In this document: positions 1-64,000 of the stretch, piece by piece | Position numbering within the stretch: position 1 is the stretch's first letter | Layout: each line of letters begins with the position of its first letter | Assembly: GCF_900102545.1 (NCBI RefSeq) | Contig: NZ_FNBN01000008.1 | Span: forward strand, 190,019-254,018 | Origin: Chitinophaga filiformis | GTDB taxonomy: Bacteria; Bacteroidota; Bacteroidia; Chitinophagales; Chitinophagaceae | DNA: 64,000 nucleotides | Direction of reading: 5' to 3' | Translations under genes and position numbers: made by a program | Notes under the pieces: generated by a model | What the model saw: only the letters and a program-made list of their open reading frames with translations | What the model was told of the DNA's origin: nothing | The model's database searches: none

Positions 1-1
1 T

Positions 2-214
2 CTTAATATGGTGCGCATGAATGGCAGGGAATGCCTCAAAGAAATAAAGAAAATTCCGCATCTGAACGATATCCCTATTATCATATACTCCACTTCCTCC
101 GAACAGAAGGATATTACTGAAACAAAGCTCCTCGGGGCCACAGATTACATTGTGAAGCCTCCCAGCATCTCTATACTCACAAAAAAATTGGAGCAAGTTT
201 TGAGAAAGGAATAG
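2..214 (+). CDS. Response regulator receiver protein, C-terminal part (cut by window start)
   Basis: The open frame enters from outside the window, so the start and the first half of the domain are missing. Visible are the end of the beta3 strand and following loop (LNMVRMNG, normally preceded by the phospho-acceptor Asp, which lies just upstream of base 2), the conserved beta4 Ser/Thr (YSTSS) and the conserved Lys-Pro of beta5 (IVKPP). No DNA-binding domain follows, so this is a single-domain receiver of the CheY/Rcp1 type. It ends 18 bases before the hybrid kinase gene on the same strand. This is the usual layout of a small receiver co-transcribed with its kinase. Family assignment is firm; the partner is inferred from position. 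Confidence 0.85.
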   Translation, partial: LNMVRMNGRECLKEIKKIPHLNDIPIIIYSTSSEQKDITETKLLGATDYIVKPPSISILTKKLEQVLRKE

Positions 215-232
215 GGTTGATTAAGCTTATTT

Positions 233-3200
233 ATGGAACTAACGAAGACTGTAATCCCCGAATTTCTCACCGGCGGCGGCGAGATGGGGGAACTTATACG
301 CTCCAGAGATTGGTCTGAGACCCCGTTAGGATCTGTGGAGATGTGGCCCCAAAGTTTGAAGACCTGTATACGGATTATTCTCACCTCCCGGCAACCCATG
401 TTTGTCTGGTGGGGACCTGATCTGATCAATCTTTACAATGACGCTTACAGAAGTATACTGGGTGGAAAACACCCGGAAGTACTCGGTATGCCAGCCAGCG
501 AAGTATGGAAGGAAATATGGGACCAGGTTGGGCCCCGTGCGGCGACTGCCATGCAGGAAAATGAAGGTACCTATGATGAGTCCCTCTTACTCATCATGGA
601 ACGTAACGGATATCCCGAGGAAACCTATTACACCTTTTCCTATAGTCCTGTGCCAGGTGATGCAGGAGGCACCGGCGGCATCGGTGGTATCATTTGCGCC
701 AATACCGACGATACCCAGCGTATTGTTGGCGAAAGACAGCTGATGACCCTGAAAGACCTGGGTAAACATCTCCTGGATAGTGAGAGCGACACAGCTGTCT
801 ACAACAGGGCTATTACCATTCTCAAAGAGAATCCGGCCGACTTTCCTTTTGCATGTATTTACCAGGCAGACCTGAAGGCTGGTATCCTTGAAATGGTGGG
901 CAAGACAGATGCTTCCCTTGCAGATACCGTACTGCCTCCATCCCTGGAGATCGAATCTACCCTGGCCGCCGACTGGAAATTCAAGCATGCTATCCATACA
1001 AATAAATCGCTGGTTGTCACTGGATTAAAGGATAAGTACGGGAAATTACCTTCCGGTAAGTGGACCATTAGCCCGGATCAGGCATTAGTAATACCCATTA
1101 TTCAAAGCGGACAGGCATGCCCTTTTGCGCTGCTGATAGTGGGATTAAGCCCTTACCGGCAACTGGATGATAAATACCGTAGTTTCTTCCAGCTGGTGGC
1201 CGACCAGGTAGCCAGTAGTATCGTGAATGTGCATGCCATGGAGGAAGCCCGAAAAAAGGCAGAAGCACTCATGGAAATAGACCGGGCCAAGACAGCCTTT
1301 TTCAGTAATATCAGCCATGAATTCAGGACGCCACTCACGCTCATGCTGGGACCACTGGAAGAGCTACTGGCGCAGAAGGAAGGTACATTGAACCCGGACC
1401 AGGAAGCACATGTAATGGCAACACATAGGAACGCTTTGCGCCTTTTACGCCTGGTCAATACATTGCTGGACTTCAGTCGCATTCAGGCAGATAGGGTACA
1501 GGCGCACTATTCTCCCGTCAACCTTTCTTCGCTTACCGAGGATATAGCCAGCACTTTCAGGGCGGCAATAGAGCATGCAGGACTACAGTTTCATGTAAAC
1601 TGCGATCCCCTGACAACTGACGCGTATGTAGACAGGGACATGTGGGAAAAGATCATTCTCAACCTGTTATCGAACGCATTTAAATACACATTAGGTGGTA
1701 GCATTACGCTTTCGCTCGAGCAGGATGGCGACAACGCCATACTGCGTGTACAGGATACAGGCGTCGGTATTCCGGCGGAGGAGATCCCTCATATGTTTGA
1801 ACGCTTTCATCGGGTCAAATTTACAAGGGGACGTACTTTTGAAGGAACTGGTATCGGTCTTTCACTGGTGAAAGAGCTGGTGCTGCTGCATGGTGGCGAT
1901 ATCAATGTAAAAAGTGAAGATGGCAAGGGAACTACCTTTACGGTTCGCATTCCACTGGGCTGCGCTCATCTGCCCGCAGACCACATCGTGAAAAATGACT
2001 ATGAGCTGTATATATCAGGATTGAGCGAGGCATATATCAAGGAAGCATTTCACCTGGGCCGCGGGAACGGAACCAGTATGAATGGCAATGTGCCCGCCGG
2101 AGAAGAAAAGCCCCGTGTTCTTGTTGTTGATGATAATGCTGATATGCGGGAATATCTGCAACGCCTGCTCGAAAAACATTATTGGGTGGATACGGCCGCC
2201 AATGGCAAAGAGGCATTGGAGAAAATCACAGCGCAGCTTCCGGAACTTGTAGTCAGTGATATTATGATGCCTGAGATGGACGGTATCGAGCTCTTAAATC
2301 ATATTAAGCACGACTCCGCAATCAGTTCATTACCAGTAATATTGTTGTCTGCAAGGGCAGGGGAAGAAGCCAAAATTGAGGGGTATGATATCGGGGCAGA
2401 CGACTATCTGATCAAACCGTTTTCTGCAAAGGAACTGCTGGCGAGAGTACGTGCACAGATCAGGATCTCCCGTTTACATCAACAGGCGATAGATATCTTG
2501 CAACATAGTGCAGAGGAACTGGAAAAGAAAGTAGAAGAGCGTACGGCCGAATTGCTGCGTAAGAATTCAGAACTGGAGCAGTTTGCATACATCGCCAGTC
2601 ATGACCTGCAGGAACCCCTGCGTAAGATCAGGACATTCTCTGAGCTGTTGCAGATGGGGCTGCAGAAGGGCACGCCTGTAAATAACTATTTCGACAAGAT
2701 CCAGTCTTCTGCGGCACGTATGACGCAACTGATCAATGATGTACTGAATTATTCACGCTTATCCGGCAGAGACGTACAGTTCGTCTCTACAGACCTCAAT
2801 GCCATCCTGCAACAGGTGAAAACGGACTTTGATCTGCTCATAGAACAGAAACAGGCCATTATTAAAAGCAATGAACTTCCACCGGTAAAAGGTATTCCCT
2901 TACAGTTGGTGCAGTTGTTCACCAACCTGATAGGTAACTCCCTGAAGTTCTCTGAAAAACAACCGGTTATCACTATTACAGGGACTCCACTACAGGCATC
3001 CGAACGCGCGTCTTATTCCGGATTACAGGATGATATTGACTATGTTAAACTGGAATTCAAGGATAATGGTATAGGCTTCGAACAGAAGTTCGCGGAAAAG
3101 ATCTTTACTATTTTCCAGCGCCTGAATGAAGGACGACAATATGCCGGTACAGGCATAGGTCTGGCCCTTTGTAAGAAGATCGTGGAGAACCATCGTGGTG

Positions 3201-3268
3201 CAATCAAGGCTGAAGGAAGCTTAAATGAAGGTGCTACATTTATAGTCATATTACCCGCAGATCAGTAA
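233..3268 (+). CDS. Hybrid sensor histidine kinase with two kinase modules around an internal receiver
   Basis: 1011 residues, predicted soluble (no signal peptide or membrane segment). Order: a PAS-like region (about 20-160), a GAF-like sensor region (about 165-340), HisKA with phospho-acceptor His362 (ISHEFRTPL), a HATPase with N box (LLSNAFKYT), G1 (DTGVGIP) and G2 (GTGIGLSL), a receiver (about 626-745) with Asp676 (VSDIMMPEMDG) and a KPF lysine, a coiled linker, then a second HisKA with His790 (ASHDLQEPL) and its own HATPase (LIGNSLKFS, DNGIGF, GTGIGLAL). The protein can therefore autophosphorylate at two sites and receive phosphate internally. The C-terminal module is the cyanobacterial-phytochrome-like type that usually pairs with Rcp1-like receivers, which fits the receiver encoded just upstream. 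The signal is unknown. The gene ends at a strong hairpin terminator. Confidence 0.93.
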   Translation: MELTKTVIPEFLTGGGEMGELIRSRDWSETPLGSVEMWPQSLKTCIRIILTSRQPMFVWWGPDLINLYNDAYRSILGGKHPEVLGMPASEVWKEIWDQVGPRAATAMQENEGTYDESLLLIMERNGYPEETYYTFSYSPVPGDAGGTGGIGGIICANTDDTQRIVGERQLMTLKDLGKHLLDSESDTAVYNRAITILKENPADFPFACIYQADLKAGILEMVGKTDASLADTVLPPSLEIESTLAADWKFKHAIHTNKSLVVTGLKDKYGKLPSGKWTISPDQALVIPIIQSGQACPFALLIVGLSPYRQLDDKYRSFFQLVADQVASSIVNVHAMEEARKKAEALMEIDRAKTAFFSNISHEFRTPLTLMLGPLEELLAQKEGTLNPDQEAHVMATHRNALRLLRLVNTLLDFSRIQADRVQAHYSPVNLSSLTEDIASTFRAAIEHAGLQFHVNCDPLTTDAYVDRDMWEKIILNLLSNAFKYTLGGSITLSLEQDGDNAILRVQDTGVGIPAEEIPHMFERFHRVKFTRGRTFEGTGIGLSLVKELVLLHGGDINVKSEDGKGTTFTVRIPLGCAHLPADHIVKNDYELYISGLSEAYIKEAFHLGRGNGTSMNGNVPAGEEKPRVLVVDDNADMREYLQRLLEKHYWVDTAANGKEALEKITAQLPELVVSDIMMPEMDGIELLNHIKHDSAISSLPVILLSARAGEEAKIEGYDIGADDYLIKPFSAKELLARVRAQIRISRLHQQAIDILQHSAEELEKKVEERTAELLRKNSELEQFAYIASHDLQEPLRKIRTFSELLQMGLQKGTPVNNYFDKIQSSAARMTQLINDVLNYSRLSGRDVQFVSTDLNAILQQVKTDFDLLIEQKQAIIKSNELPPVKGIPLQLVQLFTNLIGNSLKFSEKQPVITITGTPLQASERASYSGLQDDIDYVKLEFKDNGIGFEQKFAEKIFTIFQRLNEGRQYAGTGIGLALCKKIVENHRGAIKAEGSLNEGATFIVILPADQ

Positions 3269-3275
3269 AAGTCAT

Positions 3276-3309
3276 AAAAAATGCCGCGATGTTTGTCGCG
3301 GCATTTTTT
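3276..3309. terminator. Bidirectional intrinsic terminator
   Basis: A perfect 14-bp inverted repeat (AAAAAATGCCGCGA / TCGCGGCATTTTTT) with a 6-base loop starts 7 bases after the hybrid kinase stop and gives a U-run on either strand. It lies between convergent genes and can end both the kinase transcript and the SusC-SusD operon, whose last gene stops at 3324. Confidence 0.9.
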
Positions 3310-3323
3310 ATGAATGATGTATT

Positions 3324-4640
3324 TTATTGCGGGAATCCAGTAAAGTAGAAATCAGGATGTTCTACACTTTTCAGTTGCCCCAGTCTTCCGTTTCCTCCCT
3401 GTGTATCTACAATGAAATCCATCGTAAAGCGGTCATTACGGATGTAATCCAACAGGGGCTTCATATCATCGGCAATGAGTGCCGCATTACCTCCGAAAGT
3501 CTGTCCTGTAAAGTTGAATACCCCATCAGCAGTCTTGGTATAAGTGAACGGGTATTGCGCCAGGTAGAGCGTATTATTCTGGATGATATATACATCCACG
3601 TTCATGGTCTGCTGAGTAACGTCAAACGCAAACTCAGAATAATACAGGGTCAGTCCGTAAGGGCCATTTATTAATGAATTGGCAATACCAGTATAGATGG
3701 TTGTAAAGCTGGCAGACCATCCCGGCAGTTCCTGCGGCGGTACGATCAGGGAAGAAAAGTCTACTCCCAGCAATCGGTGCATCGGCACAACTGAAGTGAG
3801 AGCGACTTTTACTTCTATCCGTTGACCATCAATAGTCACATAAAAGACTTGCTGCGTGCTGTCCCAGAAAAGTTCCTGGAATGTCTTGCCTCCATAAGTG
3901 ATCGGCTTTTGCAGGTAGATGCCATTCAGCGTATAATAGTAAGGACTGGACAACAGCTGCACCTGGTTTGCATCATCGATATAGATGAGAGTAAAGGTCT
4001 TGGTGAAAGTGTTGACGCTCACCTGCAGTTTCTTCCCATCGGAAAACTGGAGATACAGCCAGGGGTTCTGCAGCATATAGTTTTCCATATCAGCGATCAG
4101 GTTCGCATAACTACCCGCAGCATATGCTTCCGCTTCTGCCTGGGTGGCTTTTACGAGGATCATCTTTGTGTCGAAAGAGATGCCCGTCAGCTTGATAGTA
4201 TCAGCAGAAACACTGTCTATAGCATATTCAAAATCAACTGAATAGCCGGATCCTGTTTCTCCGCCATAAACATTCGGATCAGGGTCAGACAGCAGGTGCA
4301 AATAGGAATAAGTATCAAACAACAGGGAGGGCCTTTGCACTGCTTTCAGACGGTAGGTGCTTTCTTTGCCACTGGCAGCAGCTTCCAGAGAAACATCGCT
4401 GTACATGGTAACCCGGTCATTGGTGCCGAAGCGGAAAAAGAAGCTATAAGCGCCGCCTGCGGAAGGGTAAACTACCGTTTTCCAACCATAGGTACTGCCG
4501 GTAAGTGTGGCCTTATATTCTGCCAGGGCTTTCTCCATACGCTCTTCCGGTTTCTCCCCGAAGAGCGAAGTGGTTTTATCTTTTGAACATCCTGCAAAAA
4601 GGATCGCCAGCAGGATGATATATAGTCTGTTATGAAGCAT
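3324..4640 (-). CDS. DUF4302-type surface lipoprotein
   Basis: 438 residues from the ATG at 4640. I chose this start because it gives a clean lipoprotein signal peptide with lipobox FAGC (Cys18). The frame is open upstream to 4919, but that part overlaps the preceding gene and is not signal-like. The mature protein begins with a helical stretch (EERMEKALAEYKATL) and is then beta-rich with many aromatic residues. I match it to the DUF4302 family of Bacteroidota, whose function is unknown. It is the last gene of an operon with SusC, SusD and a zinc metallopeptidase, 10 bases behind the latter. This gene pairing recurs in the phylum, so it is probably a surface accessory of that uptake complex. 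Family from memory of the pattern; the role is inferred. Confidence 0.75.
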   Translation of the reverse strand: MLHNRLYIILLAILFAGCSKDKTTSLFGEKPEERMEKALAEYKATLTGSTYGWKTVVYPSAGGAYSFFFRFGTNDRVTMYSDVSLEAAASGKESTYRLKAVQRPSLLFDTYSYLHLLSDPDPNVYGGETGSGYSVDFEYAIDSVSADTIKLTGISFDTKMILVKATQAEAEAYAAGSYANLIADMENYMLQNPWLYLQFSDGKKLQVSVNTFTKTFTLIYIDDANQVQLLSSPYYYTLNGIYLQKPITYGGKTFQELFWDSTQQVFYVTIDGQRIEVKVALTSVVPMHRLLGVDFSSLIVPPQELPGWSASFTTIYTGIANSLINGPYGLTLYYSEFAFDVTQQTMNVDVYIIQNNTLYLAQYPFTYTKTADGVFNFTGQTFGGNAALIADDMKPLLDYIRNDRFTMDFIVDTQGGNGRLGQLKSVEHPDFYFTGFPQ

Positions 4641-4650
4641 GTTTCCTGTT

Positions 4651-5499
4651 TTACAAATGATTAATTGCATCCTGTACCCGGGTTTGCAGACTGTAAAAAT
4701 TAATGTTCCAGCTCTCTTTAAAGTAACGGACAATGATCTCTTCCTTCTGTCTGAATTTCGCCTGTGCATCTGTCGGAGCGGAAGCGACAATGGCCTCATA
4801 ACCGTTTTTGCCTTCCACCAGCATAGTAGATACCATTTCAACAAAGTCTTCGTCTGGCGCACTGCGGGCATATTGTGTGATAAAGCCTCTTTCCAGGGCC
4901 TCATCCAGCGTATAGTCACTCCAGCTGCCGGTATAACCGGTGGAGATCCGTTTGTATTCTACAGGATACAGAATGGTCTGATGCAGGATATGTGCAAACT
5001 CGTGGTGGATAGTGTGCAGCATCTGCCGCACGAAAGGTTTGTTAGTGAGGGTAAAATCATTGAGCCAGAACAATACGATCTTGCGGCCTCCTTCGGCAGT
5101 ACCGAGCGTGATCGTATTGTCGGAATTGAACTCCGGACTACCTACCAGCACAAACTGTTTCTGGCAATAGGTTTTGAAGAAGGTTTCACCAGCTTCCGCA
5201 ATATATGGCGCCGCCCAGGTCTTCAGAATGGTAGACATAACCGGTTCCACTTTTTCCTCCTTAACAGGTACCAGCGTTTTGTTCAGTGTCAGTTCGTACC
5301 GCTCGAAACGGTACTTCACTTCAATATTATACGGTTTGGTATATACCGAATCTATCCAGAAATCGAGGGGTCCTTTTTCCCAGGTCTCACCACCCAGTCC
5401 GGGGATGTTCACACTGTCTATTTTATCGTCCTTGGAGCAGGCCATAAGGCTGCCGAAGAAGATAAAGGCCAGTAACAATTTTATATGCATTTGTTTCAT
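4651..5499 (-). CDS. Putative zinc-binding metallopeptidase lipoprotein (SusCD-linked)
   Basis: 282 residues from the ATG at 5499; a TTG two codons earlier is also possible. The signal peptide ends in lipobox SLMAC (Cys21), placing the protein on an outer-membrane face. The zinc signature HEFAH is at His166-Glu167-His170, and a downstream Glu-containing segment (DEALERGF) may supply the third ligand. This fits the family annotated in Bacteroidota as putative zinc-binding metallopeptidase (Peptidase_Mx1 type). It lies 20 bases behind susD and 10 bases ahead of the DUF4302 gene, all on the minus strand. The inferred job is trimming peptides or proteins at the surface before import by the SusC-like channel. 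The substrate is not known. Confidence 0.85.
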   Translation of the reverse strand: MKQMHIKLLLAFIFFGSLMACSKDDKIDSVNIPGLGGETWEKGPLDFWIDSVYTKPYNIEVKYRFERYELTLNKTLVPVKEEKVEPVMSTILKTWAAPYIAEAGETFFKTYCQKQFVLVGSPEFNSDNTITLGTAEGGRKIVLFWLNDFTLTNKPFVRQMLHTIHHEFAHILHQTILYPVEYKRISTGYTGSWSDYTLDEALERGFITQYARSAPDEDFVEMVSTMLVEGKNGYEAIVASAPTDAQAKFRQKEEIIVRYFKESWNINFYSLQTRVQDAINHL

Positions 5500-5519
5500 A
5501 GTCAATTAGTTTAAGCGGA

Positions 5520-6977
5520 TTAACGGGGATTCAGTTCAATACCTGCCAGCTTCACTTCCTGCGGGAGCTGGAACAGCCGGCGGGGATCAGTCGGGGTGAG
5601 TGTTTCAGATTCACCCGCCACGTTGGAATGGGTCACGGGAATGTTATAACGGAGGATATCAAACCACCTCATACCTTCCTGGATGAATTCCGCCTGTTTA
5701 AAATCCAGCACAGTATTGATCAGGGCAGTCTTTATATCAGATGTGCCATAGTAGCTGGACAGTTTGGCGTCTGTAATCCTGAAGTTAGCGCTGTAATTTT
5801 CTATGCGCATACTGGCGTAGTCGTTCAGGTCCTGTTTGGCTGCTGCAAGGTTGCCAAGGTAGATATTGGCTTCCGCACGGTTGAATAGTACTTCTTCTGC
5901 TGTGAAGAGCGGGAAGATAGTATAAGGCACGCCGATGTTTGCATTGGCGCTGGAGCGTACAAAGAGTTCCCGGAATTTCAATACCAGCCAGTTCTCCGTA
6001 TTGCCGCCGGAATAATATAGCGGTTGTACCCAGTTCGCACCGGTTACATTCCTGAATACGAACAGGGAATATACCAGGTCTGTTCTCAGGCCATAACGAT
6101 ATCGGCCATAGGAGCGTGCCCAGTCGGAAGGCGCTTCTACCAGCAGGAGATTGGCCGTCTCACTTGCTTTTGTATAGATGGCTTGCATTTCTGTACCTGT
6201 CAGCTGACTGTATACTGTTACCCATGGCCGTAGGTTAGATTTGATATTACCTCCGGGAAATACGTTGTCAGCATACGTGAGCACCTTTTGATAATCCTTT
6301 TTGTACAGGTAGAAACGAGCAGCAAATGCATTGGCTGCGGCTTTGTTGAAATGGTATTTAGGCACTTTGTAGGACGTATTGTCGATCAGAGGCATGCCTT
6401 CCAGCAGATCCTTTTCTATCTGTTCATAAACGTAGGCAACGGTCTTTCTTTCATATTTGCCATTTACCACCTTTTCCGGGGTTGTTACGTAAGGAATACC
6501 CGGATCCTGGCTGGCAGTGGTGGCATCATAGACCTTGGAGTACAGGGTTACCAGCATGAAATGGTTATAAGCCCTTGCTACCAGCGCTTCACCTTTCTGT
6601 GCGTTGTAGTCGGCAGGATTATCGGCCTTACTGATAGCATCCAGCGCCTGGTTAGCCGCGGCAATGGCGCTATAACAAGCGTTCCAGTAGTAGTCTGGTG
6701 AGCCCTGGGCCCTTTCTGTTACATCCCGGAAGAAGAAGGGGTTGGTATTGATTTCTTCACTCAATGTACCGCCGGTGCCTTTATCAGCTGCATTATCAGA
6801 AGCTGCCTCAGTAAAAGTGGCGTAATCCGCCTGCGGATAGGCAGTGGTCAGCAACTCAGCGACCTTTTCCACCGTATTTAGCTGGGTACGCTGGTCGGGC
6901 ACCTGTTCCAGGTATTTTTTACATCCTGCGGAGAGGAGTACGGTGACTGCAAATATATAGTAGGTTGTCTTTTTCAT
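5520..6977 (-). CDS. SusD/RagB-family nutrient-binding outer-membrane lipoprotein
   Basis: 485 residues. The signal peptide ends in lipobox LSAGC (Cys19) followed by KKYLEQVPD, the usual start of mature SusD-like proteins. The N-terminal half carries the TPR-like helical region (VARAYNHFMLVTLYS is a hallmark segment); the C-terminal part has the SusD_RagB signature (QAEFIQEGMRWFDILRYN). It starts 16 bases after the susC stop, so the two are translated from one transcript and should form the lidded SusC2D2 complex. The protein binds the ligand at the surface and closes over the channel. The downstream metallopeptidase suggests peptide substrates (compare RagAB), but the sequence does not settle this. 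Confidence 0.95.
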   Translation of the reverse strand: MKKTTYYIFAVTVLLSAGCKKYLEQVPDQRTQLNTVEKVAELLTTAYPQADYATFTEAASDNAADKGTGGTLSEEINTNPFFFRDVTERAQGSPDYYWNACYSAIAAANQALDAISKADNPADYNAQKGEALVARAYNHFMLVTLYSKVYDATTASQDPGIPYVTTPEKVVNGKYERKTVAYVYEQIEKDLLEGMPLIDNTSYKVPKYHFNKAAANAFAARFYLYKKDYQKVLTYADNVFPGGNIKSNLRPWVTVYSQLTGTEMQAIYTKASETANLLLVEAPSDWARSYGRYRYGLRTDLVYSLFVFRNVTGANWVQPLYYSGGNTENWLVLKFRELFVRSSANANIGVPYTIFPLFTAEEVLFNRAEANIYLGNLAAAKQDLNDYASMRIENYSANFRITDAKLSSYYGTSDIKTALINTVLDFKQAEFIQEGMRWFDILRYNIPVTHSNVAGESETLTPTDPRRLFQLPQEVKLAGIELNPR

Positions 6978-6993
6978 CTGTCAGTGTTTTACT

Positions 6994-9900
6994 TTATAAG
7001 CCTGCTTTCAGGGAGAATGTGAACTGTCTTGGTATAGGCAGGGCTACACCGCCTGAATTAAAGAATTCCGGGTCCTGGCCATTCAGACGGTCGTCTGAAT
7101 AGATCAGCCATACGTTATTGGCTACCAGGCTGACAGACAGATTATTAAACCCTGCACGGCGTATCATTTTCGGAGGCAGATTATAGGAGAGAGATACCTG
7201 TTTCAGCCTTACGAAATCCCCATCAGCCACACGGGCGGTAGAGTAGTTGTAGTTATTGTAAGGGGAGGCGCCATTCAGCTGGGACTCAGTCAACTTGTCT
7301 ATTACGGAAGGCACATTTGTCCGGTTTTCATCACCAGGTAATGTCCAGCGGTTCAGGAAGTCGTTTGAACTGGCGTCCAGGTCAGTGTACTTCTGTTTGA
7401 AACCTGGATTCAGGCGGATCTTGTTGCCAGAACTGTAAGTCACCAGGGCCGACAGCGCAAAGTTGCTGTAGCGTAGGGTATTGTACCAGCCTCCTGTCAG
7501 TGTAGGATCCACCGGGCCGTTGTACACGAGGTTGCCTATCTTGTCACTCTGCAGGTATACATTACCGCTTTTTGCGCCGTCCTGGTTAGTGAACAGCGGC
7601 GTACCGTCCTTCGGGTTCAGGCCTTCAAACGGAATGGAATAGAGGCCGCGTACAGGATGTCCTACTGTTGCGCCGCCTTCTGCCACTACGAGGTCCCAGA
7701 TGATAGGGATGTTCTCCAGTTTGGTGATCTTGCCTTTGTTATAACCCACGGTTAGCTGGGTACGCAGTCCCCATTTGGATTCGTTGAGGATATTATAGGC
7801 AACGGTCGCTTCCACACCGTGGGATTTCATGTCGCCATAGTTGGCAATCTTAATGCTTTCCCCGCCAATACCGGAAGTACGGATGGGACCTATCAGGTCA
7901 AAGCCCTTTCGTAGGTAACCATCCACTGTAATGGTCAGTCTATCGTGGAACAGGCCCGCGTCAATACCCACGTTGGTTTCATATTGTTTCTCCCAGGTCA
8001 GCTCTGAGTTTTCCAGGCTCTGGATGTAAATGGATGATTCTATTTCAGAAAGATATGGACGGTTGGTGCTGCGGTTCTGCAACACTACACTGGAGTTCCT
8101 GGCGTCACCCATACTACCGGTAAGACCATAGGTGGCCCTGAGAGTCAGCCTGTTAACGGTGCTCTGGTTCTTCATAAAATCTTCTGTATCTACGTTCCAG
8201 GAACCACTCACATTCCAGGTAGGCAGCCAGCGCGCTGTGCGGGATTCTCCCAGCAGGTTGGAACCATCGTACCGGATGCTGGCATTAAAATTATATTTTC
8301 CCTTGTAGGAGTAAGCAGCATTGGCCAGGTATGCCAGGTAGCGGTCATAGTTCATGCCTATGCTGTAATAGTTGAAATTATTTTCAACATTCTGTTTGAT
8401 GATATTGGGATCTATGAAGGGCACACCGCCTTTGTCAAACTGGTAACCATAACCATCGAACTGCCGGTTCTGCCGGTTGGCATAGCGAAGTTCCTGTGCG
8501 CCAAGGAAGTTGAACAGGTGAATGTCATTCCAGTTCTTGCTATACTCCACTGTGTTACGGAAATAATAGCTGACCAGATAATCATCTTCTGTTGTATAAA
8601 TACCGCCATAAGGCAGTACTACCACCGGTTCTGCCTCCGGATCGTCAGGATTGCGGTAGAGGAAACGGTTCCTGTCCCGGATAGTGGCATCGCCGGCAGC
8701 CCGGTAGGCTTGCGGCATGTTGGAGTTTTCCCTGATCTTGTGTTCCTGGGACGACTTCACATAACGGATGTTGCCCAGGAAAGTATATTTCAGGTTCTTC
8801 AGGATCTTATAGGAGAAATCGCCCTGTAGTTTGATATCGAGCTGACTCAGATCAATGTTGTTATTTCTCAGCTCATTCACGATATTGAAAGGAGCGAAGT
8901 TGCGTGTAAAATATTCCAGCTTGCCGCTTTCATCATAAGGGGTAAGGGTGCGGCTGGTATTGAGTGAGTAGCTGTAAGGGTTGATATCAAAGTCGCGGTC
9001 AAACTGCCCGGTTACCGCGTTGCTGGTCCTGTTCAGCGTGCCCGGTACCCGCTGGTCACGGATCACGGCTTGTGTGATAAACCCGAAAGATACTTTGTCG
9101 CTGACATTGTAATTGGCCCTTACGTTGCCCGTAAAGCGCTTCAGTTTATCTGCTATGGTCCAGCCCTGGTCCTGCAGGAAGCTGGTGGAAACGTAAAGCT
9201 GTGATTTATCCGTACCGGAGGAAACGCTCAGGGAGTGCTCCTGCATAAAGGAATTGCGGAATAACACATCGAACCAGTTGGTATTGGCCTTCGCATACCT
9301 TTCCAGGAACTGGCGTTTGGTTTCCGGACTGTTGTACAGTCCGAACTGGCCGTTTGTAGCATTATAGGTATCAATGAGATTGTACATTTTGGTATAGACA
9401 CCGCCATTTTCGGCACGGGTGGCATCTGAGTGATTCAGCCATCCCTTCAGGGCCAGTTCATTGTAGAATGCCATCTGATCATCCGATTTCATAATGTCAA
9501 ACTGATCATAGGTAGGCTTCAGATAACTGGAGAAGTTGCCGGTATAGGAGATAACGGGCTTGCCGACCTTACCTTTTTTGGTCGTGATCACCACCACGCC
9601 GTTCATAGCGCGGGCGCCGTAGAGTGAGGTGGCGGCGGCATCTTTCAGGATCTGGAAGCTCTCGATATCGTCTGTGTTTAACCCGGCAACTGAGGAACCC
9701 AGCAGGGTAGCAGGGTTACCGGTAGAGAGCTGTTCGTTGGAGACGTTGATCACATCTTCCAGCACCACACCATCCACCACCCAGAGTGGTTTATTGTCGC
9801 CGGTAATGGAAGTTGCGCCACGCACACGTATTTTAGGCGCCGCGCCAAAGGTGCCCGACACGTTCTGCACCGTCACACCAGCCACCTGACCTTCCAGCAT

Positions 9901-10407
9901 ACGGCTTGCGTCTGCAATACCATCACGCTTGACGTCGGATGCCTTTACACTGGTGGCGGCACCGGTGAAGAGTTTACGGTCAATGGTCTGGTAACCGGTT
10001 ACCACTACTTCCTTCAGTGCACTGATGTCTTCTTCCAGGATAAGATTGACAGGCGTAGCGGCAGAAGCCTTCATTTCACGGGACTTATAGCCGACCATAG
10101 AAAAGGTAAGGGTAGCGCCTTTTTTTACCTTTAGCGTATAGGCGCCTGCGGCATCTGTGACAGTTCCGTTGACAGTACCTTTTTCGATGACATTGATTCC
10201 GGGAACGGCTTCCGGTCGACCGTTTTTGCCGTACACGCGGACGATACCGGTAACAGTTTCCGTGGCAGGTTGCTGCTGCTGGAATAGTCCGTAACTGCCT
10301 GGTGAGACAGCTTTACTGGTCAGGGGAGCCGCATTTGCATGGATTTCGAAGAATGCACTACATACGAGCAGGCACAACCACTTTGCTTTTGGGTTTAAAA
10401 TGTACAT
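6994..10407 (-). CDS. SusC/RagA-family TonB-linked outer-membrane transporter
   Basis: 1137 residues. A signal peptide (cleavage after about NANA) is followed by a carboxypeptidase-regulatory-like domain (about 50-130, ending in the conserved ILEEDISALKEVVVTGY), a TonB plug (about 140-275, with IRVRGATSITGDNKPLWVVDG and DAAATSLYGARAMNGVVVITT, both family hallmarks) and a long beta-barrel ending in FTFSLKAGL. It imports large nutrients across the outer membrane using TonB energy, paired with the SusD-like lipoprotein encoded next. There is no N-terminal STN domain and no sigma/anti-sigma pair in the window, so ECF trans-envelope signalling is unlikely. It is the first gene of the operon. No consensus promoter was found in the divergent gap upstream (10408-10585). 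Confidence 0.95.
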   Translation of the reverse strand: MYILNPKAKWLCLLVCSAFFEIHANAAPLTSKAVSPGSYGLFQQQQPATETVTGIVRVYGKNGRPEAVPGINVIEKGTVNGTVTDAAGAYTLKVKKGATLTFSMVGYKSREMKASAATPVNLILEEDISALKEVVVTGYQTIDRKLFTGAATSVKASDVKRDGIADASRMLEGQVAGVTVQNVSGTFGAAPKIRVRGATSITGDNKPLWVVDGVVLEDVINVSNEQLSTGNPATLLGSSVAGLNTDDIESFQILKDAAATSLYGARAMNGVVVITTKKGKVGKPVISYTGNFSSYLKPTYDQFDIMKSDDQMAFYNELALKGWLNHSDATRAENGGVYTKMYNLIDTYNATNGQFGLYNSPETKRQFLERYAKANTNWFDVLFRNSFMQEHSLSVSSGTDKSQLYVSTSFLQDQGWTIADKLKRFTGNVRANYNVSDKVSFGFITQAVIRDQRVPGTLNRTSNAVTGQFDRDFDINPYSYSLNTSRTLTPYDESGKLEYFTRNFAPFNIVNELRNNNIDLSQLDIKLQGDFSYKILKNLKYTFLGNIRYVKSSQEHKIRENSNMPQAYRAAGDATIRDRNRFLYRNPDDPEAEPVVVLPYGGIYTTEDDYLVSYYFRNTVEYSKNWNDIHLFNFLGAQELRYANRQNRQFDGYGYQFDKGGVPFIDPNIIKQNVENNFNYYSIGMNYDRYLAYLANAAYSYKGKYNFNASIRYDGSNLLGESRTARWLPTWNVSGSWNVDTEDFMKNQSTVNRLTLRATYGLTGSMGDARNSSVVLQNRSTNRPYLSEIESSIYIQSLENSELTWEKQYETNVGIDAGLFHDRLTITVDGYLRKGFDLIGPIRTSGIGGESIKIANYGDMKSHGVEATVAYNILNESKWGLRTQLTVGYNKGKITKLENIPIIWDLVVAEGGATVGHPVRGLYSIPFEGLNPKDGTPLFTNQDGAKSGNVYLQSDKIGNLVYNGPVDPTLTGGWYNTLRYSNFALSALVTYSSGNKIRLNPGFKQKYTDLDASSNDFLNRWTLPGDENRTNVPSVIDKLTESQLNGASPYNNYNYSTARVADGDFVRLKQVSLSYNLPPKMIRRAGFNNLSVSLVANNVWLIYSDDRLNGQDPEFFNSGGVALPIPRQFTFSLKAGL

Positions 10408-10585
10408 ACTACAGATTTTGGTTGCTCATAAAGGAGCTGAAAGAAAAACGATTATACTATAATACTCAGGATTATTTGCTATACTAAGGATAATTCAACG
10501 CTATTCTACATACAGTATCGGTCACAGAACCCTCTACTAACTTACGCAATATTTTCCTTTTCTTTGTGGATCAATCCATCACGTT

Positions 10586-11566
10586 TTGCAGAGAAGAGAA
10601 TTACGCGTTATACTGGTATCACTGATTGTCAGCTTTATTTTGACGGGAACCAAATTCGTAGCATGGTTCATGACCAACTCTGTCGCTATCTTATCTGACG
10701 CGCTGGAATCCATTATTAACGTAGTTGCCGGAGCTTTTGCCTGCTACAGTATTTATCTGACGGGTAAGCCAAAGGATGAGAACCATCCTTATGGACATGG
10801 GAAAGTTGAGTTCTTTTCTATCGGGTTTGAGGGCGCTATGATTTTTATTGCGGGTGTTCTTATTCTTTTCAAGACTGCTCAGTATTTCTTCAACCCAACG
10901 TCGCTGGACAAACTGGATCAGGGAGTATGGTTGATTGGCGGTACTACACTTGCCAACCTGGTGTTAGGATTATTCCTGGTACGGGAGGGTAAAAAATTAT
11001 CTTCTCTGACGATAGCCGGCAATGGCCAACATATCATGACGGATGTGTACAGCAGCCTGGGACTGATAGCCGCCCTGCTGTTAATCCATTTTACCGGTCT
11101 GCAATGGATAGATCCGCTGGCTTCCCTGCTGATGGGAGTACTGATCTTACGGAAAGGTTACCAGTTACTGAGAACTTCTATTTCAGGCCTGATGGATGAA
11201 ACAGATATGCGTGTAGTAGACAGGGTGATTGAGATCCTGAGCGCTCACCGGCACGCCAACTGGATCGACATACACAATATGAGAGTGCAGCAGTATGGGA
11301 ACAATTATCATATCGATTGTCATTTGACCCTGCCGTATTACCTGGAACTCAGCGATGCGCACGACGAGCTGAAAGCCCTGGAACGGATGGTCAATATTGA
11401 ATTTTCCTCAGGAGAAGTTGAATTCTTTATACATACAGACCCCTGTATCCCGCTTTGCTGTCATTATTGTCAGCTGAAAGAATGCCCGGTAAGACAGGAC
11501 CGTTTTACTGGCCTGATCACATGGAAAAGAGAGAACGTGCTGCCAAACAGGAAACACGGAGAGTAG
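10586..11566 (+). CDS. Cation diffusion facilitator (CDF) family metal transporter
   Basis: 326 residues from a TTG start; no in-frame ATG gives a full first membrane helix, and homologues start at about this position. Multiple hydrophobic segments carry the CDF metal-site pattern in TM2 (LSDALESIINV) and TM5 (HIMTDVYSSLG), with the HPYGHGKVEFFS loop between TM2 and TM3. CDF proteins export divalent metals (Zn, Fe, Mn, Co) from the cytoplasm in exchange for protons. Unusual is the C-terminal end, a cysteine-rich stretch (CIPLCCHYCQLKEC) with six Cys in about 20 residues, which may bind metal. It is convergent with the hydrolase gene, whose stop is only 4 bases away. The metal cannot be read from the sequence. 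Confidence 0.9.
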   Translation: MQRRELRVILVSLIVSFILTGTKFVAWFMTNSVAILSDALESIINVVAGAFACYSIYLTGKPKDENHPYGHGKVEFFSIGFEGAMIFIAGVLILFKTAQYFFNPTSLDKLDQGVWLIGGTTLANLVLGLFLVREGKKLSSLTIAGNGQHIMTDVYSSLGLIAALLLIHFTGLQWIDPLASLLMGVLILRKGYQLLRTSISGLMDETDMRVVDRVIEILSAHRHANWIDIHNMRVQQYGNNYHIDCHLTLPYYLELSDAHDELKALERMVNIEFSSGEVEFFIHTDPCIPLCCHYCQLKECPVRQDRFTGLITWKRENVLPNRKHGE

Positions 11567-11569
11567 TTA

Positions 11570-12757
11570 TTATTCCTCGCCGTCTTCAGTGCCATGTCCC
11601 AGGATGGCGCTTATTGGTTTCACTGCACGATAGATGTTACGATTGTATTTATTACCCAGGATGATGATAGTGGAAGTATCTTTAATGATACGGTTGAATA
11701 CGGTATTGTTGCCATGCCACCAGCCGTTGTGATAGACTATTTCGCTGCTGTCAGGATAGACCATTAACCGCCAGCCCAGTCCGTAGTTCCGGATACCCGG
11801 TTTCTCATGACTATAAGGAGTGTAAGCAGCTTTAATTGTTTCATCGCTGAACAGCTGGCCGCTGTAAAGGGCCTGGTCCCATCTGAGCATATCCCTTGCG
11901 GTGCTATAAATGCCTTTATCGCCCACTACGCCGTCAAAGTAAGTATCCGGTTCCAGCTGACCATTGTATTTATGACTGGCAGTCTGATGAGGACGTACAG
12001 CGGTAGCAGGTGCATACACAAAAGTATTGGTCATACCCAGGGGACCGAAGAAGGTCTGCTGCATGAAGTCGGCGTACTTTTGTCCGCTTACCTTTTCAAT
12101 AATAGACCCCAGCAACATATAGTTCGTATTACAATACTGGAAATGTGTGCCTGGTGTATGCTGGAGACGCGGACGATGGGCAACCATCAGTTGAATCACA
12201 TCGTCATTAGAAAGGAACTTGTCCTTGTCGGGCCAGATGCTGTCGCAGAAGTAGAGGTAATTCGGCAGGCCACTGCGGTGAGACAGTAACATCTGGAGCG
12301 TAATACCCTTATATGGAAATTGCGGATAATACTTCTGTACGGAATCAGTTAGGCTCAGTTGCTTCTTTTCCATCAGCCAGAGGATGCCCATGGCGGTAAA
12401 GGTTTTGGATACGGAAGCCAGCTGGAAGGAGGAACTGTCGTTCATGGCAGAAGCCCTGTTCCGGTAGTTTTCCAGGCCATGGTAGCGTTCAAAGATCACC
12501 ACGCCTTTCTTGGCTACAAGCATGGCGCCATTGAAACCGGCACGGACCATATTCTGATAAAAAGCGGTCAGTTCTGTCTGCTGTGCTTTGGTAACCGGTG
12601 AATTGAGGACAGCGAGCGCTGCTTCGCTTAATTCTTCTGTCCGGGGAGTATCTGTTGTTTTGGTATTACGATAACTATTGGCCGCATTGCTCTGGCACGC
12701 GGTAATGGCATATAAAGCAATCCCTGAGATAGTCAATACAATATAAGCTGCTTTCAT
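11570..12757 (-). CDS. Class C beta-lactamase-fold serine hydrolase, lipoprotein
   Basis: 395 residues with a lipobox-like N-terminus (AITAC, Cys21), so probably membrane anchored in the periplasm. Active-site motifs of the beta-lactamase/DD-peptidase fold are visible: Ser115-x-x-Lys118 (SVSK), Tyr208-x-Asn210 (YCN), and a third motif HNGWWHG near residue 344 replacing KTG. The HNG/HxG form is typical of the esterase, D-aminopeptidase and PBP4*-like members, so the protein is more likely a peptidase or esterase than a resistance enzyme. It stands alone, convergent with the CDF gene and divergent from serA. Confidence 0.88.
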   Translation of the reverse strand: MKAAYIVLTISGIALYAITACQSNAANSYRNTKTTDTPRTEELSEAALAVLNSPVTKAQQTELTAFYQNMVRAGFNGAMLVAKKGVVIFERYHGLENYRNRASAMNDSSSFQLASVSKTFTAMGILWLMEKKQLSLTDSVQKYYPQFPYKGITLQMLLSHRSGLPNYLYFCDSIWPDKDKFLSNDDVIQLMVAHRPRLQHTPGTHFQYCNTNYMLLGSIIEKVSGQKYADFMQQTFFGPLGMTNTFVYAPATAVRPHQTASHKYNGQLEPDTYFDGVVGDKGIYSTARDMLRWDQALYSGQLFSDETIKAAYTPYSHEKPGIRNYGLGWRLMVYPDSSEIVYHNGWWHGNNTVFNRIIKDTSTIIILGNKYNRNIYRAVKPISAILGHGTEDGEE

Positions 12758-12957
12758 TCTGCTAGTTAGTCTCGATTCTGTTTCTGCTTACTTAATTATA
12801 AAGGCGCTAAAATTAGGCCCTAATGAGCTGTTACACAAAAAAAATGGTTCCGAAAATGAGATTTTAAAGGTATTTTAAGATTTAATCCTCTAAAACGGTC
12901 AAAAAAGGCCCAAATACGATATAATTTTTGACGAAATCAAATTTGAAGGACAGACTG

Positions 12958-12988
12958 TTTGATTATTGCTGAACATCTTTTAGGTTTG
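12958..12988 (+). promoter_or_regulatory. serA promoter, Bacteroidota -33/-7 consensus
   Basis: TTTG at 12958-12961, exactly 19 bases, then TAGGTTTG at 12981-12988. This is an exact match to the TTTG-N19-TAnnTTTG primary-sigma consensus of the phylum. Transcription would start near 12995, leaving a leader of about 65 bases that contains the palindrome at 13021-13041. The rest of the 303-base gap (12758-12957) is AT-rich and shows nothing else I can name. Confidence 0.85.
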
Positions 12989-13020
12989 TGCCTTCGTTTG
13001 GCCATATTACAATTATTAAG

Positions 13021-13041
13021 CCAATTGTTTATTGCAATTGG
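13021..13041. promoter_or_regulatory. Inverted repeat in the serA leader
   Basis: CCAATTG-N7-CAATTGG, a perfect 7-bp palindrome about 25-45 bases downstream of the predicted start point and 20 bases before the serA ATG. It could be an operator for a repressor or a weak RNA hairpin; no U-run follows, so it is not a terminator. Function inferred from placement only. Confidence 0.4.
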
Positions 13042-13060
13042 TAACACATAAAATATAACC

Positions 13061-14299
13061 ATGGATCAGCAAAAGTTGACAAGTTATCCGAAGGAGAAGA
13101 TCAATATTTTATTGTTGGAAAATATCAGCGACGCGGCCGTAGCGGAGTTTACGTCGGCAGGATATGCTAACGTAAAAAGGTTATCGGGCGCATTAGGCGA
13201 GGAAGATCTGATCCGTGAAGTAAAAGATGTCCATCTGCTGGGGATCCGTTCCAAAACCCAGGTCACAAAGAAGGTCCTGGAGGCCGCTCAGAAATTGCAG
13301 GCAATCGGCTGCTTCTGTATCGGTACCAACCAGGTAGATCTGAAGAGTGCCCGTGAGATGGGTGTGGCAGTATTCAATGCACCTTATTCAAATACCCGCT
13401 CTGTAGCGGAACTGGTGATAGGTCTGTCCATTATGCTGATACGCCGTATCCCCGACAAGAACGCTGCCGCGCATGAAGGTGTCTGGATGAAAGAGGCGAA
13501 AGGCAGTTACGAACTGCGTGGTAAGTCGCTCGGTATCGTAGGATATGGTAACATCGGCAGCCAGGTAAGCGTACTGGCAGAAGCAATGGGGATGAACGTA
13601 TTCTACTACGATGTGGAAACCAAACTACCATTGGGTAATGCCGTACAGGTGCGTACCCTGGAAGCCCTGTTTGAAATGGCGGATATCATCTCCCTGCACG
13701 TGCCGTCTACCAAGACCACTGCTAATATGATCAATAAGGAGACGCTGAAATATGCGAAGAAAGGCGCCATCTTCATCAACTACGCCCGTGGCGAAGTGGT
13801 GGAACTGAATGACCTGAAAGACGCATTGACAAGCGGACAGCTGTCAGGTGCGGCTATTGACGTATTCCCGGTGGAGCCGGAAAAGAATGGCGCCGCTTTC
13901 TCCACGCCGCTGCAGAAGCTGCCCAATGTGATCCTGACGCCGCATATCGGTGGTAGCACAGAAGAAGCACAGCACAACATCGGCCTGGACGTGAGCGCTA
14001 AAATGCTGAACTACCTGGAAAAAGGTGCGAGCTTTGGTTCCCATACCATTCCTGCCATCAGCGTACCGGCTGTTGACCACACTCACCGTATCCTGCACAT
14101 TCACCAGAACGTGCCAGGCGTACTGTCTGAGATCAATACGCTGCTGTCCCAGAATAAGATCAACATCCTGGGTCAGTACCTGAAAACAAACGATAGCATT
14201 GGTTATGTGGTATTGGATGTGGACAGCAAATTGTCTAAGGAAGCATTCTCCTTACTGAAGGAAGTGAACCACACGATCAAGACGAGACTGTTGTATTAA
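13061..14299 (+). CDS. serA: D-3-phosphoglycerate dehydrogenase
   Basis: 412 residues. Oxidises 3-phosphoglycerate to 3-phosphohydroxypyruvate with NAD+, the first step of serine synthesis. The substrate domain precedes a Rossmann fold with GYGNIG at 161-166. The catalytic triad of the D-2-hydroxyacid dehydrogenase family is in place: Arg243 (NYARGEVV), Glu272 (PVEPEK) and His295 (LTPHIGG). A C-terminal ACT domain (about 340-412, HIHQNVPGVLSEIN) matches the short E. coli-type SerA that is feedback-inhibited by serine. It is a single gene with its own consensus promoter and terminator; serB and serC are not nearby. Confidence 0.95.
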   Translation: MDQQKLTSYPKEKINILLLENISDAAVAEFTSAGYANVKRLSGALGEEDLIREVKDVHLLGIRSKTQVTKKVLEAAQKLQAIGCFCIGTNQVDLKSAREMGVAVFNAPYSNTRSVAELVIGLSIMLIRRIPDKNAAAHEGVWMKEAKGSYELRGKSLGIVGYGNIGSQVSVLAEAMGMNVFYYDVETKLPLGNAVQVRTLEALFEMADIISLHVPSTKTTANMINKETLKYAKKGAIFINYARGEVVELNDLKDALTSGQLSGAAIDVFPVEPEKNGAAFSTPLQKLPNVILTPHIGGSTEEAQHNIGLDVSAKMLNYLEKGASFGSHTIPAISVPAVDHTHRILHIHQNVPGVLSEINTLLSQNKINILGQYLKTNDSIGYVVLDVDSKLSKEAFSLLKEVNHTIKTRLLY

Positions 14300-14320
14300 G
14301 AGCAAGCGTCTTAAAAATAT

Positions 14321-14357
14321 AAGGGAGTCCGTCTTTGACGAACTCCCTTTCTTTTTT
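14321..14357. terminator. Intrinsic terminator after serA
   Basis: AAGGGAGT-c-CGTC, 3-base loop, GACG-a-ACTCCCTT, followed by TCTTTTTT. The stem has one internal mismatch. It lies between convergent serA and the ThuA-domain gene and mainly serves serA. Confidence 0.85.
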
Positions 14358-14375
14358 AATCCTGCTAAGGATGCT

Positions 14376-16295
14376 TTATTCAGCTTTCTGTACTTTCACT
14401 CGTTGATGATAGGTACCGCTGGAAATATCCAGGATGTACATGCCTCTTGGAAGGCTGCTCACATTCAGGGAATAAGTGGCTTGTTTAGACTTCACAACAG
14501 CACGCAATACCTGTCTTCCGGAAAGGTCATAGATGGCAACATTGTGGGAAGAGATCTTAGCCGGCAGGGTATAGTTGAGTTGTGTGCCGAAAGGATTCGG
14601 GTACACAATTCCTGCTGTTGGCTGTGCAGTTTCCGCAGGAGCGGATACTGCCAGGGTGGCTGCTGCTGCTACGGGACCCACTACTGTGAAATTGAATTTC
14701 TCCCAACCGTCAATTGTTGGACGGTTACAATTCATAGCCTGCTCTCCGTTTTCAGAAGATACATACATGCTATTGTTACCTCTCAGTGAAATAGTACCGT
14801 CGGCATTGGTGATCCAGTCGAATGCTTCATAGGAAGCAGCTGTTGTGCGGTTACAGGTCATCGCCTTGGTACCGTTTTCAGAGGAAACGAATTTACCCAT
14901 GCTGCGCAGGTTTACTTTACCGTTGCCTGCATCCAGTACGGAGAATTGTTCCCAGGTCTGCGGGGCCGTTCTGGTACAGGTCATGGCTTTGGTGCCGTTT
15001 TCACCGCTTACATACATGCCGTTGCTACCTCTCAGGGTGATCACCTGGCCGACAGGGATTACGGAAGGAGGATTAGTGCCGGTAGAGAATTTCACCCAGT
15101 TAAGATTGAAACCCGCTGCAGCTACCTGTATGCGCAGGGTTTGTTCTCCCGCTTGCAGATTTACTGTAGTGCTTACGGTGGTCCAGGTTTGCCATGCGCC
15201 GGTAGCCGGTACGGTAATGCCACCCAGTAATGTATCGCCTTTTCTCAGTTCGATAGCGCCGCCGAGTGATTCGCTGGCTACCCTGAAATCTACCGTGTAA
15301 GTGCCCGCAGTCTGCACATTCACTTTGTAATCCAGCCAGTCGCCTGCATCGGTATAACCGATGTTCTGTCCACCACCGGCATCGGTAGTAGTTTCTGTCT
15401 GGATACCGCTCATGTTTGTGTAGTTCTCTGCCTGTACGGTGCCTGGAAGCGGAATGGCAGGAGCAGGGCCTGTTTCTGCACCACCCAGCCACAGTAATCC
15501 GTCAATGAGGAATCTGTTCTGGATCTCGCTGGCGAAAGTCGATGACGTTTGTGTGTTGGTAGAATAGTTCATCGCGTTATGCCCGAAGTTGGCATACAGC
15601 ATCTTGTAGTTCTTGTTGGTCCACATGATGGGATAGTAACCACTGTACCAGATGTTGCCGGCCTGTGATCCCAGCGGAAAGCTTACAGGATCTACAGAGG
15701 CAAGCACCTTGATGTTGCTGTTGTTGCGCAGGTCGTTCTGCCAGCCATACCACTCGCTGACTGCGGAGGTAAATGTTACCGGCAGGCGCGTTGTACTTGG
15801 ATGCGTACGGTCTTCTACACGCAACGTAGCGCTTGAAGGCCCCCAGGTATTGGTCTGGAAATTACCGGTACCCAGGAAGGTGTTGTGATACCAGCTCCAG
15901 GCGGCAGCATTGTCGGTGTACGCGCAGACATGGAAGCCCATCCAGCCGCCGCCATTCTGCATATACGTCTGGAATGCGGAGCGCTGCGATGCGGAAGCCG
16001 GCAGGTCATCCAGGAAGAGCACCACCTGGTAGCGTGAAAGGAAACTGGCGTTCAGATTGTCCCAGTTGGTAGTGGCTTCGTAAGAGAATCCATACTGGGC
16101 GGCAATTTGTGGGAACCATTGGTTCGCCTCTTTTACGAAGGCGATGTGCGCCGGATCATAAGTGCCGTGATAAAAAGCGATCACCCGGAATTTCGGGGTT
16201 TGCGCCTGGACGTGGAATACTGCAGACAGCAGCAGAAATACGAATAATGCGAACGCACGCATTACCCGCTTGTAATGGAAATTGCAGGTTGTCAT
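14376..16295 (-). CDS. Secreted ThuA-domain protein with CBM6, fascin-like repeats and T9SS sorting domain
   Basis: About 639 residues from the ATG at 16295; an ATG at 16262 (MRAFALFVF) would also give a good signal peptide, while upstream codons to 16376 are not signal-like. Order of domains: signal peptide ending HVQAQ; ThuA-like amidotransferase fold (RVIAFYHG, GGGWMGFHV, KMLYANFGHNAMNYS); a CBM6 module (GTVQAENYT, YTDAGDWLDYKV, NLNWVKFS); three fascin-like repeats (each about LRGNNSMYVSSENG); and a type A sorting domain (VYPNPFGTQL, YDLSGRQV, LPRGMYIL). It should be exported by T9SS and bind polysaccharide. ThuA has been linked to trehalose metabolism, but no catalytic activity is proven here. 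Confidence 0.85.
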   Translation of the reverse strand: MTTCNFHYKRVMRAFALFVFLLLSAVFHVQAQTPKFRVIAFYHGTYDPAHIAFVKEANQWFPQIAAQYGFSYEATTNWDNLNASFLSRYQVVLFLDDLPASASQRSAFQTYMQNGGGWMGFHVCAYTDNAAAWSWYHNTFLGTGNFQTNTWGPSSATLRVEDRTHPSTTRLPVTFTSAVSEWYGWQNDLRNNSNIKVLASVDPVSFPLGSQAGNIWYSGYYPIMWTNKNYKMLYANFGHNAMNYSTNTQTSSTFASEIQNRFLIDGLLWLGGAETGPAPAIPLPGTVQAENYTNMSGIQTETTTDAGGGQNIGYTDAGDWLDYKVNVQTAGTYTVDFRVASESLGGAIELRKGDTLLGGITVPATGAWQTWTTVSTTVNLQAGEQTLRIQVAAAGFNLNWVKFSTGTNPPSVIPVGQVITLRGSNGMYVSGENGTKAMTCTRTAPQTWEQFSVLDAGNGKVNLRSMGKFVSSENGTKAMTCNRTTAASYEAFDWITNADGTISLRGNNSMYVSSENGEQAMNCNRPTIDGWEKFNFTVVGPVAAAATLAVSAPAETAQPTAGIVYPNPFGTQLNYTLPAKISSHNVAIYDLSGRQVLRAVVKSKQATYSLNVSSLPRGMYILDISSGTYHQRVKVQKAE

Positions 16296-16373
16296 GAGGG
16301 ACAATTTAATAGTTATTACGAGGGTGGTATAAGTACCTATCAGGTCCAAATTAACTAAAATTAATATATCAGA

Positions 16374-16411
16374 CAAAAAGAAAGGCGCCCCGGAATAACC
16401 GGGACGCCTTT
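16374..16411 (-). terminator. Terminator of the giant adhesin gene
   Basis: On the minus strand, AAAGGCG-t-CCCGG, a 5-base loop, CCGGG-g-CGCCTTT and then CTTTTTG. It begins 24 bases past the stop of the giant gene. One mismatch in the stem. Confidence 0.85.
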
Positions 16412-16434
16412 GCCTATTGTACTTTACACTTCTA

Positions 16435-19400
16435 CTATCTGATAGCGGTTACTTCACCTTTCACGATATTCACTGCACCACCCATAACCTTCTTATAGGT
16501 CAGCATCCAAACGTAAGTACCATTTTCAACCAGGGCACCTTTGTATCGGCCATCCCATCCGGTTTTCTGGTCTTTACTGAGGAAGATCAGCTCACCCCAA
16601 CGGTTGTAGATACGTAAGTCGTAATCGTACATCGGACCTCTAACGACTGGTCTGAAGATATCGTTATGTCCATCACCATTCGGCGTGAAGCCGGTTGGGA
16701 AGTGTGGCTCTGCCTCACAAGGTTTGTAGCTTACAGCTATCTGGTCGGATACGGATCCGCATTCGTTAGACACTGTTACAGTGTAGATTCCAGGGCCGGT
16801 TACTTTGTAAGTAGATCCGGTAGAACCATCCTGCCAGCGGATTGTGTTACCAGCACCCGCATTTACTTTCAGTGTCAGGTCTTCACCGATACACAGTGTG
16901 GTGTCACGACCGAGGAGTGTTTCAGGAATACCAGCCACAGTTACATTCACACTATCCATGGTTATTCTTGAACAGAACCTGTCCATAACAGACACTACAT
17001 ATTTACCAGGCATTACTATTTCTCTGACTGGAGTGGTTTCACCATCATTCCAGAGGTAAGAGATCGCATCAGGGTTGCTGGCATCTACTACCACGCGTCC
17101 ACCGGTACAGAACTCTCTATCTGGTCCGAGGTCAATATCCAGGTCAGGTCTTTCAGTTACAGTCACCTGATCGTTCACCACACAACCATCGCGGGTTACG
17201 GTTACTTCATAGGTGCCTGCTTTAGTTACAACAATAGAGTTGGTCGTTTCACCGGTGCTCCAGCGTACGCTACCACCATCAGGTTCAACCGTCAGCATCA
17301 GGGTTTCATTCGGACACATTTCTGTATCATCAGTCAGCGTGATAGCAGGAGGCGTACCAACTGTTACCGTTGCTTCTTCATGAGTGGTACAGCCATTCAG
17401 TGTAACGTCTACACTGTAAGTGCCTGTCATGTTAACCGTAATTGAAGCGGTAGTTTCACCTGTGCTCCATACATAGGTAGCTCCCTGTACGTAAGCGTTC
17501 AGTTTCACGGACTGGCCTTCACAGATCGCAGTATCCGGAATGTTCACTACAGGAGGCATATTCACTGTTACATTGATAGCGTCTGTAGTAGTACAGATAC
17601 CATTTGAAACAGTTACTGTGTAAGTGCCGGCGGTTGTTACGTCGATGGTCTGGGTAGTTGCACCTGTTGACCAGCGGATACCGTAAGCAGCGTTTGCGAT
17701 ACCAGCGTCCAGGGTAATGCTGCTACCTTGACAGATAGCTACATCGGCGCCCAGATCAACCACTGGTTTGGTTACATACTGCAGGTCGTAAGTGATCGGA
17801 TCAGATACACAACCTGTTACACCGTCGGTTACGATGAAGGTAGCCTGTGTAGCACCATTCAGGTCGAACACGTTGCTGCTCTGTGTCAGCGGTGTGCTTA
17901 CTGCGGTAGCAGGAACTACGCTCACCAGGGTGAATTTAGGTCTGTTTACTTTGTTCTGCAGCATAACAGCAAACTTGGTGTTGTCAGAACAGTTAGCAGG
18001 CAGTTGAGGATCCAGTGCCGGTTTAGGACAAGGATTCACAGTGATAGTCTGCACACGTTCGATAGCCGCATTACCACATGCATCGGAGATGGTCCATCTT
18101 CTTGTGATGGTATAACCGGCACACAGGTCAACTGTAAACGGATCCTGTGTCATTGTTGCCTTCTTAGGGAAGGTAGCATCACAGTTGTCGCGTGCATACA
18201 GGGTAGCAGCAGCCGGGATAGCATCACCACAGTTCAGTGTTACGTTTGCCGGAGCAGGATCGATCACTGGTTTGGTGGTATCCGTTACTGTTATTACCTG
18301 TTGGATAGTCGCGGTATTGTTACATTGGTCTTTAGCAGTCCAGATGCGGATCAGTCGGTAGTTGCTTGCGCATGCACCGGCGATGGTTTCGCGTGTCTGG
18401 GTGTAAGAGATCTTCACAGCGCTGCAATTGTCTGTTGCCTTCAGGTTAGTAGGCGGAGCAGGAACTGCATCACAGCTTACTGTGGTATCAGCAGGAGGTA
18501 TTACGGTGAATACCGGCCTTGTAGTATCCTGTACAGTGATCACCTGTTGCATAGTGGCAGTGTTACCACAATTGTCCATGGCTGTCCAGGTACGTGTTAA
18601 TCTATAGTTGCTGGTACATACAGAAGAGAGGAACTCTTTCTTCTCAGATACCTTCACTGCTACGGAAACAGTACAGTTGTCTGTGGCTGTTATAGTGGCT
18701 ACTGCTGGTACTTTATCGCAATCAACAGTGATAGCCGGAGGCAGTGACATTGAGAATCTTGGCTTGATAGTATCCTGTACAGTGATGGTCTGCGTCAGTA
18801 CGGTTTTGTTACCGCAAAGGTCAGTCGCTGTCCAGGTACGGATGATCTGGTAGTTGTCAGTACATCTGCTACCGGAGAGGTTCTTACGTACATCAACCGG
18901 TGTTACAGTGATGGTACCAGGCGTACAGTTGTCAGTAGCGGTCAGCGGCTGTCCTGCAGGTACCTTATCACAATCAACAGTGATATTGGCAGGAGCAGGG
19001 TTGCTGAATACAGGAGGTGTCATATCCCTTACGGTGATCACCTGTCTGAGTGTATCGCTTGCATTACCGCAGGCATCCACAGCTACCCATTTACGGATCA
19101 GCTGATAGTTGCTCGCACATGCACCTGGCTGATCAACCCTTACTTCGATCGGAGTGATGGTCAGCGCACCGGCACAAGCATCATTTGCTGTCAGTGTTAC
19201 TGCTACAGGCACTTTATCACATTCTACAGTGACGTTGGCAGGAGCTGTACCTGTGAATACAGGAGCAGTTCTGTCTACCACTGTGATGGTCTGCTGTGCC
19301 TGAGTGGTCAGACCACAACGGTCAGTTGCTGTCCAGGTACGCATGATCGTGAACGTACAAGCGTCAACAGTTACAGTTACATCGTTATGAGTAACAGTCA

Positions 19401-22400
19401 GTGGCTCGTTGTTGTAAGGAGCGTGACTGAATACCGGCGTACCGAATTTGGTAGTGTAGTCAGTACCCTGTACGCAATCCACTGTCAGCGGACCAGGTAC
19501 GGATATCACAACAGGCGGAACATTCATCAGGGTCAGCATTACTGCGTTGCTGATGTTGCCTGTACATGCACCTGACATTACCACACGTCTGTACCAGGTA
19601 TTCTGTGTGATCATTGGAGGAGTATAAGTTGCATTTGTGCCGTTGGTAGCCACATTTACGAAGCCGGTAGTAGCATTTGTGATGCTCACCTGCCATTGGT
19701 AAGTGAAGGTACCGTTACCACCACTCAGGGTAGCGCCCTGCAGTGTAGCAGGAGTCTGGTTAGCACAAAGCAGCTGATCTGCGGTGATGGTGTTACCGAG
19801 GATTGCGCCCTGGTTAGTCAGCACCACTTCATCAGGAGTTGAAGTACATGTTCCGTTAGTGATTGTCCAGCGGAGGGTTACGGTACCACCGGCAGGAACT
19901 GTCACTTTCGTAGATGCGCTGTGTATGTCAGCGATAGTAGCCGTACCACTTACAATGGTCCAGGTACCGGTAGCGGTAGCAGGAGACGGTATGTTAGCCG
20001 ACATTGTAAAGTTTGGATCGTCACAATGAGTCTGATCAGCACCGGCAGCTGCGTTAGCTGGCATCTGGTGGTTGGTCAGGATCACATTATCAGATGTGGT
20101 ACAAGTACCGTTTTTGATAGTCCATGTAGCTGTTACAGTTACACCCGCAGGTACTGTGATCACAGCATTCGGATTGTTCCAGTCAGTAGCAGCGATGCTT
20201 GCAGTTGTACCCGCGGGCAGGCTCCATGTACCGGTACCAACAGAAGGAGTGTTGGCGGCCATTACGAAACGGTCGTTATCGCAATGCGTCATATCACCAC
20301 CAGCGTTGGCATTAGCCGGCTGTACGTAGTTGGTCAGGACAACATCATCGGAAGTTACACAGTTACCATTTCTGATAGTCCATGTAGCTGTTACAGTCAC
20401 ACCCGCAGGTACTGTGATGGCAGCATTTGGATTAGTACTGTCGGATACAGCGAATGATGCAGTAGTTCCGGCAGACAGGCTCCATTTACCTACACCAACA
20501 GATGGTGCGTTAGCGGCCATTCTGAAGGCAGGAGTGTTACACTGTTCCTGGTCAGGACCAGCGGCAGCAGCAGTTGGCTGTTGATAGTTGGTCAGTGTTA
20601 CATTATCGCTGGTAGTACATACTCCGTTGCGGATAGTCCATGTAGCTGTTACGGTTACACCGGCAGGTACATTTATTACTGCATTCGGGTTAGTACTGTC
20701 TGCCACCGCGAAGGAAGCAGTAGAACCAGCAGGCAGGCTCCATTTACCCACACCTACAGATGGCGTGTTAGCAGCCATTGTGAAGGCAGGAGTGTTACAC
20801 TGTGCCTGGTCAGGACCGGCAGCAGCAGGAGCTGGTGCAACATAGTTGGTCAGTCTTACAGTATCAGTAGTGGTACATACACCGTTGGTGATGGTCCAGA
20901 TCGCCTGAACTGACTGACCAGCAGGTACGTTGATCACTGCATTTCTGTTGGAACTGTCAGCCACCGCGAAGGAAGCGGTAGATCCGGCTACCAGGCTCCA
21001 TTTACCCACGCCTACAGATGGTGCAGCAGCAGCCATGGTGAAGGTTGGTGTGTTACATTTTTCCTGGTCAGGACCGGCAGCAGCAGGAGTTGGTGCTACA
21101 TAGTTGATGAGTGTTACATCATCAGTAGAAGTACAACTACCGTTTGTGATGGTCCAACGCAGTGTTACAGTAGTACCGGCATTTACAGTGATAGTAGCTG
21201 CCGCGTTGTTTATACTTGCCGCAGGGAGAGTGAATCCTGCAGGAGAAGAAGATACTACACTCCATGCACCGGTTCCCACAGTTGGCACGTTAGCAGCCAG
21301 CGTGAAGGATGGTGTGTTACACTTAGACTGGTCAGGACCAGCTGCAGATGTAGTCGGCGGAGCATCATTCTTTAATACCACATCGTCAGTCAATACGCAG
21401 GTACCATTGGTGATCGTCCAGCGGAGGGTCACAGTAGTACCGGCAGGTACGGTGATGGCAGCAGTTGGGTTGTTTACGCTCGCTGCAGGGAAAGTAAATC
21501 CGGCAGGAGAAGAAGACACCACGCTCCATGCACCTGTTCCTATAACTGGCGCGTTAGCCGCCAATGTGAAGGATGGTGTATTACACTTGGTCTGATCGGC
21601 GCCAGCAAGCGGAGTTGTTGGCAGTGCATTGTTAACCAGTGTTACATCGTCTGTAGTAGAACAAGTACCGTTAGTGGTCGTCCAGCGGAGAGTCACTGTA
21701 GTACCAGCAGGTACAGTGATGGTAGCGGTTGGGTTGCTTACGCTCGCAGCAGGGAATATAAATCCTGCAGGAGTAGAAGAAACTACGCTCCATGCACCAG
21801 TTCCAACAGTTGGCGCGTTAGCAGCCAGTGTGAAGGAAGGCGTATTACATTTAGTCTGATCAGCACCAGCAGCAGCAGTTGTTGGCGGAGCATCATTTTT
21901 CAGTACCACATCGTCAGTTAACACGCAGGTACCGTTAGTGATAGTCCAGCGCAGCGTTACTGTTGTACCGGCAGGTACAGTGATGGCAGCAGTTGGATTA
22001 TTCACACTCGCAGCAGGGAAGGTAAATCCTGCAGGAGTAGAAGAAACCACGCTCCATGCGCCTGTTCCCACAGTTGGTGCATTAGCAGCCAGTGTGAAGG
22101 CAGGAGTGTTACATTGAGTCTGGTCTGCACCAGCAGCAGGAGTAGTTGGTGGCGCATCGTTTGTCAGTGTTACCGCATCAGAAACGGAGCAGGTACCATT
22201 TACTACAGTCCATGTAGCTACTACTGAAACACCAGCAGGAACATTGATTACAGCGGTTGGGCTGTTCTGCTGACCTGCAGTGATGGTAGCAGTTGTACCA
22301 GCAGGCAGTGTCCACGTACCGGTTTGACCAGCAGCAGGTGCATTAGCTGCCATTGTAAAGGCAGGGGTATTACACTTAGTCTGATCAGCACCAGCTGCAG

Positions 22401-25400
22401 CAGTTGGCAGTGCATCGTTTGTCAGCGTTACCGCATCGGAAACGGAGCAGGAACCATTTACTACGGTCCATGTAGCTGTTACAGTTACACCAGCAGGTAC
22501 ATTAATTACCGCAGCTGGATTGTTCTGCTGACCAGCAGTGATGGTAGCAGTGGTACCAGCAGGCAGTGTCCATGTACCGGTTTGACCAGCAGCAGGCGTG
22601 TTGGCTGCCATGGTGAAGGCAGTGGTATTACACTGTGCCTGGTCTGGACCAGCAGTAGCTGTTGGCAGTGCATCATTAGTTAATGTTACTGCATCGGAAG
22701 TGGTACAAACACCATTTGTGATGGTCCAGGTAGCCACTACAGAAGTACCAACAGGTACAGTTATTACAGCGGTTGGGCTGTTTTGCTGACCAGCAGTGAT
22801 AGTTGCAGTAGAACCAGCAGGCAGTGTCCAGAGGCCGGTTCCCACAGTTGGTGCGTTAGCAGCCATTGTGAAGGCAGGTGTGTTACACTGTGCCTTATCC
22901 GGACCGGCAGCAGCAGGAGCTGGTGCTGCATAGTTGGTCAGTATAACATCGTCAGAAGTTACACATGTACCGTTAGTGATAGTCCATGTTGCAGTTACAG
23001 TCACACCCGCAGGTACGTTGATTACTGCATTTGGATTAGTACTGTCTGCCACAGCGAAGGAAGCAGTGGTGCCTGCTGTCAGGCTCCATTTACCTACGCC
23101 TACAGATGGTACGTTGGCCGCCATTGTGAAGGCTGGAGTATTACATTTTTCCTGGTCAGGACCCGCAGCAGCAGGTGATGGCATTTCATCATTTGTCAGC
23201 AGCACGGTGTCAACTGAAGGACAGGTACCATTGGTGATAGTCCAGATAGCTGTTACGGTAGCACCGGTTGGTACGTTGATCACAGCATTTGGTTTGTTTT
23301 CATCACCAGGAGTGATAGTACCAGGAGATCCGGCAGCCAGTGTCCAGGTACCGGTAGCACCAGGAACATCCGGAGCGTTTGCTGTCATAATGAATGTAGG
23401 AATGTTACAATCACGCTGATCAGGGCCTGCATTAGCAGGAGAAGGAGTCAGGAAGTTGGTCAGTGATACTTCATCGAAGTTTTCACAGAGACCGTTTTTG
23501 ATAGTCCAGCGGAGAACAGCGGTAGCACCGTTTGCAACAGTGATATGCGCCGCAGCCAGGTTTTCTTCACCAGCCGCGATAGTAGCAGCACCACTAATAA
23601 CAGTCCAGGTACCTACAGCACCAGGCACAGTTGGCGTATTTGCAGCTGTTACAAAGTCTGTACCAGCACATTTAGCCTGGTCTGGACCCGCATTAGCTAC
23701 GTCAGGTAACTGATAGTTGGTAATCACCAAATCATCGCTGGTAGTACATACACCATTGGTGATAGTCCATCTCAATGTCAGGACTGTACCCGCAGGGATG
23801 CTGAGGCTTGCGGTTGGGTTGTTCACCTGAGCCGCAGGGAAAGTAAAGCTGGCAGGAGATACCACGGTCCATGTACCGGTTGCACCGGCCACAGACGGAG
23901 CATTAGCCGCCAGGGTGAAGGTGGATGTATTATTACATTCCTGTTGGTCAGGACCTGCATTAGCGGCAGCTGGTGCCTCATCGTTGGTGAGGATCACATC
24001 GTCGCTCAGAGAGCAGGTACCGTTGGTGATAGTCCAGCGCAGTGTTACAGTAGTACCGGCGGGTACAGTGATAACTGCAGTTGGATTGTTCACACTTGCC
24101 GCAGGGAAAGTAAATCCGGCAGGAGTAGAGGAAACCACGCTCCATGCACCTGTTCCAACAGTTGGTGCGTTAGCAGCCAGTGTGAAGGAAGGTGTGTTAC
24201 ATTTTTCCTGGTCAGGACCAGCAACCGGAGTTGTTGGCTGAGCGTTGTTTATCAGGGTAACGTCATCTGTAGAAGTACAGCTGCCGTTAGTGATGGTCCA
24301 GCGCAGCGTTACAGTTGTACCGGCAGGTACAGTGATCGCCGCGGTTGGGTTGTTCACGCTCGCCGCAGGGAAAGTAAATCCGGCAGGAGTAGAAGAAACT
24401 ACGCTCCATGCACCGGTACCCACAGTTGGTGCGTTAGCAGCCAATGTGAAGGCAGGTGTATTACATTTTTCCTGGTCAGCACCAGCAGCAGCTGTAGTTG
24501 GCGGAGCATCATTTGTCAGTACCACGTCGTCTGAGAGAGAGCATGTACCGTTAGTGATGGTCCAGCGCAGCGTTACAGTTGAACCAACAGGTACAGTGAT
24601 GGCAGCAGTTGGGTTGTTCACGCTCGCCGCAGGGAAGGTAAATCCTGCAGGAGAAGAAGAAACTACGCTCCATGCGCCTGTTCCAACGGTTGGTGCATTA
24701 GCAGCCAGTGTGAAGGCAGGAGTGTTACATTTTGTCTGGTCTGCACCAGCAGCAGGAGTAGTTGGCGGTGCATCGTTTGTCAGGGTTACCTGATCGGAAA
24801 CGGAGCAGGTGCCATTTACTACAGTCCATGTAGCTGTTACAGTTACACCGGCAGGTACGTTGATCACCGCAGTTGGGCTGTTTGCCTGACCCGCAGTGAT
24901 GGTAGCAGTAGTACCGCCTGGCAGTGTCCATGTACCGGTTTGACCGGCAGCAGGTGTATTAGCTGCCATTGTGAAGGCAGGGGTATTACATTTTGCCTGG
25001 TCTGGACCCGCAGTAGCAGTTGGCAGTGCATCGTTTTTCAGCACAACGGCATCAGAAACGGAGCAGGTACCATTTACTACAGTCCATGTAGCTGTTACAG
25101 TTACACCGGCAGGTACATTAATTACCGCAGCTGGATTGTTCTGCTGACCAGCAGTGATGGTAGCAGTAGAACCAGCAGGCAGTGACCATGTACCGGTCTG
25201 ACCGGCAGCAGGTGTATTAGCTGCCATTGTGAAGGCAGTGGTATTACACTTAGTCTGGTCTGGACCAGCAGCAGCTGTTGGCAGTGCATCATTAGTTAAC
25301 ACCACCTGATCGGAAGTGGTACAAACACCATTTGTGATAGTCCATGTAGCAGTTACAGTTACACCGGCAGGAACATTAATTACCGCGGTTGGGCTGTTCT

Positions 25401-28400
25401 GCTGACCAGCAGTGATAGTAGCAGTAGTACCGCCAGGCAGTGTCCATGTACCGGTACCTACAGAAGCTGCATTGGCAGCCATTGTGAAGGAGGTAGTGTT
25501 ACACTTGCTCTGATCTGCACCAGCATTAGCAGCTGTTGGCGCTACATAGTTAATGAGTGTTACATCATCAGTAGAAGTACATGTACCATTGGTGATGGTC
25601 CAACGCAGTGTTACCGTAGTACCGGCAGGTACAGTGATAGCAGCAGTTGGGTTGTTTACACTAGCAGCAGGGAAAGTAAATCCGGCAGGAGTAGAAGAAA
25701 CTACGCTCCATGCGCCTGTACCCACAGTTGGCGTGTTAGCAGCCAGTGTGAAAGCAGGCGTGTTACACTTAGACTGGTCGGGACCAGCAGCAGATGTAGT
25801 TGGCGCAGCGTCATTCTTTAATATAACATCGTCAGTCAATACGCAGGTACCGTTAGTGATCGTCCAGCGGAGGGTCACAGTGGTACCGGCAGGTACGGTG
25901 ATGGTCGCAGTTGGGTTATTCACGCTCGCAGCAGGGAAGGTAAATCCAGCAGGAGTAGAAGAAACCACGCTCCATGCACCAGTTCCAACAGTTGGCGCGT
26001 TAGCAGCCAGTGTGAAGGAAGGTGTATTACATTTAGTCTGGTCTGCACCAGCAGCAGGAGTAGTTGGCAGTGCACTGTTAGTCAGTATCACATCATCAGT
26101 AGAAGTACATGTGCCATTAGTAATAGTCCAGCGCAGTGTTACCGTAGTACCGGCAGGTACAGTGATAGCAGCGGTTGGATTATTTACACTCGCTGCAGGG
26201 AAAGTGAAACCTGCAGGAGTAGAAGAAACTACGCTCCATGCGCCTGTTCCAACAGTTGGTGCGTTAGCAGCCAGTGTGAAGGAAGGCGTATTACATTTTG
26301 CCTGGTCAGCGCCAGCAGCAGCTGTAGTTGGCGGAGCATCATTTTTCAGTACCACGTCATCTGTAAGAGAGCAGGTACCGTTGGTGATCGTCCAACGCAA
26401 TGTTACTGTTGAACCAACAGGTACAGTGATAGTAGCTGTTGGGTTGTTTACGCTTGCCGCAGGGAAGGTAAATCCGGCAGGAGTGGAAGAAACCACACTC
26501 CATGCACCAGTTCCTACGGTTGGTGCGTTAGCAGCCAGTGTGAAGGATGTATTGTTACATTTTGTCTGATCAGCACCAGCAGCAGGAGTAGTTGGTGTCG
26601 CGTCGTTCTTCAGCGTTACCGCGTCAGAAACACTACAAGTGCCATTTACGACAGTCCATGTAGCTACTACAGTTACACCGGCAGGTACATTGATAACAGC
26701 GGTAGGGCTGTTTGTCTGACCAGCAGTGATAGTAGCAGTGGTGCCGCCAGGCAGTGTCCATGTACCGGTCTGACCGGCAGCAGGTGTATTAGCTGCCATT
26801 GTGAAGGCAGGAGTATTACACTTAGTCTGGTCAGGACCTGCAGCAGCTGTTGGCAGTGCATCGTTTTTCAGCACAACGGCATCTGAAACGGAACAGGTAC
26901 CATTTACTACAGTCCATGTAGCTGTTACGGTAACACCGGCAGGTACATTAATTACTGCGGCTGGGTTGTTCTGCTGACCAGCAGTGATGGTAGCAGTAGA
27001 ACCGCCAGGCAGTGACCATGTACCGGTACCTACAGCAGGTGTATTAGCCGCCATTGTGAAGGCAGTGGTATTACACTTAGTCTGATCAGGACCTGCAGCA
27101 GCTGTTGGCAGTGCATTATTAGTTAATACTACCTGATCTGAAGTAGTACATGCACCATTTGTGATAGTCCAGGTAGCCGTTACAGTTACACCGGCAGGAA
27201 CGTTAATTACAGCGGTTGGGCTGTTCGCCTGACCGGCAGTGATAGTAGCAGTAGTACCGCCAGGCAGTGTCCAGGTACCGGTACCTACAGAAGCTGCATT
27301 GGCAGCCATTGTGAAGGCGGTAGTGTTACACTTGGTCTGGTCAGGACCTGCAGCGGCAGGATTTGGCGCCTGGAATACAGTCACGGTAGCGCTCGCACAG
27401 GTAGTGTTGGAGCATGCACCGGTAGTTTCAGCACGTACATAATAAGTGGTGGTAGCGCTCACTGCTACGGTAATTGAAGTACCGGTACCTATTGGAGCAC
27501 CTACTCCACAACCTCCGGCATACCATACCCATGTTCCGTTTGGTGTACCGTCAGCTTTCTGTCCCAGGCTTCCACCCACAACAGACAGCGTACTTGTACC
27601 GGAAGTACAGATATTCGGTGAACCCACCGCAATACCAGTCGGAGCAACAGGAGGAGTTTCTACGCTCACAGAGAAAGGAACGGTAGAATCACAACCTGCA
27701 TTCAGGCTGTTCTTGTAGCTCAGGTTGAAGTTATATACGCCACGTGCAGTGCCCACAGGGTAGTTAATTACCACCGGCCATGCAGTGATAGGCTGGTTGT
27801 TAATCGCTGTAAATCCTGGCAGGGCAGGAACGCCGGCAGTAATACTGTAAGTATCCGGGTTACCACTTGTAGACAGTGTATCCAGTGAGAATGTACCGGA
27901 TGTGTTACAGGTAATAATAGATGGCTTCAGTGAAATTACCGGACGGGCAGTTTTATGTAATATAACAGTATCCACACTTGGCGTACAGTTCGCAGCATTC
28001 GTGATAGACCATGTCAGCACAATATCCTGCGGATTTGCGTTGGAGGTAACTGTTGTATTATATGCATGAATGTTTGCGATGGTAGCATTACCAGAGATAA
28101 GTTTCCATGTACCGGTTTCCGCGTACGGCCCGGTCAATGTACCATCCGGCTGGCTGGCATTCATCGTAAAGACATTGGTGGCACACAGTGTTGTGTCACG
28201 ACCCGCGTCACTGAAAGTTGGATCGTACAGGAGGGTTACTTCAACAAAGTCGCTGCTGGAGCAGGCTGTGTTGGCAGTAGCTTTCACTGTCCACTTGAAT
28301 CTTACCGTGATACCACCTTTCTTCAGTGTTACCCTTGTTCCCTTGAGATTAGGGAACATAATACTCGCATAGTTTTTGAAGTCAGCGGCAGTAATACTAG

Positions 28401-30438
28401 GATCTGCACCAGGTCCCCACAGCGTATCTATAGTCCATGTACCGCTTTCGCCGCTATTCAGCAATGCAGCCATAGTAAAGTTACCCGTGGTGTTCACACT
28501 GGCACATGCCAGCTGATCAGGTCCGGCATTAGCAACCGGTACAGGTGTTACATTAACAATGAATGGAGCAGATTGTACCTGGCAGACATTACCGGGATCT
28601 CTTACTATTACAGTAAAGACGCCTTCTGCAGGTGTGTTGATCTGAACCTGTGTCAGCTCGGTCATACCATCATACTGGTGCAGTGGCGTAAGGTTACCGC
28701 CAGCATCAGGACCCTGGTACCATTCGATTACCTGTCCGGCCAGCGCGTCGTTGATACGGATATCAACAGAAGAACCGGCACAGATATTCTGTGAAGTAGA
28801 AATTACATCTACGATAGGTTTATCAATAGAACTGATAAACGCTGTGTTTGAGTCCACGCACGTATGTCCGTCAGCATAATCCACATAACCATACACCATA
28901 ATAGTGGTGTCACCGGTTACCTGGATCGTACGGGTAGCGCCTACATATCCTGGTAAGTCTCTCCAGGTAAACCTGTCGAAACCTCCGGATGCCTGTAATT
29001 CAACAAATGCACCCGCGCAGACCTGGCTCTTCGTCAGGTACAGCGTTGGCATTGGTAGTATCGTCAACCGGACGTATTCCGAGGGCGAGGCACACGTGAC
29101 GGCATCACTCCCGGTTTCATAAATGCGGACGCGGAAACGGTAAGACGTAGGAACGGTCCTGGTACCTTTCAACTGGCCCGGACCGATCACGAGATCTTTT
29201 GAGGTATTGGTACCAAAAGGTACGTTTATCCATGTGAGACCTTCGTCATCACTCATTTCCCATTGGTAGGCCGGATTTACGAAATAGTTGGCAGGAGTAT
29301 AATTAGATGTAAGTGTGATGGGAGCGCCTTCGCAGACAACCTCCGCCAGATTATCAGTTTTACCTTTGATAGAAGCAGTGATAGTCGGGCTACAATATGC
29401 GAATTCGATATCATCAATCGCGATATCGTTACCACAACCACCAGGCTTGTTGTTAATGATAAGTACTTTAACTGAGTCTATGTTCGAAGGAACCGTGAAG
29501 GAACCTCCATATTTCTGCCAGCTGCCCTGAGGAGCACTCAGGTCCATCGACACGTTGTAAGTCGGGAAGTTAGCAAGGATCTGGCTAGGGTTGGCAGCAT
29601 TCACTACCTGGAAGGTTACACCGGCATATCTGTAACCGGAAACGCAACCACTTTCAAAAACGCCAATAGGGTTGATGTTTATCAACCAGGCACTAAAATT
29701 ATACACGGATCCTTTACAAAGCCCTGTGACGGTCTTCTGATAAAATCTCCTTGGATCGTAGGCAGAGTTGGCAACCAGCATACCACCACGGCTATTACCG
29801 GTGTGGTCGGTGTTGTTTACCCAGTCGCCTTTCAGCTGTGTGTTGTTAGATATTGAATAATAGTTATCCGCCAGATCTCCGGTACCCTGGTAGTCGTAGG
29901 TTACTACACCATTAATAGGGTAGGCTCGACGAACAATACCGGAACCCGGTAAGGTGCCAAAGTCTTCAAAGAAGCCCGGCTTGTCATTCGCTTCGTTGCT
30001 ACCGCATGTACTGATTGTACAGTCCATCGCAACGATCTTCCGGGTCTGAACGGATGTTTTGGCGACCCCATTGTCCGTATACGGCAGGGTGATCGTCAGG
30101 TTATAGGTACCTGGCACGAGAAACTGCAATGTCAGCGACTTGGTCTTCGTCAGTTTATCCGCCTTCGTTACCGCAGACGTATTACCTGTGTAGAGGACTT
30201 CATAGTCAGCTGCGCTGGCAGTAGGGCCGCTTATTGCCCACGATGCCTGCTCCGTTACCTTATATCTGTTAGAGGTAACGACCATCGCGTTGACGCTGAG
30301 GTACTTGGTCTGCCCCGCCGTACTACTGGCGGTTGAGATACAGACCGTATCCGGTGTGTTAACATATATGGTCTGCGCCTGCACTATTCCGATAGCGCAG
30401 CACATCATCATATATAATAGGATTAGAATCTTTTTCAT
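16435..30438 (-). CDS. Giant repetitive T9SS-secreted cell-surface protein (4667 residues)
   Basis: Uninterrupted 14-kb frame. A signal peptide (MKKILILLYMMMCC, cleaved after about VQA) leads into a jellyroll-like domain (about 145-350, FFEDFGTLPG through DIAIDDIEF), then Ig/PKD-like domains (about 350-1020). Next come 29 tandem repeats of about 85 residues (about 1023-3551), each with AGPDQ-x-KCN near its start and WTITNGTC-x-S-D near its end. Then about six HYR-like repeats (about 3640-4150, each with a VDCDKVP-like and a TWTATDxCGN-like segment), Ig-like repeats (about 4230-4570, WSTGETT), and a type B/CHU_C sorting domain at the end (FTPNGDGHNDIF, IYNRWGELIF, ENGTYVWMLTYK). Two Cys per repeat suggest one disulfide per domain. 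Likely a surface fibre for adhesion or gliding; no enzymatic domain seen. Confidence 0.93.
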   Translation of the reverse strand: MKKILILLYMMMCCAIGIVQAQTIYVNTPDTVCISTASSTAGQTKYLSVNAMVVTSNRYKVTEQASWAISGPTASAADYEVLYTGNTSAVTKADKLTKTKSLTLQFLVPGTYNLTITLPYTDNGVAKTSVQTRKIVAMDCTISTCGSNEANDKPGFFEDFGTLPGSGIVRRAYPINGVVTYDYQGTGDLADNYYSISNNTQLKGDWVNNTDHTGNSRGGMLVANSAYDPRRFYQKTVTGLCKGSVYNFSAWLININPIGVFESGCVSGYRYAGVTFQVVNAANPSQILANFPTYNVSMDLSAPQGSWQKYGGSFTVPSNIDSVKVLIINNKPGGCGNDIAIDDIEFAYCSPTITASIKGKTDNLAEVVCEGAPITLTSNYTPANYFVNPAYQWEMSDDEGLTWINVPFGTNTSKDLVIGPGQLKGTRTVPTSYRFRVRIYETGSDAVTCASPSEYVRLTILPMPTLYLTKSQVCAGAFVELQASGGFDRFTWRDLPGYVGATRTIQVTGDTTIMVYGYVDYADGHTCVDSNTAFISSIDKPIVDVISTSQNICAGSSVDIRINDALAGQVIEWYQGPDAGGNLTPLHQYDGMTELTQVQINTPAEGVFTVIVRDPGNVCQVQSAPFIVNVTPVPVANAGPDQLACASVNTTGNFTMAALLNSGESGTWTIDTLWGPGADPSITAADFKNYASIMFPNLKGTRVTLKKGGITVRFKWTVKATANTACSSSDFVEVTLLYDPTFSDAGRDTTLCATNVFTMNASQPDGTLTGPYAETGTWKLISGNATIANIHAYNTTVTSNANPQDIVLTWSITNAANCTPSVDTVILHKTARPVISLKPSIITCNTSGTFSLDTLSTSGNPDTYSITAGVPALPGFTAINNQPITAWPVVINYPVGTARGVYNFNLSYKNSLNAGCDSTVPFSVSVETPPVAPTGIAVGSPNICTSGTSTLSVVGGSLGQKADGTPNGTWVWYAGGCGVGAPIGTGTSITVAVSATTTYYVRAETTGACSNTTCASATVTVFQAPNPAAAGPDQTKCNTTAFTMAANAASVGTGTWTLPGGTTATITAGQANSPTAVINVPAGVTVTATWTITNGACTTSDQVVLTNNALPTAAAGPDQTKCNTTAFTMAANTPAVGTGTWSLPGGSTATITAGQQNNPAAVINVPAGVTVTATWTVVNGTCSVSDAVVLKNDALPTAAAGPDQTKCNTPAFTMAANTPAAGQTGTWTLPGGTTATITAGQTNSPTAVINVPAGVTVVATWTVVNGTCSVSDAVTLKNDATPTTPAAGADQTKCNNTSFTLAANAPTVGTGAWSVVSSTPAGFTFPAASVNNPTATITVPVGSTVTLRWTITNGTCSLTDDVVLKNDAPPTTAAAGADQAKCNTPSFTLAANAPTVGTGAWSVVSSTPAGFTFPAASVNNPTAAITVPAGTTVTLRWTITNGTCTSTDDVILTNSALPTTPAAGADQTKCNTPSFTLAANAPTVGTGAWSVVSSTPAGFTFPAASVNNPTATITVPAGTTVTLRWTITNGTCVLTDDVILKNDAAPTTSAAGPDQSKCNTPAFTLAANTPTVGTGAWSVVSSTPAGFTFPAASVNNPTAAITVPAGTTVTLRWTITNGTCTSTDDVTLINYVAPTAANAGADQSKCNTTSFTMAANAASVGTGTWTLPGGTTATITAGQQNSPTAVINVPAGVTVTATWTITNGVCTTSDQVVLTNDALPTAAAGPDQTKCNTTAFTMAANTPAAGQTGTWSLPAGSTATITAGQQNNPAAVINVPAGVTVTATWTVVNGTCSVSDAVVLKNDALPTATAGPDQAKCNTPAFTMAANTPAAGQTGTWTLPGGTTATITAGQANSPTAVINVPAGVTVTATWTVVNGTCSVSDQVTLTNDAPPTTPAAGADQTKCNTPAFTLAANAPTVGTGAWSVVSSSPAGFTFPAASVNNPTAAITVPVGSTVTLRWTITNGTCSLSDDVVLTNDAPPTTAAAGADQEKCNTPAFTLAANAPTVGTGAWSVVSSTPAGFTFPAASVNNPTAAITVPAGTTVTLRWTITNGSCTSTDDVTLINNAQPTTPVAGPDQEKCNTPSFTLAANAPTVGTGAWSVVSSTPAGFTFPAASVNNPTAVITVPAGTTVTLRWTITNGTCSLSDDVILTNDEAPAAANAGPDQQECNNTSTFTLAANAPSVAGATGTWTVVSPASFTFPAAQVNNPTASLSIPAGTVLTLRWTITNGVCTTSDDLVITNYQLPDVANAGPDQAKCAGTDFVTAANTPTVPGAVGTWTVISGAATIAAGEENLAAAHITVANGATAVLRWTIKNGLCENFDEVSLTNFLTPSPANAGPDQRDCNIPTFIMTANAPDVPGATGTWTLAAGSPGTITPGDENKPNAVINVPTGATVTAIWTITNGTCPSVDTVLLTNDEMPSPAAAGPDQEKCNTPAFTMAANVPSVGVGKWSLTAGTTASFAVADSTNPNAVINVPAGVTVTATWTITNGTCVTSDDVILTNYAAPAPAAAGPDKAQCNTPAFTMAANAPTVGTGLWTLPAGSTATITAGQQNSPTAVITVPVGTSVVATWTITNGVCTTSDAVTLTNDALPTATAGPDQAQCNTTAFTMAANTPAAGQTGTWTLPAGTTATITAGQQNNPAAVINVPAGVTVTATWTVVNGSCSVSDAVTLTNDALPTAAAGADQTKCNTPAFTMAANAPAAGQTGTWTLPAGTTATITAGQQNSPTAVINVPAGVSVVATWTVVNGTCSVSDAVTLTNDAPPTTPAAGADQTQCNTPAFTLAANAPTVGTGAWSVVSSTPAGFTFPAASVNNPTAAITVPAGTTVTLRWTITNGTCVLTDDVVLKNDAPPTTAAAGADQTKCNTPSFTLAANAPTVGTGAWSVVSSTPAGFIFPAASVSNPTATITVPAGTTVTLRWTTTNGTCSTTDDVTLVNNALPTTPLAGADQTKCNTPSFTLAANAPVIGTGAWSVVSSSPAGFTFPAASVNNPTAAITVPAGTTVTLRWTITNGTCVLTDDVVLKNDAPPTTSAAGPDQSKCNTPSFTLAANVPTVGTGAWSVVSSSPAGFTLPAASINNAAATITVNAGTTVTLRWTITNGSCTSTDDVTLINYVAPTPAAAGPDQEKCNTPTFTMAAAAPSVGVGKWSLVAGSTASFAVADSSNRNAVINVPAGQSVQAIWTITNGVCTTTDTVRLTNYVAPAPAAAGPDQAQCNTPAFTMAANTPSVGVGKWSLPAGSTASFAVADSTNPNAVINVPAGVTVTATWTIRNGVCTTSDNVTLTNYQQPTAAAAGPDQEQCNTPAFRMAANAPSVGVGKWSLSAGTTASFAVSDSTNPNAAITVPAGVTVTATWTIRNGNCVTSDDVVLTNYVQPANANAGGDMTHCDNDRFVMAANTPSVGTGTWSLPAGTTASIAATDWNNPNAVITVPAGVTVTATWTIKNGTCTTSDNVILTNHQMPANAAAGADQTHCDDPNFTMSANIPSPATATGTWTIVSGTATIADIHSASTKVTVPAGGTVTLRWTITNGTCTSTPDEVVLTNQGAILGNTITADQLLCANQTPATLQGATLSGGNGTFTYQWQVSITNATTGFVNVATNGTNATYTPPMITQNTWYRRVVMSGACTGNISNAVMLTLMNVPPVVISVPGPLTVDCVQGTDYTTKFGTPVFSHAPYNNEPLTVTHNDVTVTVDACTFTIMRTWTATDRCGLTTQAQQTITVVDRTAPVFTGTAPANVTVECDKVPVAVTLTANDACAGALTITPIEVRVDQPGACASNYQLIRKWVAVDACGNASDTLRQVITVRDMTPPVFSNPAPANITVDCDKVPAGQPLTATDNCTPGTITVTPVDVRKNLSGSRCTDNYQIIRTWTATDLCGNKTVLTQTITVQDTIKPRFSMSLPPAITVDCDKVPAVATITATDNCTVSVAVKVSEKKEFLSSVCTSNYRLTRTWTAMDNCGNTATMQQVITVQDTTRPVFTVIPPADTTVSCDAVPAPPTNLKATDNCSAVKISYTQTRETIAGACASNYRLIRIWTAKDQCNNTATIQQVITVTDTTKPVIDPAPANVTLNCGDAIPAAATLYARDNCDATFPKKATMTQDPFTVDLCAGYTITRRWTISDACGNAAIERVQTITVNPCPKPALDPQLPANCSDNTKFAVMLQNKVNRPKFTLVSVVPATAVSTPLTQSSNVFDLNGATQATFIVTDGVTGCVSDPITYDLQYVTKPVVDLGADVAICQGSSITLDAGIANAAYGIRWSTGATTQTIDVTTAGTYTVTVSNGICTTTDAINVTVNMPPVVNIPDTAICEGQSVKLNAYVQGATYVWSTGETTASITVNMTGTYSVDVTLNGCTTHEEATVTVGTPPAITLTDDTEMCPNETLMLTVEPDGGSVRWSTGETTNSIVVTKAGTYEVTVTRDGCVVNDQVTVTERPDLDIDLGPDREFCTGGRVVVDASNPDAISYLWNDGETTPVREIVMPGKYVVSVMDRFCSRITMDSVNVTVAGIPETLLGRDTTLCIGEDLTLKVNAGAGNTIRWQDGSTGSTYKVTGPGIYTVTVSNECGSVSDQIAVSYKPCEAEPHFPTGFTPNGDGHNDIFRPVVRGPMYDYDLRIYNRWGELIFLSKDQKTGWDGRYKGALVENGTYVWMLTYKKVMGGAVNIVKGEVTAIR
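19785..27369 (-). repeat. 29-unit coding tandem repeat (~261 bp unit) with a higher-order 7-unit period
   Basis: The repeats fall into subtypes: short units with TWTLPGGTTATITAGQ and units with AWSVVSSTPAGFTFPAA. Reading from the protein N-terminus, the order of subtypes in units 1-7 recurs in units 8-13 and again in units 18-24, implying duplication of a block of six to seven units (about 1.6-1.8 kb) at least twice. Units 14-17 and 25-29 are more diverged and sit between or after the blocks. Long antisense open frames here follow from repeat composition and are not genes. Confidence 0.9.
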
Positions 30439-30828
30439 CAGTAGGTGTTTTGTGAAAAGAGTATCAGAAATGATGTGATTTAGACGTCACGCCAACTGAC
30501 AGATTTACAATGTCTTACCGATCGATAGGATGTCCAATCCTGCACCGGAATGGCTTTTTGAGAAGTGTAAAGTGTTTCCATAGGCTTGATCATTTTTTTA
30601 CTTGATATGGCTAAGAAATGAGACTATTTTAAGATTAAAATTAGAACTAATATAGGAAATATAAAAAATGTGTATATATTCTAAAGCGATAAATGGAAGA
30701 ATAATTGGAAATAGGAGTGTGGGGGGAATTTGATATTCAGTATCTTAACAGGGTGAAAAAAAAGTTTAATTAATAGCCTAAAAGTTATCCACACCCTTAG
30801 GACGTTAATAATTATTTTATATTGGCCA
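30439..30828. other. AT-rich intergenic region between the giant gene and rpmI
   Basis: About 390 bases between divergent genes. It holds the unrecognised promoter of the giant gene; I found no CAAAnnTA element on its strand. There is one DnaA-box-like 9-mer (TTATCCACA, 30785-30793). No open frame of interest and no structured RNA could be recognised. infC, usually next to rpmI, is absent. Confidence 0.5.
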
Positions 30829-30858
30829 TTTGTTGTTTGAAATAATTACCTACCTTTG
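30829..30858 (+). promoter_or_regulatory. rpmI-rplT promoter
   Basis: TTTG at 30829-30832, an 18-base spacer, and TACCTTTG at 30851-30858, matching the phylum consensus with a spacer one base short of 19. The -7 element ends only 20 bases before the rpmI ATG, so the leader is very short. That leaves no room for an L20-type autoregulatory leader upstream of rpmI. Confidence 0.8.
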
Positions 30859-30878
30859 CAGACCAAATTTGATGTAAG

Positions 30879-31076
30879 ATGCCCAAAGTAAAGACTCATT
30901 CCCGGGCGAAAAAAACCTTTAAGGTGACCGGGAGCGGACAGATTAAGCGGTATAATGCCTTCAAAAGTCACCTGTTGACCAAGAAGTCTACCAAAAGAAA
31001 ACGCCACCTGAGAGGTAGCAGCCTTGTTAGTTCAGCTAACCTGGACCTGGTAAAAAGAATGCTTGCTCTCAGATAA
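30879..31076 (+). CDS. rpmI: 50S ribosomal protein bL35
   Basis: 65 residues, highly basic. The L35 signature is present at the start ([14 protein letters not shown]) and in the middle (KRKRHLRG). It is a structural protein of the large ribosomal subunit. First gene of the rpmI-rplT operon, 49 bases ahead of rplT. Length is normal. Confidence 0.97.
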
Positions 31077-31125
31077 TGAGATGTGGTGTTGTAATTAATT
31101 ATTAACCTGATCAAAAAGCACTATA

Positions 31126-31470
31126 ATGCCTCGTTCAGTAAATGCAGTTGCTTCCCGGGCCCGCAGGAAGAAAATATTAAAGCAGGCCAAAGGCTTCTAC
31201 GGTAAAAGGAAAAATGTATATACCGTAGCCAAGAACGTATTGGAGAAAGGTCTCACATATAGCTATGTAGGCCGTAAACTGAAGAAAAGAAACTACCGTC
31301 AGCTGTGGATCGCACGTATCAACGCTGCTGCAAGAGCAGAAGGTATGACTTACTCTGAGTTTATCCATAAATTGTCTGAAAAGAATATCGACCTGAACAG
31401 GAAGGTATTGGCTGATCTGGCAATGAATGAACCAGCAACTTTCAAGAGCCTGATCGCTTCCGTTAAATAA
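31126..31470 (+). CDS. rplT: 50S ribosomal protein bL20
   Basis: 114 residues with the L20 signature ([23 protein letters not shown], read as [11 protein letters not shown] then [10 protein letters not shown]; later [11 protein letters not shown]). It binds 23S rRNA early in large-subunit assembly. Second gene of the rpmI operon. Its last codons (LIASVK-stop) recur 223 bases downstream in a decayed copy. No clear terminator follows. Confidence 0.97.
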
Positions 31471-31487
31471 GCGGATCGCGATTGCGA

Positions 31488-31693
31488 AAATAAATACTTT
31501 GTAGCCGGTGTTGAGTGCAATGCCGGCTATCTTGTTTTCAGGCGAGCCCACTTCCCAGATACTGACTACTTCTCCTGAAAGTGCGAATCCTGATGATAAC
31601 ATAGATATTTTGCGGCTAATGTTGGACGCAGGCAATTACCAGCTTTTCTCTGAAGAAGGATCCTTACAAACGCTTATAGCTTCCGTAAAATAG
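31488..31693. pseudogene. Decayed duplicate of the ispE and rplT gene ends
   Basis: Two remnants lie between rplT and ispE. On the minus strand, 31488-31542 aligns without gaps to the last 55 bases of the ispE frame and its margin (31764-31818) with 42 of 55 identical by my count; it encodes ENKIAG...YKVFIF against KNKIAS...YKVFIL. On the plus strand, 31673-31693 matches the last seven codons of rplT (31450-31470) with only third-position differences: LIASVK-stop. A more distant NID match starts at 31598. The arrangement is what a tandem duplication of the rplT-end/ispE-end junction would leave. Neither remnant has a plausible start for a working gene. Confidence 0.7.
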
Positions 31694-31758
31694 TTTTATC
31701 GCGGTTTAAAGATAAATATTCAAATGTAGACGGCTTCCGCTACATGATCGGATGACGA

Positions 31759-32565
31759 TTATAAGATAAACACTTTGTAGCTGGACTTGAACGAAACACT
31801 GGCTATTTTGTTTTTAGGAAAGATCCCCACAAATGCTGACCCGCTTCCACTCATACTCGCATATACAGCTCCCTCGGTATATAACTTTTCTTTAATGGCT
31901 GCAAGCTCAGGATGTGCATCCAGTACAGGCGCTTCAAAATCGTTTGTAATAGTATGTTGCCATGTTTCCACCGGTTGCAGAATGTTTTCCCTTAATGATA
32001 ATGTCGGCGCCTTTGGTATAATGCGGCTGAATGCCCAGCCCGTATTGATGTGAACGCCCGGGTATATCAATACAAATGACCAGGCGGAAAGATCCAGGTC
32101 AATAGGCGTCATGATCTCTCCTCGGCCGGTAGCATAACAGGCTTTGTTACGTATAAAGAAAGGACAATCACTTCCCAGTTGAGCGGCATAGATCAATAAC
32201 TGCTCTTCCGTAATACCTAATTGAAAACGGTTGTTCAGCAACTGTAGCATAAAAGCCGCATCAGCAGATCCTCCGCCTAATCCGGCCCCGATAGGAATGT
32301 TTTTATGCAGATGAATGTCAACCTCCGGAAGGGTAGGGAAGTCCTGTTTTAGCAGGCGCCAGGCCTTCAGGCAGAGATTATCTGCACTGTTGCCCGGAAC
32401 AGCAATACCGCTGGTAGCAAATTGCAGGCTACCGGGACTGATCACTTCCAGGGCATCTGTCAGCGGTAGCGGATAGAACACTGTTTCCAGTTCATGGAAG
32501 CCGTCAGGCCGTTTGTTGACCACATGCAGGCCCAGGTTGATCTTACAGTTCGGGAAGACGATCAT
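31759..32565 (-). CDS. ispE: 4-diphosphocytidyl-2-C-methyl-D-erythritol kinase
   Basis: 268 residues from the ATG at 32565. Homologues begin with a short strand leading directly to AKINLGL, here MIVFPNCKINLGL; the ATG at 32580 is buried in a terminator stem and is disfavoured. This GHMP kinase phosphorylates CDP-methylerythritol in the MEP isoprenoid pathway. Motifs seen: KINLGL near residue 8, the ATP loop PIGAGLGGGSADAA, and the C-terminal ASMSGSGSAFVG. Downstream gene of the DUF151 nuclease on the same strand, separated by a hairpin. Confidence 0.93.
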   Translation of the reverse strand: MIVFPNCKINLGLHVVNKRPDGFHELETVFYPLPLTDALEVISPGSLQFATSGIAVPGNSADNLCLKAWRLLKQDFPTLPEVDIHLHKNIPIGAGLGGGSADAAFMLQLLNNRFQLGITEEQLLIYAAQLGSDCPFFIRNKACYATGRGEIMTPIDLDLSAWSFVLIYPGVHINTGWAFSRIIPKAPTLSLRENILQPVETWQHTITNDFEAPVLDAHPELAAIKEKLYTEGAVYASMSGSGSAFVGIFPKNKIASVSFKSSYKVFIL

Positions 32566-32569
32566 GGTA

Positions 32570-32607
32570 TAAAAAGCCATAAACCATAGGAGCGCTATGG
32601 TTTATGG
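32570..32607 (-). terminator. Hairpin terminator or attenuator abutting ispE
   Basis: A perfect 13-bp stem (CCATAAACCATAG / CTATGGTTTATGG, loop of 5) followed on the minus strand by CTTTTTAT. It would end the DUF151-nuclease transcript 4 bases before the ispE ATG at 32565, so ispE is either made by read-through or needs another promoter. The placement right against the ispE start also fits an attenuator. Confidence 0.75.
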
Positions 32608-32644
32608 ATCGTTTATTTTGTAATAGTAAATGCAAGGATATTTA

Positions 32645-33247
32645 TCAGCGGCTCTTACGGCTGTTGATCTCGTCGCGGATAGCGATGGCGCGGATGTAAT
32701 CTTCCTGTTCCAGCACTTCCTGCAGCAGCTGCGTAAGCTCGTCCAGGTTCAGGATTTTGAGATCATCTTCCGCTCCTTTTTCATGTTCTGAGATAGTGGG
32801 AGTAACGGGTTTTACACCGCTTTTCTTACCGGCAGGATCGTCAAGCAGGATACCTGCGCTGTTAAGAATATTTTCGTAAGTAAAGATCGGACAGCCAAAA
32901 CGTACAGCCAGCGCCAATGCATCGGAGGTGCGTGAGTCTATCTCTATGGTTTCTTCATTACTATAACAGATCAACTTAGAATAAAAAATTCCTTCCTGCA
33001 GGTTACTGATCACTACTTCATGCAGCTCTATATTAAAAGCATTCATAAAGTTTTTCATCAGATCATGTGTAAGTGGGCGGCTGGGTTGCATTTTTTCTAA
33101 GGCCACAGCGATAGCTTGTGCTTCAAACCCGCCAATTACAATAGGAAGACGGCGCAAACCGTTCACCTCTCCTAATACTACGGCGTAAGAATGTGTTTGC
33201 GTAATGCTGTGCGATAAAGCAACTATTTCCAGTTCTATTTTTCTCAT
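32645..33247 (-). CDS. Bifunctional nuclease family protein (DUF151) with C-terminal UVR motif
   Basis: 200 residues. The N-terminal 130 form the BFN/DUF151 domain (LPIVIGGFEAQAIA, SRTSDALALAVRFGCPIF); plant and bacterial members have been reported with DNase and RNase activity. A poorly conserved linker (GKKSGVKPV) leads to a UvrB/UvrC-type helical hairpin (LNLDELTQLLQEVLEQEDYIRAIAIRDEI spread over about 168-196), a protein-contact motif. It lies between etfA and ispE on the same strand. The physiological role is not established. Confidence 0.88.
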   Translation of the reverse strand: MRKIELEIVALSHSITQTHSYAVVLGEVNGLRRLPIVIGGFEAQAIAVALEKMQPSRPLTHDLMKNFMNAFNIELHEVVISNLQEGIFYSKLICYSNEETIEIDSRTSDALALAVRFGCPIFTYENILNSAGILLDDPAGKKSGVKPVTPTISEHEKGAEDDLKILNLDELTQLLQEVLEQEDYIRAIAIRDEINSRKSR

Positions 33248-33312
33248 ATCTGTCCTGCGTTGTCGCTGAATATTTTATAAGAACGTGAAGTTAGAAAAAA
33301 TATTCCTTATCT

Positions 33313-33353
33313 AAAAAACAGATAATAAGTAAGCGCCAGTTGGCGGCTTACTT
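33313..33353 (-). terminator. Terminator of the etfBA operon
   Basis: On the minus strand, AAGTAAGC-c-GCC, a 4-base loop, GGC-GCTTACTT, then ATTATCTGTTTTTT. The stem has one bulged base and includes the last bases of the etfA stop codon. Confidence 0.6.
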
Positions 33354-34317
33354 ACTTCAATTGTTTTATGGCAGCAGTCAATTTCGGAACTACCTCGAAG
33401 GCATCCCCTACGATACCATAATCAGCTGCTTTAAAGAAAGGCGCTTCGGGGTCTTTATTGATGACCACGATCACTTTACTTCCGTTCACCCCGGCCAGAT
33501 GCTGGATAGCGCCGGAAATACCGATTGCGATATATAAATTGGGACGTACGGTCAATCCTGTTTGTCCTACGTGCTCATGATGCGGGCGCCAGCCGGTGTC
33601 TGCCACAGGTCTGGAGCATGCGGTGGCTGCTCCCAGTGATTTTGCCAGATCTTCCACCAGCCCCCAGTTTTCCGGTCCTTTAAGGCCCCGGCCGCCGCTT
33701 ACCACAATATCCGCTTCTGTGAGCGGTACCTCTCCACTTACTGTTTCCACGCTGCTGACCTTCACTTTAAAATCAGCATCGCTGATGGCAGGAGAGAAGG
33801 CTGTTACAGCCGCTTTTGCATCTGTTGGTTCCAGTGCGAAGGTATTAGGCATAATGGCGATCACCTTCGCTGCGGAGTTAATATTAACGTTGGCAAATGC
33901 CTTGCCGGAAAATACGCTTTTCTTTACCACAAAACCATTGCTGGTGTCTGGAAGTGATACAGCTCCGGATACAAAGCCGGCCTTCAGGCGGGCAGCTACA
34001 CGGGGCGCTATTGCCTTGCCGTCAAAGTTATGTCCGAATATCACTACCTGCGCACCTTCTGATGTTACCGCTTCAGCAATGATCTTAGTAAATACTGTTC
34101 CTTCCACTTCATTCAGGCGGGCATCTGCAACATGCAGTACTTTGGCTGCGCCATAATTGCCCAATGCCTCCAGCTCTTCGTTAGCTGCTGTACCCAGCAC
34201 CAGTGCGGTGGCTGTAGTGCCCAGTTGCTGTGCTACTTTTGCACCATATTGTACTGCTTCGAAAGCTACTTTTTTTATCTTGCCGTGCGCCTGATCTGCG
34301 AATATTAAAACTGACAT
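33352..34317 (-). CDS. etfA: Electron transfer flavoprotein alpha subunit
   Basis: 321 residues. The N-terminal alpha/beta domain (MSVLIFADQ) precedes the C-terminal FAD-binding domain, which shows the family signature: [42 protein letters not shown], with the closing NKDPEAPFF. The alpha/beta heterodimer carries electrons from acyl-CoA and other dehydrogenases to the quinone pool via ETF-QO. It follows etfB by 69 bases on the same strand. Confidence 0.95.
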
Positions 34318-34386
34318 GTGTTGACGTAGAATTTAAATACTTAAAAATGGAGCTTAAAAGAGAGGTTGTTGCATGCAGTTCAGCGA

Positions 34387-35127
34387 TCAGATCACTTTTG
34401 CTTCGTCATGCAGTAATTTCACCAGTTCATCCACATTATCGGGGCTGATGAGTTTCACACCTGCTTTTGCCGGTGGTAATTCAAAACTGCTGACGGTGGT
34501 CAGTGCATCTGCTGCAACAGGTTCTACTACTGCCAGCGGCTTGGTGCGGGCTGCCATGATACCACGCATACCGGGGATACGTTGTTCTGCCATTCCTTTC
34601 TGGCAGGATACAACAACAGGCAGTGTTACTTTTACAACCTCTTCTCCGCCTTCTATTTCACGGTTGATCGTTGCTTCAGTGCCGTTTAGCTCAAATTTTG
34701 CTGCGATAGACACATAGGGAAGATCCAGCAGTTCAGCTACCATACCTCCAATGGCTGCGCCGTTATAATCGATGGTTTCCTTTCCTGTAAAGATCAGGTC
34801 ATAGGCCTGTTTGCGGGCATGTTCCGCGATCTGTGTGGCGATATAGAAACTATCCTGGCTGTCTGTGTTAACACGGTATGCCTCATCTCCGCCCAATGCC
34901 AGCGCTTTGCGGATGATTGGCTCCGTATCGGGGCCGCCAACGGTGATGAGGTGTACGGTGGCTCCCAGGGTTTCTTTCAATTCCAAAGCGCGGACAAGGG
35001 CATACCATTCATCGTAGGGGTTGATGATGAACTGTACACCCGCTTCATTGAATTTCGTGTTGTTGTCTGTGAAAGCTATTTTTGCAGTCGTGTCCGGAGT
35101 TTTACTGATACAAACTAAAATCTTCAT
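34387..35127 (-). CDS. etfB: Electron transfer flavoprotein beta subunit
   Basis: 246 residues. Begins MKILVCISKTPDTT; has the AMP-binding-region features of the family (DEWYALVRALEL, DLIFTGKETIDYNG) and the beta-subunit signature region (LPVVVSCQKGMAEQRIPGMRGIM). It forms the ETF heterodimer with the product of the next gene. Long-chain acyl-CoA dehydrogenase genes are not in this window. Confidence 0.95.
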   Translation of the reverse strand: MKILVCISKTPDTTAKIAFTDNNTKFNEAGVQFIINPYDEWYALVRALELKETLGATVHLITVGGPDTEPIIRKALALGGDEAYRVNTDSQDSFYIATQIAEHARKQAYDLIFTGKETIDYNGAAIGGMVAELLDLPYVSIAAKFELNGTEATINREIEGGEEVVKVTLPVVVSCQKGMAEQRIPGMRGIMAARTKPLAVVEPVAADALTTVSSFELPPAKAGVKLISPDNVDELVKLLHDEAKVI

Positions 35128-35162
35128 GGCCTAAACTGTTTTGTTTTTAAAAGCGGTATGAG

Positions 35163-35170
35163 CAAATATA
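35163..35170 (-). promoter_or_regulatory. Possible -7 element for etfBA
   Basis: Reads TATATTTG on the minus strand, matching TAnnTTTG, 36 bases before the etfB ATG. No TTTG sits at the right spacing, so this is a partial match only. Confidence 0.4.
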
Positions 35171-35178
35171 TTTAAATA

Positions 35179-35487
35179 ATGGATAGAATAGCCAGGATAA
35201 AGGAATTTCTTAAAGACAGCCCGAATGACAGCTTTCTTAAGCATGCGCTGGCCCTTGAATATATCAAAATCGGCGATGATAGCGCCGCCAGGTCACTGTT
35301 TGAAGAGCTGCTGGCATATGAACCAGGTTATGTAGGCTCCTATTATCACCTGGGGCGCCTGCTGGAACGGGCCGGCCTTCCGCAGGAAGCCATTGCCGTA
35401 TTTGAGAAAGGCATGCAGATGGCCAAAGAAGCCAATGACAGGCACGCGTATAACGAACTACAGGCTGCATTGGATGATCTCATTTAA
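35179..35487 (+). CDS. Small TPR protein
   Basis: 102 residues containing about two and a half tetratricopeptide repeats (LKHALALEYIKIGDDSAAR, YYHLGRLLERAGLPQEAIAVFEKGM). No signal peptide, so cytoplasmic. It is 10 bases ahead of tilS on the same strand and probably co-translated. TPR units mediate protein contacts; the partner is unknown. Confidence 0.85.
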   Translation: MDRIARIKEFLKDSPNDSFLKHALALEYIKIGDDSAARSLFEELLAYEPGYVGSYYHLGRLLERAGLPQEAIAVFEKGMQMAKEANDRHAYNELQAALDDLI

Positions 35488-35497
35488 CAACCACTAC

Positions 35498-36835
35498 ATG
35501 AATTTACTCGAAGGGTTTATTGCTTATATAGAAAAGGAGCAGCTGTTCACACGTGATCACTCAATGCTGCTGGCCGTCAGCGGGGGAGTGGACTCCGTAG
35601 TCATGGCCCATCTTTTCAGGGCCGCGGGATTTAATATCTCCATCGCTCATTGTAACTTTCAGCTGAGAGGAGACGAATCCATCCGGGACGAGGTTTTCGT
35701 GGAAAACCTGGCAGACAGTCTGCAGGCATCCTTTTACAGGAAACGCTTCGATACCCTGGGCTATAGTTCGGCACATCGTGTATCCATCCAGGTAGCAGCC
35801 CGTCAGCTGCGTTATGAATGGCTGGAACAGACTATGGTGAAGGCCGGCTGTGATTTTATCGTAACGGCTCATCATATGCAGGATAGCGCAGAAACAGTAC
35901 TGATGAACCTCTGCAAAGGTACCGGTATTGCTGGTCTTCACGGCATTCTACCAAAACAGGCATACCTGGTGCGCCCCCTGTTGTTTGCCCGGAAAGCAGA
36001 ACTGCAGGCTTATGCTGACGAACATAATATTGACTTCGTGGAAGACAGCTCCAATATTACGACCAAATATACACGTAATTTTTTCAGACATAAGGTGATT
36101 CCCGTCATACAGGAAGCCTATCCTGGTGTGGTTGGCAATATCGCAGGCAGCATAGCGCGTTTCCGCGAAGCGGAAATACTATACGCACAGGCGGTTGAGA
36201 AACATATCAAAAGGCTGGTGGAGGAGAAGGGGAACATGTACATGATACCAGTGCTGAAACTGCAGAAAACAATTCCTATGGAAACTGTTGCCTGGGAAAT
36301 ATTCAGGCAATATGGCTGTACACCCGCACAATTGCCACAGGTACTGGAATTGCTGAACAGCAGCTCCGGGAAACTGGTAGAGACAGGCTCGCACCGTATT
36401 ATACGCGACAGGCAATGGTTACTTGTTACACGGCTGGCGGAAGAAGAAGCGCCGGTTATTGTGATTGAAAAAGATCGTACTGCTGTAGCCACAGCAAGTG
36501 GTGTACTCAGACTGAAAACAAACGAAAGGAAAGAGACAACCATTATTCCTGCGGCTTCCAATATCGCCTGCCTGGACAGGCATTCGTTGCAGTATCCTTT
36601 AATACTTAGAAAATGGAAACAGGGAGACTATTTCTATCCTTTAGGTATGCGAAAGAAAAAGAAGTTAAGCCGCTTTTTTATCGATCAGAAATTGTCGCTG
36701 CCGCAGAAAGAGAATACCTGGGTACTCGAATCGGCAAAGCGGGTAGTATGGGTAGTAGGATTGCGGATAGATGACAGGTTTAAGATCACTGATCAGACAA
36801 AAGAACTCCTGACGATAGAATGGGAAGCCCTGTAA
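35498..36835 (+). CDS. tilS: tRNA(Ile)-lysidine synthase
   Basis: 445 residues from the ATG at 35498, the first start that places the PP-loop SGGVDS (28-33) at its usual distance from the N-terminus; the open frame upstream overlaps the TPR gene. The enzyme converts C34 of the CAU anticodon of tRNA-Ile to lysidine with ATP. Further motifs: AHHMQDSAET and, near the C-terminus, WKQGDYFYPLGMRKKKKLSRFFIDQKL read in parts as WKQGDYF and KKLSRFFID, typical of TilS C-terminal domains. Essential in most bacteria. Confidence 0.94.
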   Translation: MNLLEGFIAYIEKEQLFTRDHSMLLAVSGGVDSVVMAHLFRAAGFNISIAHCNFQLRGDESIRDEVFVENLADSLQASFYRKRFDTLGYSSAHRVSIQVAARQLRYEWLEQTMVKAGCDFIVTAHHMQDSAETVLMNLCKGTGIAGLHGILPKQAYLVRPLLFARKAELQAYADEHNIDFVEDSSNITTKYTRNFFRHKVIPVIQEAYPGVVGNIAGSIARFREAEILYAQAVEKHIKRLVEEKGNMYMIPVLKLQKTIPMETVAWEIFRQYGCTPAQLPQVLELLNSSSGKLVETGSHRIIRDRQWLLVTRLAEEEAPVIVIEKDRTAVATASGVLRLKTNERKETTIIPAASNIACLDRHSLQYPLILRKWKQGDYFYPLGMRKKKKLSRFFIDQKLSLPQKENTWVLESAKRVVWVVGLRIDDRFKITDQTKELLTIEWEAL

Positions 36836-36852
36836 AGGCTTCCCTTTTATTT
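36822..36852 (+). terminator. tilS terminator
   Basis: GGGAAGCC / GGCTTCCC stem with a 7-base loop overlapping the tilS stop codon, followed by TTTTATTT. It is between convergent tilS and the small receiver gene. Confidence 0.8.
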
Positions 36853-37299
36853 GAAATTATTGATGAGGCTATTGAACTCGGGAAAGGAATGTTTCTTCAG
36901 ACAGAAATCATAAAAATGTTGCGCTGAAGAAAGATACTCCTCATACGTAAATGGTTTTACCATGTAAGACAATGCTCCCAGTTGTTTGCACTCGTGCATT
37001 TCTATCACATTTAGTGAAGAAGAGAAAATAATTACAGGAATGTCTTTATAGGCGAGCTGGCTTTTCAGTTCCCGCAAGGTTTGTGTACCACTGAGACGTG
37101 GCATATTGAGATCAAGTACCACAAGAGAAGGCATAACGCCTGCGCTTGCATGTGTATTAGCAAGGTATTCCAGTGCCTTCTCTCCATCTTCTACCAGGAG
37201 GGGCACCTCCGGCAGATTAATCGCATTAAAGGCATCCTGCATGATGAAACGATCCTCCATGTCATCATCTGCCAGTAATATCTTCACAATACTCTCCAT
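36847..37299 (-). CDS. Single-domain response regulator (stressosome locus output)
   Basis: 150 residues, receiver only. Acidic pair DDD at 11-13, phospho-acceptor Asp63 (VLDLNMPRLSG), Ser pair in FSSS and Lys-Pro in VKPFTYEEY. It resembles the Rcp1-type receivers that partner phytochrome-like kinases. It is the last gene of the stressosome block, 41 bases behind the histidine kinase. With no DNA-binding domain, it must act by protein contact or pass phosphate on; the target is not in the window. Confidence 0.9.
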   Translation of the reverse strand: MESIVKILLADDDMEDRFIMQDAFNAINLPEVPLLVEDGEKALEYLANTHASAGVMPSLVVLDLNMPRLSGTQTLRELKSQLAYKDIPVIIFSSSLNVIEMHECKQLGALSYMVKPFTYEEYLSSAQHFYDFCLKKHSFPEFNSLINNFK

Positions 37300-37340
37300 A
37301 ACTAATAAATTCTTTCTTTAGATAAAAAACTAATGTCCCG

Positions 37341-38957
37341 CTATGCCACCAGTGGTAAGGTCAGAATGAACTTTGCACCTCTTCCCGGTGTACTGCTGGC
37401 GGTAATGGACCCGTTGTGCAGATCTGCGATCTTCTTGCACATAGCCAGTCCTATACCGGTGCCTGCATATTTTTCGCGGGAGTGTAACCGTTGGAATAAG
37501 CTGAACATTTTATCCAGGTATTTTTCTTCAAATCCCACCCCGTTATCTTCAAAAATCAATTGTATCTGTGTTTCTCTCATTGCTGCATACACTTTCACTT
37601 CAGGTAGACGCTGTTCGTCGGAGAACTTGAGCGCATTGGACAGGATATTGTGAAACAACTGGCGCATCTGCATCGGATATACCGATAACACAGGCAGAGG
37701 CGCCACATCTATGCGTGCACATTTTGCTTTGATGGCTACATCCAGATCCTTCATGGCTTCAGCAGCAAGTACATTCATATCTGTTTTCACCAGGTGCAGG
37801 CTCTCCCTGTATATCCTCGAAAAGTTCAGCAGATCATGGATCAGCCGCGTCATTCGCTGACTGGCGCCTATCATATTGCCCAGAAAAAGCTTTCCCCTGT
37901 CGTCTATCAGTTCTGTATAATACCTGCTCAGGTAGTCGCTGTAGTAAACGATCTTTCGCAGTGGCTCCTGTAAGTCGTGTGATGCCGCATAGGCAAACTG
38001 TTCCAGTTCCTGGTTGCTGCGGTTCAGTTCTCTGATCTTTTCTTCCAGCAGCAACTTTGTTTCCTGCAGTTCTTTATTGTCCCTCAATGTCTGTTCCATG
38101 ACCTTTTGTGCATGAATGTCTACCAGGGAGCCTATCCAGTACAATGTTTCTCCGTTCTCATTGATCATCGGCGCCAGGGAAAGCAGGTGCCAGATATATT
38201 CCTGCGTTGCATAATTCTTCAGTTCTATTTCCCTCCTCAGTGGTTTGTTTGCCGTCCGGTGCATGTACCAGTGTTCCCATGCGCGGGCAAAGATCTCCTC
38301 GCGGACCACCAGGCGCCATTTACTTTCGTTCAGTTCACTGATATCATAACCCGTAAACGATTTCATCCAGCTGTTAGCGTAAAGAACCTGACCCTCGTCG
38401 TTCAGGCTGAATATCATCAACGGAAGGGCATTGGTTACTTCCCTGTACTGTGTTTCACTTTCCTTTAGCTTTTCGGCCAGTTCCAGCAGCTGTTTGTTCT
38501 TACGTTTTATCTCGTCGTACGGAGATAAAGGCAATTCCACGCTGAAAGCGGATATCCATTGCCGGATCCTGCCGTTATTGATCTTCTGTATCCCAGGGAT
38601 CCTGTATTCCAGCATGATCTCAATCCCTTTGTCTTCACGTTCGAGAGAGAACCGATCAACGAGTCTCCTGGCATACACCAGGTTCTCGTTGATCTTCTCT
38701 GTAAGATTCGGATTCCCGTCCAGCACCTGTGCAACGAGATACTGTTCCGGTTCCTTTATATCACTTCTGATAGCCAGTATAAGAACGGCATTGTATCCAT
38801 ACTCTATGACATGTCTTGACACCTCAGACACGGCAGTTGCAAAGGTGGTCTGTGATGCAAGGGATAGTCCGGCCAGCTCTCCGAGTTTCATGATGCGTTT
38901 ATGCACCAGTACCAGGTCCATATCAGTTTCCAGCGTGATCCGGGTTATTTCCTGCAT
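37341..38957 (-). CDS. PAS sensor histidine kinase with degenerate RsbT-like N-terminal domain
   Basis: 538 residues, soluble. Residues 1-145 resemble the small RsbT/RsbW-type ATPase fold of the neighbouring genes (VHKRIMKLGELAGLSLASQTTFATAVSEVSR compares with the RsbT pattern, read as GELAGLSLASQTTFATAVSE), but the G1 and G2 nucleotide loops are missing. A coiled segment and a PAS domain (about 170-290) follow, then HisKA with His327 (ASHDLQEPL) and an intact HATPase (ILSNALKFS, EDNGVGFEE, GTGIGLAMCKK). I infer that the N-terminal domain docks on the stressosome or competes with RsbT. The first 23 codons are copied in the tandem repeat just upstream. Confidence 0.88.
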   Translation of the reverse strand: MQEITRITLETDMDLVLVHKRIMKLGELAGLSLASQTTFATAVSEVSRHVIEYGYNAVLILAIRSDIKEPEQYLVAQVLDGNPNLTEKINENLVYARRLVDRFSLEREDKGIEIMLEYRIPGIQKINNGRIRQWISAFSVELPLSPYDEIKRKNKQLLELAEKLKESETQYREVTNALPLMIFSLNDEGQVLYANSWMKSFTGYDISELNESKWRLVVREEIFARAWEHWYMHRTANKPLRREIELKNYATQEYIWHLLSLAPMINENGETLYWIGSLVDIHAQKVMEQTLRDNKELQETKLLLEEKIRELNRSNQELEQFAYAASHDLQEPLRKIVYYSDYLSRYYTELIDDRGKLFLGNMIGASQRMTRLIHDLLNFSRIYRESLHLVKTDMNVLAAEAMKDLDVAIKAKCARIDVAPLPVLSVYPMQMRQLFHNILSNALKFSDEQRLPEVKVYAAMRETQIQLIFEDNGVGFEEKYLDKMFSLFQRLHSREKYAGTGIGLAMCKKIADLHNGSITASSTPGRGAKFILTLPLVA

Positions 38958-39204
38958 TGCGGCTATTTTACTTTAACAATTACTATCGACTATCATCAGT
39001 CATGATGCCTTTATGCACCAATACCGGATCCATACCAGTTTCCAGCGTGATCTGTGTTTATCGCTATTTCACTTTAACAATTACTATCGACATATCATCA
39101 GTCATGATGCCTTTATGCACCAATACCGGATCCATACCAGTTTCCAGCGTGATCTGTGTTTATCGCTACTTCACTTTAACAATTACTATCGACATATCAT
39201 CAGT
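38889..39204. repeat. Three-copy tandem repeat fusing the ends of two genes
   Basis: Copies begin at 38889, 39001 and 39103 (periods 112 and 102). Copies 2 and 3 differ at one base over most of their length; copy 1 is more diverged and is the one carrying the working kinase start. Each unit joins the first codons of the kinase gene to the last codons of the phosphatase gene, so the array arose by duplication across the intergenic junction. Confidence 0.9.
39064..39135 (-). CDS. Micro-ORF created by the tandem repeat (23 residues)
   Basis: ATG at 39135 to TAG at 39064. The first 11 residues (MDPVLVHKGIM) derive from the kinase N-terminus and the last 12 (TDDMSIVIVKVK) from the phosphatase C-terminus, both in the parental frames. 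A second copy (38983-39033) is cut short by a one-base deletion (ends TDDSR). It may be translated between phosphatase and kinase on the same mRNA, but no ribosome-binding site is evident and it could be inert. Confidence 0.3.
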   Translation of the reverse strand: MDPVLVHKGIMTDDMSIVIVKVK

Positions 39205-40191
39205 CTTACGTGCATTATCCTTATAGATAGCGGCAGCCAGTACTGACATATCATACCTGAAAATGGCCGGATACTTCATCATGTCCCAGCGGGTCCTTAT
39301 CCCATCGGAGCACAGAATGAGCACCTGATCTTTTCCCTGCATATGAGCTGTTTCCTGTTCGTTTATAGTACGGGGCATGTTATGTCCTATGATACCATTG
39401 TACGGAAGATAGGTCCTGGATGTGGCAGCTGTCAGCATACGTGCATGTATATTTCCCACTCCACAGATCTTCCATGTCTGGGTTTTATTACTATAAACTG
39501 CTATAGTGCCTACAAGGCCGCGGGTACGTTTTACATCGTCATGCATCTGGCGTAGTACTTCGCCCAGGTCGGAGAGCATACAGTAGCGAAAAGAATGGAC
39601 AGCAGCAGCAACGGCTTTATTCGCTTCCACGCCATGACCCAGTCCATCTCCCAGGAAAACCCTTATGCCGGCCCTGTCAGAGCGAACATAATAGTCATCA
39701 CCGCATACCCTTTCTCCCGGTTTTGCAATGAGTAGGGTCCTGATCTCAGCACCGGGTTTGGGGGGATATTGTTCTGCCGGTTTGATAAAGAACCTTGATA
39801 CCAGTATAGTACCCCAGCCCTTTACAGAATAGATCTGAAGGAAGTCTGACAGACGTTTGACGGCTCCCAGTCCGTGGCCGAGCGTTTTGGCAGTTGATAT
39901 TCCATCCTGCATCATTCTGGCCAGATCTGTAATACCGGGACCACTATCTATGGCCAGGATCTCTATAGCTGGCTGGGGAGTATCGGTAAGCATCACCAGT
40001 ACTTCTCCGCCTCCTGCATGTTTGATGATATTGGATCCTATTTCAGCAACGACGATATCGATCTCGGCCACTCTCTTGTCTGTCAGTCCGCATTGTATTG
40101 AAAGACGGTGCACCTCACGTTTCAGAATGGCCAGATAGCTTCTGTCATCTAAACTGAAACTGATATGCCGTCCGGTTACCCATTCTTCCAT
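39166..40191 (-). CDS. RsbX/SpoIIE-type PP2C phosphatase with fused N-terminal HATPase
   Basis: 341 residues. Residues 1-135 are an RsbT/RsbW-like ATPase with N box (Glu50..Asn54, EIGSN), G1 (DSGPGI, 82-87) and G2 (GHGLGA, 105-110). Residues about 145-341 form a PP2C/SpoIIE phosphatase with metal-site aspartates (CGDDYY, Asp165-166; GDGLGHG, Asp182; LCSDGI; KTDDMSIVIV). In Bacillus, RsbX dephosphorylates RsbR and RsbS to reset the stressosome; the fused ATPase domain is extra. The start overlaps rsbT by 16 bases, so translation is coupled. Confidence 0.9.
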   Translation of the reverse strand: MEEWVTGRHISFSLDDRSYLAILKREVHRLSIQCGLTDKRVAEIDIVVAEIGSNIIKHAGGGEVLVMLTDTPQPAIEILAIDSGPGITDLARMMQDGISTAKTLGHGLGAVKRLSDFLQIYSVKGWGTILVSRFFIKPAEQYPPKPGAEIRTLLIAKPGERVCGDDYYVRSDRAGIRVFLGDGLGHGVEANKAVAAAVHSFRYCMLSDLGEVLRQMHDDVKRTRGLVGTIAVYSNKTQTWKICGVGNIHARMLTAATSRTYLPYNGIIGHNMPRTINEQETAHMQGKDQVLILCSDGIRTRWDMMKYPAIFRYDMSVLAAAIYKDNARKTDDMSIVIVKVK

Positions 40192-40586
40192 TTAGTGATT
40201 GTGATGGTAGTTCCTTTACCCACCGTACTTTTAATATCAAAATCGTTCACCAGACGCCTGGCTCCCGGTAGTCCCAATCCAAGGCTTTTACCGGTAGAGA
40301 AGCCATCTTTCATGGCCTTGTCTATATCGGGTATACCCGGACCTGTATCTGAAAAGGTGACGCGCACCCCATTTTGTCGCTGGCCGTTTACTATTTCAAT
40401 GAGCACTGCACCACCTCCGGCGTAACGGAGCATATTCCTGGAAAGTTCACTGGCGGCAGTGATCAGTTTTGTCTGATTGACAAGGCTCATGCCGATTTTG
40501 ACAGCAAACTCTTTCAACCTGTTTCTGAAGACCACCATATCCAGTTCCTTCGCTATACGCATATTGTCACTGGAGAGTACTATCAT
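40176..40586 (-). CDS. rsbT: RsbT-like serine/threonine kinase of the stressosome
   Basis: 136 residues from the ATG at 40586, which puts the fold at family length; the frame is open upstream inside rsbS. N box ELSRNMLRYA (47-56), G1 DTGPGIP (80-86), G2 GLGLPG (103-108) are intact, so ATP binding is expected. In Bacillus, RsbT sits on the RsbR/RsbS complex, phosphorylates it under stress and is then released to activate a phosphatase. It overlaps rsbS by 20 bases and the phosphatase gene by 16. Confidence 0.92.
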   Translation of the reverse strand: MIVLSSDNMRIAKELDMVVFRNRLKEFAVKIGMSLVNQTKLITAASELSRNMLRYAGGGAVLIEIVNGQRQNGVRVTFSDTGPGIPDIDKAMKDGFSTGKSLGLGLPGARRLVNDFDIKSTVGKGTTITITKWKNG

Positions 40587-40965
40587 CTTCAATTTCTTCT
40601 TCTTCGGTGATCTGTATTTTTTTCTGCAGGAGTTCCATGCCTTTTTCGACATTCAGCGCTGTCTGCACACCCTTCAATGGTAAACCCAGTTCTACCAACG
40701 TTATAGCTACAGCAGGCTGCATGCCAACTATCACTGTTTCAGCATCCAGTATCTTGCTCATGCCGGCTATATTCCCCAGTATGCGGCCCATAAAAGAGTC
40801 GACTATGGAAACAGATGAAATATCTATCAACACGCCTTTGGCGCCTGTTTTACTTACCGCCTGCACCAGGTCTGATTCCAGGCCGAGTGCAAGCCGGTCA
40901 TACAAATCCACCTGAATGGCCACCATGAGAAAATGACCAATTTTAAGAATCGGTATTTTATCCAT
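40567..40965 (-). CDS. rsbS: RsbS-like STAS-domain stressosome scaffold
   Basis: 132 residues from the ATG at 40965 (a TTG directly upstream is also in frame). Single STAS domain: KIGHFLMVAIQVDL, GVLIDISSVSIVDSF, GMQPAVAITLVELG. Ser57 in IVDSF matches the RsbT-phosphorylated Ser59 of Bacillus RsbS. A short acidic tail (EEEEIEDD) is unusual. The gene overlaps rsbR by 8 bases and rsbT by 20. Confidence 0.92.
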   Translation of the reverse strand: MDKIPILKIGHFLMVAIQVDLYDRLALGLESDLVQAVSKTGAKGVLIDISSVSIVDSFMGRILGNIAGMSKILDAETVIVGMQPAVAITLVELGLPLKGVQTALNVEKGMELLQKKIQITEEEEIEDDSTLQ

Positions 40966-41833
40966 CAATGCCTGCTTTTGTTTTTACAATTGGTCTTCTG
41001 ACCTCCAGCTGCAGCAGCGAAAAGGCATGCCTTAACGCGCTGGCGAGGGTTGCTTTCGTAACAATACCAGAGAGGTCTATACCGAGGTGAACGACAGTCT
41101 GAGCTATTTCAGGACGGATACCGCTGATGATACACTCTGCACCCATCAGCCGGGTAGCGCTTACAGTTTTTAGGAGGTGCTGTGCAACGAGAGAATCCAC
41201 AGCGGGCACACCTGAAATATCCAGGATTGCAATGCTGCTGGATGTAGCAACAATTTCCTGCAACAGGTTTTCCATTACTACCTGTGTACGGGCGCTGTCC
41301 AGTGTACCAATGATAGGCATGGCTACAATGCCATCCCATACGCGGATAACAGGAGTGGAGATCTCCGCTATTTCATCAGTCTGGCGCAGAATGACTTCTT
41401 CTCTCCCTTTAATGAAAGTTTCAAAAGTAACAATACCAAGGCTGTCGATCAGTTTACTCACTTTCATGCTCTCGTCAAGCAGCTGAACAGGATCATTTTT
41501 GATCTCCTGCTGGAGTACGTTGAGCAGGGCATCTTTCAGGCTAAAAACAAAGGTGCCGGTCTCCCTGGGAGAATAGCCCATTTTAGCACGGGAACGGGAA
41601 ATAGTTTCCAGGACTTCATACAGTGGTTCGAAAGATGCAGATTGTACATCTTCCAGGTTGTCATTGCTTAAAGTTTGTAATAAAACATTTACAAGTTCTT
41701 CTGACTGTACTGACAGTTCTTCGTTCGACATAAGGTCTTCCCGTAGAGAAAAATCCACTAATTGATTCTTCATCCACAATTCGAGAATCTGCTTTTTCCT
41801 TTTCTGTAAAATTTTAGCTGTGTCTAGCTTCAT
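40958..41833 (-). CDS. rsbR: RsbR-like stressosome sensor-scaffold
   Basis: 291 residues from the ATG at 41833; codons further upstream to 41887 do not match family starts. The N-terminal half is helical, of the RsbRD_N type (ILQKRKKQILELW, GYSPRETGTFVFSLKDAL), with no globin-like haem pocket, PAS or LOV visible. The C-terminal half is a STAS domain (ILDISGVPAVDSLVAQHL, GIRPEIAQTVVHLGIDLS) nearly superimposable on Bacillus RsbR. The phospho-sites correspond to a Ser in VDS and the Thr in IAQT. First gene of the stressosome block. The input signal is unknown. Confidence 0.92.
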   Translation of the reverse strand: MKLDTAKILQKRKKQILELWMKNQLVDFSLREDLMSNEELSVQSEELVNVLLQTLSNDNLEDVQSASFEPLYEVLETISRSRAKMGYSPRETGTFVFSLKDALLNVLQQEIKNDPVQLLDESMKVSKLIDSLGIVTFETFIKGREEVILRQTDEIAEISTPVIRVWDGIVAMPIIGTLDSARTQVVMENLLQEIVATSSSIAILDISGVPAVDSLVAQHLLKTVSATRLMGAECIISGIRPEIAQTVVHLGIDLSGIVTKATLASALRHAFSLLQLEVRRPIVKTKAGIDG

Positions 41834-41919
41834 GCGTGTGGCTTGTTTTGCTGTATTGGTACAAATTGTCCATTGTACCTCTGGCAAAAAGCAAACCGGA
41901 AAAGGATGAAGCTGTTATC

Positions 41920-42543
41920 TCATCTATAGCCGTGCATCAGCTGATCAAGAAAAATTAAACCAATCCTTGGTTCAAATATTAACGGGAAAAGGATGCCAAA
42001 TACTGCACCCCATAGGTGGGCATCATGATTAATACCGTCATGACTGCCACGGCGGGAGAGATAAATCGTATAGCCGAGATATACTATACCGTAAAGGATT
42101 GCAGGCATGGGAATAAAGAACACCAGGATCTTAGCCCAGGGCTGAAAAAGAATAGCCGCAAATACTACTGCTGAAACAGCGCCTGATGCGCCAATAGTCC
42201 TGTAACCACTATTGTTCCTATGCTTGAGATAAGTGGGAATATCTGAAAGAATGAGTGCCAGTACATAAAACAGCAGATAATATAACTTGCCGTTGAATAC
42301 GAGGAGAAACATCTTTTCAATGAAGCTACCAAAGAAAAAGAGGGTGAACATATTGAAGCCAAGATGCATAAAATCCGCATGTACAAATCCGGATGTGATG
42401 AACCTGTAGTACTGATTCTTTTCTTTTACCATGTACGGCCACATGCTCAGGTCATCTATACGCCGGTCATTGTTAAATGATGTAATAGAAATGATGCAGG
42501 TGAGAATGATGATCGCTATGCTGATTGTCATGTCCAGTTCCAT
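41920..42543 (-). CDS. Rhomboid-family intramembrane serine protease
   Basis: 207 residues with about six membrane segments. Catalytic Ser120 in GASG (118-121), catalytic His176 (INHDAHLWG) and the conserved HLGFNM before TM2 (Asn64) are present. Rhomboids cleave within or beside membrane helices of substrate proteins. It lies 86 bases upstream of rsbR and 45 bases downstream of rlmH on the same strand, so it may share a transcript with either. No link to the stressosome is proven. Confidence 0.92.
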   Translation of the reverse strand: MELDMTISIAIIILTCIISITSFNNDRRIDDLSMWPYMVKEKNQYYRFITSGFVHADFMHLGFNMFTLFFFGSFIEKMFLLVFNGKLYYLLFYVLALILSDIPTYLKHRNNSGYRTIGASGAVSAVVFAAILFQPWAKILVFFIPMPAILYGIVYLGYTIYLSRRGSHDGINHDAHLWGAVFGILFPLIFEPRIGLIFLDQLMHGYR

Positions 42544-42588
42544 TCTAACGAATAGTTTAATTGATGAGAATGTAATTATACTGATTTT

Positions 42589-43062
42589 TTACTGATGATG
42601 ATATTTCTCCCTGTTCAATACGGTATAAGCCCTGTAAAGTTGTTCGGTCATGATAAGTCTGACCAGCTGGTGAGGGAAGGTGAGGGGAGAGAGCGATAAT
42701 TTGAACTGTGCTCTTTCGAGTACGCTGGCATCGAGTCCGAAGGCGCCTCCGATCAGGAAAATGACCTGTCTTGTAGCAGCATTCGCCCTTTGTTGAAGAA
42801 AATCAGCCAGTTGCAGTGTCGTCTGCAGTTTACCATATTCATCAAGGGCAACAAGATAATCCTGCGGCTGGAGCATATCCAGGATCATTTTACCTTCCTG
42901 TTTCTTTAATTCAGGAATGGAGAGACTGGCCGCCTGTTTTACCGTGGGTATCAGTTTCAGCTCAAAATCTACATAATGCTGCAAACGCTTTTGAAAAACA
43001 GCGATGCCATCCTTTATGTAAGGGTCGTTTTCCTTTCCGATACTCCAGAGTTGTATTTTCAC
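42589..43062 (-). CDS. rlmH: 23S rRNA (pseudouridine1915-N3)-methyltransferase
   Basis: 157 residues from a GTG start. SPOUT-class fold with the SAM-binding knot motifs VIFLIGGAFGLD and LSLSPLTFPHQLVRLIMTEQLYRA (read in parts as LSPLTFPHQL and MTEQLYRAY). It methylates the pseudouridine at position 1915 of helix 69 in 23S rRNA. Length and motifs are normal. Confidence 0.95.
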   Translation of the reverse strand: MKIQLWSIGKENDPYIKDGIAVFQKRLQHYVDFELKLIPTVKQAASLSIPELKKQEGKMILDMLQPQDYLVALDEYGKLQTTLQLADFLQQRANAATRQVIFLIGGAFGLDASVLERAQFKLSLSPLTFPHQLVRLIMTEQLYRAYTVLNREKYHHQ

Positions 43063-43160
43063 CTTTAGGCTTATTTTTGATAAATGTCCCGTCCACTAAG
43101 CGGCTGGTAAATGTACGTAACCCGCTGCTTATGAATCAAACAAAAAAAATATTTAAAATA

Positions 43161-43191
43161 TTTGGCGATTACGGAAATATTCATACCTTTG
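43161..43191 (+). promoter_or_regulatory. Promoter of the first tRNA-Arg gene
   Basis: TTTG (43161-43164), 19 bases, TACCTTTG (43184-43191): an exact consensus match, 19 bases before the tRNA. Confidence 0.88.
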
Positions 43192-43210
43192 CAATCCCAA
43201 TCACGGGAAT

Positions 43211-43284
43211 GGCTTCGTAGCTCAACTGAATAGAGCATCTGACTACGGATCAGAAGGTTTCTGGTTTGAATCCAGACGAGGTCA
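43211..43284 (+). tRNA. tRNA-Arg(ACG), copy 1
   Basis: 74 nt. Acceptor GGCTTCG pairs with CGAGGTC (two G-U pairs, 2-71 and 4-69), anticodon stem TCTGA/TCAGA around loop CTACGGA (anticodon ACG), T-stem TCTGG/CCAGA, discriminator A, no encoded CCA. The D arm TAGCTC-AACTGAATA-GAGCA is standard. Confidence 0.95.
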
Positions 43285-43320
43285 CAAAAAAAGCTTCACT
43301 TCATGTGGGGCTTTTTTTTG
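43285..43320 (+). terminator. Terminator of the first tRNA-Arg gene
   Basis: CAAAAAAAGC-tt-CAC / GTG-gg-GCTTTTTTTTG hairpin directly after the tRNA. Confidence 0.85.
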
Positions 43321-43530
43321 CACTGGTTACATTGAATAAAGCATCCAGATCCTGGATCAAGCGCATTCGGGATCAAGTTGAAAACCTGGGGAGCAAAGCT
43401 ACGCCTACCCACTTTAACGAGGAAATAACTCATAGCAGGATAATTCGCGCTTTCGCGCAAAGGAGAATATTTCAGCTGTGCAAACAAAACCCAACGAGAA
43501 AGAGACCCTTGGCAAACGTGAAGACGTTTT

Positions 43531-44070
43531 TTACGTAAGCAGCAATTCCTTCACCGTTTGCTTCTCGGGCAGACTTACCACCGACACTCTGACTTTACCG
43601 CCTGCAGGCAGCGCAGTGGCTTTATAATGCCAATCTACTCCGTTCCAGCCTAAAACTGCCAGCCCGCTCTCTTTAACAACACCGGCAGCGTCTACTACCG
43701 TTACCTCCACTTCTGCTACACGGAACTCATTTTTGGCAGTCACTACAACCTCCTCATTTTCTAATCTGATACTTTGGACCTCAGGACTGCGGTAAGCATC
43801 CTTCACTGCTACATTATAGGCATTTTGTCCTGGCCCTGCCAGCGATGCATAGTAGGCTTTCACCTCCGGATCGGCCAACGCCCGCTGCGCACGTGCCGAA
43901 GCTATGCTCATCTTAAGCCTTGCTTCTAACTGCTTTTGTGTAGGCTTTTTCTTTGAAGGGCCGCGTTTCGTCGCCATAATAATCTGCCCATTCCGTTCGT
44001 AGATCGTGAATTGTTTGCCGAGGGTGCCCCGTACAAGTTTCAGGAGAACATTGTCTGTAACAATGGCCAT
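43531..44070 (-). CDS. Conserved-looking hypothetical protein between the tRNA-Arg copies
   Basis: 179 residues, soluble, no signal peptide. The N-terminal third is basic and glutamine-rich (KRGPSKKKPTQKQLEARL), followed by a helical stretch with ADPEVKAYYASLAG and GQNAYNVAVKDAY, and a beta-rich C-terminal half that looks Ig- or fibronectin-like (EVEVTVVDAAGVV, GWNGVDWHYKATA). I have seen similar unnamed proteins in Bacteroidota but cannot assign a family. It is alone on the minus strand between two tRNA genes, which are common integration targets, so it may be cargo of an old insertion. No integrase is visible. Confidence 0.65.
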   Translation of the reverse strand: MAIVTDNVLLKLVRGTLGKQFTIYERNGQIIMATKRGPSKKKPTQKQLEARLKMSIASARAQRALADPEVKAYYASLAGPGQNAYNVAVKDAYRSPEVQSIRLENEEVVVTAKNEFRVAEVEVTVVDAAGVVKESGLAVLGWNGVDWHYKATALPAGGKVRVSVVSLPEKQTVKELLLT

Positions 44071-44168
44071 GAAAAGGTTTTTTGAGGTTAATAGTTACAA
44101 GTGTACTGTTCGTATACCTCGAATATACCTATTATTTATTAAATGGTCACTAAAATAGTATTAAAAGG

Positions 44169-44357
44169 TTACCTTGATATTACTTCAATATCGTAATGAT
44201 ATATAGATACCCTTTTTATGTCCTTTAAATGTCGTCTTAATACCCTTTTAGTAAGTTCATCGCAAGTCATAGGTAGTACTTCGGTACCGAAGAAAGGAGG
44301 AACCACGCCTGGGAGGTCTTTCATTTTGATATGCGGATTCCGAATTGTTAAAGCCAT
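44169..44357 (-). CDS. Small hypothetical ORF (62 residues), doubtful
   Basis: ATG at 44357; no family recognised (starts MALTIRNPHIKMKDLPG). It may be a fragment or a chance frame. It is the only frame on the minus strand in the 476-base stretch 44071-44546, which otherwise holds AT-rich sequence and the promoter of the second tRNA. Confidence 0.25.
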   Translation of the reverse strand: MALTIRNPHIKMKDLPGVVPPFFGTEVLPMTCDELTKRVLRRHLKDIKRVSIYHYDIEVISR

Positions 44358-44496
44358 TCGGTTCAGGATGGAGATGCGAGGGGAGGGGAAATTAGAATTT
44401 GGTCGTATGAAGATTTTCTTTTTTATGTGTCGTGTTTCTCATGTAAGCAGATCCTTTTAAGGCATTCCATAGGACTCAAAATAGATTGAAAATCTT

Positions 44497-44527
44497 TTTG
44501 GTCATTTCAATTTTTTCTCTACATTTG
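44497..44527 (+). promoter_or_regulatory. Promoter of the second tRNA-Arg gene
   Basis: TTTG (44497-44500), 19 bases, TACATTTG (44520-44527): an exact consensus match. The leader from TTTGCAATCCC up to the tRNA is identical to that of copy 1. Confidence 0.88.
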
Positions 44528-44546
44528 CAATCCCAATCACGGGAAT

Positions 44547-44620
44547 GGCTCCGTAGCTCAACTGAATAGAGCATCTGACTACGGATCAGAAGGTTTCTGG
44601 TTTGAATCCAGACGGAGTCA
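44547..44620 (+). tRNA. tRNA-Arg(ACG), copy 2
   Basis: 74 nt, identical to copy 1 except in the acceptor stem: GGCTCCG pairs with CGGAGTC. Relative to copy 1, pair 5-68 is C-G instead of U-A (both sides changed) and pair 4-69 is U-A instead of U-G. Anticodon ACG, discriminator A, no encoded CCA. Confidence 0.95.
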
Positions 44621-44621
44621 C

Positions 44622-44658
44622 AAAAGGGGATAATTACATACGTAGTTATCCCCTTTTT
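44622..44658 (+). terminator. Terminator of the second tRNA-Arg gene
   Basis: AAAAGGGGATAA / TTATCCCCTTTT, a perfect 12-bp stem with T-run, one base after the tRNA. Confidence 0.9.
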
Positions 44659-44801
44659 ATTTTATGTTGAAACTATCGCCAGGCCTGCATTTCCGTATTT
44701 TATTTCCAATTCACACACACGCCCCAACGTAATAGGAAGCATGCGTTTCGGGTTTCAATGTGAGCAAGCCTGGCTTAGTTTATCGATGCAGGAACATTAT
44801 C

Positions 44802-47800
44802 CTATCGTTTTATCACTGTAACCCCCCGCCGAAATTTCCCACTGGTTCCCGTCACCTTCAAAAAGTACATACCTGGCGGCAGTCCCGACAAATCAATCCT
44901 ATCTCCACTCACTATCGGTGAGACAGTCAACCTAGCCTGTCCATCCATGCCAAACAACTCTGCGGTATATATATCCGTAGTATCCGCCTGGATCATTACT
45001 GTAATAAAATCCACGGTCGGATTAGGGCTAACCTTCACCGCACCGTTCGACGTCGTACCGGCGGGGCCATTGAACAAATAATGATATGCATCAGAGAACG
45101 GACTGACACAGCCGTCCTGGGTAACCTGTACCAGATAGTAACCCTCCGTAACCGGCTTATATGTGGGGGCGACAGCGCCGTTAATAACAGCCCTTGGGCT
45201 GTCTGTGTACCATTGGTTGCCCACGCCTGCGGATGAAACCATACCTGCCGTGGCACTCCAGGAGATGGACGGTTTGTCCGGAATAGGACGAACCGTCACG
45301 AGCAGGGCATCCGATGGTTCCGATGTACTGGTAGCAGTCGTGTAAGTACCCCCGTTGTGCACCATCAGCGACTCATTATTGGCGCCAGGAATGGCTAGCC
45401 CATTTTCATACCATTGATTGGAATAAGGGAGGGAAGACACCAATAGAACGCTGTCTCCCTTACAAAAAGCGGCATCTCCAACTGCCTTTATCGAAGGACG
45501 CTGGCCTCCACTGTTCAATAGCACCGAAAAACCTAAATCGCTGCCATAGCCGCTCATAACAAGGTCCGCCTTTCCATCTCCGTCCATATCCGCTACATTC
45601 AGGACACTTGACCACATCCTTGAAGGATTCCAGAAATTATCGGCAAAGGAGATATTCCCGGGAGTGCTGGTGTTCCTTGCAACCCCGACCGTTAAATCAT
45701 AGGCATTACTTACGACCATATCCGGTTTTCCATCCCCATCAACATCCCCGGCTACACCAGTTTGAATGACCTTTGGAAGTGCAGTCTCGTTTACGTCGAA
45801 TGAAATAGTACTGCCCGTACCTGTATTACGACAGGTAGTCCTAAAACCAAAGTTGGCGCCATCCCCATTAGCGATCAATAGATCGAGCTTTTCATCGCCG
45901 TCCAGATCAGCAACGGAAACGCGGATAGGATCATGCTCATACTCAGGGGTGAAAAGAGGTATTCTTGTAAAGTTGGGCATCCCGACCGAACTGGTGTTTT
46001 CCAGAATTGAAAAAGGATGGCTGGAAAAATAATCACCGCTGTTTACCAAATCGATTTTACCGTCGTTATTAAAGTCGCCACAGGCGGCAATTGCCCCGAA
46101 AGGAAAATCCTGCTGGGGTAAAAAGGATGTTACCCCGATGCTGCTGTTGTTCAGCAGAACGCCGGAAGCGCCCTGTCCCTGAACAAGGATATCCGGCCGA
46201 CCGTCTCCATCCACATCTGCAACGGTCAGGGCAAAGGCATTGTACACCGCTTCGAATTTAACCTCATCTTCAAAACTGATCTGCCCGGGCGTACTCGTAT
46301 TCCGCAGCACGCCGATATAACAGAGGTCATTCACAATATAATCTACTGCAACGATATCCATCCGCCCATCCCCGTCTATATCCGCTGCGGTTATAGGCCC
46401 TACAAAGCTACCGCCGGCATAGGGAGACGTGATATGGTAATGCTGCTCCGGAGCAAATGAGAGATCTCCCGGCGAGCTCGTATTTCTCTTGATTGAAACA
46501 GTACTGCTGAGCGATTCTCCAGCTACATCCATTTTCCCATCTCCGTCAAAATCTGCCAGGGTACTATTCCAGGATTGGTAGTCATCGTTAAAATGCTGCA
46601 TAGACACAAATGTATTGCTGTCGATGGCAACTGTCTTACTATACAGCGGTGTGAAAAATCCCTGGGAAACAGCCTGAAGACCATTACCGGTATTGATGAC
46701 CGTTATCGGACCGAATTGGGCTCCCGCGGGGACAATCACCGTCAGAGAGTTGGCCGAAGCATCACTAACCTGAGCCCTGTAAGCCCCAAAATAAACGACA
46801 TTATTGGCCGCTGTGGTATTAAAATTCAAGCCCTGAACGACAACCGTTGTCCCTGTTGAACCGGACACCGGGCTAAATGAACTGATCACAGGTGGAGGAC
46901 CGGTTATAAATTTGAATCCGTTCAGACTGGCCGACCCGCCGATTGTCCTGACCGTAACCGCACCGGTTGAACCTGCGGCGACCACGGCGCTGATCGAGGT
47001 GGGCGACACCACTGAAAAAGAGCCAGCTGGCAAAGGCCCGAAAGAAACATTCGTGGCGGTCGCCAGATTCTCACCCGTAATTATTACAGTATCTCCATTC
47101 TTTGCTGAAGAAGGTGTAAACGACGAAATAACCGGCGGCAGGATGAAAGTAAATCCTGCTTTTGTTCCGGTGCCATAAAGCGTCGACACTGCTACATCGC
47201 CCGTGGCGCCGCTATCTACAAGGGCTGTGATGCTGGTGGGCGACACGACAGTGAAAGATGCTGCAGGCCGGCCACCAAAACTGACACCGGTGCAGCCAGT
47301 GAAATTATAGCCCGTAATGGATATAGAAGCACTCACAAAACCTATATTGGGAGTGAATGAACTTACGACAGGTGGGCCGGCAAAGACAAAATTATCGGCA
47401 CTATCCGTCCCCACACCGTTAGTAATTGTAATATGCCCCGATACGCCTCCTCCCACAACGGCTGTTATGCTTGTATCACCGTCCACAACAAACGAGGTGC
47501 AAGGCATTCCCCCGAAATCGACCCGGGACGTTCCGGTAAAATTCGATCCTTTGATCGATACGGTTTGTCCCTGGGCGGCCGTAGCCGGAGAGAACGAACT
47601 TATATGAGGATAGGGTATCCGGTTCCTGAAGATAGATATACCGTTGGCAACCATATTGCTTGCTACGATATCGGGTAGATTGTCGCCGTCCAGGTCTCCT
47701 ACCTGCAGGGTGCCAGGAGTATACACATAATAGAAGTAGGGGTTGACAAATGAGATCGTACCGCTGGTAGAATTGTTCTGGTAAAGATAAACGCCGAATT

Positions 47801-49067
47801 GGGTAGCGCTGACCAGGTCAGGTTTCCCGTCGCCGCTGAGATCTCCGATGCTAACGAATCTTGTTGGATAAGGCTGATAAAGATCGATACCATCCGCCAG
47901 CGCAATGCTTCCGGAATTGCCCGTGCTTCGGTACAGGTGAAGCAAACTATTGGTATTGTCGGACACGGCAAGGTCATTTTTACCGTCTCCATCGAGATCG
48001 CCAATGGCAACATTGTCGGGCGCTCCGCTTACACTTGCGTTTTGCATAGTGGCAAACGACAAGCTACCCTGACTACTGGTATTTCGTAGAATGGAAATGG
48101 TCTTACTCAAATCGTTGGCAGTTACCAGATCGGGACGATTGTCTCCGTCGAGGTCCCCGATAGACACGAATTTTGGGCCAACATCCGTCCGTACATCGAT
48201 CGCAGGTGCAAACGAAATCGTCCCGGAGACACTGGTATTCCTTAAAAGCGAAACAGTACCGGCCAAATAGTTGCTGGCGGCCAGATCGGGCCTGCCGTCT
48301 CCGTCCAGATCGCCCACGCTGACGCTGAATGTGCCGTTTCCCGTGGCAAACTGAATACCTGCCGCAAAGGATATCGCTCCGACGCTGCTGGTATTCCTGA
48401 ATACAGAAGCAGTGTAACTTAAGTTATTAGCGACGATGAGCTCAGGTTTTCCATCTCCGTCAAGATCGGCAGCAGTAATGGAATAGGCCCCCGAGTTCGC
48501 GGGCAACGCTAAGTTAAATTTAGCAGCAAAAGCCAGCTTCCCATTTCCACCGCTATTCTGCAATATCGTGACCGAAGAAGCATCGCCGGTATCATAGTTA
48601 GCCGTGGCCACATCCGTACGTCCATCCCCGTTAAAGTCGGCAATCACCACTGAATAGGGTATCGGCCCGGTTGGGATATCGACTGCCGGAGCAAATGAGA
48701 GCGCCGAGAAAACGTTTGCGTGAGAGGGAAAGGTCGCCATGAAAGGCTGTGCCGAAAAGGCGGTAAGGCCATTCGTCACAACAGTGATCGGCTGATAGGT
48801 GGCGCCACCAGGAACGCTAACGGAAAGCTGTGTGCTACTGGCATTCAACACCTGCGCTCTGACCGCACCAAAGCTGACAATATTTTCCGAGGCAACTGAA
48901 CCAAAATTTGAACCCGTGATAGTGACGATTGTTCCGGCAGGACCAGATGCAGGAGAAAAGCTGGCGATAACAGGTTTTTGGGCGCTGGCAAAAGCCAAAA
49001 ACAAGGTACAGGGTATGAGAGTAATGCAATGTTTAACAATGCTACTTACCGCGTTGTAAAAAGTCAT
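44802..49067 (-). CDS. Secreted VCBS/FG-GAP and IPT/TIG repeat protein with T9SS sorting domain
   Basis: 1421 residues. Signal peptide (cleaved after about FASA), then an IPT/TIG domain (PVIASFSPASGPAGTIVTITG, about 31-110), a first set of FG-GAP/VCBS repeats (about 140-490, each with a calcium-binding-like DLDGDGxPD), four further IPT domains in tandem (about 495-850; PHISSFSPA, PVVSSFTPN, PVISSFTPS, PVISSFSPV), a second VCBS set (about 860-1190), an Ig-like region and a type A sorting domain (VKVSPNPTVDFI, LSGLPPGMYFLKVTG). The DxDxDG loops suggest a beta-propeller that binds calcium. Likely an adhesin or surface binding protein. Stand-alone gene. Confidence 0.92.
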   Translation of the reverse strand: MTFYNAVSSIVKHCITLIPCTLFLAFASAQKPVIASFSPASGPAGTIVTITGSNFGSVASENIVSFGAVRAQVLNASSTQLSVSVPGGATYQPITVVTNGLTAFSAQPFMATFPSHANVFSALSFAPAVDIPTGPIPYSVVIADFNGDGRTDVATANYDTGDASSVTILQNSGGNGKLAFAAKFNLALPANSGAYSITAADLDGDGKPELIVANNLSYTASVFRNTSSVGAISFAAGIQFATGNGTFSVSVGDLDGDGRPDLAASNYLAGTVSLLRNTSVSGTISFAPAIDVRTDVGPKFVSIGDLDGDNRPDLVTANDLSKTISILRNTSSQGSLSFATMQNASVSGAPDNVAIGDLDGDGKNDLAVSDNTNSLLHLYRSTGNSGSIALADGIDLYQPYPTRFVSIGDLSGDGKPDLVSATQFGVYLYQNNSTSGTISFVNPYFYYVYTPGTLQVGDLDGDNLPDIVASNMVANGISIFRNRIPYPHISSFSPATAAQGQTVSIKGSNFTGTSRVDFGGMPCTSFVVDGDTSITAVVGGGVSGHITITNGVGTDSADNFVFAGPPVVSSFTPNIGFVSASISITGYNFTGCTGVSFGGRPAASFTVVSPTSITALVDSGATGDVAVSTLYGTGTKAGFTFILPPVISSFTPSSAKNGDTVIITGENLATATNVSFGPLPAGSFSVVSPTSISAVVAAGSTGAVTVRTIGGSASLNGFKFITGPPPVISSFSPVSGSTGTTVVVQGLNFNTTAANNVVYFGAYRAQVSDASANSLTVIVPAGAQFGPITVINTGNGLQAVSQGFFTPLYSKTVAIDSNTFVSMQHFNDDYQSWNSTLADFDGDGKMDVAGESLSSTVSIKRNTSSPGDLSFAPEQHYHITSPYAGGSFVGPITAADIDGDGRMDIVAVDYIVNDLCYIGVLRNTSTPGQISFEDEVKFEAVYNAFALTVADVDGDGRPDILVQGQGASGVLLNNSSIGVTSFLPQQDFPFGAIAACGDFNNDGKIDLVNSGDYFSSHPFSILENTSSVGMPNFTRIPLFTPEYEHDPIRVSVADLDGDEKLDLLIANGDGANFGFRTTCRNTGTGSTISFDVNETALPKVIQTGVAGDVDGDGKPDMVVSNAYDLTVGVARNTSTPGNISFADNFWNPSRMWSSVLNVADMDGDGKADLVMSGYGSDLGFSVLLNSGGQRPSIKAVGDAAFCKGDSVLLVSSLPYSNQWYENGLAIPGANNESLMVHNGGTYTTATSTSEPSDALLVTVRPIPDKPSISWSATAGMVSSAGVGNQWYTDSPRAVINGAVAPTYKPVTEGYYLVQVTQDGCVSPFSDAYHYLFNGPAGTTSNGAVKVSPNPTVDFITVMIQADTTDIYTAELFGMDGQARLTVSPIVSGDRIDLSGLPPGMYFLKVTGTSGKFRRGVTVIKR

Positions 49068-49133
49068 AGGGCGGGTTGGGATTTTAGCGGAATATACAAT
49101 TTTCCTTAGAAGCTTGGCTCAGAAATTAATTAG

Positions 49134-49141
49134 CAAACCTA
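49134..49141 (-). promoter_or_regulatory. Possible -7 element for the VCBS gene
   Basis: Reads TAGGTTTG on the minus strand, 67 bases before the ATG at 49067. No TTTG at 19-base spacing, so a half match. Confidence 0.4.
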
Positions 49142-49258
49142 TGTATTTCTTTTACTTTCGCTTTTTGCAAAAGCTGTAGGGTATCTATATGCACCGTACA
49201 ATGGTGGCTAAAGCATAGTGTCTCCGAATAGCTATCATCAACGGGGGCGTATTTCCAT

Positions 49259-50959
49259 CTAAAACCCTACTTCCGCCTGAAAGCTAACCTTCTCTTTTTT
49301 CTCGGGATGTAGAAACTCGATATCAGCAGCATGCAGATACATCCTCTCTGCCGCCGTTCCATACAGATCATCCCCAACAATTGGTGCATTCAGCCCAAGT
49401 TCATGCGCTGAGTGCATACGCAACTGATGCGTTCTCCCTGTCAGCGGCCAGAAATCAACCCTGGTCATCGATTCATATCTCTTCACTACTTTCCACTTCG
49501 TAATGCTTTTCTTCCCCGTTGTAAAGCAAACCAGCTGCCTTGGCCGGTTAAACACATCAGCGCTGAGTGGAAGATTGATCTCGCCTTCCGACTGATCAAT
49601 TACTTTTGATAACAGAGCTGTATAACGTTTGCTGACGGTACGCTTCAAAAATTGCTGTTGAATATACCTGTGCGCCTCCGGCGTTTTGGCAACCACCAGC
49701 AATCCTGAAGTGTCCATATCCAGCCGGTGAACAATAAGCGGCTCAGTACCGCCCAATACGTCTTTTAACCTGGTATAGACTGAATCCCGGACATTCACGC
49801 CCGGAACAGAACGTAATCCGGATGGTTTGTTGACTACCACCAGACAGTCATCTTCGTACACTATTTCAAGCCCGCTGTCTTGTTTCGGGGCATATAAAAG
49901 CGGATTTTCATCCACCGCCATTCCTTCAAGCATATGCTCCAGGATAGGCTTGCATTTACCCGTACACGCCGGATAGAAATGCTTATGTTGCCTGATCTCG
50001 GATTTAGGTGCAGCACCCCACCAGAATTCGCCCATGGCAATAGGTTGATAGCCATGGGCAAATGCAAATTGTAACAGTTTGGGAATAGCACATTCACCCG
50101 CGGCGGAGGGTGGTTTGCCAAAAGGAGTCTGCCTGAAAATTTCGTATAAGCTCTTACTTTTACCGTCTTTGTTCAAAAACACATATTGATCGAAAAGCTG
50201 TTGCTGCAAGGCAGCTGATCTTTCCTTACGCTCATTTTTTAAGGCTTCAATACGGGCCTCAAACTGAGCCAGGCTTGTCTGCTTTTCTACCAGCAGCCGT
50301 TCCCACTTATTAGTAAGCGTTTTAAGCTGATGCTTATCATACAAGCTCTGTTTAACAAGTTCTGCTTCCGCAACAGCATATTCCTGCTCATTCAGGCTGC
50401 TCTTCAGTTGTTCGCGAAGCCGCTTCCTGTGGTCTTTATTGCGCTTCAATTGTTGTCTGAATGCTGCAATTTCCTGCCGGGATTCAGCGGAAAGCTGCTC
50501 AATGTCCTGACTCAGACATTGATAGCTTTCATTGGAGGAGATCTCACTCACCTGAGCATTGATGCTGTTGATGATCTCTACCTCTTTAAGAAAGAAACTA
50601 TTTTCAACCAGCATATCGAAGACAGGCGGCACGAATTTCGGATGATCATTTGAGCCTGCCAGTTTTCCCGAAAAGGCGGAGAGATAACCCAGTTTTCCTT
50701 GAGCACAACGTACTACCAGCACGCCAAACATTTTCCCAATGGCCATCCCGCCCTGGTCGGCATCCAGGCCAAAATTGTGCTCAAGGTCAGTTTGAGTTTC
50801 CAGGTATTGTTGCAGCTCAGCAGCTGCCATTCTTGTTAAAGGATGTGGCTCGTAATAAAATGGAAAAGTAAACCGCTCAGGTAATGCTATCTGCTGTATC
50901 GATTCCTCCAAAAAATAAGACACCTTACTTCCACTATTGTCTCCCAAGGGCGTTGGCAT
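49259..50959 (-). CDS. Long RluA-family pseudouridine synthase with N-terminal coiled-coil extension
   Basis: 566 residues from the ATG at 50959; a TTG at 51031 would add 24 residues. The C-terminal 220 are an RluA-type synthase with catalytic Asp414 in HRLDMDTSGL and the SGLRSVPG and GRTHQLRMHSAHEL motifs. The N-terminal half has an extra domain (about 1-140) and a long coiled coil (about 140-270), then a conserved segment with ACTGKCKPIL. Such long forms are widespread in Bacteroidota; the RNA target is not certain (RluA homologues modify 23S rRNA or tRNA). The gene follows the alpha/beta-hydrolase lipoprotein gene, same strand. Confidence 0.88.
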   Translation of the reverse strand: MPTPLGDNSGSKVSYFLEESIQQIALPERFTFPFYYEPHPLTRMAAAELQQYLETQTDLEHNFGLDADQGGMAIGKMFGVLVVRCAQGKLGYLSAFSGKLAGSNDHPKFVPPVFDMLVENSFFLKEVEIINSINAQVSEISSNESYQCLSQDIEQLSAESRQEIAAFRQQLKRNKDHRKRLREQLKSSLNEQEYAVAEAELVKQSLYDKHQLKTLTNKWERLLVEKQTSLAQFEARIEALKNERKERSAALQQQLFDQYVFLNKDGKSKSLYEIFRQTPFGKPPSAAGECAIPKLLQFAFAHGYQPIAMGEFWWGAAPKSEIRQHKHFYPACTGKCKPILEHMLEGMAVDENPLLYAPKQDSGLEIVYEDDCLVVVNKPSGLRSVPGVNVRDSVYTRLKDVLGGTEPLIVHRLDMDTSGLLVVAKTPEAHRYIQQQFLKRTVSKRYTALLSKVIDQSEGEINLPLSADVFNRPRQLVCFTTGKKSITKWKVVKRYESMTRVDFWPLTGRTHQLRMHSAHELGLNAPIVGDDLYGTAAERMYLHAADIEFLHPEKKEKVSFQAEVGF

Positions 50960-50970
50960 TATTTCGGGCG

Positions 50971-50978
50971 CAAAGTTA
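50971..50978 (-). promoter_or_regulatory. Possible -7 element for the RluA-type gene
   Basis: Reads TAACTTTG on the minus strand, ending 11 bases before the ATG at 50959. If used, the leader is only a few bases, and it would support the ATG at 50959 rather than the TTG at 51031, which lies upstream of it. The -33 half is not recognisable. Confidence 0.4.
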
Positions 50979-51043
50979 CCATTTCCGCTGGAAAAGATGT
51001 AAGAAAATAGGCTCCTTTTCCCCTTTTCCAATGAGTAAAATTT

Positions 51044-52024
51044 CTATTTTGACAGGAAGAAATCCATCAGATCTTTTTGAACCTGGGCGGTGTTTTCCTG
51101 TACCACCCAATGCCCGGAGCCTTTGATATTGGAACCTTGTACATGCTCTGCAACCAATTTGCAATGATCTACCAGGAAGCCAGCGCCGAAATATTCGCCA
51201 CCCATAGCCAGCAATGGCATTTTCAGTTTGGTCTTCATAAATACCTTATTGTCCTTTGCGTCCTGGTCAAAGGCGCCGAACCAATGAAAGGCACCCGTTG
51301 TTCCACCTTTTACTGCATACGCCCTTACAAATTCATTGGTTTCCTCAGTCGTGAACGCATCTTTTACGTGACCGACTACCGGCCAGAAGTTGGTAAGAAA
51401 TAAACGCTCTCTTCCCGCCACTAATTCGCCGGAAGCCGGAAAGGAAAAGAAACCAAACCACCAGGCAGCACCTTTCACCTGACTCCAGACAGGCTCAACG
51501 CCGGGAAGCAATGCATCCATCAATGCCAGTTTGTTTACTTCGTTTGAAAACTGCGCTGCATAAGCGTAGGCCACCATCAGCCCAATGTCGTGTCCGGCCA
51601 GGTTAATGTGGTCGTAACCCAGCTGCTTTACCACCCCGTGGATGTAGGCCGCCATCGTTTTTTTATCGTAACCACTGTCAGGTTTGCCCGATTCACCCAG
51701 GCCCGGAAGATCAGGTGCTATTACGGTAAAATGTTTGGAGAACTCGGGCAACAGCCGGTTCCACATATACCAGTTCTGTCCAAAGCCATGCAATAGAACA
51801 AGCGGTTCACCCGATCCGCCGATCACATAGTGAATATCAATGCCGTTTACTTTCGCATAAGCATGTTTGAAATTGGCTGGTGGAGCAGCCGGCTGAATAG
51901 TTGAACTATCTTTGGTGCGTTCTGTCGTAGTGAAGGCCGCTGTTTTTGTTTCCTGGGGTGCATTGTTGCAGGCTGCCAGTAAACAGGTGGCAGTAAGAAG
52001 CGCAGGTATCAATTTTTTCATCAT
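51044..52024 (-). CDS. Epoxide-hydrolase-like alpha/beta hydrolase, lipoprotein
   Basis: 326 residues from the double ATG at 52024/52021; the frame upstream overlaps the previous gene. Lipobox LLAAC (Cys19). The oxyanion motif HGFGQNW precedes the nucleophile elbow GHDIG, with Asp146 rather than Ser, as in epoxide hydrolases and haloalkane dehalogenases. PGLGESGKP and the C-terminal catalytic His (GSGHWVVQE) fit that family. Probably exported and anchored. Starts 34 bases after the second hydrolase and ends upstream of the RluA-type gene. Confidence 0.87.
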   Translation of the reverse strand: MMKKLIPALLTATCLLAACNNAPQETKTAAFTTTERTKDSSTIQPAAPPANFKHAYAKVNGIDIHYVIGGSGEPLVLLHGFGQNWYMWNRLLPEFSKHFTVIAPDLPGLGESGKPDSGYDKKTMAAYIHGVVKQLGYDHINLAGHDIGLMVAYAYAAQFSNEVNKLALMDALLPGVEPVWSQVKGAAWWFGFFSFPASGELVAGRERLFLTNFWPVVGHVKDAFTTEETNEFVRAYAVKGGTTGAFHWFGAFDQDAKDNKVFMKTKLKMPLLAMGGEYFGAGFLVDHCKLVAEHVQGSNIKGSGHWVVQENTAQVQKDLMDFFLSK

Positions 52025-52058
52025 AATAATTGCTTTGAATGTTGGGTAAAATGTATGA

Positions 52059-52844
52059 TTATGGTAGTTTATTAAGCCAGTCCAGAATGTAGTCAGCATC
52101 CTCTTTCCAGGTAGGTTGACCCAGCACGAAATGATTTCTGCTCTTGAACTCCTTATAATTCGTGATGGAATTACTGTGTTTGTATTTTTGATAATTCTTA
52201 TAATTCAACGAAGCAGGTATGGTGTTGTCATCACTGCCGGAAGTCAATAGCAAGGGAGCATGCGGATTTTCAAAGTTTATCCTGGCCGCATGGGTGATGG
52301 TATCTCTTACTATCAGCTTCGATTCCGGAATGGCAAACTGATAATAGGCCTCTTTCTGTGCATCACAGTCCATTCCATTGGTAAAAGCGTATTTCCATTG
52401 GTTGAACGACATCAGAAAGGATTGCCTTACAGAAGTAAAAAATCCAAGCGGGCCCAAGCCGGCTTTTAAAAAAGACAGTTTGAATGTGATAATCCCCTGT
52501 GGTGGTACCGAGTGAATGGCAACTCCCGAAAACCCCAATCCTCTCTGCAGCAGAAGCTGAACTATAAGCCCGCCGATAGAATGGCCGATCAATATGGGCT
52601 TTTCAGGAAGCTGCCTTATAATATTATCATAGTGATCCGTCAATACCGCAAGTCGGTTGGATGCAATATCTTTGTTGGGATGGCTGTTACGCAATACTTC
52701 GGCTGAAGCATTTTTGTGCGGCCAGGGAGGCGCGATGGTTCGGTATCCCTTATTTTCAAAATATGCCTTCCATTCATCCCAGCAACTGTGATGAACAAAT
52801 GCGCCGGTAATAAAAACGACTGTTTTTGGATGCGTTTTTCCCAT
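52059..52844 (-). CDS. Cytoplasmic alpha/beta hydrolase
   Basis: 261 residues from the ATG at 52844 (a TTG three codons upstream is also open). Nucleophile elbow GHSIGG with Ser89, an N-terminal HH segment (FVHHSCWDEW) and C-terminal His in RNHFVLGQP. No signal peptide. It is a lipase/esterase-type hydrolase of unknown substrate. First gene of a minus-strand unit with the epoxide-hydrolase-like lipoprotein, divergent from the sensor kinase at 53020. Confidence 0.85.
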   Translation of the reverse strand: MGKTHPKTVVFITGAFVHHSCWDEWKAYFENKGYRTIAPPWPHKNASAEVLRNSHPNKDIASNRLAVLTDHYDNIIRQLPEKPILIGHSIGGLIVQLLLQRGLGFSGVAIHSVPPQGIITFKLSFLKAGLGPLGFFTSVRQSFLMSFNQWKYAFTNGMDCDAQKEAYYQFAIPESKLIVRDTITHAARINFENPHAPLLLTSGSDDNTIPASLNYKNYQKYKHSNSITNYKEFKSRNHFVLGQPTWKEDADYILDWLNKLP

Positions 52845-52937
52845 AAGTAACAATTATGGTTACCCCATGCCAATTGCAATGCCCTATTCGTAAGTACATG
52901 AAGTTCAATTGTTTCATTGAAGGAGTATAGAGGCCGA

Positions 52938-52984
52938 CCGTGATATTTCACGGATTGGTTAACAGCCACCGTGAAATGTCGCGG
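52938..52984. promoter_or_regulatory. Paired 16-bp palindromes in the divergent promoter region
   Basis: CCGTGATATTTCACGG (52938-52953) is a perfect 6+4+6 palindrome; CCGTGAAATGTCGCGG (52969-52984) is the same site with one mismatched pair. They are 31 bp apart centre to centre, about three DNA turns, on the same face. They lie between the hydrolase start (52844) and the sensor kinase start (53020), the natural place for an operator controlling both. Confidence 0.6.
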
Positions 52985-53019
52985 TTATGATTTAAAATTC
53001 AATTAAGAGTGTTTCCCGC

Positions 53020-55248
53020 ATGACTAGACCTGTTATATATGCTTTTTTCATTATGATGATGGCTGCCCCGGCTTTGGCACAGCAATTGTCAACAAGGTCA
53101 CCCGGCGAATTGCGGCAACTGTTGCAGGAAAGTAAACTGGATAGTAACCGGATCCTGATACTGCATGCTTTGGGTAGAACATACCTTGATCAGGTATACA
53201 GTAACAAAAAGCAGCATTCAATGGATACTGCCATTGAGATTTTTAATCATGCAGTCAGACTGAGTGATACACTTCAATTAAAGCACCTTCGATATGAAAG
53301 CATGGAGCTGGAAGGACAAGCCTACCTTACCAGAGGCAATTCAGTAGAAGGGAAAAAACGTTTTTTTGAACTGGCAGCCATTTATCATTTAAAGGGTGAC
53401 ATTGGCAGGGAAGCCCGAGCCTGGTGCTTGTTAGCCCTGAGAATGAACCATGAAAGGGAAAATCAGCCTGATATTGAGGCTTTTTTTGATAAGGCTATCA
53501 CATTATACAAACAGGCTCATAACATCAAAGGGGAGGCAGAGGTCCGGGCATATCTGGCTGATTATCTATTTCAATCAAATATGCCCTCAAAGGCGGAAAA
53601 TGAATTGCTGCTTGCATTGGACCTGCTTCACCAGGTAAGAGCTACCAACGTTAGCAGGGTCTACTATCTTCTTTCCGTTGTCAACAGGTACCGTGGGTCT
53701 TATGAAAAATCATTGCTATACGCAACGGAATGTGTTGAAAATGCGGAACGCTACCAGGACCTTGCGCCTATTGACATACCTTATGGAGAACTGGCCCTGG
53801 TGTATGATGAATTGGGTCGTGCTGAAGAGAGTTGCCAATGGTACCGGAAAACGCTCAACGAAAGATTGGCACAAAAAGACGACAGAGTGATTGTATTCAG
53901 GACCGCAGGGTTTCTTATCCGCCAATTGATAAAATTAAAGAAAAGCAGAAATGCCCTTGCTTTGATGGATAGCCTGGCCACTGCAACTCCTCCCCAGGGG
54001 CAGTTTGAAAAGGCAATTGTTGCGCAGAACTTTGCCTGTTGCTTTGATGCACTGAAGCAATATGCGGAAGCAGAAAGATACTTTCTTGCAATGACGGCGT
54101 CTCTCAGGGATGCCCCCTGGGATCAGGAACTGATTTCCATTGGTAACATGGATGCGGGAAGGTTCTATTTGCAGCGCGGTCAGTTTAAGAAAGCGCATGT
54201 TTATTTGGATACTGCGCTGGCATATAGCAGGGATGCCCGGCTGTTAGATCAAAGAGCGTTGTTGCAAATGTTGTTCACCGCAGACTCTGCGCTCGGGAAT
54301 TATTCCACCGCCATTAAATACCTGCAGCGATGCCAGTTTATCAACGATTCAATTTACAATGAAAGGAAAAGCAGGCAGATTGAAGAATTGACTATACAAT
54401 ATGAAACGCAAAAGAAAGAACAAAACATCCGGCTGCTGGAAAAGGAAAGACGGTTACAGCAAAACGAATTAATAAAAGAGCAAAATACAAAACGCTGGAT
54501 CGTTGGAGTGACCCTGTTACTTGTCGTTATAACTGGGTTACTTGTAAACTATTCACGTTTAAAACAACGGACGAATAGGAAATTGCGGATCCAGCAACGA
54601 CAAATTGAAAAGAAAAACGATTCTTTGCAACATTTGGTAGAGGAGAAGGAATGGTTAGTAAAGGAAATCCATCACCGGGTAAAAAACAATTTTCAGATAG
54701 TAATGGCGCTATTGCGTACACAGGCAGCATATTTGCAGGGATCCGAAGCCATACAGGCAGTTACAGAAAGCCAGCAACGGATTCAGGCCATGTCATTGGT
54801 GCATCAGAAACTGTATCAATCAGATAATCTATCAGCCATCAACATGGCCGATTACATCCATGAATTGATAGATTGTCTGAAAGATAGCTTTCATACAGGA
54901 TATACAATCCGTTTCAACCTGCAAATTGAGCCGGTAAAATTGGATGTCTCGCATTGTGTTCCACTTGGACTTATATTGAACGAAGCTGTCACCAACGCTA
55001 TTAAGCACGCTTTCCCAGGTAAGAAGGAAGGTGTTATTCATATTTCATTAAAAAGCATATCGCACAATCATTTTCTGCTTTCTATAAAAGACAATGGAAC
55101 TGGCCTGCCTGCAACATTCGACAGTGCCAGACAGACCTCCATGGGTATGAAATTGATGCGGGGGCTTAGTGGTGATCTTGATGCAACATTCCAGGTAAAC
55201 AATAATGGAGGCACAGAAATACTGCTTGACTTTGCAAGTGAAGCGTAA
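53020..55248 (+). CDS. TPR-containing sensor histidine kinase (HisKA_2 type)
   Basis: 742 residues. Signal peptide or first helix (about 1-21), periplasmic TPR array (about 25-440), a coiled segment, one membrane helix (about 492-512, WIVGVTLLLVVITGLLV), then HisKA_2 with EIHHRVKNNFQ (His551/His552) and a HATPase (LNEAVTNAIKHAF, DNGTGLP). Bacteroidota use this architecture to sense envelope signals. The stop is 14 bases before the regulator gene, so the two form a cognate pair. Confidence 0.92.
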   Translation: MTRPVIYAFFIMMMAAPALAQQLSTRSPGELRQLLQESKLDSNRILILHALGRTYLDQVYSNKKQHSMDTAIEIFNHAVRLSDTLQLKHLRYESMELEGQAYLTRGNSVEGKKRFFELAAIYHLKGDIGREARAWCLLALRMNHERENQPDIEAFFDKAITLYKQAHNIKGEAEVRAYLADYLFQSNMPSKAENELLLALDLLHQVRATNVSRVYYLLSVVNRYRGSYEKSLLYATECVENAERYQDLAPIDIPYGELALVYDELGRAEESCQWYRKTLNERLAQKDDRVIVFRTAGFLIRQLIKLKKSRNALALMDSLATATPPQGQFEKAIVAQNFACCFDALKQYAEAERYFLAMTASLRDAPWDQELISIGNMDAGRFYLQRGQFKKAHVYLDTALAYSRDARLLDQRALLQMLFTADSALGNYSTAIKYLQRCQFINDSIYNERKSRQIEELTIQYETQKKEQNIRLLEKERRLQQNELIKEQNTKRWIVGVTLLLVVITGLLVNYSRLKQRTNRKLRIQQRQIEKKNDSLQHLVEEKEWLVKEIHHRVKNNFQIVMALLRTQAAYLQGSEAIQAVTESQQRIQAMSLVHQKLYQSDNLSAINMADYIHELIDCLKDSFHTGYTIRFNLQIEPVKLDVSHCVPLGLILNEAVTNAIKHAFPGKKEGVIHISLKSISHNHFLLSIKDNGTGLPATFDSARQTSMGMKLMRGLSGDLDATFQVNNNGGTEILLDFASEA

Positions 55249-55262
55249 TAAAACCACTGAAT

Positions 55263-57179
55263 ATGAAAGAACAGATCCTCATAGTAGAAGACCAGTTTGT
55301 CGAGGCGGATTATCTACGCCTGTTGCTGGAGCAGGCCGGTTACGGCATTACAGGTATTGCCCGCTCGGTTCCGCAGGCCCGGGAAATGATAAAGGACAAA
55401 AAGCCTGATTTCGTTCTTTTAGATATTTTTCTAAAAGGGAAACAAACCGGGATCGATCTTGCAAAGCTGCTGGCTGCTGATAATATTCCTTTTGTATACT
55501 TGTCAGCCAATTCAGGTGAAGATCTGCTGAATGCAGCCAAGCAAACGCAGCCCTACGGTTTTCTGGTGAAACCATTCAGGGAGAAAGACCTGCTGGTAGC
55601 ACTTGAAATTGCCAGATACCGTCATGCACATAGTATTGAAGCGCGGTACCATAAGGAAACTGAGTTGCGCAAACACTTAAAAACAATTATAAAGAGCGCC
55701 GGTACCTGGTCGGAAAAATTGCTGAGAATAGCGACGGCCCTGCAGTCGTATATTCCTTTTGACTTCCTCGCAGCCGGGTTCGATAATATTAAAGACCCTT
55801 TCTTTAAAGGCATGTGCTTTTTAAGAATTGGTTTTGATGAATACCAGATGATTGGCCTGCACGAATTGTCCACCATTACGGGAAAGCCAACGAAAGAATT
55901 GATTGCGCTGCAGTCACAGGTTCCGGGGGATGAAATAGCCGCATTTTATGATGATATCGCCTTTTATCATATTTGCCGGCAGCCATCTTTAAGGAAATTA
56001 TTTGCCGACACATTCCAGTTAAGATCGCATTTGGAAATGCCCATGCGTTTGATGGACCGAACGCCTTTCAGTTTTTGTTTATATAACAGAAGACCGGATG
56101 CCTATACTGCAGAACAGCTGGAGCTTTTTGAAAGAATCCAGTTTTCATTGATTCAAACCATTGAAAGCTTACTGCAGGATGAAATTAGTGAAGAGGCAAA
56201 ATTGCAGCAACGGGAAACCCAAAAGCAGTTTAATGGTATCGTTGGTAAAAGTCACCTCCTGTTGAATGTATTTGATCACATTTCGCAGGTGGCGCCTTCA
56301 GACACTTCTGTTCTTATATTGGGAGAAAGTGGAACAGGCAAAGAAAAAATTGCCGATTGCATACATCATTTATCGCCCCGGAAGGGAAAGCCATTTGTTA
56401 AATTGAACTGTGCCACATTGCCTGCCACCCTGATTGAAGCCGAGTTGTTCGGTCACGAAAAAGGGGCTTTTACCGGTGCGCATGAGAAAAGGATCGGAAA
56501 ATTTGAAAGAGCAGACAAAGGAACCCTCTTCCTTGATGAAGTGGGTGAAATGCCGGTTGAATTGCAGGTGAAATTATTGAGGGTCCTGCAGGAGAAGGAA
56601 ATTGAAAGAATAGGTGGAAGAGATACCATAAAAGTAGATGTTCGCATTGTTGCGGCTACGAATAAAAACCTGGAGAAGGAGGTGGCTGAGGGGCGTTTTC
56701 GACTGGACCTGTATTACCGTTTGAATGTTTTCCCGATTGCCCTGCCCGCTCTGCGCGAGCGTAAGGAGGATATTCCAGCATTGGCTTATCATTTTATGAA
56801 TCATTATAGCCATAAGGCAGGAAAGAAGATCAGTAGCATAGCTGAAAATGTACTCAGAAAAATGATGGCTTACAACTGGCCAGGTAATATCCGTGAACTC
56901 GAACATTTGATAGAAAGAAGTGTGTTGCTTACCAAAGGAACCGTCATTGAAGATATACTACTGCCGACAGTTGATAGTAAGAACATAATAGCTGAAGGGC
57001 AGGAGGCGGCTATGAAAACGATCGTTGAAAATGAAAGAGATTATATCATCTCGGTGCTGCGGAAATGTAATGGAAGAATATGGGGGGAGGGAGCTGCTGC
57101 CGACATACTGAATATTAATCCTTCTACCTTAAAGTCAAAAATGAAAAAGCTCGGGATAAAAAAGGAGTATATTAAATAG
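55263..57179 (+). CDS. REC-GAF-AAA+ sigma-54-type transcriptional activator
   Basis: 638 residues. Receiver with phospho-acceptor Asp54 (FVLLDIFLKG) and Lys in VKPFRE; a GAF-like region (about 140-310); AAA+ domain with Walker A GESGTGKE (354-361), the sigma-54 contact loop GAFTGA (401-406), LFLDEVGEMP, and NWPGNIRELEHL; and a Fis-like helix-turn-helix at the end (WGEGAAADILNINPSTLKSKMKKLGI, read as AADILNINPSTLKSKMKKLG). It should activate sigma-54 promoters when phosphorylated by the upstream kinase. rpoN is not in the window and no -24/-12 site was recognised next to it. Confidence 0.92.
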   Translation: MKEQILIVEDQFVEADYLRLLLEQAGYGITGIARSVPQAREMIKDKKPDFVLLDIFLKGKQTGIDLAKLLAADNIPFVYLSANSGEDLLNAAKQTQPYGFLVKPFREKDLLVALEIARYRHAHSIEARYHKETELRKHLKTIIKSAGTWSEKLLRIATALQSYIPFDFLAAGFDNIKDPFFKGMCFLRIGFDEYQMIGLHELSTITGKPTKELIALQSQVPGDEIAAFYDDIAFYHICRQPSLRKLFADTFQLRSHLEMPMRLMDRTPFSFCLYNRRPDAYTAEQLELFERIQFSLIQTIESLLQDEISEEAKLQQRETQKQFNGIVGKSHLLLNVFDHISQVAPSDTSVLILGESGTGKEKIADCIHHLSPRKGKPFVKLNCATLPATLIEAELFGHEKGAFTGAHEKRIGKFERADKGTLFLDEVGEMPVELQVKLLRVLQEKEIERIGGRDTIKVDVRIVAATNKNLEKEVAEGRFRLDLYYRLNVFPIALPALRERKEDIPALAYHFMNHYSHKAGKKISSIAENVLRKMMAYNWPGNIRELEHLIERSVLLTKGTVIEDILLPTVDSKNIIAEGQEAAMKTIVENERDYIISVLRKCNGRIWGEGAAADILNINPSTLKSKMKKLGIKKEYIK

Positions 57180-57181
57180 TA

Positions 57182-58066
57182 TTATCTCTCCTGGCTATTT
57201 CTACCCAACAGACGCATTTTCTTTCTGTAACTTCCCGGATTTTCTCCTGTCATCTTCTTAAAAAAGCGGTTGAAGTAGGAGATATTCTCAAATCCTAAAC
57301 TATAGGCAAGGTCCTTGATCGATACATCCTTTAACAGCATGATCCGCTGGGCCTTCTCTATTTTCTTCTGACTGATATATCGTCCGGGTGTACACCCCAT
57401 GCTCTTTTTAAACAGGCGGATGAAATGATCTTTTGATAGGAAACTCATCGCTGTTAGTTCTTCTACATTAACAGGTTTATCGATGTTCGCATGGATATGA
57501 TGCAGCGTTTTTATTATCCGTTCGTCGATATCCAGCCCCTTGTCAGATGCGTGCACCAGAAAGCGCGAAAACACCTGTTTAAGGATGCCCTCCGCTTCCA
57601 TTTCAAAAGCCAGCGGAGTCGTCTTCTGGAGCGCGATATTTTTAATGAGCATAGCCGGATTATCGTAAGATACGGGATCATAGTATTTCAGCTGCCGGTC
57701 CGGATGAATGCCCGCAAGGCGCTTGATCAGCTGAATGGCCAGCGGGTCTGCTTCAATTTCTACAGGGAAATCAACCATGTCAAAAATACTGGGCAGATGA
57801 TCTGTCTCTTCATAAAGATGAATATAGTACAGTGATAGATGACCCTCACATTCATATCCATGATTAGTATAGGAGGGAGTAAGATATAAGTGATCTTTTT
57901 TCAGTGCATACTTTTTCCCATCCCGGATGATGCTGGCGGTCCCGTTTTCTACCAGGTGTATCCTTGTAAAAGGGCTGCAAATATTTTTCCAGTTCCAGTC
58001 GGCATGGTGAACTGCATGTCCAACATTCAGTAAAATGAAATCCGGATATTTTCGCTCTCTGTTCAT
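57182..58066 (-). CDS. AraC-family transcriptional regulator
   Basis: 294 residues. The N-terminal cupin-like half (about 20-140) likely binds an effector; the C-terminal two helix-turn-helix motifs (MSFLSKDHFIRLFKKSMG and LAYSLGFENISYFNRFFKKMTG) are standard AraC. Its stop is 2 bases past that of the convergent sigma-54-type activator gene. Upstream (58067-58340) are direct repeats that could be its binding site. Confidence 0.92.
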   Translation of the reverse strand: MNRERKYPDFILLNVGHAVHHADWNWKNICSPFTRIHLVENGTASIIRDGKKYALKKDHLYLTPSYTNHGYECEGHLSLYYIHLYEETDHLPSIFDMVDFPVEIEADPLAIQLIKRLAGIHPDRQLKYYDPVSYDNPAMLIKNIALQKTTPLAFEMEAEGILKQVFSRFLVHASDKGLDIDERIIKTLHHIHANIDKPVNVEELTAMSFLSKDHFIRLFKKSMGCTPGRYISQKKIEKAQRIMLLKDVSIKDLAYSLGFENISYFNRFFKKMTGENPGSYRKKMRLLGRNSQER

Positions 58067-58345
58067 TTACAAGGTGGTTGTAATAAATGTATCGTTTAAA
58101 TATCGATAAAGTACAACTTTTACCACACACCTCCTAAAAATAGGTCGATATCCCAAACTGATACCCCGCCAGCTTCGCAGGAGGATTTTCTAAAATATCC
58201 CGCTGCCAGTTATACCGGTAACAGCTGCCACCATCCATTTTTAGGTAGATTTATTTTCATTATTTAGACAAGACTAAATTAATTATAGAACAAGTCTAAT
58301 ATTATATTTTATAAAATTGTCCAAGAGTTAAAATTTAGACTGAGT
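58067..58345. other. Intergenic region upstream of the AraC gene, with direct repeats
   Basis: About 280 bases. TAGACAAGACTAA (58265-58277) and TAGAACAAGTCTAA (58286-58299) are near-identical direct repeats one to two bases over 20 apart, i.e. two DNA turns, as AraC-type dimers prefer. The remainder is AT-rich, with no frame or RNA gene recognised. Confidence 0.35.
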
Positions 58346-58393
58346 AAAAAGGGGAAAGGCTGATTCATCACTGAACCAGCCTTTCCCCTTTTA
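58346..58393 (-). terminator. Terminator of the DUF1624-type acyltransferase gene
   Basis: AAAAGGGGAAAGGCTG / CAGCCTTTCCCCTTTT, a perfect 16-bp stem with a 14-base loop; T-run on the minus strand 28 bases after the gene's stop. Confidence 0.9.
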
Positions 58394-58420
58394 TTGTAGC
58401 CTGAATTTATTTAATCAGTA

Positions 58421-59653
58421 TCAGAAGTAGCTTAACCACTTTTTCTGGCCCTGATTCGCCTGTTTATACTGGCTGAACAAACGGCTTAGCGGGTAAAGCA
58501 GCAGCATTACAGCGATCCATACCAGGTAGACAACAGGGAGAGAGAATCCGTATCCCTGCAACTGAGTATTAGCCGTCACCCATGTTGTCAGGTTAACCAT
58601 GTCTGCCGGAGGGTGTCCGGACAAACCGGCTGCAAGAACACCCAGGCCATGTATCAATGGGATGTGCAGCAGGTAAAAGAACATGGGCACCTTACCAAAG
58701 ACAAGCACCTTAGAAGTGAACCTGTTCAGTGGTCGCTCAGCATATGCGAGGAACAATAATGCAGGTCCCAGCGTCATCAGTATATACAGTAATGAAGGCG
58801 GATACTTTGTAACATTGACAAAAGAAAGGAGCGTGAACATGAAATTTTGCTGGCCTGACCAATGCGCTGCATCGCCATAGATATTTATCCAGCGAAGGAT
58901 GACAAAAAGGAGAATAGCCCCGATACCTATGTTGCGTAATAGCTTTTTACGGGTTTCAGGAGCTGTATCCGGTGTATAAAGGCTGCCCAGGCAATAGCCC
59001 AGGCTGATAATGCCTATGTACGGAATCACAGGGTACCCTACAATAAAACGGAAGGGACCAGCAGTGAATCCGGCAAAATTAGGCTGGTGCAATACCGACC
59101 ACAGAAATGCAAATGGACTATCACCTGCAACATGCACGTTATCCAGGGCGTTGTGTCCTGCTACCAGGAGAATCCCCAGGGGGAGCAACACTTTCCGCGG
59201 TAAATGGATCAGCAGGGCGAGTACCATCATGCTGATACCGAATGCCCAGATCACCTGGAGAATGAATGCCGGGTAATGAGGATTAAAGGTCCAGAACAGC
59301 GTAATTAGGAATAGTTCTACAAACACCAGCCAGATGCCTCTTGTAAAGAGGAAACCGGAGAGCGCTTTACGGCCATTCTTTGCTCCATAGAGGCAGGCTG
59401 ATACACCGGCAAGGAGCATAAAAGTGGGAGCACAGAAATGCGTGATCCATCGTGTGAAGAAGATAGGAACACTGGTGTGTTGCAGGTCCGTCGGATCGTT
59501 GATATAAGAATACGCGTGAAAATAGTCGCGAACGTGATCAAGTGCCATAATGATCATAATAGTGCCTCTGAGTAGATCAATAGACTCTATACGGCGACTT
59601 TTGGCAACCGTCTTTGGTTTGCCGGTTGGTGCAATGGTATTATCTCGGTTCAT
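58421..59653 (-). CDS. DUF1624/HGSNAT-like integral membrane acyltransferase
   Basis: 410 residues from the ATG at 59653; a TTG at 59665 lies upstream. About ten to twelve membrane segments. The family signature RIESIDLLRGTIMIIMALDHVRDYF opens the domain (read in parts as IDLLRGTIMI and MALDHVRDYF), with the conserved His in DHVRD and a later HFCAP. These proteins resemble heparan-alpha-glucosaminide N-acetyltransferase and may acylate surface sugars. Single gene with its own terminator; substrate unknown. Confidence 0.87.
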   Translation of the reverse strand: MNRDNTIAPTGKPKTVAKSRRIESIDLLRGTIMIIMALDHVRDYFHAYSYINDPTDLQHTSVPIFFTRWITHFCAPTFMLLAGVSACLYGAKNGRKALSGFLFTRGIWLVFVELFLITLFWTFNPHYPAFILQVIWAFGISMMVLALLIHLPRKVLLPLGILLVAGHNALDNVHVAGDSPFAFLWSVLHQPNFAGFTAGPFRFIVGYPVIPYIGIISLGYCLGSLYTPDTAPETRKKLLRNIGIGAILLFVILRWINIYGDAAHWSGQQNFMFTLLSFVNVTKYPPSLLYILMTLGPALLFLAYAERPLNRFTSKVLVFGKVPMFFYLLHIPLIHGLGVLAAGLSGHPPADMVNLTTWVTANTQLQGYGFSLPVVYLVWIAVMLLLYPLSRLFSQYKQANQGQKKWLSYF

Positions 59654-59839
59654 AAGGAAGCCCAAATATCAGCAAATTTCAAGGATCTTTTGTAATGAGA
59701 ATATCAAACGATCGGTACATGCCTTTTAACTTATCCAGTGAGGGACTTTACCCGATCTGCCAAATCGTTAAGACGTCCCGCCAAAAGTATAATTCCTTCC
59801 CCGTCATCCGCCCGAAATTTGTAAAAAAATAAGAACACA

Positions 59840-60658
59840 ATGTCTAAAACAATTTTCATTACCGGCGCATCATCAGGACTTGGCAAAGCAACTGCAAAAC
59901 TTTTTCACAGCAAAGGCTGGCATGTAATTGCCACCATGCGTAAACCACAGGAAGAAAAAGAACTGTCATTGCTGGATAACGTTACCCTGTTACAATTGGA
60001 TGTGACCAGTCTTTCGAGCATAGAAGAGTGTGTGCGCACCGCCACCAGTCAGTTCAATATCGACGTGGTATTTAACAATGCTGGCTATGGGCTTGTCGGG
60101 CCACTGGAAACCCTTTCCGATGAACAGATCACCAATTTACTCAACACAGATCTGTTGGGCGTGATCAGGGTAACAAAAGCTTTTATGCCTCACTTCCGTG
60201 AGAAAGGAGCCGGATTGTTTATCAATACCTCCTCTATTGGCGGCATGATCACCTTCCCGCTCAATGCGCTTTACCATGCAGCAAAATGGGGACTGGAAGG
60301 TCTGGCAGAAAGTATGCATTTTGAGCTGTCAAAGTTTGGTATCGGTATCAAAAACATCCTTCCCGGCGGTATCCGTACAGACTTCGTCGGCCGATCTATG
60401 GCTTACGGCACATTGAATACAGCACCATACCAGGCGATCCTTGACAAAGCCAACCAGGCATTCAGCGAAGTGATGAAGCCAGAACAACTGACACCTCCCG
60501 AGATCATCGCTGAAACTGTATACGAAGCAGCTACCGATGGGAAAGACCAGTTGCGTTATATCGCCGGTGAAGATGGTAAACAATTCTATGCCAGCCGGAA
60601 CAGGTTGGGCGCAGATGCTTTCAGAGAACAGTTTGACCAGCTATTCTTTGGTAAATAG
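59840..60658 (+). CDS. Short-chain dehydrogenase/reductase
   Basis: 272 residues, classical SDR. Cofactor motif TGASSGLG (8-15), NNAG, catalytic Ser (NTSSIGG) and Tyr-x3-Lys (YHAAK). R in MRKP after beta2 suggests NADP preference. The substrate is unknown. It is followed by a GC-rich repeat array and then an AraC regulator in the same direction, a common SDR/AraC pairing. Confidence 0.93.
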   Translation: MSKTIFITGASSGLGKATAKLFHSKGWHVIATMRKPQEEKELSLLDNVTLLQLDVTSLSSIEECVRTATSQFNIDVVFNNAGYGLVGPLETLSDEQITNLLNTDLLGVIRVTKAFMPHFREKGAGLFINTSSIGGMITFPLNALYHAAKWGLEGLAESMHFELSKFGIGIKNILPGGIRTDFVGRSMAYGTLNTAPYQAILDKANQAFSEVMKPEQLTPPEIIAETVYEAATDGKDQLRYIAGEDGKQFYASRNRLGADAFREQFDQLFFGK

Positions 60659-60660
60659 GA

Positions 60661-61010
60661 CGCCCAACAACGCCTCATCAACAAAACACAATAAGGCCCC
60701 GGTAGGGGTCCTATTGTTTGTTGCGCGGGGGAACCCCTGGGTGGGTTGATAACCCCGGGGAACCGTGGGGTACAACCGGAAAACAACGTGTCATTAACAA
60801 AACATAATAAGGCCCCGGTAGGGGTCCTATTGTTTGTAGCGCGGGTTGATAACCCCGGGGAACCGTGGGGTACAACCGGAAAACAACGCGCCATTAACAA
60901 AACATAATAAGGCCCCGGTAGGGGTCCTATTGTTTGTAGCGCGGGGTGAAACCCCGGGTGGGGTGATAACCCCGCAAAAACGCGGGATGACAACCCGGAA
61001 AACGACGTGT
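60661..61010. repeat. GC-rich three-copy intergenic tandem repeat
   Basis: Units (anchored on ATAAGGCCCC) start at 60691, 60807 and 60907, periods 116 and 100. Each holds a hairpin-forming AATAAGGCCCC-ggta-GGGGTCCTATT core, then GGGTT-gat-AACCCC and CCCCGGGG elements. The third unit decays into CGGGG/CCCCG hairpins ending near 61010. No coding frame is conserved among the units. It is not a CRISPR: units are too long and there are no distinct spacers. Confidence 0.88.
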
Positions 61011-61056
61011 TAGGCGTACCCCCCGGTACGTCGCACAAAAAATGGTAAATTGCAAC

Positions 61057-61980
61057 ATGGAAGAAAAAGTGATCAATATCAAAACAATCAGCGAACTGCA
61101 CCGGCTATACGAGCATTCTGCTCCGAAGCATCCATTGGTAAGTGTAGTAGACCTGATGTCTGTTCGTCATGATGCGCTGGACCCCAATGTCGGTTATCAG
61201 ATGGATTTTTACCTGGTTGCCTGCAAACGGTTTAAAGGCGCTATCAGGTATGGCAGGTCGCAATATGATTTTGAAGAAGGTTCTGTCATGTTCACTGCCC
61301 CCGGACAGGTACTTGTTGCTGGTCCGGAGGTAGAGATGGAAGAGGGCTGGGCGCTCTTTTTTCATCCTGACCTGATAAACAGCTCCGCATTGGGCCGGAT
61401 GATACATCAATACTCTTTCTTCCTCTACGACATCAATGAGGCGCTGCACGTTTCTGAAGAAGAAAAAGCCATCCTGTACGATTGTGTCAGTAAGATCGAA
61501 CGCGAGTGCACAAGTCGCATCGATAAACATACACAACACCTCATCGTCTCGAACATTGAACTCCTGCTCAGTTATTGTGAACGCTTCTACGACAGGCAGT
61601 TCCTGACAAGGGAGAAGGTGAGCAACGATATCGTACAACAGTTCGAGTTGTTGTTGAACGATTATTTTACCCGTGAAGTTCAGCAGCAGGATGGTCTGCC
61701 AGACGTGAAATACTTTTCATCCAGGTTGAACCTGTCTGCCAAGTATCTTGCTGATCTGCTGCATAAATTCACCGGAAAATCGACCCAGGAACATATTCAT
61801 CTCCGACTTGTCCGGGAGGCGAAAAACCTGCTCTGGAGCACTAACAGGTCTATCAGTGAGATTTCCTATGATCTGGGCTTTGAGCACGCATCTCATTTCA
61901 GCAGATTATTCAAAACCAAAACCGGACTGACGCCGGGAGAATTCCGCAACAACAAACAGGAACCGGATGGTATCGGTTAA
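61057..61980 (+). CDS. AraC-family transcriptional regulator
   Basis: 307 residues from the ATG at 61057; an ATG at 61042 adds five. The N-terminal half is a cupin-like sensor (YGRSQYDFEEGSVMFTAPGQ); the C-terminal helix-turn-helix pair (LNLSAKYLADLLHKFTGKS, EISYDLGFEHASHFSRLFKTKTG) is standard. Probably regulates the SDR gene upstream or the next genes. The short leader is the tail of the GC-rich repeat region. Confidence 0.92.
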   Translation: MEEKVINIKTISELHRLYEHSAPKHPLVSVVDLMSVRHDALDPNVGYQMDFYLVACKRFKGAIRYGRSQYDFEEGSVMFTAPGQVLVAGPEVEMEEGWALFFHPDLINSSALGRMIHQYSFFLYDINEALHVSEEEKAILYDCVSKIERECTSRIDKHTQHLIVSNIELLLSYCERFYDRQFLTREKVSNDIVQQFELLLNDYFTREVQQQDGLPDVKYFSSRLNLSAKYLADLLHKFTGKSTQEHIHLRLVREAKNLLWSTNRSISEISYDLGFEHASHFSRLFKTKTGLTPGEFRNNKQEPDGIG

Positions 61981-62116
61981 GTGTTAATTCCATATGTCAA
62001 AGAGCTTTCCTTTACCCTAATGCGGTGAGCACTAACGCTTGCCTTACTAAGGAAATGTGTATTTATCTGGACGCGCTGATAACGCGGATTTAAAACCAAT
62101 CTGTAAAAAATTATTT

Positions 62117-62124
62117 TACTTTTG
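62117..62124 (+). promoter_or_regulatory. Possible -7 element of the second AraC gene
   Basis: TACTTTTG fits TAnnTTTG, 33 bases before the ATG at 62158. The -33 position reads TTTA-like, so only half matches. Confidence 0.4.
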
Positions 62125-62157
62125 CTCAGGAGCACGCACCCTCCTTAAAGTAAAACA

Positions 62158-63069
62158 ATGAAAAATACAACTGTGGCCACCGGCGCCGGTATTCCCTACC
62201 ATACTTTTGCTGAACTGCTTTCCATGCTGGAAGGGCTCCAGCATACCGAAGGCCTGTTCATTGTAACGGAGGAGGACGACATCCGCATGAGGAACCTGGT
62301 GCAATACCCCTTCCGTTCGGATCATTTTATTATCATCATGCAGGTGGAAGGAAGCTCCCAGGTAAGGATCAACACGACAGACTTTCATATCCATGAAAAA
62401 CAGGTATTGTTAATTCCACCTACTGCCGTGCGCCAGTTCCAGGAAGTGGAACCCGGCAACCGCTTTGCAGGGCTGGTATTCACTGCCGGCTTCGTAGCCA
62501 GGAGTGGTATCAGTAAGAAAGATGCCGAAATGCTGGACTTCTTTTCTGCCAGCCTCCCGGGCTTCGACCTGAAACCAGCCGAATTTGACCGGTTATTGAG
62601 CATGTTGATGCTGCTGCGGGAAAAGTACACTTCCACCGATGGGCTGCCTGCAGATCAGCAGGTTATCTTTTACCTATTCCTGGCTTTCTTATACGAACTG
62701 CGGTCAGTTTATATGCGTAACAACAGCGACAAAAAGATACAGCTCACCAGGAAGGAAGATATCACCATGCGCTTTATCAAGCTGTTGAATGATTTCTGCA
62801 GAGAGGAGCGAAGTGTGTTATTTTACGCTGCACAAATGAACGTGACACCCCGTTACCTGACCCAGACGGTGAAAGAGGTGACCGGCAGATCGGCCGGAGA
62901 ACTCATAGACGAAATGGTGATCATGGAGGCCAAGCTATTACTGAATGACATTTCCGTTTCCCTTGCGCAGATAGCCGAACAGCTGTATTTCAGCGATCAG
63001 TTCTTCTTCAGCAAATTCTTTAAGCGCAATACGGGTATTACCCCCTCCGAATACAGGAAACTGTCCTGA
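62158..63069 (+). CDS. AraC-family regulator next to an RND efflux gene
   Basis: 303 residues. N-terminal cupin-like domain (QVEGSSQVRINTTDFHIHEKQ) and a C-terminal helix-turn-helix pair (MNVTPRYLTQTVKEVTGRS and LYFSDQFFFSKFFKRNTG). It lies 137 bases upstream of the RND adaptor gene in the same orientation, separated by nested inverted repeats. I infer that it regulates the efflux pump. Confidence 0.92.
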   Translation: MKNTTVATGAGIPYHTFAELLSMLEGLQHTEGLFIVTEEDDIRMRNLVQYPFRSDHFIIIMQVEGSSQVRINTTDFHIHEKQVLLIPPTAVRQFQEVEPGNRFAGLVFTAGFVARSGISKKDAEMLDFFSASLPGFDLKPAEFDRLLSMLMLLREKYTSTDGLPADQQVIFYLFLAFLYELRSVYMRNNSDKKIQLTRKEDITMRFIKLLNDFCREERSVLFYAAQMNVTPRYLTQTVKEVTGRSAGELIDEMVIMEAKLLLNDISVSLAQIAEQLYFSDQFFFSKFFKRNTGITPSEYRKLS

Positions 63070-63075
63070 CCCCTA

Positions 63076-63121
63076 AATGTCATATGTCGTTTTAGACATA
63101 TACTCTCTACTTTCAGACATT
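63076..63121. promoter_or_regulatory. Nested inverted repeats upstream of the efflux adaptor gene
   Basis: Inner palindrome ATATGTC-gtttta-GACATAT (63082-63101) inside an outer AATGTC (63076-63081) / GACATT (63116-63121). All four half-sites share TGTC/GACA. It begins 7 bases past the AraC stop and about 85 bases before the adaptor ATG. Confidence 0.55.
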
Positions 63122-63206
63122 CCCCGGACACCGACTTATCCGCAACTTTGCCCCAGCATTTTAACTCCTGGCAAAGGAGAGTAGCAATTTCTAAATATAC
63201 AGACTC

Positions 63207-64000
63207 ATGAAGTTTTTTCTTGGAAGAGCTCCATTCGTACTGGCTTTGCCGGTACTGGCTTCCTGCGGCCATAAGCAGCCCGGAAGCATCAGACAGGATG
63301 CCGTAAAAGTAATGGTACAAAAGATAACATCCGACGCAAGACCGGAAGTACTACACTATCCCGGGGCTATTGAAGCCGACAACACCGTAACACTTGGCTT
63401 TTCTGTTGCAGGAAGGGTAACGACGGTCAGCATACAGGAAGGACAGCAGGTACGCGAAGGACAATTGCTGGCCACCATTGAAACCGAAGAATATGTCAGC
63501 GCCTTACAAAGTGCTAAAGCAGCGGAAGACCAGGCTGCAGATAATTTTAAACGCTTAAAGGAACTGCATGATAAGGGTAGTTTGCCTGAAAGGGACTATA
63601 TCGCCGCCAGATCAGCCCTATCACAGGCAGAAGCGAATGTGCGCGTGGCCGCTAAAAGGCTGGCGGATACAAAACTCTATGCACCTTACACAGGTATCAT
63701 CTCCGCTAAGCTGATCGACAAAGGCGCTACCGCTTCCCCCGGAGTACCTGCTTTCACCATATTGAAGACGGACCAGGTATATGCCAAAGCGCCTGTTACA
63801 GAAAGCGACATCAGCAAACTCGCTGTGGGGAAAGAAGTATTGGTGATCATTCCTGTATTGAACGACAGTTTAAAAGGCGCTGTTACGATCATTAACCCGC
63901 AGGCAGATAACAGCTCCAGGACTTATGCAGTAAAAGTAAGACTCACCAACAAAGCAGAAAAGTTACTACCCGGTATGCTGACTGAAATGCTGGTATATAC
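63207..64000 (+). CDS. RND efflux membrane-fusion protein (cut by window end)
   Basis: 264 residues visible from the ATG at 63207; the frame is open to the window end. Lipobox-like signal (VLASC, Cys21), biotinyl-lipoyl-like hairpin halves (VSIQEGQQVREGQLLATIETEEY; LYAPYTGIISAKLIDKGATASPG, read as VREGQLLATIE and YAPYTGII), an alpha-hairpin between them, and the start of the beta-barrel (VYAKAPVTESDISKLAVG). It joins the inner-membrane RND pump to the outer-membrane channel; those genes presumably follow downstream. Confidence 0.92.
   Translation, partial: MKFFLGRAPFVLALPVLASCGHKQPGSIRQDAVKVMVQKITSDARPEVLHYPGAIEADNTVTLGFSVAGRVTTVSIQEGQQVREGQLLATIETEEYVSALQSAKAAEDQAADNFKRLKELHDKGSLPERDYIAARSALSQAEANVRVAAKRLADTKLYAPYTGIISAKLIDKGATASPGVPAFTILKTDQVYAKAPVTESDISKLAVGKEVLVIIPVLNDSLKGAVTIINPQADNSSRTYAVKVRLTNKAEKLLPGMLTEMLVY

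Follow-up and report, generated by a model that had tools for sequence, protein, structure and literature searches.

RsbT of Bacillus performs two jobs, acting as a kinase of STAS proteins and as the activator of an output protein, and the RsbU_N domain is a known RsbT receptor. Two-component outputs of stressosomes have also been described (PMC9237108); RsbU_N is absent from the majority of the downstream proteins considered in that work, and no positive interaction was obtained there between VvRsbT and the VvD1 kinase (PMC9237108).

The DNA analysed here (64,000 nucleotides, hereafter the window) comes from the soil bacterium Chitinophaga filiformis. Its positions 36847-41833 harbor genes for RsbR, RsbS, RsbT, a PP2C phosphatase, a PAS histidine kinase (HK) and a single-domain receiver, as judged from ORF calls and Pfam (Table 1). 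The initial annotation had placed six minus-strand genes here; all six ORFs were found with fitting Pfam domains, and the overlaps of 8, 20 and 16 bases proposed for the first four genes agree with the ORF coordinates, the starts of RsbR, RsbS and RsbT being chosen ATGs with longer frames extending upstream in all three. A sigma gene was not detected in the window (C19:190019-254018) either, in line with the initial annotation: Sigma70_r2 has no match in it and 95 matches genome-wide.

Table 1. Features of the stressosome locus in the window (positions are those of the window).
Feature	Position	Strand	Evidence
RsbR homologue (RsbRD_N + STAS), 291 aa	40958..41833	-	Pfam RsbRD_N 1.1e-24, STAS 1.9e-14
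RsbS homologue (STAS), 132 aa	40567..40965	-	Pfam STAS 2.9e-8; match to solved RsbS 6jhk, E 3.9e-32
RsbT homologue, 136 aa	40176..40586	-	Pfam HATPase_c 1.1e-14
PP2C (SpoIIE/RsbX-like) phosphatase with its own ATPase domain, 341 aa	39166..40191	-	Pfam HATPase_c_2 2.7e-10, SpoIIE 9.5e-8
Tandem repeat, 102-bp unit, 2.4 copies	38962..39205		Sequence of PP2C 3' end and HK 5' end
HK, 538 aa: pseudo-RsbT domain, linker helix, PAS, HisKA, HATPase	37341..38957	-	Pfam PAS, HisKA, HATPase_c; AlphaFold model
HK residues 1-121, RsbT-derived pseudo-ATPase domain without G1 box (HKN)	38595..38957	-	hhalign, structure model
HK residues 146-177, linker helix (predicted)	38427..38522	-	Conserved motif, AlphaFold model
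Single-domain receiver, 150 aa	36847..37299	-	Pfam Response_reg 3.6e-17

The adjacent RsbR, RsbS and RsbT genes display the features expected of a stressosome, i.e., a sensor N-domain followed by STAS, a STAS protein with a phospho-Ser, and GHKL motifs. The phospho-acceptor of RsbS, Ser57 (codon 40795-40797), is conserved as claimed, being Ser in 113/113 rows. The nucleotide motifs of RsbT are likewise intact: D80, G82, G84 and G105 are kept in 115/115 rows, and the complete set (N-box E47/N51, G1 D80xG82xG84, G105) in 113 to 115 of 115, the misses being gaps. Among solved structures, the phmmer matches of RsbT were limited to SpoIIAB (four sequences) and sensor kinases (two). The claim on the IAQT motif of RsbR stood in part: its Thr is kept in 107 of the 112 rows, but this Thr is not the phosphosite. 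In the alignment to the solved RsbR 6qcm, the phospho-Thr positions are occupied in the window by Ser180 and Ser214 (the former is Ser in 111/112 rows), which may still be phosphorylated. Since the first phosphosite is also Ser in the RsbR of 7o0i, the second being Thr, Ser is not unique to the window.

The phosphatase possesses D165, D182, D296, D331 and D332, which we take to be the catalytic Asp residues, in 115/115 rows, as befits the PP2C/SpoIIE domain of an RsbX. It differs from a single-domain RsbX in the N-terminal HATPase_c_2 domain (residues about 19-129), an RsbT/RsbW-type ATPase with intact motifs. Between this gene and the HK gene lies a gap of 208 bp filled by the 102-bp tandem repeat, on which the initial annotation was silent; the four Chitinophaga loci compared (L119-L122) lack the repeat, and their PP2C and HK genes are -1 to 5 bp apart. 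Control by slippage within the repeat was considered but not favoured: the unit length is divisible by three, the copies contain stops and those four loci do without it.

The same arrangement recurs across the relatives. RsbT and PP2C precede the HK in 30 of the 31 other loci of the family, two of them being cut by contig ends. Among the loci from named records, this order was found in 77/80, 75 of them also with RsbR and RsbS; the two others start at a contig end. The complete RST module with its phosphatase, in conserved order with the HK, is thus supported across the relatives' loci, and the linkage of the HK to the RST genes, the absence of which had been named beforehand as refuting the module, was found in nearly all of them. 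In the family sample (294 genomes), RsbT was detected in 31 genomes and the N-terminal domain of the HK (HKN) in 32, including all 31 with RsbT. In a sample of the phylum (395 genomes), the HKN genomes (E up to 1e-8) coincided exactly with the eight RsbT genomes of the same class, the window's included, and HKN was present in 0/8 RsbT genomes outside this class. In a sample of the order (396 genomes), HKN was detected in 17 genomes (threshold E 1e-12), four of them new; in all four (L207-L210), RsbT and PP2C adjoin the HK, so this sample contributed no new orphan HKN. Because RsbT and HKN are spread over 21 of the 101 genera of the family sample with a conserved order, the association is not due to chance; an annotation artefact is ruled out as well by the recurring gene order.

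The RsbT-like character ascribed to the HK N-terminus was confirmed by profile comparison, although the loss of its ATP site and its substitution for RsbU_N had been missed. With the two motif-bearing rows (L082 and L114) left out, the HKN profile matched that of RsbT with a probability of 98.3% (E 1.9e-14), the PP2C N-domain with 29% and the HK HATPases with 1% in hhalign; with all rows included, the respective values were 99%, 88% and 4%. This comparison does not favour a derivation of HKN from the ATPase domain of PP2C or from the HATPase of the HK itself. The ATP G1 box is missing from 38 of the 40 HKN rows, and it is kept in 46/46 RsbT and 39/39 PP2C N-domains; L082 and L114 are the two HK rows which retained the ATP motifs. 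In a domain tree sampling 49 of 125 rows, the PP2C domains group together (starred, 100/99) and 13 HKN rows, L082 among them, share one side of a starred branch; the domain of L114 sits on a long branch (1.59) amid RsbT rows and may thus stem from a separate fusion.

The model of HK residues 1-153 (pLDDT 88.8) resembles RsbW (Z 15.1, with an rmsd of 1.6 across 103 residues), HK ATPase domains reaching 8.6 at best; the latter are also outscored by SiaB (Z 11.5) and by LvrC, a regulator of Leptospira (Z 10.9). The AlphaFold model of the full HK has a pLDDT of 82.1 and a pTM of 0.41. Helix 1 belongs to the most conserved portions of HKN, and the linker helix begins at a conserved SPY-[DE]-E-IKRKN motif. 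No RsbU_N match was obtained in Pfam for HK residues 1-153 at E up to 1, nor for the six operon proteins. HKN therefore seems to be an RsbT-derived pseudo-ATPase of the RsbW/SpoIIAB fold and an apparently new feature of the locus: no open-access title or abstract mentioning an RsbT-like domain on a histidine kinase was found, and Pané-Farré 2005 and 2017 may describe the domain. Such a domain, deprived of its ATP site and standing in the place of RsbU_N, is the most informative feature of the locus. It would have no explanation if RsbT simply phosphorylated the HK, as suggested for stressosome kinases lacking RsbU_N (PMC9237108); the intact motifs of RsbT agree with that published suggestion, which we consider very improbable for this locus.

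Most likely, HKN couples the HK to the stressosome. We assign about even odds (a probability of roughly 0.5) to the reading that the HK is the direct output of the stressosome and that HKN, its ATP binding lost, serves as a docking module on the STAS core. RsbR and RsbS would constitute the sensing core, RsbT would phosphorylate Ser57 of RsbS as well as RsbR, and the PP2C protein would reverse this. An RsbT-type GHKL domain is present in each of the three effectors, i.e., the switch kinase, the feedback phosphatase and the proposed output HK. As a mimic of RsbT, HKN would hold the HK on the core until phosphorylation of the latter releases or rearranges it, and the HK, switched via the linker helix and PAS, would phosphorylate the adjacent receiver or, where none is adjacent, another one. 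More tentatively, and with somewhat less than even odds, the HK itself may be the client of the STAS core, tethered by a dead RsbT copy, so that RsbT, PP2C and HK would compete for the same docking sites via their three RsbT-type domains; the two jobs of Bacillus RsbT would then, as in the docking reading, be divided over two proteins, and the arrangement would replace the RsbT/RsbU_N contact of other Bacteroidota. The binding of STAS proteins by SpoIIAB and RsbW involves a region near the nucleotide site, so the loss of this site from HKN counts against docking by a contact of that kind. The two motif-bearing HK rows, the loci L117 and L118 and the rarely kept N24 of RsbT (see below), the orphan HKN domains and the non-obligate receiver were counted against the docking model as well.

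Outside the class, the HK beside RsbT carries RsbU_N in seven of the eight sampled RsbT loci, one slightly under the Pfam cut-off. These loci (L111-L113, L115-L118) feature HisKA_3, and the two neighbouring regulators that were checked have a LuxR-type DNA-binding domain; in L117 and L118 (2/7), neither RsbR nor RsbS was detected beside RsbT. Of the RsbT positions that contact RsbU according to PMC12143880, R19 and R23 are conserved in 7/7 RsbTs encoded beside RsbU_N kinases, and N24 in 1/7. At positions 19, 23 and 24, RsbTs of the HKN class have mostly R, K and E, and HKN has H, M and K; position 24 is K/R in 35/40 HKN rows vs. E in 36/38 RsbTs of the same class. This charge pattern, together with the well-conserved helix 1, would suit a GHKL heterodimer in which released RsbT activates the HK by pairing with HKN, making HKN an RsbT receptor rather than a STAS-docking mimic. 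RsbW and SpoIIAB, whose fold HKN shares, form dimers, and the N-terminal position of HKN is taken by RsbU_N outside the class. The charge pattern may, however, be a coincidence, and D14, Q36 and R48, common to HKN and RsbT, fit a shared partner at least equally, which leaves such pairing rather unlikely and docking on the STAS core the preferred reading.

The HK is equipped for two-component signalling, H327, N437, D471, G499, G501 and G503 being invariant in 52 rows, and the phospho-acceptor Asp63 of the receiver is present in 75/75 rows. In Pfam, the receiver shows Response_reg only, with no DNA-binding output domain, and the output of the module would be a phosphorelay. As for the proposed six-gene module, the linkage of RST, PP2C and HK stood, but the receiver is not obligate: of 118 loci, among which some genomes are represented repeatedly, 74 have an adjacent one. 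A further split HK was seen at L128. The HK could conceivably serve as an input instead, sensing by PAS and acting through HKN on the stressosome downstream, since the window HK does have a PAS domain and a docking domain could work either way. This is improbable, given that a Pfam scan of three short HKs (L080, L082 and L106) gave no PAS match and that RsbU_N, an output receptor, is found on other stressosome HKs, with LuxR-type DNA-binding domains in the two neighbouring regulators checked.

Two genomes, G270 and G675 (Larkinella rosea), harbor HKN with no detected RsbS/RsbT, suggesting that the domain can have another use. Asp14 of HKN, invariant in 98/98 unique linked rows, is G or S there. 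Of the 30 positions conserved at or above 90% in linked rows, the orphans deviate at 6, 5 and 3, whereas none of 87 linked long HKs deviates at more than 3, although the orphans are few, L160 and L168 are both from Larkinella and may share events, and the definition of the positions from linked rows biases others toward deviation. An unlinked copy in a genome with RST elsewhere deviates at none. These patterns speak against HKN being a relic or a plain dimerisation domain on a merely co-transcribed HK, which its survival in the two genomes and the vanished G1 box might suggest; we regard this as the least credible of the readings.

Overall, for the handover from stressosomes to two-component systems outside sigma-B, a large natural kinase family offers an RsbT-derived candidate coupling domain, hallmarked by near-strict co-occurrence, a lost ATP site and relaxed conservation in the few copies from stressosome-less genomes. 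Met13, Asp14 and Tyr147 offer themselves as targets for mutation, the question is directly testable in culturable bacteria, and the conserved wiring may show how stressosomes work without a sigma factor.

The locus resembles the Bacillus/Listeria RsbRST system in the order of RsbR, RsbS and RsbT, the phospho-Ser of RsbS, the kinase motifs of RsbT and the PP2C phosphatase. It differs in the window lacking a sigma factor, the six proteins lacking RsbU_N, the Ser at the phospho-Thr positions of RsbR and an output gene encoding an HK with an RsbT-derived pseudo-ATPase. Vibrio vulnificus RSTX with VvD1/VvD2 is similar in having R-S-T-X followed by two-component genes and no sigma factor (PMC9237108, PMC10014275); the window is distinct in an RsbRD_N-type RsbR instead of a globin sensor, a phosphatase with an ATPase domain, a single-domain receiver and an HK with an RsbT-like N-domain. 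With the RsbU_N stressosome HKs (PMC9237108; PMC12143880), it shares a kinase beside RsbT, the likely output, with an N-terminal coupling domain; those kinases have RsbU_N plus HisKA_3, and the two regulators checked beside them a LuxR-type DNA-binding domain, whereas the window has an RsbT-like domain, HisKA and a receiver free of a DNA-binding domain. Finally, HK residues 1-121 have the predicted fold of the anti-sigma kinases RsbW and SpoIIAB, but, unlike them, HKN lacks the G1 box, is fused to an HK and has no sigma factor nearby.

The six minus-strand genes recognized in the initial annotation, i.e., RsbR, RsbS, RsbT, a PP2C phosphatase with its own ATPase domain, a PAS histidine kinase (HK) and a single-domain receiver, are all present where it placed them, together with the overlaps of 8, 20 and 16 bases, and each assignment is backed by Pfam. 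The RsbS matches solved RsbS at E 3.9e-32 and 1.7e-30, and the RsbR matches solved RsbR proteins. Only one RsbR-RsbS-RsbT (RST) set was detected in the genome, which yields a single RsbT match (E up to 1e-15), four STAS matches, including this RsbR and RsbS, and one strong match to the RsbT-like N-domain of the HK (HKN), followed by RsbT itself (9e-5) and two repeat fragments. The closest named locus is also from Chitinophaga filiformis (HKN identity 91%; the window genome's own records were possibly excluded). A tandem repeat duplicating the PP2C 3' end and the HK 5' end widens the PP2C-HK gap to 208 bp; it is absent from all four Chitinophaga loci compared (L119-L122).

Features of the window (window coordinates)
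Feature	Position	Strand	Details
Six-gene module	36847-41833	-	RsbR, RsbS, RsbT, PP2C, HK, receiver
HK	37341-38957	-	538 aa
Tandem repeat in PP2C-HK gap	38962-39205		102-bp unit, 2.4 copies
Long tandem array	20071-27354		258-264 bp units
Tandem repeat	60743-60958		100-bp unit, 2.2 copies, 96% match
tRNA-Arg (ACG)	43211-43285	same as next	1.3 kb from next
tRNA-Arg (ACG)	44547-44621	same as previous	

The catalytic residues were counted over the window and the linked loci, i.e., those encoding the HK beside an RST module, with some genomes present in two surveys. The claimed conservation of the RsbS phospho-acceptor (Ser57; 113/113 rows) and of the RsbT nucleotide motifs (D80, G82, G84 and G105; 115/115) is borne out; the RsbT N-box E and N are found in 113/115 rows, the other two being gaps. 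PP2C D165, D182, D296, D331 and D332 (115/115) and receiver Asp63 (75/75) are equally constant, and HK H327, N437, D471, G499, G501 and G503 do not vary in 52 rows. In the alignment to solved RsbR, the window protein has Ser at the phospho-Thr positions of RsbR (sites in the Listeria protein: PMC9237128); the first is Ser in 111/112 rows and likewise in the RsbR of 7o0i.

Pfam gave no significant match for HK residues 1-153 (best E 0.19). Still, HKN is of RsbT origin: its profile, built without L082 and L114, the two loci retaining the G1 box DxGxG, matched the RsbT profile at 98.3% (E 1.9e-14), against 29% for the PP2C N-domain and 1% for HK HATPases; when these two, whose N-domains match HATPase_c_2 in Pfam, were included, the values were 99%, 88% and 4%. 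The G1 box is missing from HKN in the remaining 38/40 rows and intact in RsbT (46/46) and PP2C N-domains (39/39). A confident AlphaFold model of HKN (pLDDT 88.8, from 61 sequences) predicts an RsbW/SpoIIAB-type fold, anti-sigma kinases of these types being its best structural matches (Z 15.1, rmsd 1.6, 103 residues), ahead of SiaB (Z 11.5), LvrC (Z 10.9) and HK ATPase domains (Z 8.6 at best). In the full-length HK model (pLDDT 82.1), one helix (146-177) begins at a conserved SPY motif and continues to PAS, and another, long one (281-346) leads to the kinase core. Since pTM is 0.41, the relative placement of domains is unsure.

Among 294 Chitinophagaceae genomes, HKN (query, HK residues 1-170; E up to 1e-4) occurs in 32 and RsbT (E up to 1e-15) in 31, all 31 of which possess HKN; the sole genome with HKN lacking RsbT, G270, belongs to the same genus. 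The expected six-gene order holds in part: RsbT and PP2C precede HK in 30/31 family loci, with RsbR and RsbS as far as the contig extends (31 neighborhoods), but the receiver is not constant, directly following HK in 74/118 loci (window excluded). Short HKs of 393-413 aa (L080-L084, L104, L106) have no adjoining receiver, and Pfam found no PAS in the three scanned. The RsbT-PP2C-HK order also recurs in 77 of the best 80 of 326 HKN-alignment relatives among GTDB species genomes (exceptions L141, L160 and L168); 75 of the 77 include RsbR and RsbS, and the other two start at a contig end. Judged by record titles and taxonomy, the 80 loci come from Bacteroidota (Chitinophaga, Niastella, Spirosoma, Larkinella, Cytophaga, Flavobacterium and others); the one exception, L174, is a MAG titled Williamsia sp. 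with a Bacteroidota module and is probably mislabeled. RsbR is doubled in tandem before PP2C-HK in L065 and L158, and L151 has the RST set twice. HK is split into two ORFs in L128 and L158, as is PP2C in L150 (one of the 77), by either mutation or sequencing error.

Orphan HKN copies offer a natural experiment. G270 (locus L075) has no RsbS match and only weak RsbT matches within 402- and 482-aa frames; in Larkinella rosea (L168), neither RsbS nor RsbT was matched at E up to 1e-5. HKN Asp14, present in 98/98 unique linked rows, is Gly in the former and Ser in the latter. Over 30 positions at least 90% conserved among, and picked from, the linked rows themselves, deviations number six in L075, five in L160 and three in L168 (87 linked long HKs: median 1, maximum 3). 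L160 keeps Asp14; it is a second, unlinked copy from L. terrae, a genome in which the module is present as well. L160 and L168 may share ancestry. The unlinked MAG copy L141 deviates at 0/30 positions; its genome has RST and PP2C on another contig, with no detectable HK start in the remaining 274 bases. For these few orphans, the sequence deviations are compatible with stressosome-imposed selection on HKN.

We put at roughly three in four the probability that the HK is coupled to the stressosome through HKN. The signal would probably run from stressosome to HK, and presumably on to the receiver by phosphotransfer. That HKN mimics RsbT and docks on the STAS core has about an even chance, the main rival being a pairing of HKN with RsbT itself.

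A domain swap is seen in a sample of 395 phylum genomes. RsbT (E up to 1e-15) occurs in 16, eight in Bacteroidia, counting the window, and eight outside; HKN (E up to 1e-8) was detected in 8/8 of the former and 0/8 of the latter. At seven outside loci, the downstream HK carries RsbU_N and HisKA_3 (Pfam; RsbU_N of L113 slightly below the cut-off); two of them (L117, L118) have no detected RsbR or RsbS beside RsbT, and 2/2 regulators checked at such loci have a LuxR-type domain. The eighth, L114 (G474), is a different, larger output array: RST and PP2C come first, then a receiver-bearing HK, a second HK whose RsbT-like domain retains its ATP motifs, two genes that match receivers and one more kinase gene. 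Within this sample, then, an RsbT-like domain occupies in the class the place that the RsbT receptor takes in the others. The RsbT-RsbU interface includes RsbT R19, R23 and N24 (PMC12143880). RsbTs adjoining RsbU_N kinases have R19 and R23 in 7/7 and N24 in 1/7; those of HKN modules have R (33/38), K (34/38) and E (36/38), and HKN has H (33/40), M (36/40) and K or R (35/40) at these positions.

A stressosome with two-component output, as initially annotated, is already known: PMC9237108 describes eleven architectures downstream of RSTX modules. HisKA/REC phosphorelays are among them, some of the downstream proteins carry RsbU_N, and the PP2C of its globin-type clusters has a single domain. Other papers discuss RsbU_N kinases and linker control (PMC12143880) and report that V. 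vulnificus strains deleted for the upstream or the downstream module have similar phenotypes (PMC10014275). An RsbT-like domain on a histidine kinase was not mentioned in the portions of the stressosome literature searched and, as far as these searches reach, the RsbT-mimic kinase family represents a new variant of such systems.
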